The translations under genes and the position numbers were made by a program. Positions 1 to 33,388 of a stretch of DNA of 33,388 bases are shown piece by piece. The notes beneath the pieces are model-generated. The model did no database searches. It saw only the letters and a list, made by a program, of their open reading frames with translations, and was not told the origin of the DNA. The stretch covers positions 1-33,388 of the forward strand of contig CALUQS010000025.1 in NCBI GenBank assembly GCA_944322975.1. Direction: 5' to 3'. This DNA is from Candidatus Gastranaerophilales bacterium (lineage in GTDB: Bacteria; Cyanobacteriota; Vampirovibrionia; Gastranaerophilales; Gastranaerophilaceae). Positions within the stretch are counted from its first letter, which is position 1. Each line of letters starts with the position of its first letter.

Positions 1-246
1 GATGAAGATATTAAATTATATCTAAATACAAGTTTAAAAGATTATATTGAAGATGGTGATTTTAATTCTTTTTATAGAGCATTAGAAATTGCCATAAAAT
101 CAAGAAATTCAATTTCAGGTTTTGCAAAGAAAATTGGAATGTCAAGAACTCATTTATATAGTTTATTTAAAAATGAAAAAGAACCTAAATTTTCAACAAT
201 TGTAAAAATATTCCATGAATTAGGTTATGAATTAGAAATTGCGTAA
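1..246 (+). CDS. HigA-like antitoxin, C-terminal part (5' end outside the window)
   Basis: An open frame runs from base 1 to a TAA at 244-246 and gives 81 residues. It has a short N-terminal segment (LKDYIEDGD) followed by a helix-turn-helix of the Cro/C1 type (ISGFAKKIGMSRTHLYSLF) and the ending ELGYELEIA. This layout is typical of the 'probable addiction module antidote' / DNA-binding prophage protein family, in which a roughly 100-residue HTH antitoxin is encoded directly after a RelE/HigB-type toxin. The toxin would lie upstream, outside the window, so the pairing is an inference. Such antitoxins bind the toxin and also repress their own operon. The start codon is not visible. Confidence 0.75.
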   Translation, partial: DEDIKLYLNTSLKDYIEDGDFNSFYRALEIAIKSRNSISGFAKKIGMSRTHLYSLFKNEKEPKFSTIVKIFHELGYELEIA

Positions 247-301
247 ATATACAAATCTCATTGATAATTTGGGGTATCTCAGTTTGCAAGCAAAAATAAA
301 A

Positions 302-428
302 TTGCACTTTTTTGCACCTAATTGCACTGGCTTAAAATAGACTTTGCGGGCGGATTATACCCTGAAACAAGTTCAGGGTGACAGGATTTTAGTGCAAAAG
401 AGTGCAAGAATTGAGTAAATGAGTGCAA
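302..428. repeat. Phased TTGCAC / GTGCAA hexamer array
   Basis: TTGCAC occurs at 302-307, 312-317 and 322-327, exactly 10 bp apart. Its reverse complement GTGCAA occurs at 392-397, 402-407 and 423-428, with steps of 10 and 21 bp. The 12-mer GAGTGCAAGAAT is repeated at 400-411 and 421-432. Steps of 10 and 21 bp place the sites on the same face of the helix, as expected for cooperative protein binding. The binding protein is unknown; the upstream HTH antitoxin is one candidate. Confidence 0.55.
359..379. repeat. Palindromic element, 8-bp perfect arms
   Basis: ACCCTGAA (359-366) and TTCAGGGT (372-379) are perfect inverted arms around a 5-base loop, followed by GACAGG. No T-run follows on either strand, so it is a poor terminator. 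The form (CACCCTGAACTTGTTTCAGGGT-like on the minus strand) resembles short intergenic palindromes scattered in many bacterial genomes; that resemblance is from memory. Confidence 0.55.
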
Positions 429-557
429 GAATAGACCGGTACATCTCAATACTAAAAAACAGCCTCAATCGTGCTGTCTGTTTGATTTTTTATTAAAATT
501 TCCCCGTCTCAATGTCCCAGACACCTATTAGTGCGGTTGGTGCATAGTTTTTTTAAT

Positions 558-587
558 AAAAAAGAGATGTGCGAGCATCTCTTTTTT
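558..587. terminator. Bidirectional rho-independent terminator
   Basis: Twelve-base arms AAAAAAGAGATG (558-569) and CATCTCTTTTTT (576-587) pair perfectly around the loop TGCGAG. Read on the minus strand it follows the TAA of the secreted HExxH gene within 4 bases. Read on the plus strand it could also stop transcripts coming from the antitoxin side. Confidence 0.9.
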
Positions 588-590
588 ATG

Positions 591-1418
591 TTATAAGTTG
601 TCATCTTCAAAACCCGGTGAACGTGACGGCAAATTAGCATATCCCGGATTGGCTATGACGGTTTTTCTAATATATTTACTTGTGTAATTCCCTTTCACAA
701 AAAGTTTTTTAAGGGTGTTTTCTCTTACTGCAAGCGGGTGCATGCTATCGTTATACTGCGGATATTTTTCAGAAAGCTGGGTCCACACAGCAGCTTCCAG
801 TGTCCAGGCATATGTTTCTTCATTTAAAGAATTAAAATCATCCTGATGCAGCGCTTCGTGAGCCAAAACTGCTGCCAGCGCAGGTTTTGGGGCGTCTTGA
901 TGCTTTTTGTTTATATAAATATATAATCTGTCTTTTTTCTTCCAGCCCAGTGCGTCAAAATTTGCATAAGCCTGACCGAATTTGCGCAAATCTTCAAAAT
1001 CAACTTGCATTGGCTTTTCAGACAGATTGTTGCCAAGTATAGCACGTCTTGAAAATTCTCCGAGTCCGCCGTTTAGTAAATCAAGGGCTTCCATGATGTG
1101 CTCATCTTTTGTAACATCTTTGTAGATTTTTTTTAAGTTTTTGGAGCGTTCCTTCTGTTTTGCAGAAATCGGGTTGCCTGCACTGTCTTTATATGTTTTT
1201 GTTTTTTGGGGTTTGGTTCTTTGCGATTGAACAGTTTTTATTTTTGCAGATGATGACTTTGTGTATGTTTGTTTTTTAGAAGGTTTATAATTGCTGGCAT
1301 TTTCGAGTTTTACTCTAGGTTTTAACTGCGGTGATTTTGCGGCAAATGCGTTTGTTTGCGCAGTCATAACAAACATAATCCCCGCTGTCAAAATTGATAA
1401 AATCTTTTTTTTGTCCAA
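591..1418 (-). CDS. Secreted protein with HExxH metallopeptidase-like motif
   Basis: The 275-residue product starts with a clear signal peptide (MDKKK, hydrophobic stretch about residues 6-20, then AFAAKS). A basic, Lys/Ser/Thr-rich, probably disordered segment (about 30-100) follows. The C-terminal domain carries HEALH at 187-191 in the context VLAHEALHQDD, with acidic residues at 200-201 and 208 that could give a third zinc ligand. This fits a zincin-type metallopeptidase fold, but I do not recognise a named family and the substrate is unknown. The start is TTG at 1416-1418, preceded by AAGGA at a short spacing; the next Met (residue 15) would cut the signal peptide. The gene is transcribed alone and ends on the terminator at 558-587. 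Confidence 0.75.
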   Translation of the reverse strand: MDKKKILSILTAGIMFVMTAQTNAFAAKSPQLKPRVKLENASNYKPSKKQTYTKSSSAKIKTVQSQRTKPQKTKTYKDSAGNPISAKQKERSKNLKKIYKDVTKDEHIMEALDLLNGGLGEFSRRAILGNNLSEKPMQVDFEDLRKFGQAYANFDALGWKKKDRLYIYINKKHQDAPKPALAAVLAHEALHQDDFNSLNEETYAWTLEAAVWTQLSEKYPQYNDSMHPLAVRENTLKKLFVKGNYTSKYIRKTVIANPGYANLPSRSPGFEDDNL

Positions 1419-1559
1419 TAATCCTTACCCGTTTTTGACTACTTGTTAATATTATTAATTATTATTTTTATGATATCAAATTTCTCCGGGTTTGTGAAAA
1501 GATTTGTAAAGTTTAACTTTGTGATATATCTGTGAAAAATGTCAGAAAGGTGTATGCCG

Positions 1560-1590
1560 ATTATATCAGGGGCTGTTGACTATATAAAAT
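1560..1590 (+). repeat. Dispersed repeat, copy A
   Basis: This 31-base stretch matches 28043-28073 at 27 of 31 positions without gaps. It ends in GTTGACTATATAAAAT (1575-1590). The following ATATTTT is shared with copy C at 15957. It lies 16 bases beyond the lepA stop codon, oriented against lepA. Confidence 0.6.
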
Positions 1591-1606
1591 ATTTTCTGTG
1601 TGTGCA

Positions 1607-3415
1607 CTATTCGTCGTTAAGTGACAATACAGCCATAAAAGCTTCCTGAGGGACTTCTACACGTCCCACTGCTTTCATTCGTTTTTTACCTTTTTTCTGT
1701 TTCTCCAAAAGTTTGCGTTTTCTTGATATATCACCGCCGTAACATTTATCAAGTACACTTTTTCTCAGTGCTTTTATGTTGGTGCGGGCGATAATTCTTC
1801 CCCCGACAGCGGCTTGTATCGGTACTTCAAACATCTGGCGGGGTATAATATCTTTAAGTTTCGCAGTGAGTTTTTGCCCTACATAAAAAGCGTTGTCTTT
1901 GTGGACTATTGCGCTTAAGGCGTCAACAACTTCACCGGCAAGCATTACATCAAGTTTTACAAGGTCTGAGCGTTTGTACTCTTTAAATTCATAATCCATA
2001 CTCGCATAACCTTTTGTTCTTGATTTTAACTGGTCATAAAAATCAACGATTACTTCGCTGAGCGGCATTTCATACTCTATATCAACACGGATTTTATCAA
2101 TATAGTGCATATTAACAAAAATCCCGCGTTTTGTCTGGCATAAGTCCATCAAAGTACCCGTATATTCGTTCGGGGCAATTATATTAACTTTTACATAAGG
2201 CTCTTCAATATACTCTCTATACTGGGGATCAGGCAAATTTGCCGGATTATCTATCTCTACAACAGTACCGTCAGTTTTATGAACACGATACACTACAGAA
2301 GGCGCCGTTGTAACAAGAGAAAGGTCGTATTCTCTTTCCAGTCTTTCCTGTGCTATTTCCATATGCAGCATACCCAAAAAACCGCATCTAAAGCCAAATC
2401 CTAAGGCGGAAGAAGTCTCCGGCTCGAAAGTGATTGAAGAATCGTTTAGTTTTAATTTTTCCAGAGATTCTTTTAAATCTTGGTAATCATCATTATCAAC
2501 AGGATATAAACCTGAAAATACAACCGGCAAGGCTTCTTTATAACCGGGAAGAGGTTCTGCGGCAGGAGTTTCCGCATGGGTAACAGTGTCGCCGACAAAC
2601 CTTGTCAATTCTTTTATTGAACAAGCCATATAGCCTACATCTCCGGTATTAAGTTCATTAACTGGCACCCGGTTAGGGTTCAGATATCCCAGTTCTGTTA
2701 CTTCATATTTGTTGCCGGAGGCCATGAATTTAACTTTGTCCCCTACTTTTATGTTCCCGTCAACAATTTTAAAAAAGCATAAAGTCCCCAGATACGGGTC
2801 ATATGCACTGTCAAAGACCAGTGCTCTTAAGGGTTGGTCAGAAGTGTCTTGCGGCGGAGGTACCAGTTTGACAATTGCCTCTAAAATATCTTCTATTCCG
2901 ATACCTGCTTTTGCGCTTGCCGGTATTGCATTTTCAGCATCAATACCAAGTACTTCTTCTATTTCTTCTTTAACTCTGTCTACGTCTGCAGAGGGCAGGT
3001 CAATTTTGTTTATGACCGGAATTATCTCAAGATTTTGTTCTATTGCAAGATAAGCATTTGCAAGGGTTTGTGCTTCGACACCCTGCGTGGAATCAACGAT
3101 TAGCAAGGCGCCTTCGCAGGCCGCAAGAGACCGTGAAACTTCATACGAAAAATCAACGTGTCCGGGAGTATCAATAAGATTGAGTTCATATTCCTGACCG
3201 TTTTTAGCTTTGTATTTCATCCTTGCTGCGTTGAGTTTTATGGTTATTCCGCGTTCTCTTTCTATATCCATTGAGTCAAGCAGCTGATTTTGCATATCAC
3301 GCTCGGCGACTGTGCCTGTATATTCCAGTAAACGATCTGCAAGTGTTGATTTGCCGTGATCTATATGTGCTATTATACAAAAATTTCTTACGTTTTTAAT
3401 GTTTCCTTTACTCAT
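1607..3415 (-). CDS. lepA: Elongation factor 4 (LepA), ribosome back-translocating GTPase
   Basis: The 602-residue product has the full set of translational GTPase motifs: P-loop [13 protein letters not shown] near residues 16-28, [11 protein letters not shown] (G3) and NKIDLPSAD (G4). The family's elongation-factor domains II, III and V and the LepA-specific C-terminal domain ([20 protein letters not shown]) follow. LepA acts on stalled or mistranslocated ribosomes. I place the start at the ATG at 3413-3415 (MSKGNIKN), which gives the usual family length. The frame stays open to a TTG at 3472 that has a better GAGGA upstream but would add 19 residues not typical of LepA, so the start is not settled. 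The stop is TAG. No hairpin terminator is visible downstream. Confidence 0.96.
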
Positions 3416-3489
3416 AAGCTTAGTATATATAAAAATAACAGGGCTGTCACTACTGTAGTAATGATTAATCAAATTTCCTCTTTATTTAA

Positions 3490-3518
3490 TTCAAAAATTG
3501 TGAGACAATAATTATATC
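3490..3518 (+). promoter_or_regulatory. Putative promoter of the NifX-like gene with a small palindrome
   Basis: TTCAAA (3490-3495) and TATATC (3513-3518) are spaced 17 bp apart. ATTGT-GAG-ACAAT (3497-3509), a 5-bp-arm palindrome, lies between the two boxes and could be an operator. Both boxes are imperfect. Confidence 0.4.
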
Positions 3519-3544
3519 AGAACACAAAGAGGGGGTTAGTATAA

Positions 3545-3946
3545 ATGAAAATAGCAGTTGCCTTTGATAGCGATGAAAATGTTTTTCAGCATTTTGGTCA
3601 TACAGAACAGTTTAAAGTATACGATATTGTAAATAATGATATAGTTTCATCAAGAATACTTTCTTCTAATGGTGAAGGTCATAGCGCACTGGCTCAGCTT
3701 TTAGAACATGAAAATATTGATAAATTAATCTGCGGCGGTATCGGCGGCTGTGCCGTAAACGCTTTAGGCGAAGCAGGTATTGAAATTTTTGCAGGAATTT
3801 CCGGCAGTGCTGATGATGCTGTTAAAAACCTTTTGAACGGAACTTTAGAACAAACAACTTCTCCTAATTGCTCTCACCATGATGGAGAACATCACCATTC
3901 TCATAACCACGACAAAGACCACTCCTGTGGCCACGGCTGCCACTAA
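3545..3946 (+). CDS. NifX/NifB-type iron-molybdenum-cofactor-binding domain protein with His-rich tail
   Basis: Residues 1 to about 100 match the dinitrogenase iron-molybdenum cofactor family (PF02579-type): MKIAVAFDSDENVFQHFGHTE at the start, then a glycine-rich ICGGIGGCAVNAL loop. These small domains bind metal-sulfur clusters as carriers and also occur widely outside nitrogen fixers. The last 26 residues hold 10 histidines and 3 cysteines (EHHHSHNHDKDHSCGHGCH), which suggests metal binding. GAGGGGG lies 10 bases before the ATG. It is transcribed away from lepA, and no nif genes are in the window, so nitrogen fixation should not be inferred. Confidence 0.85.
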   Translation: MKIAVAFDSDENVFQHFGHTEQFKVYDIVNNDIVSSRILSSNGEGHSALAQLLEHENIDKLICGGIGGCAVNALGEAGIEIFAGISGSADDAVKNLLNGTLEQTTSPNCSHHDGEHHHSHNHDKDHSCGHGCH

Positions 3947-4030
3947 ATTTGTTTCGATTAAAGAGGGGAGAAAACCACCCTGTTGTCAAATATGGTTTTG
4001 TTGTGTATAGATTAATGGAGAAATTTTACG

Positions 4031-5179
4031 ATGAAAGATAAAAGTTTTTTAATGATTCCGGGCCCTACCCCGGTGCCTGAGAGCATTCTTCTTGCTATGG
4101 CAAAACATCCTATAGGGCATAGAAGCAGTGAGTTTTCTGCTGTATTGGAAGAAACATACGCTGATTTAAAATGGTTGTTCCAAACCGAAAATGATGTATT
4201 TATTTATACATCAAGCGGAACCGGCGCAATGGAAGGAGCTCTGTCAAATCTTATTAATGAAGGTGATAAGGTATTGTCGCTTGTTATAGGCAATTTTGGC
4301 AACCGCTGGGCAAAAATTGCCGCTTCTTTAGGGGCAAATGTTGAAAAAATTGAAGTTCCCGCAGGAAAAGCAATAGACCCGAAAGTTTTAAAAGACAGAC
4401 TCGACGCAGATGTGAACAAAGAGATAAAAATAGTTACGCTTACACATAACGAAACTTCGACCGGCGTAACAAATCCGCTTAAAGAGCTGGCAGCTTTGAT
4501 AAAAGCTCACGGTGCGGTTTCTGTTGTTGACGGTGTAACTTCTATCGGCGCAATTGAGTGCAAAATGGATGAATGGGGTATAGATGTTCTTATCTCCGGC
4601 TCGCAAAAAGGTTTTATGATTCCGCCGGGTCTGGCATTCCTTGCAGCAAGTGAAAAGGCTTTTAAAATGCATGAAAATTGCAAACACCCGTCCTTCTATT
4701 TTGACTGGAGTGCATACAGAAAATCGGTCAGGGCAAATTCTACACCGTATACTCCGGCCGTGAATTTGATTGTTGCCTTGAATGAAGCTTTAAAAATGAT
4801 GAAAAAAGATGGACTGGAAAATATTCTTGCACGCCACGCAAAACATGCCCGCGCTTTACGCGCCGCAATTAAAGCAATAGGATTAAAACTAATGGTGGAA
4901 GATGATTCTGTTGCGTCAAATGCAATTACTGCAATTTATCCGCCTGAAGGTATTTCTGTTCCTGATATCAGAAGTACTTTGAAAAAGGATTTTGATATTG
5001 TTGTTGCAAACGGACAAAACGACCTTAAAGACAAAATTTTCAGAATGGGAACGCTGGGATTTGTCTGCGACAGAGATGTTATTGCAGCAGTTGGTTCTTT
5101 AGAGGCAAGTTTATATAAACTCGGGTACAAATTTGAGCCTGGTACCGGAGTTAAGGCTGCTATTGAAAATTTAGTTTAA
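4031..5179 (+). CDS. Class V aminotransferase (alanine-glyoxylate / serine-pyruvate type)
   Basis: The 382-residue product begins MIPGPTPVPESILLAMAKHPIGHRS, the hallmark of the alanine-glyoxylate/serine-pyruvate branch of class V PLP enzymes. SGTGAMEGAL is the cofactor phosphate-binding region, SVVDGVTSIGA holds the Asp that contacts the pyridine nitrogen, and K193 in SGSQKGF is the PLP lysine. The family moves amino groups between small amino and keto acids. Relatives in cyanobacteria and thermophiles serve in serine or glyoxylate metabolism; the exact substrate cannot be read here. GGAG lies 10 bases before the ATG. The gene is 84 bp after the NifX-like gene and ends on a strong bidirectional terminator. 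Confidence 0.9.
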   Translation: MKDKSFLMIPGPTPVPESILLAMAKHPIGHRSSEFSAVLEETYADLKWLFQTENDVFIYTSSGTGAMEGALSNLINEGDKVLSLVIGNFGNRWAKIAASLGANVEKIEVPAGKAIDPKVLKDRLDADVNKEIKIVTLTHNETSTGVTNPLKELAALIKAHGAVSVVDGVTSIGAIECKMDEWGIDVLISGSQKGFMIPPGLAFLAASEKAFKMHENCKHPSFYFDWSAYRKSVRANSTPYTPAVNLIVALNEALKMMKKDGLENILARHAKHARALRAAIKAIGLKLMVEDDSVASNAITAIYPPEGISVPDIRSTLKKDFDIVVANGQNDLKDKIFRMGTLGFVCDRDVIAAVGSLEASLYKLGYKFEPGTGVKAAIENLV

Positions 5180-5194
5180 ATGATATTTATATTT

Positions 5195-5227
5195 AAAACG
5201 GGATAGCGTTTGTGCTATCCCGTTTTT
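5195..5227. terminator. Bidirectional terminator between convergent genes
   Basis: AAAACGGGATAGC (5195-5207) pairs perfectly with GCTATCCCGTTTT (5214-5226) around GTTTGT. It has T-runs on both strands and serves the aminotransferase gene (plus) and thrC (minus), whose stop codons lie on either side. Confidence 0.93.
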
Positions 5228-5231
5228 ATAT

Positions 5232-6320
5232 TTATAATGCCATTGCTTTTATAATGTCACAAAGCTGGGATGTAGTTTTTTTAACTTCACATCCGGAATA
5301 TTTTATTGCGGAATCAGGGTCTTTTAGACCGTTTCCTGTTAAAATGCAGACCATTTTTTTGCCCGGTTCTATCAAACCGAGTTTTAATGCTTTTATAACT
5401 CCTGCAACAGACGCAGCACTGGCGGGTTCTGCGAGTATGCCCTCGGAGGAGGCAAGGAGTTTATACGCCGCAATAATTTCTTCATCCGTAACAAAATTGA
5501 TGACTCCGCCGGATTTATCACGCGCGTTTTCTGCCTGTTTCCAGCTTGCAGGGTTGCCTATTCTTATAGCTGTTGCTATTGTTTCGGGTTTCAGTATTCT
5601 TTCGCCTTTTACAATTGCAGCAGCGCCTTCAGCTTCAAAGCCCATCATTTTAGGCAGATGAGAGATTTTACCCAGTGCAAAAAATTCTTCGTAACCTTTG
5701 AAATATGCTGTAATATTTCCTGCATTGCCCACCGGTATAAAGTGATAATCCGGTGCATCGCCTAAAGCCTCACAAATTTCAAAGGCACCTGTTTTTTGTC
5801 CTTCAATTCTATAAGGGTTTATCGAGTTAACAAGAGTAACCGGATAATTTTGAGAAATTTCTATAACCCTTTCAAGCGCCTCATCAAAATTGCCTTTTAT
5901 TGCTATAATTTCTGCACCGTACATCATAGCCTGAGACAATTTTCCCAGCGCGATATATCCGTCAGGGATGAGTACATATGTTTTTAATCCGGCCTTAGCA
6001 CCGTAAGCTGCAGCAGCGGCCGAGGTATTGCCTGTGGACGCGCATATAATGGCTTTAGCTCCTTCTTCTTTTGCTTTTGTAACTGCCATAGTCATGCCGC
6101 GGTCTTTAAAACTGCCTGTAGGGTTTGCTCCTTCAAATTTAAGGTAAATTTCACAGTTTATTTTATCAAGACCGATTTTTGCCGAAAGGTTATCAGCCTT
6201 TATTAACGGGGTGTTACCTTCGTTCAATGTAACGACCGGGGTTGAATCCGTAACCGGCAAGTATTCTCTGTATCTGTTTATTAATCCTTTATAGTGACCT
6301 TTTTGCTGAAAATTTTCCAT
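5232..6320 (-). CDS. thrC: Threonine synthase
   Basis: This 362-residue PLP enzyme converts O-phosphohomoserine to threonine. The PLP lysine is K72 in [29 protein letters not shown] and the glycine-rich [12 protein letters not shown] loop bind the cofactor phosphate. The length and the early LNEGNTPLI motif fit the short bacterial threonine synthases rather than the longer 420-500 residue type. It starts 16 bp after the hom stop codon, with GGAG 9 bases before the ATG, so the two genes form an operon (hom then thrC). No homoserine kinase gene adjoins them. Confidence 0.95.
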
Positions 6321-6336
6321 TCTTTGTGCTCCGATT

Positions 6337-7611
6337 TTACATTACTCTTATAATGTTATTTATTTTTATAATATTTTTGTTTTCGTTGAATTCATTTATT
6401 GCAGTATTGATATCGTTTTCTTTGCATTCTTCTGTTATAACGACAATTTCTGCTGTATTTTCTTTGTCAATGCCTTTTTGCAGCACACTCGCAAGGCTTA
6501 TGTTGTGGCGTCCGCATATTTCACCTATTGTACCTATTACACCGGGGGTATTTGCGGCTGTAACAGAGATATAGTATTTGTTAATCGTATCTTTTATATC
6601 AATCTGCTGCGCATCGAGTTGATGATTGCATTTCATAAACGGCAGCATGTTTGAAGAGCCTAAACTTAGTGCAATAGCAAGAATATCTCCCAGAACCGAA
6701 CTTGCTGTAGGAAATTCCCCTGCCCCGGGCCCGGCAAACATTACACGGCCTACGGGGAAACCCTCCAGTACAACACTGTTTGTTACTCCGTTTATACCTG
6801 CAAGACAATCCTTAAGCGGAACAAGCATCGGGTGAACACGCACATCAGCTTTGTTATCTTCTGTCAATCTCGCCAGCGCAATGAGTTTTATTTTATAGCC
6901 AAGTTCTTTAGCAAACCGCATATCTTTTGCGCTGATTTTTGTAATGCCTTCGCGATAAATTTTGTTTATATCAACGCGTCTGTTCAAGGCAATGGTTGCA
7001 AGGGTTGCGATTTTATATGCCGAATCATAACCTTCTACATCTCCGGTAGGGTCAGTTTCTGCATAACCGAGTTTTTGTGCTTCTTTGAGAACTTCTTCAT
7101 ATGAAACACCTTCTTTTTCCATTTTTGTAAGGATATAGTTGGTTGTTCCGTTCAAAATAGCTTCGATTTTATTTATCTTGTTTCCTGCAAGGGTTGTTTT
7201 AATAGGCATAATTATCGGAATGCCGCCGGCTATTGCCGCTTCATACAAAATCACCGTATTGTTTTTGTTAGCAAGTTCAAAAAGCTCGCGTCCTTTTTTG
7301 GCAAGGAGTTCTTTATTCGCCGTGACAACGTGTTTTTTGTTTTGTACAGCTGTTTTTAATAGTTCATAAGCGGGGTCGATTCCGCCTATAACTTCGACAA
7401 CTATATCTATATCAGGGTTGTTAACAATTTCAAACGGGTCTGTTGTCAAAAGAGAGGTATCAAGATTTTCTATATCTCTTTTTTTATTAATGTTTTTTAC
7501 TGCAATTTTTACGATTTCTATATTGTCAAAATCTTTTAAAACTTTAACTACGCCGGTTCCTACCGTGCCGAGTCCTATTAGACCGAGTTTTACTTTATTA
7601 GCTTTATCCAT
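6337..7611 (-). CDS. hom: Homoserine dehydrogenase
   Basis: The 424-residue product reduces aspartate semialdehyde to homoserine with NAD(P)H. The Rossmann motif [16 protein letters not shown] lies at about residues 10-25. The catalytic domain contains [10 protein letters not shown] and [11 protein letters not shown], the latter followed by the substrate-site segment [17 protein letters not shown]. The final 80 residues ([20 protein letters not shown]) form an ACT domain, the usual site of feedback control by threonine in this family. AGGAG lies 5 bases before the ATG. It is the first gene of a hom-thrC operon. Confidence 0.96.
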
Positions 7612-7719
7612 ATAACTCCTGAATTTATTTAAATTACAGAACTTATTAAAACATAAAAAGAATTTATTTTATACACTCAGGTTTTAAGGCATTAATTTAA
7701 TTGTATGCACAAAAAAATA

Positions 7720-8781
7720 TTAATTTGATATATCAATATAGAGTCTTTCATCATTTATCAATTTATCAAGATTTAATATGTTGTAAACAGTATTATCAAT
7801 ATAAGCTTCTGCATTTATAAATAAATTATCGAGACTCATATCATTTTTGGGTTCTATATATTCTTTAGAAATGTTTATTATGTTATTTATCTCATCAACA
7901 TACAATGCCAGTTTAAGCTCCGGTGAATCCAGAACTATTGCTTTGCCTTCCGAAAGAGCCTGCTGCTCGGTATCTGTTTTTGGTGAGTCAAATCCGATGA
8001 GCTTTTTCAGGTCAACTACACTGTAAAAATTCCCCTTTAAGTTTATTATCCCTTTTACAAAATCAGGTGTATACGGGATTTTTGTAACGGGATAATTTTT
8101 CATATTAATAAGCTCTTTTACGTACAGCGAATATATGCAATATGTATGGGTATCAAGCGTAAAGACAACATACTGGTCTTTTCCGTAAATGTTTGCATCC
8201 AGATTCATTGCCGGAATTTGTGCAATTTCATTTTTTCGTTTGTTTAAAACGAATACAGATTCTTCATCATCGGGAAACAAATTTGTGTAATGGGTTGTAT
8301 TTTCTTTGAACTGGGCTTTTTTTATAACCTTTTCGAGAGTATAAATATCAATTATATTTACAACTTTGTCCTCGAGTTTATAAAATGTTCTTGTTATATT
8401 GTTGAAATTTTCACCCATTACTCTTTGAATTTTAGACGGCTGTGCAGTAAAAAAGTCTGTTACTTCATCAACAATTATTGCAATCAGCGACTCATCGCCT
8501 TTAAGAATGATAATTTTGTTGTTTAAACCGTATTTTTTTTGCGGCAGTGCAAAAATTTTTCTTATATCGATAACTTTTATAAACAAATCATTGTAGTTTA
8601 ATATCCCTACTATATATTCAGGCAGCCGCTGCGGTTCATTCAACATCGGCAGCGCTGTTACTTCAAGAATGTTTTGCGCGTTGAGGGCATACACATTTTC
8701 ATCAAGCAAAAAACAAAGGTGCAGATTTTCAGGGTCATTTATTGTTAACAAAGGTGCTTTAAAAGGTGTTACATAGTCCAT
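7720..8781 (-). CDS. Double CheW-domain coupling protein
   Basis: The 353-residue product holds two CheW-like SH3-type domains, about residues 20-150 (LHLCFLLDENVYALNAQNILEV, split: FLLDENVYAL then NILEVT) and 205-345 (YVVFTLDTHTYCIYS, FVKGIINLKGNFYSVVDLKK). No receiver or other domain is present. CheW domains link receptors to the CheA kinase, so two in one chain could bridge receptors or kinase units. I place the start at the ATG at 8779-8781, with GGA 10 bases upstream. The open frame extends to 8898, but the extra residues are not CheW-like and would overlap the divergent MCP gene. It lies head to head with the MCP-CheA-HD operon, which supports a shared pathway. Confidence 0.85.
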   Translation of the reverse strand: MDYVTPFKAPLLTINDPENLHLCFLLDENVYALNAQNILEVTALPMLNEPQRLPEYIVGILNYNDLFIKVIDIRKIFALPQKKYGLNNKIIILKGDESLIAIIVDEVTDFFTAQPSKIQRVMGENFNNITRTFYKLEDKVVNIIDIYTLEKVIKKAQFKENTTHYTNLFPDDEESVFVLNKRKNEIAQIPAMNLDANIYGKDQYVVFTLDTHTYCIYSLYVKELINMKNYPVTKIPYTPDFVKGIINLKGNFYSVVDLKKLIGFDSPKTDTEQQALSEGKAIVLDSPELKLALYVDEINNIINISKEYIEPKNDMSLDNLFINAEAYIDNTVYNILNLDKLINDERLYIDISN

Positions 8782-8887
8782 TTTTGCTGTTTCCGATTTT
8801 TCTTGTAATCGACATAAATTAAAATTTGTAATAAAATAATTATATTGCATTTTGATGAAAATTAACAGGGAGTTAAGAGGATTTATT

Positions 8888-9901
8888 ATGAACAACAACG
8901 AATTTGATTATAAGCAAAAATCTAATATTAAATTGATTATGGACGTAATGTTCCTTTTAATACTGCTGGCTTTGATAGTTGTTATTTCCGTAAAACAATT
9001 GTGGACATATGTCTCTGCTGTTTCAATGATTCTTCTTGCTGCGGCATATATTGCCCAGTATATATGGTCTAAAAACTGGCTTTTTAAAGAATTTCAAAAT
9101 GATATAAAAATTAAAGACACTCAAACTTCTGACTCTGCTGATAAAATTCTTGAAGTAACAGTCAGCCAGAAAAATGAAATATCTAAGTATAAGCAGACTT
9201 TTCTTAATGCTGCAAATAATGTTGAAAAATTAAAGTCACTCTCTTTTGCGCTAAAACAAAATGCAAAAGAAATTTTATACAAATCAAACCAGTCTCTTAA
9301 AAATGCAGAGATTGAGCAAAAACCCGTTCAGGCTAATATAGATAAAATGATTGTGCTAAAACAGCGTATACAAATCATTGCAGAACTGATTCTTGAATTG
9401 AGCGAATATATCCAGCAAATCGGTTCTATTATCGGTCTTGTTGAAGATATAGCCGAACAAACAAACATGCTTGCACTAAACGCGGCAGTTGAAGCAGCAC
9501 GTGCGGGTGAACACGGTAAAGGGTTCGCTGTTGTAGCAGGAGAAATCAGAAAACTCGCTGATGAATCAAAACAGGCTACAACAAAAATCGCCTCTCTTAT
9601 TAACGACATTCAACACACAACAAACTCTACTGTTATGGCTACGGAAGAAGGCAGCAAAGAGATTGAATCGGGTGTAAAACTTGCCGGCAATATTGAAGAA
9701 AACTTTAACGTTTTGAATAATACTCTTAATTCTTTAATGAAATTCATCGAGAATGTCTCTTTTAACTCTGAAAATCAGGAAAAACTTTCCGGTGACATTG
9801 TTAAAGATATAAAAGAAAATGCAAATGATTTGTCGGAAATGCTTGCCTCTTTTAATAAAAATATCGAAAGTATTAACGAACTAAAAAATATACAGAAATA
9901 A
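8888..9901 (+). CDS. Membrane-anchored methyl-accepting chemotaxis protein without a sensor domain
   Basis: The 337-residue product has two N-terminal membrane helices (about residues 16-36 and 41-60) with only a few residues between them, so there is no periplasmic ligand domain and no obvious HAMP domain. The rest is a coiled-coil signalling domain. Its conserved hairpin tip, [20 protein letters not shown] followed by [20 protein letters not shown], binds CheA and CheW. The start ATG at 8888 is preceded by AGAGGA at 6 bases; the frame is open to 8852 but lacks such a site. The signal it senses could come from within the membrane, the cytoplasm or a partner protein. It is the first gene of the operon, and the cheA homologue follows after 12 bp. 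Confidence 0.9.
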
Positions 9902-9913
9902 ATGGTTATATAA

Positions 9914-12900
9914 ATGGATTTTTCACCGGAAGAGTTTGACGAAATTTTAAATATATTCAGAGGAGAAACTGAAGAAATCGTTCAAAAACTCAACAACAAT
10001 CTTCTTCAGCTTGAATCAAATCCTGACAATGAAGACTTGCTTGTGTATCTTTTCAGAGATGCACACTCTCTAAAAGGTGCAGCAAGAATGATAGGGTTTA
10101 ATAATATCCAGCGGCTTGCTCACAAGGCAGAGGATGTTTTAGGGCTTGCAAAAGAAAAGAAAATAAAAATAAATCACGAAATTTCCGATGCACTTTACAA
10201 TGCAATTGATTTGATGTCAGAGCTTATACAGGAATCTGTTAAGTTAAAAAAAGAATACTATACCGATGATATACAAAAACAAATTGACAAAATTGATGAA
10301 ATTGTAAAAAAAAGTGAAATTCCTGCTAAGAAACAAGACTCCCGCTCCGCCGGGCTTTCCCAAAAAGTACAGGAACAGGAATTACCTGCCCGCGACATTG
10401 AAGATGAAGACCGTCGAAAAAGTGTTAATAAAATAAATGCAATGCTTTCTGAAGGTTATCTTTTGCTCAATAACATGGAAGGCGTTGAAGGCTCTTCTTA
10501 TATCGAAACTTTTGACGATGTAATAAAACAGCTGCAAGAAGAGTTTGATGAAACAGATTATATTGATATAAAGAAAAATCTCAACGAAATTGCACAAAAA
10601 ATAGACTTTGTTATGCAAAGTTCGAACATTGTAAACATTGAAGAGATAAACGATTTAAATATAAAACTTATTAATATCGTAAATAGCCTGAATAGTATTT
10701 ACGATTCACAGAATATAAAAAAACTTGATATAAAAGGTTTGATATCAAAAAAAATTCACGATGAGGAAGAATCTGCACAGGACAAGACCGAAAACAAAGA
10801 ACCGGAACAAAGCCCCGGGCTAAAACAACTTCTCAATGATATTAGTTTTATTAAAGAAGAACTTTCCCATCTTGAAACCAACCTTTCACAAATCCCAAAA
10901 ATTCAGGCGGTAATAAAAGATATTACTGAACACGGGCAAAAAAATGAAATCACAAGTCTTGTACAAAAACTGGACGAAATTTTAGAGATTATTAAAAATT
11001 CAAAAAAACTTCCGGAAAAAGAAATAATAGCAGTGCTAAAACAGTGTTTTTCTTCAGCGGAAAAAATGGCGCTCGAGGATAATGAACAGCAGGAGGATAT
11101 TTCTCTTGTTCTGCAAAGGCTTGATATTATTAAACAAATGCTGGATTTGAATTCCTCTGTTAATCCTCTTACTAATCTCAGTACAACAATTGATAAATCT
11201 CCTCTTCCTGTTAAAAAAGCGCAGGACTTCTTTAATTCTTTTGAAACAACCTCAATAAGAACTTTGCGTGTAGATTCCAAAAAGCTTGACCGTCTTGTAA
11301 ATCAGATGGGCGAGTTAATTATAGGCAGGATTAAACACAAAAAAAATGTTTCGGAGTTGGAAAAAATGCTCGTTGACTTAAACGAGTGGCGCAATTTTAA
11401 CCATAAATCACAGAGCTTTATAAAATATTACGACAGAAAATATCTTAATAAAGATGACAAAATAGACTACTCGACGCTTTCTGTTTTCAGCAAACAGATT
11501 TATTCCATTTTTCAGGAGAATTCTTCTAAAATTTTAAAACTTACAAACAGGATTTTGAGCCTTCAAAAATCTGTGGATGAGGAAGATACAAAACTGAATG
11601 TTATTATAACCCAGCTTGAGAGTATGGTGAAAAATATCCGCGTGCTGCCTCTGGCAACAATATTCCATATGTTTCCGAGAATGATACGCGATATTTCCAG
11701 AGATACAGGTAAAGAAATAGAACTTCTTATCTCGGGCAGCGAAACCAGCGCCGATAAAAAGGTTATTGAAGAAATAAAAGCACCTTTAATGCATATAATA
11801 AGAAACTCCATTGACCATGGTATAGAAACCCCTCAGGAAAGAATTGCTGCAGGCAAACCGCCTAAGGGAAAAATTTATCTTATTGCAAAAAGTATGCAAA
11901 ATAAGATTATCATAGAAGTCCATGATGACGGACGGGGTATTGATTTGCAAAAAATATTAGACCGTGCACTGGAAAAAAATCTTATAACAAAAAGAGAAGC
12001 CGACTACCTATCCGCAGAACAAATTATGAATATTATTTTCTGGCCAGGTTTTTCAACAGAAAAAGTTGTTACTGAAATTTCAGGACGCGGCGTCGGGCTT
12101 GATATTGTGCAAACTAAAATTACTCAGCTTAACGGAAATGTAAAAGTTTTTTCCGTCCCTAATCAGGGTACAAAAATTACAATAGAGCTGCCTGTTACAA
12201 TGGCAACTTTAAAAGCTTTTATTGTTCAAGCCGCAAAACAGCTTTTTGCAATGCCGATGACCGCAATAAAAACAGTTATGTGGATTGATAACAAAAATAT
12301 TTATACACGAAATAATGCAAAATCAATAATTATCGACGGCAAGACCGTAAATCTTTTTTATCTGAGTGATTTGATGAAACTCCCATCTGATATGGAGTAT
12401 CGAAATAGTGAACAAAAAACGGTTATTTTGATTGATGTGGAAAACAGCCTTATGGGGATTATTGTTGATAAAATACTCGGAGACCAGAATATCTTGCAAA
12501 AGAAACTCGAACCTCCCATTATGAAGTTGAAAAATATTTCAGGTATTACAACTCTCGCAAACGGCGATATCTGTTTGATTTTAAATATACCGGAACTGTA
12601 TAAAAGCACTTATGTACCGGCGGAAAAACCACTTGTGCCGGTTTCTAAATATCAATTGCAGCCTAAAACAAATAAGGATTATAAAATTTTAATTGTTGAT
12701 GATTCTATGACCACGCGGGAATTGTTGAAAAATATTCTCGTTCACTGGGGTTACAGCTTTGAAATGGTAAAAAATCCGAGAGAAGCCTTTGAAAGTCTGT
12801 ATAAAGATGATTTTGACCTTATACTTTCAGATATGGAAATGCCTGAAATGGACGGCAGAATGTTTGTTAAAGAACTTAAGAACCATAAAAAACTGCAAGA

Positions 12901-13042
12901 TATTCCTATTATATTAATCACCTCTTATGATACGGAACATCTCACTAAAGACATGCCTGATGTTAACGCATTTATTAAAAAATCAAACTTTAATCAGGAT
13001 TATCTGCTGGACGTAATCGAAAAACTTCTTAAACAAGAGTAA
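9914..13042 (+). CDS. cheA: CheA-type hybrid histidine kinase with C-terminal receiver
   Basis: The 1042-residue product reads: Hpt domain (1-110) with phospho-acceptor H51 in RDAHSLKGAARM; a long charged, coiled-coil-rich linker (about 115-445) with no recognisable P2 domain; the dimerisation domain from about 449 (LRVDSKKLDRLVNQMGEL) with an insert; the ATPase domain (N box IRNSIDHGIETP near 630, HDDGRGI near 670, SGRGVGLDIV near 723); a CheW-like domain (about 763-890); and a receiver (about 922-1040) with D973 in LILSDMEMPEMDG. All key catalytic residues are present. Kinases with this fused receiver are typical of type IV pilus or twitching systems (PilL/ChpA, cyanobacterial PixL) as opposed to flagellar systems. 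It starts 12 bp after the MCP stop and is followed 5 bp later by an HD-domain gene. Confidence 0.95.
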   Translation: MDFSPEEFDEILNIFRGETEEIVQKLNNNLLQLESNPDNEDLLVYLFRDAHSLKGAARMIGFNNIQRLAHKAEDVLGLAKEKKIKINHEISDALYNAIDLMSELIQESVKLKKEYYTDDIQKQIDKIDEIVKKSEIPAKKQDSRSAGLSQKVQEQELPARDIEDEDRRKSVNKINAMLSEGYLLLNNMEGVEGSSYIETFDDVIKQLQEEFDETDYIDIKKNLNEIAQKIDFVMQSSNIVNIEEINDLNIKLINIVNSLNSIYDSQNIKKLDIKGLISKKIHDEEESAQDKTENKEPEQSPGLKQLLNDISFIKEELSHLETNLSQIPKIQAVIKDITEHGQKNEITSLVQKLDEILEIIKNSKKLPEKEIIAVLKQCFSSAEKMALEDNEQQEDISLVLQRLDIIKQMLDLNSSVNPLTNLSTTIDKSPLPVKKAQDFFNSFETTSIRTLRVDSKKLDRLVNQMGELIIGRIKHKKNVSELEKMLVDLNEWRNFNHKSQSFIKYYDRKYLNKDDKIDYSTLSVFSKQIYSIFQENSSKILKLTNRILSLQKSVDEEDTKLNVIITQLESMVKNIRVLPLATIFHMFPRMIRDISRDTGKEIELLISGSETSADKKVIEEIKAPLMHIIRNSIDHGIETPQERIAAGKPPKGKIYLIAKSMQNKIIIEVHDDGRGIDLQKILDRALEKNLITKREADYLSAEQIMNIIFWPGFSTEKVVTEISGRGVGLDIVQTKITQLNGNVKVFSVPNQGTKITIELPVTMATLKAFIVQAAKQLFAMPMTAIKTVMWIDNKNIYTRNNAKSIIIDGKTVNLFYLSDLMKLPSDMEYRNSEQKTVILIDVENSLMGIIVDKILGDQNILQKKLEPPIMKLKNISGITTLANGDICLILNIPELYKSTYVPAEKPLVPVSKYQLQPKTNKDYKILIVDDSMTTRELLKNILVHWGYSFEMVKNPREAFESLYKDDFDLILSDMEMPEMDGRMFVKELKNHKKLQDIPIILITSYDTEHLTKDMPDVNAFIKKSNFNQDYLLDVIEKLLKQE

Positions 13043-13047
13043 ACTAT

Positions 13048-13623
13048 ATGAAACCCGACAATATTTTTGAAAAATACTGTAAAGATAAAGAACATGCTCA
13101 GGAAGTAAAAAAATACGCTGTAATGATTTTTTCTGCGTTAAAACAAGATGTTGACGCGTACAAAAATTTGCCGCAAAAATCTGTAGTATACCTTGAACAA
13201 GCAGCCCTTTTGCATGACATTGGCTATGCTGTGGAAAAAAAATCCCACCATAAACATTCAATGAGTTTGATTCTCAATGAAAAAATAGACGGGTTTTCAG
13301 ATTATGAGGTTAAAATTATTGCAAACATCGCGCGCTACCATCGCGGTTCTTTTCCTGATATAAATAAACACGACCAATTTGCTCAACTGGACGAAAAAGG
13401 CCGCCTTGCTGTTTGTAAATTAGGCGCTGTTTTAAGACTTGCCGACGGGCTTGACAAACCTCATAAAAATTTAATACTCAGAATGCAGGCGGAAGAAACC
13501 GCGGATTCGCTTTGCCTTTATTTAAAAACAGTCGGGTTTAAACCTAATTTAAAAATGGCAGAAGAAAAAAAGGATTTGCTTGAATTTGTTTTGCATAAAA
13601 AAGTTAATTTTGACTTTATTTGA
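13048..13623 (+). CDS. HD-domain phosphohydrolase-like protein (Ppx/GppA C-terminal type)
   Basis: The 191-residue product is one HD domain. H56-D57 in LLHDIGYAVEKKSHHKHS gives the metal motif, and further ligand-type residues appear in IANIARYHRGSFP and LRLADGLD. This arrangement resembles the C-terminal HD domain of exopolyphosphatase/GppA proteins, here without their N-terminal actin-like domains. The family hydrolyses phosphate esters such as nucleotides; the substrate is unknown. It starts 5 bp after cheA with AGAG 9 bases upstream, so it is almost certainly cotranscribed and translationally coupled, and a link to the chemotaxis pathway is likely but unproven. It ends at a terminator. 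Confidence 0.85.
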   Translation: MKPDNIFEKYCKDKEHAQEVKKYAVMIFSALKQDVDAYKNLPQKSVVYLEQAALLHDIGYAVEKKSHHKHSMSLILNEKIDGFSDYEVKIIANIARYHRGSFPDINKHDQFAQLDEKGRLAVCKLGAVLRLADGLDKPHKNLILRMQAEETADSLCLYLKTVGFKPNLKMAEEKKDLLEFVLHKKVNFDFI

Positions 13624-13646
13624 ATAAAAATATGAGGTTTTATAAT

Positions 13647-13684
13647 GAACGACATACAAAATCTTTTGCATGTCGTTCGTTTTT
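13647..13684. terminator. Terminator after the chemotaxis operon
   Basis: GAACGACAT (13647-13655) pairs with ATGTCGTTC (13670-13678). The loop contains a further CAAAA/TTTTG pairing, and a GTTTTTT run follows. It ends the plus-strand operon. On the other strand it lies just beyond the proS stop codon and may serve it too. Confidence 0.85.
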
Positions 13685-13707
13685 ATATATTTTTAAGTAT
13701 TTAAAAA

Positions 13708-15477
13708 TTATTTAACATATGGTTTTACCAGTTCAATAATTTTTTGTGCCGCTTGCTCAGGTTTAACTTTAAATACTTCGTCAGTTTCTCTTACCTTAAA
13801 TTCAACAAGTCCTTCCGTTATTGTTTTTCCGACGGTAATTCTAAACGGAAAACCTATTAAATCAGCATCTTTAAACTTAACACCTGCGCGTTCGTCTCTG
13901 TCGTCAAAAACAACTTCCACTCCGGCTGATAATAATTTTTCGTATAATTCATTTGCAACTTTCATTTGCAGTTCGTCTTGAATATTCACGGGAACAATAT
14001 CTACGTGATACGGTGCAATCGAAATAGGCCATTTTATTCCGTGTTCATCGTGGTGTCTTTCAACCGCCGCCGCAGCTGTTCTGGAAATTCCTATACCGTA
14101 GCAGCCCATAATAAACGGCTGTGTTTTTCCGTTTTCATCAAGGTATACGGCATTCATTGCTTTAGAATATTTTGTGCCGAGCTGGAATATATTGCCAACT
14201 TCAATCCCTTTTGTTACATACAAAGGCTCGCCGCAATCAGGGCATTTTTCACCTGCTTCAACAAGTCTTATGTCTGCAAATACCGGCGTATTCAAATCAG
14301 ACCAGTTAACTCCGATAAAGTGTTTGTCTGTTTCGTTTGCACCTATTACAAAGTTTTTCATCTCCTGTGCGGTTAAATCAGCGACAACCGTTATTTTTTC
14401 ACAGTCATATTCTTCAGGTATTTTTACAAGTTCAATATCTTTGGGACCGACAAAGCCTTTGCTTGCGCCGAAGATTGCCTCAAGTTCTGCCGGTGCAGCG
14501 CTTCTGATTTCATTTGCGCCTACGGCATTCATAACTTTAGTTTCTTCAAAAGTTTTGTCAGCTCTGATTAAAGCCATAACGATTCTGTTGTCTGCAACAT
14601 AAATCATTGATTTTAAAATCACTGTTGCAGGAATTTTTAAAAATTCGGCAAGTTCTTCTATTGTAGTTGTGTTCGGAGTGTCAACTTTTTTAAATTCGCT
14701 GAAACCGAATTTTGCCCCGTCTGTATCGGTTTTTTCCAGCACAGAAACGGCATGGTTTGCGTTAGCCGCATAGCCGCAGGATTTGTTTTTGCAGAAAAAT
14801 ACGTCGTTTTCTCCGGCGTTGTTTTCGGTATCGTCAATCAGCACCATATATTCATGCGAAACAGCTCCGCCTATTGCCCCTGAATCCGACTGAACAGCTT
14901 TTGTTTCAAGCCCGCAGCGGTCAAATATTTTGTAATAAGCTTTTGCCATGTCTGCGTATGATTTTTCAAGCCCTTCTTGAGAAGAATCAAAGCTGTATGC
15001 GTCTTTCATAATAAATTCGCGTCCTCTTAAAAGTCCGTAGCGCGGACGAACTTCATCGCGGAATTTTGATTGGATTTGATATAGATTTACGGGCAATTGT
15101 TTGTAAGATTTTATGCCCTCTCTTGCTACGTCAGTGATTACCTCTTCATGCGTAGGGCCAAGGCACATACCGCGTCCGTGGCGGTCTTTTAGACGCATAA
15201 GCTCTTTGCCGTATACATTCCATCTTCCCGATTCCTGCCAGAGTTCTTCCGGCTGCACAAAAGGCATAAGCATTTCCTGTGCACCTGCTGCATCCATTTC
15301 TTCTCTGACTATATTTTCAACTTTTTTTAAAACTCTCCACATCAAGGGCAAATAGTTGTAGACGCCCTGTGCAAGTTTTCTTATATAACCTGCTCTTACA
15401 AGCAGTTTATGGCTGATAACCTCGGCATCCGAGGGGTATTCTCTAAGTGTTTGTACAAACAATTTTGACATTTTCAT
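13708..15477 (-). CDS. proS: Prolyl-tRNA synthetase (bacterial type with editing domain)
   Basis: The 589-residue class II synthetase charges tRNA-Pro. Motif 1 lies around PLMWRVLKKVENIVREEMD, motif 2 in RGREFIMKDAYSF, and motif 3 in GCYGIGISRTAAAAVE. The inserted cis-editing (INS/YbaK-like) domain, which removes mischarged alanine, spans about residues 230-390 (TTTIEELAEFLKIPATVILK). The C-terminal anticodon-binding domain includes FDDRDERAGVKFKDADLIG. The ATG at 15477 is chosen over the Met two codons later because GAGGA lies 10 bases upstream of it. Length and domain order match the bacterial (E. coli-like) form, not the archaeal/eukaryotic one. Confidence 0.97.
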   Translation of the reverse strand: MKMSKLFVQTLREYPSDAEVISHKLLVRAGYIRKLAQGVYNYLPLMWRVLKKVENIVREEMDAAGAQEMLMPFVQPEELWQESGRWNVYGKELMRLKDRHGRGMCLGPTHEEVITDVAREGIKSYKQLPVNLYQIQSKFRDEVRPRYGLLRGREFIMKDAYSFDSSQEGLEKSYADMAKAYYKIFDRCGLETKAVQSDSGAIGGAVSHEYMVLIDDTENNAGENDVFFCKNKSCGYAANANHAVSVLEKTDTDGAKFGFSEFKKVDTPNTTTIEELAEFLKIPATVILKSMIYVADNRIVMALIRADKTFEETKVMNAVGANEIRSAAPAELEAIFGASKGFVGPKDIELVKIPEEYDCEKITVVADLTAQEMKNFVIGANETDKHFIGVNWSDLNTPVFADIRLVEAGEKCPDCGEPLYVTKGIEVGNIFQLGTKYSKAMNAVYLDENGKTQPFIMGCYGIGISRTAAAAVERHHDEHGIKWPISIAPYHVDIVPVNIQDELQMKVANELYEKLLSAGVEVVFDDRDERAGVKFKDADLIGFPFRITVGKTITEGLVEFKVRETDEVFKVKPEQAAQKIIELVKPYVK

Positions 15478-15562
15478 AATGCATAAGTCCTCAAATTTCT
15501 GTCAGACAGCCGGATTTATACACCGGTAGTCTTCACACTGTTTAATATTACCACAAAAAAAC

Positions 15563-15591
15563 TTGATAATAATTTTTCAGCAGTCTAAAAT
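15563..15591 (+). promoter_or_regulatory. Promoter of rpmE
   Basis: TTGATA (15563-15568) and TAAAAT (15586-15591) are 17 bp apart, each one base from consensus. The expected transcript start is about 30 bases before the rpmE start codon. Confidence 0.7.
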
Positions 15592-15629
15592 TTAAATACT
15601 GATAAATTATGCAGAAGGGAATGAACAAA

Positions 15630-15830
15630 ATGAAAAAAGATATTCATCCGGAATATAAAAAAATGAAAATTAAATGTGTTTGCGGAAACGAAATCGAAAC
15701 AGGTTCCGTTGAAGAAAACATCACCGTTGAAATCTGCAACAAATGCCATCCGTTCTACACCGGCAATCAAAAAATCATGGATACAGAAGGCAGAGTTGAA
15801 AGATTCAAAAAAAGATACGAACAAAAATAG
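15630..15830 (+). CDS. rpmE: 50S ribosomal protein L31, zinc-binding form
   Basis: The 66-residue product begins [18 protein letters not shown], the classic L31 start. C16, C18, C36 and C39 (KCVCGNE and EICNKCHPF) form the zinc site of the C+ type, and the ending RVERFKKRY is typical. I use the ATG at 15630, which has AAGGGA at 9 bases. In-frame ATGs at 15609 and 15621 would add residues unknown in this family. It is divergent from proS, has its own promoter, and is followed by a strong terminator. Confidence 0.96.
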
Positions 15831-15853
15831 TTCCGGAATTTTTCAAAAGATTG

Positions 15854-15892
15854 AACAAGCGGTTTTCGTAAAAGAAAACCGCTTGTTTTTTT
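15854..15892 (+). terminator. rpmE terminator
   Basis: AACAAGCGGTTTTC (15854-15867) and GAAAACCGCTTGTT (15874-15887) form a perfect 14-bp stem with loop GTAAAA, followed by a run of T. Confidence 0.94.
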
Positions 15893-15954
15893 CTAATTGT
15901 TTAGATTATGCTGAGCGGCACCTTGCTTGTACACAAGTATGACGACCTCAAGGT

Positions 15955-15972
15955 CAGTTGACTATATGAAAT
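15955..15972 (+). repeat. Dispersed repeat, copy C
   Basis: CAGTTGACTATATGAAAT is an exact 18-base match to 28056-28073. The stretch from 15957 onward also matches copy A at 1575 for 21 bases with one mismatch. It sits between the rpmE terminator and the marR promoter. Confidence 0.6.
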
Positions 15973-15998
15973 ATTTTTAGATTTTTTAAATAACATTG

Positions 15999-16017
15999 TA
16001 TAATAGTATATTATAAT
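15999..16017 (+). promoter_or_regulatory. Putative marR -10 region within an imperfect palindrome
   Basis: Two TATAAT boxes (15999-16004 and 16012-16017) overlap an imperfect palindrome, TATAATA-G-TATATTATA, preceded by TTG. No good -35 box is visible. The position would suit autorepression by the MarR protein. The left half TTGTA also begins the core of the large inverted repeat at 16515. Confidence 0.45.
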
Positions 16018-16034
16018 AGTGTGTGGAAAAATAA

Positions 16035-16487
16035 ATGGAACATTATACTAAAACCCTGCCTTATGAGCTTGAGCTTACTTCAAGAGTTTTGCACGAAGCT
16101 GCAAAATGTTATTTTAAACAATGTAATTTTCCGGTTTCGCCGGAGGAATTTGCCATATTAGATTGTTTGTATCTGGAGCCAGATATTATACAAATTGATT
16201 TAGCTAAAATGATTCTGAAAGGCCGAGCTCATACCGGACGCTTTTTAAAATCGCTTGAAGAAAAAAATTTTATTATACGTAAACCCGTAAAGCAAAAAAA
16301 CAAAACTATTACCAAAAACATAATTACACCCGAAGGTCTTAAACTTTATAACAAAATGAGAGAACAAATGGATAAATATATTCGGGAAACGAACCCTGAT
16401 ATTAATATACAAATCAATGACGTAATAAAATTATTACAGGGTATAAGAAAAAATTGTACTGATAAATTCGATATAAAATTTGATTAA
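16035..16487 (+). CDS. MarR-family transcriptional regulator
   Basis: The 150-residue product has the winged-helix layout of MarR proteins. It opens with an N-terminal helix (ELELTSRVLHEAAKCYF), then SPEEFAILDCLYLEPDIIQIDLAKMI leads into the recognition helix region GRAHTGRFLKSLEEKNFI. A basic wing (RKPVKQKNKTITKNIITPEG) and a C-terminal dimerisation helix follow. MarR dimers bind palindromes and release DNA when small toxic molecules bind. GGA lies 9 bases before the ATG. The gene is 72 bp upstream of a drug-exporter gene, a common regulator-pump pairing, with a large palindrome between them. Confidence 0.88.
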   Translation: MEHYTKTLPYELELTSRVLHEAAKCYFKQCNFPVSPEEFAILDCLYLEPDIIQIDLAKMILKGRAHTGRFLKSLEEKNFIIRKPVKQKNKTITKNIITPEGLKLYNKMREQMDKYIRETNPDINIQINDVIKLLQGIRKNCTDKFDIKFD

Positions 16488-16514
16488 ATTTCTTGCTTTT
16501 TTAATCGATTTGTT

Positions 16515-16552
16515 TTTTAATTTCTTGTAGATTTATCTACAAGAAATTAAAA
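16515..16552. promoter_or_regulatory. Perfect 18-bp-arm inverted repeat in front of the exporter gene
   Basis: TTTTAATTTCTTGTAGAT (16515-16532) pairs base for base with 16535-16552 around a TT spacer. The core TTGTAGAT-TT-ATCTACAA is a plausible MarR-type operator. It ends one base before the exporter's weak ribosome-binding site (AGAG) and eight bases before its ATG, so as RNA it could also hinder ribosome entry. No T-run follows on either strand, so it is not a normal terminator. Confidence 0.7.
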
Positions 16553-16559
16553 GAGCGTT

Positions 16560-18137
16560 ATGGCACAAGAAATATCAACAGCAGAAGAATGGCGTTTTCA
16601 GGTTAATCCCTGGATAGCAATGATTCCTATCATGTTGTCTATATTTATGTTTGCACTGGATGAAACTATATCTAACGTTGCACTGCCTCACATGGCAGGT
16701 TCATTTTCCGTAAGCCAGCACGAATCGACATGGATTATTACAAGCTATCTTGTCGCAAGCGGTGTTATAATTCCGACAGTTGACTTTTTTTGTAAATTGA
16801 TGGGAAGAAAGCAATATTTTTTGCTAAGTGTTGTAATTTTTACGGCAGCATCAATTCTTTGCGGAATATCAACCTCAATGCCGATGATGCTTGTATCCAG
16901 AATTTTGCAGGGGATTGGCGGCGGCGGAATTATGCCTATTGCGCAGGCAATAATTTTTGAAATTTTTCCGAAGGAAAAACTTCCTTCCGCTATGTCTGTA
17001 TTTGGTCTAGGTGTAGTACTTGCACCTATAATGGGGCCGGCTGTCGGCGGATGGATAACAGAAACTTACTCCTGGCCATGGATTTATTTTATAAATATTC
17101 CTTTTGGGATAATAACCTTCTATCTTTCAATGAAATACATAGAAGAACCTCCGTATTCCAAAAAACAATCCGGCGTAAAGATGGACTTTTCCGGTTTTAC
17201 TTTTATGGCATTATGGCTGTTGAGTCTGCAAATTGTACTTGAAAAAGGTAATGACAATGACTGGTTTAGCGCACCATGGATATGCAAATTGTTTACGTTT
17301 TCTATGATATGTTTAATTATTTTTATCCGGATACAAATCAAAAAGAATAAGACTAAAACAGGTTTAATAAACTTATCCATTTTAAGAAATAACAATTTTT
17401 TAATCGGGACAATGGGGCAAATTGTATTAATGGGGGTAATGATGGCCTCCTCATCAATTTTACCGTCAATGCTGCAGTCATTGATGGGGTATTCCGCTTT
17501 TATGAGCGGGATGTCAATGGTTCCGAGAGGCGCAGGCTGTCTGCTTGCTTCGGTTTTATCAGGTGTGCTTGTAATAAAACTGGGGGTTAAGCCTGTTGTT
17601 GTAATAGGGCTTGTTATCCTTGCAGCCGGCAGCCTTATGTTTGGCGAGATTAATACCTCTATTGCACTTGCTAACATTGCTATACCTAACTTTACTTTTG
17701 GGCTTGGTATGCTTTTGACGATGGTTCCTCTTTCTAACATCTCATGTGCAACCTTATCAAACAAAGATCAGACCAACGCTGCAGGATTGCAAAACCTTGT
17801 GAAAAACGTTGGTGCGGCAATCGGTACGTCAATAGCGACAACAATGATTTCCAGATTCTCACAAATACACCAGATGACCATGGTTAAGTTTTTAAATGAC
17901 GGAAACAACGTTTATATGGAACGGCTTAACGCAATGGCGTCTTCTTTTATGGCTCACAATATGGAATATCAAAATGCACTGCATATGGCGCAGGGACAGA
18001 TGTATAATATGCTTAAACAGCAGGCTACATTATGGGGGTATGTAGAAACATTCAGATATTTTGCGCTTGCAGTGGCGCTTATTTTACCTTTTGTATACTT
18101 GCTGCATGAAGACAAAAAGCCGAAAAAAAGCATTTAA
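16560..18137 (+). CDS. DHA2-family (EmrB/QacA-type) drug exporter
   Basis: The 525-residue protein has about 14 hydrophobic segments, as in the DHA2 branch of the major facilitator superfamily. Diagnostic motifs are LDETISNVALP in helix 1 (motif D1), GRKQYF after helix 2 (motif A, incomplete), and the antiporter motif GVVLAPIMGPAVGGWI in helix 5 (motif C). Such pumps expel lipophilic drugs using the proton gradient. In Gram-negatives EmrB works with a membrane-fusion protein (EmrA) and an outer-membrane channel, and neither is encoded next to it here. It is probably controlled by the adjacent MarR protein. The specific substrates are unknown. Confidence 0.92.
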   Translation: MAQEISTAEEWRFQVNPWIAMIPIMLSIFMFALDETISNVALPHMAGSFSVSQHESTWIITSYLVASGVIIPTVDFFCKLMGRKQYFLLSVVIFTAASILCGISTSMPMMLVSRILQGIGGGGIMPIAQAIIFEIFPKEKLPSAMSVFGLGVVLAPIMGPAVGGWITETYSWPWIYFINIPFGIITFYLSMKYIEEPPYSKKQSGVKMDFSGFTFMALWLLSLQIVLEKGNDNDWFSAPWICKLFTFSMICLIIFIRIQIKKNKTKTGLINLSILRNNNFLIGTMGQIVLMGVMMASSSILPSMLQSLMGYSAFMSGMSMVPRGAGCLLASVLSGVLVIKLGVKPVVVIGLVILAAGSLMFGEINTSIALANIAIPNFTFGLGMLLTMVPLSNISCATLSNKDQTNAAGLQNLVKNVGAAIGTSIATTMISRFSQIHQMTMVKFLNDGNNVYMERLNAMASSFMAHNMEYQNALHMAQGQMYNMLKQQATLWGYVETFRYFALAVALILPFVYLLHEDKKPKKSI

Positions 18138-18147
18138 ATTTTAAAAT

Positions 18148-19353
18148 TTAACCGGCCTCTTTTATATATTCTTCAAGCTCCATACAGTGTTCAAGCAAAT
18201 CATTATAAAGGTTATTTAAATAAAACTCAACTTCTCTTGCATCTTTAAGTTCAGGTTTTTTCCAGAAAAAGCTCTCTTTTACGTGGGAAAAAAAGTAGTC
18301 CTTAAAATTAACAATAGAGTCATATATTGCGGAATCAATATACCTTTTTGCCTCGCACAAATAAATAAACAAATCGCAAACCTGTGATTTTGCGGTTATG
18401 ATTCTGTTTATTGCAAGAGCGTTTTTGATTTTTATCAAATGATCCAGAATAATTTTGTATCTTGGCAAAAGCTCTTTTTTCTTTTGAGGGAGCTGCTTTT
18501 TAAAATACTCAAGTGTTGAATAATATCCTATTTCAACAAGCTTATCTCTTTCCTGCTGGGGAAGTGTAAACTGAACGGGCAATATGTGGTCTGTATCTAT
18601 TTTTACATAATCAAACTTATCCTTTGGTTGATACGTTTGTATAATATATTCCGTTGCAAAATTGGACATCGTAGCAAAAACCGCGTTCAAATACTCAACC
18701 GAATTTTTAACATCGGGCCAGTATTTCCCGCCTTCCAGCCTGAATTCAATAACCCTGCAATCTTTCGGACACAATATGTCGCAAATTCTCCACATAGGCC
18801 AGCTTTTCATAATATCGCCGTCTATTAAAACATTATTTTCAAACTCAAACGGTTCCAAAAGTCCCGGCAGTGAAGTTGAAATTCTTACGGCCTGTGCAAC
18901 CTCAAAATCAGGGGTTGTGTATTTGGAAAAAATATACGGGGTACAACCGTTTATATTAGTTGTTATTACAAAAAAATCTTTATCAATATCTTTGAAAGTT
19001 ACGGGTTTGTTTTTTCCTTTTTCGTATTTTTCTGCATAGAATTTTTTTTCAATCCCCGTACGAATCCAGTCCAGAAAATGTTCGCCTTTGCTTATGGCAA
19101 ATTTTTTTGTGATATCAAGCCTCACATCCCTGAACAAATCAAAGTTGACTTCTTTAAAAATTTCTTCAAACTCTTCAAAAGAATAGTCTAAAGACGCAAA
19201 AGCGGCAAAAACAGCCCCGACAGAGGAACCGGCAAAAGATTTTATGCTTATATTCATTTCCTTCATTGCGCGCAAAGCACCCAGATAAGCAAGCCCTCTT
19301 ATTGCTCCTCCGCCAAAAATGCAGAGATATTGTTTTGACCCTATTTTGCTCAA
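18148..19353 (-). CDS. Patatin-like phospholipase
   Basis: The 401-residue product starts with the patatin oxyanion loop GGGAIRG (14-20). The nucleophile elbow GSSVG follows (42-46, Ser44), and the catalytic dyad is completed by Asp178 in IDGD. No signal peptide is seen, so it probably acts on membrane lipids from the cytoplasm or is exported by another route. The C-terminal 170 residues are mostly helical and I do not recognise them. The start is TTG at 19351-19353 with AGGAG 5 bases upstream, which is convincing. It converges with the exporter gene (10 bp apart) and diverges from the GH13 gene. Confidence 0.88.
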   Translation of the reverse strand: MSKIGSKQYLCIFGGGAIRGLAYLGALRAMKEMNISIKSFAGSSVGAVFAAFASLDYSFEEFEEIFKEVNFDLFRDVRLDITKKFAISKGEHFLDWIRTGIEKKFYAEKYEKGKNKPVTFKDIDKDFFVITTNINGCTPYIFSKYTTPDFEVAQAVRISTSLPGLLEPFEFENNVLIDGDIMKSWPMWRICDILCPKDCRVIEFRLEGGKYWPDVKNSVEYLNAVFATMSNFATEYIIQTYQPKDKFDYVKIDTDHILPVQFTLPQQERDKLVEIGYYSTLEYFKKQLPQKKKELLPRYKIILDHLIKIKNALAINRIITAKSQVCDLFIYLCEAKRYIDSAIYDSIVNFKDYFFSHVKESFFWKKPELKDAREVEFYLNNLYNDLLEHCMELEEYIKEAG

Positions 19354-19423
19354 TTAAACTCCTTTGTGTTTGTTTTGTCTGTCAGTATGCCCGACCTGCC
19401 TTTTTTTATTAAACCATAAATTT

Positions 19424-19566
19424 TATACAAAAGTATAAACCCTGACAAATATCCCTCTGTTGGGGGATAAAACCATCTGATACAGCTTTTTATTATATTT
19501 TTGTATAAATCTGAAATTGTATAAAAAGATAAGATTTATTAATTTTATGTTCTTTTTGTTATACAA
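19424..19566. repeat. Four TTGTATA/TATACAA sites between divergent genes
   Basis: TATACAA occurs at 19424-19430 and 19560-19566, and TTGTATA at 19501-19507 and 19517-19523. The first lies in TTTATAC-AAAA-GTATAAA (19422-19439), a 7-bp-arm inverted repeat. The last lies in another, TTTTTGT-TAT-ACAAAAA. They could be regulator sites for the patatin or GH13 genes, but the AT-rich context makes chance matches likely. Confidence 0.3.
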
Positions 19567-19594
19567 AAAATTACGGGTGTAATAAAATAAAGCC

Positions 19595-21658
19595 ATGAAA
19601 AAATTAATAAGTTCACTACTCCTTGTTTCTTTTTTAGCCGCAAACACAGCATATGCGCAAAATACAGACGCAACAGCCCCTGCAAAATCTGCTGATAAAA
19701 AAGAAACCCAAACAGTTAATGTTCAATCAGCACAGTTTACTATCCCTGCAAAGTTAGAGGCAGAGATAAAAGCGTCTATTGTCCAAATATACGGAAAAGA
19801 TAACTGCAATGAAATTTATAACAAAATTCTTGAAATTGCACAACAGGCTGTAAAAAACCGTTCGGCAGAGCTTAAATCAAATGACATAAACCGCTCTCAG
19901 GACTGGTATAAAGATGAAATTATTTATATGTTTTATACAGACCAGTTCGGTGTGGCGAATACAGACAGCAAAAATACTTTTAAAGATACCGAAAGAATGT
20001 TCGGGTATCTTAAAGAGCTCGGTGTAACAACATTGTACATGCTGCCGTTTGCCGATTCGCCAATGCAGGATTCGGGGTTTGACGTAAAAAATCCCCGTGA
20101 TGTGCGCTCTGACCTTGGCGGGATGAAAGAGTTCAAAGATTTTATTACAAAAGCAAAAAAATCAGGGTTTAAAATAAAAGCGGATTTGGTATTGAACCAC
20201 TTTTCGCAGGAGCATGAATGGTTTAAAGATATTGAAAAAGGCGACCTTTCAAAACTTGATTATTTTGTAGTTACTGAGGAAATGCCTCTGTATAAAAAAT
20301 ATCAGGACGAAAAACTGGGCACGGTCGTTGAATACTTTGAAAAAGACGGCAGTGTTTCTAAAAGAAGGTTAATATTCCCTGAAAATACAGAAAACCACTG
20401 GCGTAAAGTTACAATCCAGGGGAAAGATTACTATTTTTATCACACTTTTTATCCCTTCCAGCTGGATATAAACTGGGAAAATCCCGAGGTTTTGTACTAT
20501 TGCCTTGAAACTATAAGCTACTGGTGTAATATGGGAATTGATATTTTCAGGATGGATGCAATCCCTTACCTGTCAAAGGAACCCGGCACCAATGCCGAAA
20601 ATCAACCCAAAACCCACGCAATTATAAGATTGCTCAGCAATTATATTCAGGCGACAGCGCCGTCTTCTGTAATACAGGTGGAGGCCTGCCAGCACCCGAA
20701 AGATATTTTGCCTTACTTTGGCAAAGAAAGAACCGTTGATATAAAATCCGCTGATAAAACTAAAAATATAAAACGTACGGATGAAGCTCAAATAGCTTAC
20801 CATTTTCCTTACATGCCGGCTATCTGGGCAAGTTTAATCACACAGGATAAAAAATATTTTATTCAAGCAAACAAAGAAACTCCGGCTATTCCTGAATCAG
20901 CAACCTGGGCCATGTTTTTGAGAGTTCATGATGAATTAACGCTTGAGATGGTAACTCCTGAAATCAGAGAAATTGTACATGACGGGCTGGTGAAAAAAGG
21001 TGCTGATTTTAGAAAAGGCTTTGGCGTAAGCGGGAGACTGGCTAACTTTTTAGACAACGACCCGGACAGAATCGAGCTTGCGTTTTCAATATTGCTTTCT
21101 TTGCCCGGAATACCGATTATCTATTACGGCGACGAAATAGGGGCAAGAAACAATTTCAAAAACGCAAAAGAAATTGAACAGGAACGAAAAGACCGGCAGA
21201 AAAAATCAAAAACAAAATCAAAATTGTTGAGCTACTTTGATTCCCGTGACATACACAGAGGCAACATACCTTATAAACTCTTCTACGGCTCTGCTAAAGA
21301 TTATTACGAATTTAACAGCAAAGTTTATAAAAAGGTAAAAAATCTTATCCATCTGAGAAGAGAATTGCCGGTTATGTCCAGAGGCCAGTTTATTTTGTTG
21401 AATACTAAGGAACCTGCAAATTTTGCATACATAAGAAAAGACAAGGACAAACAAATACTGGTTGTAAACAACCTTTCTGACAAAAAAATTACCGCAGAAA
21501 TTACTCTTCCTGTAGAAATTATATTGAAAAATAACGGGCATATAAGAGTTTTAAAAAACCTTGTAAACAATGATAATGTCTGGGTAAATCTGTCTTTAAA
21601 GAATAAAACAATGCACCTCAGGGTAAAACCGTACGGTGTGCTGTGGCTGGAACTTTAA
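19595..21658 (+). CDS. Secreted GH13 enzyme of the trehalose-synthase (TreS) type
   Basis: The 687-residue product has a signal peptide (MKKLISSLLLVSFLAANTAYAQ) and a helical extension to about residue 85. The GH13 barrel follows. Conserved regions: ADLVLNH (region I), nucleophile D321 in IFRMDAIPYL, acid/base E363 in IQVEACQ, and D446 in FLRVHDELTLEMVT. The runs PGTNAENQPKTH and VHDELTLEMVT closely recall trehalose synthase, which interconverts maltose and trehalose, rather than plain alpha-amylase. The usual FLRNHDE is FLRVHDE here, replacing the conserved Asn. A C-terminal beta-domain follows. Known TreS enzymes are usually cytoplasmic, so export is unusual. The exact reaction (isomerase, hydrolase or transferase) cannot be decided from sequence. 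Confidence 0.88.
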   Translation: MKKLISSLLLVSFLAANTAYAQNTDATAPAKSADKKETQTVNVQSAQFTIPAKLEAEIKASIVQIYGKDNCNEIYNKILEIAQQAVKNRSAELKSNDINRSQDWYKDEIIYMFYTDQFGVANTDSKNTFKDTERMFGYLKELGVTTLYMLPFADSPMQDSGFDVKNPRDVRSDLGGMKEFKDFITKAKKSGFKIKADLVLNHFSQEHEWFKDIEKGDLSKLDYFVVTEEMPLYKKYQDEKLGTVVEYFEKDGSVSKRRLIFPENTENHWRKVTIQGKDYYFYHTFYPFQLDINWENPEVLYYCLETISYWCNMGIDIFRMDAIPYLSKEPGTNAENQPKTHAIIRLLSNYIQATAPSSVIQVEACQHPKDILPYFGKERTVDIKSADKTKNIKRTDEAQIAYHFPYMPAIWASLITQDKKYFIQANKETPAIPESATWAMFLRVHDELTLEMVTPEIREIVHDGLVKKGADFRKGFGVSGRLANFLDNDPDRIELAFSILLSLPGIPIIYYGDEIGARNNFKNAKEIEQERKDRQKKSKTKSKLLSYFDSRDIHRGNIPYKLFYGSAKDYYEFNSKVYKKVKNLIHLRRELPVMSRGQFILLNTKEPANFAYIRKDKDKQILVVNNLSDKKITAEITLPVEIILKNNGHIRVLKNLVNNDNVWVNLSLKNKTMHLRVKPYGVLWLEL

Positions 21659-21660
21659 AT

Positions 21661-22056
21661 TTATAAACCGGTATTCAGATACATCATCCCGTAGTTTAAA
21701 TATGCTGCGAATGCTATCCATAAAATATACGGTGCAATCAGTGCCGCTGACATTTTTGATATCTTATAAAATTCGGCTGCGGTCATGAATGTAAAAATCA
21801 GCATAAAAATAATTATTACAAAACTCATTGTTATATTTTTTAAATAGAAAAAAGCCGGCACCCATGACAAATTCAATACCATTTGTATTGCAAAAAGAAA
21901 ATAACCGAGCTTTTTATCTTTGTCTGATTTTGTGTATATAAAAGTGAATAAAGACAAGAAAATCAGCACATACAAATATATCCAAGCCGGAGTAAAAATG
22001 CTGTCTGGAGGGGTAAAAGCGGGTTTGTTAAGCGATTCGTACCATATCATATCCAT
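21661..22056 (-). CDS. tspO: Short TspO/MBR-family membrane protein
   Basis: The 131-residue product has the TspO hallmarks WYESLNKPAFTPPDSIFTPAW, QMVLNLSWVPAFF and AAYLNYGMMYLN (only the first is slightly above motif size: WYESLNKP then FTPPDSIFTPAW). TspO proteins bind porphyrins and lipids and have five membrane helices in about 150-165 residues. This one begins at the loop after helix 1, so only four helices remain. An in-frame TAA lies two codons before the ATG, and no hydrophobic helix is encoded in the upstream frames I read. No clear ribosome-binding site is present. It may be truncated or a genuine short form. It converges with the GH13 gene, 2 bp apart. Confidence 0.85.
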   Translation of the reverse strand: MDMIWYESLNKPAFTPPDSIFTPAWIYLYVLIFLSLFTFIYTKSDKDKKLGYFLFAIQMVLNLSWVPAFFYLKNITMSFVIIIFMLIFTFMTAAEFYKISKMSAALIAPYILWIAFAAYLNYGMMYLNTGL

Positions 22057-22158
22057 AGTGTTTTAATTTTTGCATGTGTTTTCTAACTTAAAGATATGCC
22101 GGTGTTTAATCCGTAAAGATAGATTTTGGTATTAAATAAATTTGAACAAAATTTGTAA

Positions 22159-22172
22159 ATTTTATATAGTCA
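22159..22172 (-). repeat. Dispersed repeat, weak copy D
   Basis: On the minus strand this reads TGACTATATAAAAT, a 14-base match to copy A at 1577-1590. The flanks do not match, so it may be a degenerate copy or chance. It lies between ogt and tspO. Confidence 0.3.
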
Positions 22173-22224
22173 CGGGTTCTGCGGTTGACACCAGGTAGAT
22201 TTGTGCGTTGAAAAATTTTTTATT

Positions 22225-22749
22225 TCAATACACCTTCACCCCTTCAAGCTCAAGCAATTTAGCTTTTACATTTAGCCCGCCGGCGTATCCGGTCAACTTT
22301 CCGTCTGCTCCTATTACCCGGTGACAAGGAATAATTACAGAAATAGGATTGTGTCCTACAGCCGATCCCGCTGCTCTTGCAAACATTGTATTTTGTTTGT
22401 TTTCTTCAGAAAGTTTTTTTGCAAGTTCTCCGTAGGTTGTGACTGTTCCGTAAGGTATTTGACACAGCAGTTTCCATACTTTTTTTTGAAAATCAGTACC
22501 TGCCGGCGCAAGCGGGATTTCGTTTAAATCCGGTTTTTGACCGTTAAAGTAACGCTCAAGCCAGTCTTTTGTCTTTTTAAAAATTTTAAGGTTGCTGTCG
22601 CATTGCATTTTATCGCCTAATTTTGCGGCATAGTGTTTTTGTCCCTCCAGCCATAATCCGCAAAGACTTTGTCCGTCGCTGACAAGCAGAAATTCACCAA
22701 CAGGTGATGTATAATATGTTTTATAATAATTTTTAGTCTGATTTATCAT
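22225..22749 (-). CDS. ogt: Methylated-DNA-[protein]-cysteine S-methyltransferase
   Basis: The 174-residue product is a suicide repair enzyme that moves alkyl groups from O6-alkylguanine to its own cysteine. The active-site motif IPCHRVIG puts the acceptor at Cys142, and the downstream GYAGGLNVK segment and the helix-turn-helix region (TDFQKKVWKLL, GTVTTYGELAKKL) are typical. No Ada-type regulatory domain is present. It starts at the ATG at 22747-22749 without a clear ribosome-binding site, and is divergent from tag across only 40 bp, so the two alkylation-repair genes may share control. Confidence 0.94.
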   Translation of the reverse strand: MINQTKNYYKTYYTSPVGEFLLVSDGQSLCGLWLEGQKHYAAKLGDKMQCDSNLKIFKKTKDWLERYFNGQKPDLNEIPLAPAGTDFQKKVWKLLCQIPYGTVTTYGELAKKLSEENKQNTMFARAAGSAVGHNPISVIIPCHRVIGADGKLTGYAGGLNVKAKLLELEGVKVY

Positions 22750-22789
22750 AGTTTGTAATATTATATATGAAAAAAGGAGTTGTGTATTG

Positions 22790-23332
22790 ATGAAAAGGTG
22801 CAGCTGGGTTGATGAAAAATCAGAAATTTATAAAAAATATCATGATGAAGAATGGGGTACTCCGAAACACAACGACAGGGACTTGTTTGAGCTTTTGGTG
22901 CTGGAATCTTTTCAGGCGGGTTTGTCGTGGCTGACCGTGCTAAAAAAAAGAGAAAATTTTAAAAAAGCTTTTGATAATTTTGATGTTAAAAAAGTCGCAA
23001 ACTATGACGATACAAAGGTCAGCCAACTTTTGAAAAATGAAAAAATCATAAGAAGCAAAAATAAAATACTTTCAGCCATAAGTAATGCAAAAATTTTTAT
23101 TCAAATACAAAAAGAATTCGGCAGTTTTTCAAATTACATATGGGGCTTTACAAATAACAAAGTAATAAAAAATGATTTTGATATTCTTCCTGTAAGTACG
23201 GAGCTGTCAGACACAATTTCAAAAGACTTAAAAAAACGGGGTATGAAATATGTCGGGACTGTGATTATCTACTCTTATTTGCAGGCAATAGGTGTTGTCG
23301 ATGACCATGAAAAAGGTTGTTTCAGATATTGA
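22790..23332 (+). CDS. tag: DNA-3-methyladenine glycosylase I
   Basis: The 180-residue enzyme excises 3-methyladenine from alkylated DNA. The start MKRCSWV, then YHDEEWGTP, and LFELLVLESFQAGLSW are diagnostic. The zinc 'snap' residues are C4 and H18 at the N-terminus and H-x3-C in DHEKGC at the C-terminus. I use the ATG at 22790 (AAGGAG about 10 bases upstream) rather than the TTG one codon earlier. It is divergent from ogt. Confidence 0.95.
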   Translation: MKRCSWVDEKSEIYKKYHDEEWGTPKHNDRDLFELLVLESFQAGLSWLTVLKKRENFKKAFDNFDVKKVANYDDTKVSQLLKNEKIIRSKNKILSAISNAKIFIQIQKEFGSFSNYIWGFTNNKVIKNDFDILPVSTELSDTISKDLKKRGMKYVGTVIIYSYLQAIGVVDDHEKGCFRY

Positions 23333-23414
23333 TTGTGTACTTTGGGTGGAGGATTATAAAACTTCTTTTTAGTGTGTATAATTTTATTTATAGATTTACT
23401 GTCGGAGTTAAAAA

Positions 23415-23879
23415 ATGAGCAATATTTTAAAATGGAGTTTTAAAAATGCAATAATCGGAATGTTTGCGGCATTTGCTGTATTTGTTGTAATAGCTGCGTT
23501 TGCTGCACCGGCGCTTGCGTCTATGAAAGTTTTTGTTGTGTCTGATTTTTTGTATAATTTTTTGCATAAACTCTGCAAAATCCATGGTTCTTCGTTGTTT
23601 TTGATTTTAGGACACCCGATTGCTATTTGCTCAAGATGTGTAGGCGGTTATATTTCCGGTGCAATAACAATGTATGCTTATTTGCATAAATTTAAAATGA
23701 ACAAAATTATTTATATAATTATCGGAACGCTTGCTATTGGCGAAATTGCCGCAGAATACTTTAACTTGTTTGTGACAAACGATTTTATAAGATTAATTGA
23801 CGGTCTGTTTTTGGGCGCATTTGTTGCAATGACAATTATAAAATTGCTCGATTGGCTCGAAGGCAAAAAAGGATGGTAG
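23415..23879 (+). CDS. DUF2085-family membrane protein
   Basis: The 154-residue product has four or so membrane helices (about residues 10-33, 58-84, 96-113 and 125-145). The motif HPIAICSRCVGGYISG matches the ICxRCxGxY signature of the DUF2085 family, whose function is unknown. Conserved cysteines at the membrane face could bind metal or form a disulphide. CGGAG lies 8 bases before the ATG. A TATAAT at 23377-23382 may be its -10 box. It follows tag by 82 bp. Confidence 0.8.
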   Translation: MSNILKWSFKNAIIGMFAAFAVFVVIAAFAAPALASMKVFVVSDFLYNFLHKLCKIHGSSLFLILGHPIAICSRCVGGYISGAITMYAYLHKFKMNKIIYIIIGTLAIGEIAAEYFNLFVTNDFIRLIDGLFLGAFVAMTIIKLLDWLEGKKGW

Positions 23880-24248
23880 TGTTCAATAACAGCTCTATAC
23901 CCATGTTTTCGAGTTTTTGCCGATTGTTTTGCACAAACAAATTTGTTTTCAAATTTGTTAAAAAATTGTTACAAAAATCACGAAATATTAAGGTCTTAAT
24001 TTTACAAAAAGAACTCTATTTTTAAAAAAACAAATTCATTTTTTTATACTAATTAGACTTTAGAAGTATTCCATGAGTCAAAAAAAATGATATAATAAAA
24101 AAACAGAGAAGAATAAGTGTTCTTTCTACCCTTATAAAATTATGTAAAGATATTGTTAAAAATCGCTATTATACAGTCAATAAATTAAACAAAAAAGTTT
24201 TTAAATATACGTGTAGGAAATTTATGTAAGTAATGTCGGAGGAAAGAC
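23880..24248. other. 369-bp gene-free stretch: AT-rich hairpin, promoter and leader of the HEAT gene
   Basis: No gene is visible. A perfect 10-bp inverted repeat (AACAAATTTG, loop TTTT, CAAATTTGTT) lies at 23936-23959, without a proper T-run. A strong extended -10 lies at 24088-24096. The remaining roughly 145 bases would be an unusually long 5' leader, ending in a strong GGAGGA site. I saw no riboswitch class that I recognise in it. Confidence 0.55.
24088..24096 (+). promoter_or_regulatory. Extended -10 promoter of the HEAT-repeat gene
   Basis: TGATATAAT is a perfect extended -10 (TGn-TATAAT). No clear -35 box is seen 17 bp upstream, which extended -10 promoters can do without. The leader to the ATG would be about 145 bases. 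Confidence 0.6.
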
Positions 24249-25103
24249 ATGACAATTAGTGTGAACTCAAGAAAAAAACAAGCAAAAAAATCTTTTGATG
24301 AATTACTCAACGATTTGAGAACCAGCAATTCAGAAAAAGTTAGATACAATGCTGCTCGTATTCTTGGAGAAATAGGCGATTCACAAGCTGTAGAACCGCT
24401 TATTGATGTTCTTAAAAACGACAAAAACGGTTCTGTTCGTTTGTATGCTGCCAGAGCATTGGGCGAACTTGGTGATATCACTGCAACAAGACCGCTTATC
24501 GAATCTTTGAGAGAAGACCGTAACGTTGATGTTCGTGTACGTGCTGCACGTGCGTTGGGTCGTCTTGGCGGCAAAGAAGTTGTTGAACCGTTAGTTGAAG
24601 CATTAAATGACGAAAATCCGCAAGTTTGTATCACTGCTACCGATGCGTTGATTGAAATCGGTGATGTTGCCACAGATGCTTTAATCGAATCTTTAGACCA
24701 CGAAAAAGTTAATGTAAGATGCGATGCAACAAGAGCATTAGGCGAAATCGGCAACCCCAAAGCAGTTGATAAAATCATCACTATGCTGAACGATGAATGG
24801 GTAAATGTCAGAATTTATGCCGTAACTTCTTTAGGCAAACTAAATGACAAAAAAGCAGTTCCTGCTTTGATTGAAGTTATGCAAAACAAAAAAGAAAATG
24901 ATTTAGTCAGAGCCGGTGCAGCTGCTGCATTAGGCGTTTTGAGAGACCAAAGAGCATTGATGCCGTTGAGAGAACTCATTATGGCTGCTGATGAACTCGG
25001 TGAACTCGAAGATACAGCACTAAAATCATTCAAAAAAATCATGGCTGCCAACTGGCAAGCTATTCCGGGTGCAGCACCTCAAAAGAAAACAGCAGGTGTT
25101 TAA
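24249..25103 (+). CDS. HEAT-repeat protein (PBS-lyase-type repeats)
   Basis: The 284-residue product is built almost wholly of about eight 31-residue HEAT repeats with the pattern VRxxAARALGEIGDxxAVxPLIxxL. Examples begin near residues 32, 63, 94, 156 and 187. Such repeats form a helical solenoid for protein binding. The same repeat type occurs in cyanobacterial phycobilisome lyases and NblB, but no phycobiliprotein genes are nearby. There is no signal peptide and no enzymatic motif. A strong GGAGGA site, an extended -10 and GCT/CGT-rich codons (neighbours prefer AGA) suggest high expression. It has its own terminator. The partner is unknown. Confidence 0.88.
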   Translation: MTISVNSRKKQAKKSFDELLNDLRTSNSEKVRYNAARILGEIGDSQAVEPLIDVLKNDKNGSVRLYAARALGELGDITATRPLIESLREDRNVDVRVRAARALGRLGGKEVVEPLVEALNDENPQVCITATDALIEIGDVATDALIESLDHEKVNVRCDATRALGEIGNPKAVDKIITMLNDEWVNVRIYAVTSLGKLNDKKAVPALIEVMQNKKENDLVRAGAAAALGVLRDQRALMPLRELIMAADELGELEDTALKSFKKIMAANWQAIPGAAPQKKTAGV

Positions 25104-25151
25104 CCTGAATTAAGCAACCCGGTGTCCAACTGACATAAAACCAAAATTAAT

Positions 25152-25181
25152 AAAAACTCCTTAATTTTTAAGGAGTTTTTT
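25152..25181 (+). terminator. Terminator of the HEAT-repeat gene
   Basis: AAAAACTCCTTA (25152-25163) pairs perfectly with TAAGGAGTTTTT (25169-25180) around a 5-base loop, and T-rich sequence follows. Confidence 0.92.
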
Positions 25182-25196
25182 ATTGTTTAAAACTAT

Positions 25197-25225
25197 TTGC
25201 GAGTCAGCCGATATTAGCATATAAT
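25197..25225 (+). promoter_or_regulatory. Promoter of the aroCKB operon
   Basis: TTGCGA (25197-25202) and a perfect TATAAT (25220-25225) are 17 bp apart, 33 bp before the aroC start codon. Confidence 0.75.
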
Positions 25226-25258
25226 TAGCTGTAGCAGGATAAAAAGAAAGTTTATTAA

Positions 25259-26362
25259 ATGAAAAAATTCAGATTTTTAACATCAGGCGAGTCTCACGGC
25301 ATGTGCCTTAATGCAATAATTGAAGGCTTGCCTTCAAATATATTTATCGATAAAGATTTTATCGATTCCCGGCTTGCGCGCCGCCAGTGCGGGTACGGCC
25401 GGGGCGGGCGAATGAGTATAGAAACAGACAAAGTTCAAATAAAATCCGGAGTAAGATTTTCTAAAACAACAGGTGCGCCTGTTTGTCTTGAAATAACCAA
25501 TAAAGATTGGGCAAACTGGCAAATACCCATGTCAGTTGAGTCTGTTGATTTATCAAATCCTGATATTAAAAACGCAGTTGAAGAAAAAAAAATTACGCGT
25601 GTGCGCCCGGGGCACGCAGATTTAGCCGGTGCTTTAAAATATAATCAGCCTGATGTAAGAAACATTTTAGAACGCTCAAGCGCAAGAGAAACAGCCTCAA
25701 GAGTCGCTGTAGGCGCTGTTGCTATGTGCCTTTTAAAAGAGTTTAGCATAAACATATCGTCAAAGATTCTTCAAATCGGAAACGCTTTTGATGAAGAAAA
25801 TATGAAAAGAGAAATTGATACGGCAAAAGAAAACGGCGATACCTTAGGCGGAAGGTTTGAGGTCACTATAAAAAATCTGCCGGCCGGGCTCGGGTCTTTT
25901 GTTAATTGGGACAGAAGATTAGACGGTATACTGGCACAGGCATTAATGAGTATTCCTGCTATAAAGGCTGTAGAAATCGGTGCAGGTATAAAAGCTGCCG
26001 GATTAAAAGGCTCGCAAATGCACGATGAAATATTCTTTGAAAACGGAAAATATTTTAGAAAAACTAACAACGCCGGCGGCATAGAAGGCGGAATGACAAA
26101 CGGAGAAGCGGTAGTACTTTATGCAACAATGAAGGCAATCCCTACAATGAAAAAGCCTCTTAACTCTGTTGACATAGTTTCTAAAGAACCGTATTCCGCT
26201 CATTTTGAACGTTCTGATACCTGTGCGGTTGAGGCTTGTGCTGTTGTTGCAGAGGCAATGTGTGCGATAGTTATTGCTGATGCATTTTTGGATAAATTTG
26301 GCGCAGACAGTCTTGAAGAACTTAAACAGAATTTTGAAAATTATACAAAGTTAATAGGTTGA
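25259..26362 (+). CDS. aroC: Chorismate synthase
   Basis: The 367-residue FMN-dependent enzyme makes chorismate from EPSP, the last step of the shikimate pathway. The opening FLTSGESHGMCLNAIIEGLP and the region RRQCGYGRGGRMSIETD are the first family signatures. RPGHADLAGALKY, RSSARETASRVAVGAVA and the closing FERSDTCAVEACAVVAEA complete the set. All are intact and the length is normal. It is the first gene of an aroC-aroK-aroB operon with its own promoter. Confidence 0.97.
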   Translation: MKKFRFLTSGESHGMCLNAIIEGLPSNIFIDKDFIDSRLARRQCGYGRGGRMSIETDKVQIKSGVRFSKTTGAPVCLEITNKDWANWQIPMSVESVDLSNPDIKNAVEEKKITRVRPGHADLAGALKYNQPDVRNILERSSARETASRVAVGAVAMCLLKEFSINISSKILQIGNAFDEENMKREIDTAKENGDTLGGRFEVTIKNLPAGLGSFVNWDRRLDGILAQALMSIPAIKAVEIGAGIKAAGLKGSQMHDEIFFENGKYFRKTNNAGGIEGGMTNGEAVVLYATMKAIPTMKKPLNSVDIVSKEPYSAHFERSDTCAVEACAVVAEAMCAIVIADAFLDKFGADSLEELKQNFENYTKLIG

Positions 26363-26372
26363 AAAAGTAAAA

Positions 26373-26894
26373 GTGGACAATAAAAAAAACATTGTTTTAA
26401 TAGGAATGATGGGCGCAGGAAAAAGCACCATAGGTCATTTGTTGGACGAAAGACTCAAAGACTTTTTTTACATTGATATGGATAAAGAAATAGAAAAGCT
26501 TGCGCAAAAACATATACCGGAAATCTTTGCACAAGACGGGGAAGCCCATTTCAGAAAACTTGAACACGAACTTATACAAAAGTATTCTAACTATCATAAT
26601 CAGGTTATTTCAACCGGCGGCGGGATTGTTGAAAATATAGAAAATATCCGGCTGCTTAAAAAAAACGGGGTTGTTTTTTATCTTTCCGCAAAGATTGATA
26701 CACTGTATGAAAGAGTGCGCAAGGCAACAAACAGACCTCTGTTAAAACATTCTAACCCTAAAGAAAGAATCAAAGAGCTTGTTCAAAAACGCGAACCGTT
26801 TTATAAAATGGCAGATTTTGAAGTTGATACGGATAACAAAGATTTGGTGCAAATAGTACAGGAAATTTTAGATAAATATGAAACAGCCGCATAA
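26373..26894 (+). CDS. aroK: Shikimate kinase
   Basis: The 173-residue P-loop kinase phosphorylates shikimate. GMMGAGKSTIG is the Walker A motif. DMDKEIE and FRKLEHELI provide the shikimate-binding Asp and Arg, STGGGIVE the glycine-rich substrate loop, and RPLLKHSNPKERI the lid arginines. It starts with GTG at 26373, 10 bp after aroC. Its last 17 bases overlap the start of aroB. Confidence 0.95.
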   Translation: MDNKKNIVLIGMMGAGKSTIGHLLDERLKDFFYIDMDKEIEKLAQKHIPEIFAQDGEAHFRKLEHELIQKYSNYHNQVISTGGGIVENIENIRLLKKNGVVFYLSAKIDTLYERVRKATNRPLLKHSNPKERIKELVQKREPFYKMADFEVDTDNKDLVQIVQEILDKYETAA

Positions 26895-27969
26895 TTTAAA
26901 AGTTAATATCCCTCAAAAAAGCGCTTATTCTTACGATATACTTATCGGAGAAAATTTAATTAATATCGCCGGCGAACTGGTTAAAAAGTACTCAAATTCA
27001 CAAAAGTTTCTTATAGTTACTAATGAAACTGTAGCTGAGCTTTATAAAAATTCGCTAAACATAGAAAATTCGGCTTGGTTGATACTAAAAGACGGTGAAG
27101 AATACAAAAATTTTGAAACCCTGAAACACATTATTGATGAGTGTGTAAAGAACAGATTAGAACGAAATGACTGTATAATAGCTTTTGGCGGCGGGGTCAT
27201 AGGCGATATGGCAGGGTTTGCTGCTGCAAGCTACATGCGCGGAATTGATTTTATACAGATTCCTACAACATTGCTTGCTCAGGTAGATTCTTCTGTCGGC
27301 GGCAAGGTTGCAATAAACCACGAACACGGAAAAAACCTCATCGGAGCATTTTATCAGCCTAAAGCGGTGTTGATAGATACAAATGTTTTAAAAACCCTTG
27401 ATTTAAGACAGTTGAAAACAGGGCTGGCTGAAGTTTTAAAATACGCGTTTATAGAAAAAACATGCGGATTCGAAAAAGAGTTTAATTTATACGATTTTTT
27501 GGAGGTTAACCGGCAAAAAATCTTTGAATTGGATTCTGATGTTATTTCAAAGTTGATTTATATGTGTTGTGCTTTAAAAGCCTGTGTTGTAAATAAAGAT
27601 GAAACAGAAAAAGGACTTAGGGCAATTCTAAACCTCGGGCATACGTTTGCACACGCAATTGAAAATCTTACAAATTACACGCTATACACCCATGGAGAGG
27701 CTGTAGCAGCCGGTTTGAAAATGGCTTTTAAGCTTTCTCGTTTAAAGAATCTTATTGATAAAAATTATTACGATAAAGCAGTCGGCTTGATTGATAACTA
27801 CGATTTAGTCCCGAAAATGACCTGTTTTGACAAAGAAAAATTCTATAGTGAAATGTTTTTGGATAAAAAAGCGCAGGGTGGTAAAGTGCGTTTTGTGCTG
27901 CCAAAAGGTGCCTGTGAGGTTGAAATAACTTCTGAAGTTGCTAAAGAGCAGGTGTTTGAGGTTCTATAA
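26878..27969 (+). CDS. aroB: 3-dehydroquinate synthase
   Basis: The 363-residue NAD- and metal-dependent enzyme makes 3-dehydroquinate from DAHP. FGGGVIGDMAGFAAASYMRG binds NAD. Further family motifs are PTTLLAQVDSSVGGKVAIN, KNLIGAFYQPKAV and LAEVLKYA, while the metal-binding histidines are in LNLGHTFAHAIE and THGEAVAAGLKM. The ATG overlaps the end of aroK by 17 bp, implying coupled translation. The grouping aroC-aroK-aroB supplies three shikimate-pathway steps; the others are not in the window. Confidence 0.97.
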   Translation: MKQPHNLKVNIPQKSAYSYDILIGENLINIAGELVKKYSNSQKFLIVTNETVAELYKNSLNIENSAWLILKDGEEYKNFETLKHIIDECVKNRLERNDCIIAFGGGVIGDMAGFAAASYMRGIDFIQIPTTLLAQVDSSVGGKVAINHEHGKNLIGAFYQPKAVLIDTNVLKTLDLRQLKTGLAEVLKYAFIEKTCGFEKEFNLYDFLEVNRQKIFELDSDVISKLIYMCCALKACVVNKDETEKGLRAILNLGHTFAHAIENLTNYTLYTHGEAVAAGLKMAFKLSRLKNLIDKNYYDKAVGLIDNYDLVPKMTCFDKEKFYSEMFLDKKAQGGKVRFVLPKGACEVEITSEVAKEQVFEVL

Positions 27970-28042
27970 ACTTAAACGGTGACTGTAGAGTTGTATTTTA
28001 TGTCTGCGCGGGGCATCGATTGTATCCGGATGCCGTATAGTT

Positions 28043-28073
28043 ATTATATCGGCGGCAGTTGACTATATGAAAT
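28043..28073 (+). repeat. Dispersed repeat, copy B
   Basis: This 31-base stretch matches copy A (1560-1590) at 27 of 31 positions, and its last 18 bases are identical to copy C (15955-15972). It is bounded by CGGCA (28054-28058) and TGCCG (28073-28077), a short inverted repeat. It lies between aroB and the 3' end of the histidine kinase gene, 16 bases from that stop codon and oriented against it, as copy A is with lepA. Confidence 0.65.
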
Positions 28074-28088
28074 GCCGTAATTTGTAAT

Positions 28089-29741
28089 TTATACAATTTC
28101 TTTAACTTTTGACTCTTCAACTTCAAAAATTCTCGGTATTTTAAAGCCAAAAGTGCAGATATTGCTTTTGTCACTTTTGGCGTATATTTCTCCGTTATGT
28201 GAATTTATGATTTTTTTAGAAAGATACAGTCCGAGTCCCGTGCTTGCTTTGTTAAATTTTGCATTTTCATTTGTTTTGTATTTTTCAAAAATTTCTTTAA
28301 TTTTTTCATCAGTAATATGATAGCCTCTGTTAATTACGTTAAATATTATATAATTATCTTTTTCCGTTATATTTACAACAATATCTGTTTGCTCGAATCC
28401 ATAAGTAATGGCGTTGCCCAGAAGATTCATTACAGCGCGTTTTATTTGAAGTTTATCCGCCTGTATTTCTTCGTTTAACAGGTTCGACATAATAATTATA
28501 TTTTGTTTCTTGGTTCCTGAAAGGTTGGCTATTTCTTTTGCTGTTATATGCACAAGTTCATAAAAATTAAAGACCGAAGGTGTAACAGGGTTGGCTTCAT
28601 CTTCTGATTTATAAGCGGAAAGAATTGTTGATATCATGTTTTTCATATAAATATTAGAATTTTTGATTAATTCAATCATTTCTTTCTGCTCATTATTCAA
28701 TTTGCCGAGACTTTCGTCAAGCAGAATGTTCATAGCACCCAGCTGTGCATTTGTAGGTGTTTTTAAATCGTGTGTTATTGTTGATACCAGATTCCGTTTT
28801 CTTGCTTCCATTGCTTTTTCGTTATCAATATTTTTTATCATAACAATAATACCGACAACGTTATTTTTGTGGTCTAATATCGGTGATTTTCCTATTTGAT
28901 ACCAGCATTTTGTTTCATTAAAAAAATTAAGTTGTTTTTCTATAACAATGCTTTCTTTGGTTTTTATAACTTTGGTATCATCTTTTTGTAATTCTTCAAT
29001 ATAGTCGCTAAAATATTTTTCGCTGAAATTGGAGCCGATTAACATTTTTTGTGATACCCCGACTTGTTTTTCAAGATTTTTATTGCTGAATATAAGTTTC
29101 CCTTCGCAATCCTTCATATAAACAATATATGGCATGTTATTTAAAATGCTTTCGAGTTGTGCATTTTGTATAAACATTTTTTCTTTTAAAGCTTCAAACT
29201 GTGTTGTGTCTCTTAATATCCCTATTACACCTGTTATGTGGGTTTTATCGGTAATGGGAGCAAGCAGGGTTTCGTATATTTTATTTTCACCGTTGGGTTG
29301 GTTTTTTTCAATTTTGTATGAAACAATTCGTCCGGTTTTAATGACCTGTCTGTCATAATAGCGTATAACTTTTGCGGTTTTGCGGGGATAAAAATCATAG
29401 TCGGTTTTATTAAATATACTGTCTTTTTTATCAAGATTCAGCATAGTTCTCATTATTGGATTACAGTCTTTATAACGCAGGTTTGAATCTTTTCTGTATA
29501 CAAGATCCGGACAATTCAAAAAAAGATTATTTAACAAATCAGCTTGATTTTTATATTTAACAGAGAGTTTTGAATACAGATATTTTTTTTCTATCCAGGA
29601 TTGGGCAAGAAAAAGCATTAATACAAAAAAGCAGGCATCTCTGCAAGAAAGAGCCGTATTTGGCTCTGCTAACATCCATAATATAAACACAAGAAAAATT
29701 GTATAAAAAAACATTTTTCTGTGTAATTTTTTACTTAACAC
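28089..29741 (-). CDS. Membrane PAS-domain sensor histidine kinase
   Basis: The 550-residue product has two membrane helices (about residues 9-26 and 35-50), two PAS domains (about 68-180 and 190-310), a HisKA domain with phospho-acceptor H324 in STITHDLKTPTNAQ, and an ATPase domain with N box NLLGNAITYGF and G2 box STGLGLYLSKKI. The G1 position reads VINRGYHI rather than DxGxG, a variation also known in working kinases such as the VanS type. The short loop between the helices leaves no periplasmic sensor, so the PAS domains probably receive an internal signal. The start is GTG at 29739-29741 with AGGAG 6 bases upstream, overlapping the stop region of the response regulator gene. The two form an operon. 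Confidence 0.93.
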   Translation of the reverse strand: MLSKKLHRKMFFYTIFLVFILWMLAEPNTALSCRDACFFVLMLFLAQSWIEKKYLYSKLSVKYKNQADLLNNLFLNCPDLVYRKDSNLRYKDCNPIMRTMLNLDKKDSIFNKTDYDFYPRKTAKVIRYYDRQVIKTGRIVSYKIEKNQPNGENKIYETLLAPITDKTHITGVIGILRDTTQFEALKEKMFIQNAQLESILNNMPYIVYMKDCEGKLIFSNKNLEKQVGVSQKMLIGSNFSEKYFSDYIEELQKDDTKVIKTKESIVIEKQLNFFNETKCWYQIGKSPILDHKNNVVGIIVMIKNIDNEKAMEARKRNLVSTITHDLKTPTNAQLGAMNILLDESLGKLNNEQKEMIELIKNSNIYMKNMISTILSAYKSEDEANPVTPSVFNFYELVHITAKEIANLSGTKKQNIIIMSNLLNEEIQADKLQIKRAVMNLLGNAITYGFEQTDIVVNITEKDNYIIFNVINRGYHITDEKIKEIFEKYKTNENAKFNKASTGLGLYLSKKIINSHNGEIYAKSDKSNICTFGFKIPRIFEVEESKVKEIV

Positions 29742-29750
29742 GGCAAACTC

Positions 29751-30425
29751 CTAATCTACAATTTTTGCCCTGACAGCTTTAACAGCAGCTTCTACTCTGT
29801 CGGATACTGCCAGTTTAGAAAGTATATTGCCGACATGCGCTTTTGCTGTATGTGTGCTGATACACATATCGTTAGCTATTTGAGTATTTGTTTTGCCGTC
29901 AACAATTTTTTTTAGAACTTCAAATTCTCTTTCGGTCAGATTAGTATTTACGGCAATATTGTTATAAAGGTTATCAAAATCCGTAGATATAGGCTTTGGC
30001 GCAGTTAGTCTTGCGGCTTCGGAAACTTTTGGATGAATCCACATTACACCTTTGTGAACATTTCTTATTATGTTTTGCATTTCGTTTGCTTCGATATCTT
30101 TTAAACAATAAGCATTGGCTCCGCAAGCCAGTGCTGCAATAACTTCATCTGTTTGTTCATGAGATGTTAATATGATTATTTTCGTCGAAGGATGCTTTTC
30201 TTTTATAATTTTTGTAGCGCATAATCCGTTCATCCCTGGTAATCCTAAATCCATTATTACAACATCAGACGGATTGCTTTCAAATACCGGTATAAAATCT
30301 TCAGCGGTTTCAAAATCTTTTATTATTTCGATATCTGTTGATTTGTTGACCATTAGTTTTATTGATTTTCTTATTAATTGATAATCTTCTACCAGATAAA
30401 CAGAAATTTTTTTGTTTTGTGTCAA
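29751..30425 (-). CDS. NarL/FixJ-family response regulator
   Basis: The receiver domain (about residues 5-125) has the acidic pair in LVEDYQ, phospho-acceptor D59 in VVIMDLGLPGMNG, and the conserved T/K positions in ILTSHEQT and YCLKDIEA. The C-terminal LuxR-type helix-turn-helix (about 155-220) reads LTEREFEVLKKIVDG followed by TNTQIANDMCISTHTAKAHV. I prefer the TTG at 30423-30425 as start because AAGGAG lies 10 bases upstream. The frame is open to an ATG at 30452 that has no ribosome-binding site. It is the first gene of a pair with the histidine kinase (9-bp gap), so they form a two-component system. It is divergent from the Spy-like gene, which it may control. Confidence 0.93.
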   Translation of the reverse strand: MTQNKKISVYLVEDYQLIRKSIKLMVNKSTDIEIIKDFETAEDFIPVFESNPSDVVIMDLGLPGMNGLCATKIIKEKHPSTKIIILTSHEQTDEVIAALACGANAYCLKDIEANEMQNIIRNVHKGVMWIHPKVSEAARLTAPKPISTDFDNLYNNIAVNTNLTEREFEVLKKIVDGKTNTQIANDMCISTHTAKAHVGNILSKLAVSDRVEAAVKAVRAKIVD

Positions 30426-30498
30426 TTTATTTTGACTCCTTATTTTGTGCATTGATTAAGACGAAAATACACAGATAATTGTTAATAATAATTGTGTA

Positions 30499-30607
30499 AT
30501 AACTACACTTATTATCTCTTATTTTAAGATTGTAGTATTACATTTATGTAATAATTTTACAACTTTAGAGCTATTGACAGTTTGAAAAAGATAATTACAC
30601 TTGTTAT
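30499..30607. promoter_or_regulatory. Direct repeats and palindrome between the regulator and the Spy-like gene
   Basis: ATAACTACACTTATTAT (30499-30515) and ATAATTACACTTGTTAT (30591-30607) differ at 2 of 17 positions. Between them lies a perfect palindrome, TATTACAT-TT-ATGTAATA (30536-30553). The second repeat overlaps the candidate -10 (TACACT, 30596-30601), 16 bp after a consensus TTGACA (30574-30579). These are good candidates for response-regulator sites controlling both divergent genes. Confidence 0.5.
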
Positions 30608-30695
30608 AAGAGGTTTTAATTAATTCGTTTAAAAAAAATTAAAAAATCTTAATAAATTAATTAAAATGTCCGTGAATTAGTACAAGGAGAGTTAC

Positions 30696-31469
30696 ATGAA
30701 AAAGACACTTTTAACTTCAGTAATGCTGGCTGCGGCAGTTGTAAGTTTTTGTGCTGTAAATAATGCACCTGCTAACGCAACATGTCCCGCTAAAACAGAT
30801 TGTGTACAACAACGTCCTTTTGAACATCATCCTGAAAGATGTATGAAACCGATGTCTCCTCAGGAACATGCAAAAATGATGGAAGCCAAAAAAGCTGAAT
30901 TTGAAGCAAGATTAAATCTTACAGCTGAACAAAAAGCAAAAATAGAACAGCTTAAAGCTGACGAAAATAAAGCATTAAAATCTTGCAGAGCAAAAATTAA
31001 AAAAGAACACGAAAAATTAGATAAATTAGTTGCTCAGGAAATGGAAACAAGAGCAGAAAACGTTAAAAAATTCGAAGCAATTTTGACAGAAGAACAAAAA
31101 GCAGAACTAAAAAAAATGCATGAAGAAATGATGGCAGAAAAAGCAAAATTTGTTCCTTGTTCTTGTGATTGCGGATGTCCGGAATGCGCAAAACATCACG
31201 ATGCAATGAAAGGTCATCATAAAGGCCCGAGAGGTCCTCACCACGGATTGCAAAAACCGGAGATATCACCCGCAGATGCTGCTGTACAAGAATCAGCTCC
31301 GGCTTCTGAACAAACAACCCCGGCAGCTCCGGAAGCAACAGCTACTGAAACACCGGTACAACCGGCAGCAGTTGAAGAAGCAAAACCGGCAGAATCTAAT
31401 GTAGAAGCTGTTGAACCTGCTAATCAACCTGCAGAACCTGAAGCAGAAAAAGCTCCTGTAAAAAAATAA
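30696..31469 (+). CDS. Spy/CpxP-like secreted protein with Cys- and His-rich segment and acidic tail
   Basis: The 257-residue product has a signal peptide (MKKTLLTSVMLAAAVVSFCA, cleavage probably near ANA). A charged helical domain with LTAEQKAKIEQL and LTEEQKAELKKM follows; these are two LTxxQ-type motifs of the Spy/CpxP periplasmic chaperone family. Next comes a metal-binding-like segment, PCSCDCGCPECAKHH and KGHHKGPRGPHHG, and then about 70 residues rich in Pro, Ala, Glu and Thr, probably disordered. Spy-type proteins protect envelope proteins and in some bacteria respond to metals. AGGAG lies 7 bases before the ATG. The adjacent divergent two-component system may regulate it. The function is inferred from these features only. 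Confidence 0.8.
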   Translation: MKKTLLTSVMLAAAVVSFCAVNNAPANATCPAKTDCVQQRPFEHHPERCMKPMSPQEHAKMMEAKKAEFEARLNLTAEQKAKIEQLKADENKALKSCRAKIKKEHEKLDKLVAQEMETRAENVKKFEAILTEEQKAELKKMHEEMMAEKAKFVPCSCDCGCPECAKHHDAMKGHHKGPRGPHHGLQKPEISPADAAVQESAPASEQTTPAAPEATATETPVQPAAVEEAKPAESNVEAVEPANQPAEPEAEKAPVKK

Positions 31470-31491
31470 CTTACAGATGTTTTAAATAAAC

Positions 31492-31530
31492 AAATAGCCG
31501 GCATATTATTTATGCCGGTTATTTATTTTT
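31492..31530 (+). terminator. Terminator of the Spy-like gene
   Basis: The stem 31492-31505 / 31511-31524 contains GCCGGCATA pairing with TATGCCGGT (one G-T pair) and flanking A-T pairs. A TTTATTTTT run follows. Confidence 0.9.
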
Positions 31531-31629
31531 AAATCTTTACGTTTCTATAAAATCTGCTGAAAAAAATGTTCGTGTGTGGTTAAATAAATAAGAAATAAAT
31601 ATTGACATACAGGGGAATGGGGAAATTTA

Positions 31630-33388
31630 ATGCAATACGTACCGCTGCATTTACATACCGAGAACAGTTTATTAGACGGTGCAATCAGAATCAAGGACCT
31701 TTGTAAATTTGCAAAAGAAAACGACATGCCGGCTGTCGCAATAACAGACCACGGCAATATGTACGGCGCTATTCAAATGTATGAAACAGCCAAAGAAAAC
31801 GGACTAAAACCGCTTATAGGCTGTGAATTTTACGTGTATGACGGAGATATAACAGAAAAAAATCCTGCAAAAACACACCCCTACCACCTTGTACTTATTG
31901 CAAAAGACCAGACAGGCTACAAAAACCTTGTAAAACTCGTCTCTATAGCAAAATGTCAGGGTATGTATTACAAGCCCCGTATAAATCATGAGCTGATAGA
32001 AAAATACCACGAAGGTTTAATTTGTCTTTCAGCATGTGTTCAGGGCGAAATTGCGCAGGGCTTTATAAGAGGAGAAAAAGAATTTTCTTATGAAACCGCC
32101 AGATTCTATAAAGGTCTGTTCGGTGAAGATTACTACATAGAACTTCAAGACCACGGGCTTGAAAAGCAAAAAATGTCCAACCCGGGTCTGATAGAGCTTG
32201 CAAAAGAACTGGACATAAAAATGGTTATCACAAACGATAGCCACTACCTTAAAAAAGAAGATGCAGACTGGCATGATACTCTTTTATGTATTCAGACAAA
32301 CGCGCTTAAAGAAAGCAACGACAGATTCCGTTTCCCGAACGATGAGTTTTATGTAAAAACTCCCGAACAGTTGAGAGATTCCTTCCGCTGGATGGATTCC
32401 GACCTGTTTGAGGAGTGCATAAAAAATACGGTGGAAGTAGCTGATAAATGCCATTTGATAATAGAAATGGGCAAATATCACATCCCTTACTTTGAAATCC
32501 CGCCTAACTATACGTCAGAAACCTACCTTGATTATATGTGTATGAAGGGTATTAAAAAAAGATACGGCGCGCTTACTCCGGATTTAAAAGAACGTCTGGA
32601 ATACGAACTCGGGGTTATAAACAAAATGGGGTTTGCCGAATACTTCCTTATCGTGTCAGACTTCATCCAGTACGCAAAAAGAAACGATATCCCCGTTGGC
32701 CCAGGGCGCGGTTCGGCAGCGGGAAGTCTTGTTTCTTATGTTTTGGAAATTACCGACCTTGACCCTATTAAGCACAATCTGTTGTTTGAAAGATTTTTAA
32801 ACCCCGAGCGTGTAAGCATGCCTGATGTGGACGTGGATTTTTGTGTTGAACGCCGCGGCGAGGTAATTGACTACGTTACCAAAAAATACGGAGCCGATAA
32901 AGTCTGTCAGATTGTTACTTTCGGTACACTTGCGGCCAGAAACGCAATGAAATCGGTTGCACGTGTTTATGACATTCCGTTTGCCCAGAGCAACCAGTGG
33001 GCACAGCTTATCCCTGCCGAGCCTAAAATAAAAATTGATGACGCACTCAAAGAGGGTATGGAGCTTAAAAAGCTCTATGACACTGACCCGACTGTTAAAA
33101 AGCTTGTTGATATGGCAAAAGCCATTGAGGGGCTGAAAAATAATACCGGCATGCATGCTGCGGGTGTAATCATCTCTAAAATGCCGTTGTCGGATGTTGT
33201 TCCGGTTGAACCTTCAAAAGAAGGCATTATTGTAACCGAATATACGATGATAGAAGATGAACACATCGGGCTGTTAAAAATGGACTTTTTGGGGTTAAGA
33301 AACCTCACCATTATTCATAATGCGTTAAAAATGATTCAAAAACGCACGGGTGAGTGGCTTGAAATCAACCAGATTCCGCTTGATGACA
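31630..33388 (+). CDS. dnaE: DNA polymerase III alpha subunit (5' part, runs off the window)
   Basis: The first 586 codons are visible. The PHP domain opens with LHLHTENSLLDG and has AITDHGNMYGAIQM. The polymerase palm and neighbouring region read [20 protein letters not shown] and MPDVDVDFCVERRGEV. The catalytic aspartates are D401 and D403 in that motif and D552 in LLKMDFLGLR, matching the E. coli enzyme closely. HAAGVIIS is also present. DnaE is the replicative polymerase. The ATG follows GGGG at a usual distance and is separated from the Spy-like gene by a terminator. The frame is uninterrupted to the window edge. Confidence 0.97.
   Translation, partial: MQYVPLHLHTENSLLDGAIRIKDLCKFAKENDMPAVAITDHGNMYGAIQMYETAKENGLKPLIGCEFYVYDGDITEKNPAKTHPYHLVLIAKDQTGYKNLVKLVSIAKCQGMYYKPRINHELIEKYHEGLICLSACVQGEIAQGFIRGEKEFSYETARFYKGLFGEDYYIELQDHGLEKQKMSNPGLIELAKELDIKMVITNDSHYLKKEDADWHDTLLCIQTNALKESNDRFRFPNDEFYVKTPEQLRDSFRWMDSDLFEECIKNTVEVADKCHLIIEMGKYHIPYFEIPPNYTSETYLDYMCMKGIKKRYGALTPDLKERLEYELGVINKMGFAEYFLIVSDFIQYAKRNDIPVGPGRGSAAGSLVSYVLEITDLDPIKHNLLFERFLNPERVSMPDVDVDFCVERRGEVIDYVTKKYGADKVCQIVTFGTLAARNAMKSVARVYDIPFAQSNQWAQLIPAEPKIKIDDALKEGMELKKLYDTDPTVKKLVDMAKAIEGLKNNTGMHAAGVIISKMPLSDVVPVEPSKEGIIVTEYTMIEDEHIGLLKMDFLGLRNLTIIHNALKMIQKRTGEWLEINQIPLDD

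Follow-up and report, generated by a model that had tools for sequence, protein, structure and literature searches.

What does a phased array of short DNA boxes do behind an antitoxin gene rather than at its promoter? In the window, by which we mean the whole stretch of 33,388 nucleotides analysed here, a check of the sequence places TTGCAC at 302, 312, and 322 on the forward strand and GTGCAA at 392, 402, and 423, exactly where an earlier note had reported them. Chance does not account for this arrangement: six boxes within 130 bp were found in 0 of 1,000 dinucleotide shuffles of the window (the largest number was three), the 10-bp-phased triple was likewise found in 0 of 1,000, and no 6-mer of the window other than TTGCAC recurs at three exact 10-bp steps. 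The perfect palindrome described between the two sets is an inverted repeat, with 8-nt arms at 359-366 and 372-379, but it is not gapless, as a 5-nt loop separates the arms. We consider it highly probable that these boxes lie within the conserved right end, at 254-530, of a family of Mu/Tn7-like DDE transposons that would work by the mechanism proposed below.

The conserved block is larger than first noted, at about 277 bp, and read outward it occupies 254-530 on the forward strand; the two halves of a profile match the window at 254-330 and 390-530, and 28 full copies were aligned. Near its inner edge are two forward-strand ATCTCA words, the first (255-260) a putative transposase-binding repeat that recurs 42 bp inside five of six left ends, the second at 276-281. 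The TTGCAC boxes follow on the same strand at 302-307, 312-317, and 322-327, with majority frequencies of 1.00, 0.97, and 0.96 among 69 aligned copies. A 62-bp loop (329-390) of near-fixed length and variable sequence, with a majority frequency of 0.62 and other loop sequences among the 28 copies, contains at 359-379 a CCCTGAA..TTCAGGG hairpin, which matches confined to the loop identify as a dispersed repeat of these genomes. Beyond the loop, on the reverse strand, are the GTGCAA boxes at 392-397, 402-407, and 423-428 (0.99, 1.00, and 0.99 in the same 69 copies), then a third forward ATCTCA at 443-448, in a region (439-460) conserved at 0.83, and a degenerate fourth repeat, GTCTCA, at 506-511 (forward). 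The right terminus, 521-530 on the forward strand, ends in CTATTA before host DNA, as judged from the boundary in relatives and from a homologous terminus, TATAG.., that carries a target duplication in two of them (G058 and G021). Across the whole assembly of this organism, TTGCAC-N4-TTGCAC with zero mismatches occurs at four sites, three of them inside the block.

When window positions 255-480 were used as a query, 64 of 99 genomes (its own counted) gave a match, many of them to the loop hairpin only. Both halves are present in 73 copies, 72 from MuA loci plus the window copy, and their starts are separated by 133-137 bp in 67 of the 73; four copies with large insertions were left out of the alignment as too long, leaving 69. 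Phasing is retained in relatives, where the boxes are the best-conserved part of the aligned copies: box frequencies are 0.96-1.00, versus 0.58-0.84 for the spacers between boxes and 0.62 for the loop, all three boxes on each side are exact in 46 of 69, and the first TTGCAC lies 88-90 bp from the first GTGCAA in 62 of 69, figures to be read as descriptive rather than as independent trials, as some copies built the search profile and the copies share descent. A loop that is near-fixed in length and free in sequence favors a protein on one face of the DNA over an RNA stem, and the conservation pattern is consistent with the same-face protein binding that had been suggested. Two insertions into the block were also seen. 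One, of 93-94 bp and possibly a tiny mobile repeat, sits at one identical position directly after the third GTGCAA box in L039, L048, L196, and L213; the other, of 59 bp, separates TTGCAC boxes 2 and 3 in copies of different families (L037:10900-11035 and L043:12870-13005).

In relatives, the block adjoins an operon encoding MuA (PF09299, 603 aa), a TniB/MuB-like ATPase (PF05621/PF13401, 226 aa), a third protein that we call the selector (mostly 164-189 aa), and a roughly 132-aa HTH protein. Seven aligned MuA queries were searched against GTDB genomes and the best 80 of 218 relatives were taken, mostly from Gastranaerophilales or uncultured gut or rumen MAGs and including relatives from the genus of the window. 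Seventy-three of these 80 loci had at least 900 bp 5' of muA and form the denominator for block counts. In 72 of the 73, the block profile matches upstream of muA (both halves in 60, one half in 12), and the start of the block is no more than 300 bp from muA in 45. The block profile found no match at 13 other MuA loci, with MuA identities of 49-56%; upstream of muA in three of the more distant operons (L096, L100, and L105), other repeated and inverted words, ATTACCTGA and TCAGGTAAT, were seen by eye at the place of the TTGCAC boxes. TniQ was matched in 0 of 8 genomes, with controls equally without a match, and was absent from the nine proteins of the G058 element.

In 59 of the 72 loci, the block terminus (partly extrapolated) is no more than about 260 bp from a tRNA or tmRNA gene, and in all 59 the 3' end of that gene points toward the block. 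Twenty kinds of target are represented, led by tRNA-Ile(GAT) with 18 loci and including tmRNA with 7; of the 13 loci without a tRNA gene within 260 bp, three have one farther away and ten have none on the stretch examined. The insertion distance is loose, from about 3 to 203 bp by the same partly extrapolated terminus. Where the target is tRNA-Ile, the point at which the block meets a shared native flank differs (L014 versus L026; L020 versus L146), so that the terminus is an insertion boundary and its exact position is loose. Of 16 stretches, 7 have a full block with the tail of a second one, truncated at its 5' side, directly behind it; new insertions into a resident right end would give this pattern. 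Extra copies of the tRNA-Ile 3' half were found at G034:C2:21627-21677, G031:C7:10309-10351, G031:C21:2307-2349, and G030:C11:19921-19962; copies of this kind usually signal tyrosine-integrase islands at that tRNA.

Complete elements were delimited in two relatives. For the element next to the tmRNA gene of G058, comparison with the empty site in G048 (L306) located both ends and a TTAGC duplication: at the right end, host sequence ..TTAGC is followed by TATAGGTTTTCAGGAC.., and at the left end ..GTTAAATTACA is followed by TTAGC and host. This element is 16,756 bp long. In an element at tRNA-Lys in G021, 17,772 bp long, the same left end runs into CGCAT, and CGCAT stands before the right terminus as well. 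Inverted termini with a 5-bp target duplication, as in Mu/Tn7-type ends, are thus present in both. The earlier proposal that the array marks the end of a small mobile element therefore holds as to the end but fails as to the size, which is 16.8 and 17.8 kb in these two relatives.

L236, L245, and L256 also have exact left ends, and L227 has one with two mismatches; L236 and L245, two of the four elements with both ends located, show no matching duplication, which counts against the transposon reading. TTGCAC is absent within 500 bp inside the six left ends, where GTGCAA occurs once (in G058), and ATCTCA lies 42 bp inside the terminus in five of the six, a counterpart of the ATCTCA repeats at the right end. 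L256 has two elements stacked head to tail: roughly 350 bp upstream of muA, 5 bp separate a left end from a right end (..TTACA, TATAG, TATAGG..). A blind duplication scan of 55 loci, most stretches of which reach only 10 kb, gave three loci at no more than three mismatches, no excess over a control that averaged 0.21 hits per locus; its best candidate, L212, was discarded because it lies in coding-like sequence. No duplication was found over about 40 kb in G070. Attempts to place left junctions by synteny in G070, at tRNA-Ile, and at the locus of the window gave none, as native flanks were too variable or had no match, and the stretches examined held no second block piece on the far side of elements. 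Two other ideas were dropped: a CTTGAY-N17-GATKAAT motif 5' of muA as the transposon end, as by eye it also turns up at internal gene starts and resembles a promoter, and the block as a junction of two elements, as it occurs whole in single elements.

All six boxes are present in the window copy, whose terminus is at 530. Its 5' neighbor, at 1-246 on the forward strand, is the HigA-like antitoxin gene, which is truncated by the contig start and would be cargo (PF21716, E 3.2e-12, and HTH_3, with TIGR02684 just under the cut-off). On the other side, GTGCG at 531-535 would be the expected target duplication; its left copy was not found by a search of the organism's own assembly that performed at chance level. 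The copy precedes a terminator hairpin at 556-589 that is native to the site: its arms are visible, and a similar hairpin stands at the homologous place in several block-free relatives of the genus. Several results count against the transposon-end reading of the window copy. No tRNA gene lies in the window, and the block is present at this locus in 0 of 22 genus relatives. The organism's own assembly, which is 85% complete, contains no MuA at E 1e-20 and no detected left end for the window copy, and its tRNA-Ile locus, on contig 85 (L141), has no block in the 150 bp inspected. The most plausible reading of the window copy is still a right end, whether intact or a remnant, that carries antitoxin cargo and sits at a tRNA-free site, and we propose that the left part of the element is off the contig or was lost; the junction at 530 may also be an assembly join. 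Farther on, 591-1418 on the reverse strand encodes a secreted-looking protein of 275 aa with a HEALH motif and no match in Pfam or NCBIfam.

If tRNA genes are chosen by a protein, the third gene of the operon is the likely place to look. A structural model of the selector (mean pLDDT, 90.1) has a winged helix at residues 1-53 and, at about 67-169, the SAM-like core-binding domain of tyrosine integrases, after which the protein ends, leaving it without a catalytic domain. Pfam PF14659 was matched in 30 of 31 selectors at E values up to 0.01, and a PDB profile search likewise supports these domains. Foldseek with the model gave a best E of 0.0079 and no match below 0.001. VIA gave Z 13.5 for the C-part against an integrase core-binding domain; for the N-part as a winged helix its Z values reached 7.8, short of what the tool regards as safe.

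Across 50 loci, C-part identity is 0.754 within a target and 0.381 between targets, compared with 0.837 and 0.803 for MuA and 0.816 and 0.771 for the N-part, which is conserved like MuA. Because its C-part tracks the target better than MuA does, the protein is the likely target selector. When MuA was collapsed at 90%, only 15 loci remained, which counts against the selector reading; the nearest neighbor shared the target in 5 of 7 cases by C-part and in 0 of 7 by either N-part or MuA, and a residual test gave 42 of 5,000 permutations. Among 36 less redundant loci, with the T-arm of L252 wrongly delimited, the C-part, given MuA, had a partial correlation of 0.23 for the T-arm and 0.31 for the anticodon arm (0 of 5,000 permutations in both cases). 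The T-arm therefore does not stand out from the anticodon arm. One selector class of 11 serves tmRNA (5), Ser (3), and Lys (3), with CGYGGGTTC T-arms in 10 of 11, and Asp and Gly targets share CGCGAGTTCGAGYCTCGTC, but T-arms are mixed in the other multi-member classes (14 and 8 members). Also counting against the selector reading, selectors 98-99% alike were found at Ile, Leu, and Arg genes. Overall, comparison of these proteins leaves the C-part well supported as the putative target reader. In the distant MuA operons L096-L108, the gene after muB has a similar N-terminus and other C-parts, as if target modules had been exchanged: integrase domains in L096, L100 (weakly), and L104, a core-binding domain alone in L106, and no Pfam match in L097, L098, L107, and L108.

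We propose a Mu/Tn7-like DDE element comprising MuA, the TniB/MuB-like ATPase, the selector, the HTH protein, and cargo; that such elements insert just 3' of tRNA and tmRNA genes is shown in relatives. The ATCTCA repeats, present in both ends, would bind the transposase. The TTGCAC/GTGCAA arrays, seen in the right end only, would form a docking array on one face of the DNA, and the element protein docked there would mark the right end and orient insertion. That protein would most likely be either the selector, with its winged helix on the boxes and its core-binding domain on the tRNA gene, or MuA. The first choice yields a modular adapter, in which the winged helix reads the array and an exchangeable core-binding domain reads the tRNA or tmRNA gene. 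We advance this only tentatively. It is attractive in tying the right end to the tRNA gene and in explaining constant orientation; it would account for a right end that faces the tRNA and for boxes that stay fixed while targets change, and it would allow the MuA/TniB machine to be retargeted by one small domain swap, needing neither TniQ nor a guide RNA.

About as likely is that the same right end binds MuA through its boxes, as a transposition enhancer or operator, and that orientation comes from the transposase and ATPase rather than from the selector. Phage Mu has such a MuA-bound internal enhancer/operator. Where the boxes are unchanged, MuA is always conserved, and the 13 MuA operons without the block, three of which carry other paired words (ATTACCTGA and its complement, by eye) in the same place, fit this possibility as well. 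Against it, the boxes are absent from the left end, where MuA must also bind; conservation gives no decision, the selector N-part being as conserved as MuA.

The remaining explanations fare far worse. That the block is an operator or attachment site of the HigBA unit, merely carried along by transposons, is very unlikely. Whether the block travels with the antitoxin, as the earlier note had asked, has a mixed answer: higA or its 3' end precedes it in 10 of 28 aligned copies, and higBA-block units occur in tandem, but 18 of 28 copies have other neighbors, the block lies 3' of higA and not at its promoter, and it starts close to muA in the 45 loci counted above. The antitoxin-operator interpretation is therefore not supported. 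By eye, the higBA-block units still carry the start region of muA on their upstream side and give the impression of remnant right ends. Nothing turned up in favor of a remnant origin, the third possibility raised in the earlier note. We give barely any credence to a block that encodes a guide RNA matching its target tRNA gene, in the manner of type V-K CAST homing spacers. Many tRNA genes do serve as targets, the loop has the constant length and free sequence noted above, and window 290-440 folds better than shuffles (z -3.2). However, the longest exact match between element and target exceeded the best control in 0 of 59 cases (means, 7.81 versus 7.34) in a test blind to mismatched or distant spacers, no Rfam family was found and nothing came near a gathering score, and more than one loop type occurs at tRNA-Ile. 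An integron-type attC site of a cassette array has next to no chance of being correct: gene-block arrays do run about 0.9-1.2 kb apart in one orientation, but 0 of 99 relatives passed the integron-integrase cut-off, 5-bp duplications are present in G058 and G021, and the left boundaries of units vary.

The right-end reading sets these elements among several known systems. Phage Mu has internal DNA sites that help transposition, and it resembles them in its MuA- and MuB-type proteins and 5-bp duplication; unlike Mu, they are targeted to tRNA genes and carry a selector and cargo, and no phage body was seen. Those tyrosine integrases that use tRNA 3' ends share the core-binding domain and the tRNA-gene target, whereas the selector here is without a catalytic domain and insertion, which produces a 5-bp duplication, falls beyond the tRNA gene. 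Attachment sites at tRNA genes are also known for Tn7-like transposons, namely CAST types I-B2, I-D, and V-K (PMC11406308, PMC10293859). These are alike in TnsB/TnsC-type machinery, oriented insertion downstream of tRNA genes, and cargo, but choose the tRNA by TnsD/TniQ or a guide RNA, while the candidate selector here is another kind of protein and TniQ was not found in a weak test. Selectors derived from tyrosine recombinases, as here, are described for TnsF of Tn6022, which targets comM, and for Tsy, in PMC10293859. As characterized there, TnsF has a zinc-finger N-part, an inactive catalytic domain, a TniQ partner, and comM as its target; the selector here lacks that zinc-finger part and catalytic domain, consists only of a winged helix and a core-binding domain, and has tRNA/tmRNA targets and MuA/TniB partners. 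A literature search, with subscription papers mostly outside its scope, returned no MuA/TniB element with a winged-helix/core-binding tRNA selector and this right end. Tn7-like elements at tRNA sites and tyrosine-recombinase-derived selectors are both known.

Targeted DDE transposons are studied as tools for DNA insertion and as carriers of defense genes. If the adapter proposal is true, the tRNA target could be changed by swapping a core-binding domain of about 100 residues, a protein-only, swappable targeting system, and a right end that docks the same selector would offer a direct test of how orientation is set in Tn7-like elements. The elements would also explain the stacks of toxin-antitoxin and defense genes behind tRNA genes in gut Gastranaerophilales. 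In relatives, their cargo comprises genes of these kinds. The cargo at G058:C83:12883-22982 includes a type I restriction system made up of HsdM, two specificity proteins, and HsdR, and hipBA together with a 179-aa, catalytic-only tyrosine recombinase (PF00589) recurs near the far side of tRNA-Ile elements in G034:C2:2051-5985, G023, G050, and G037.
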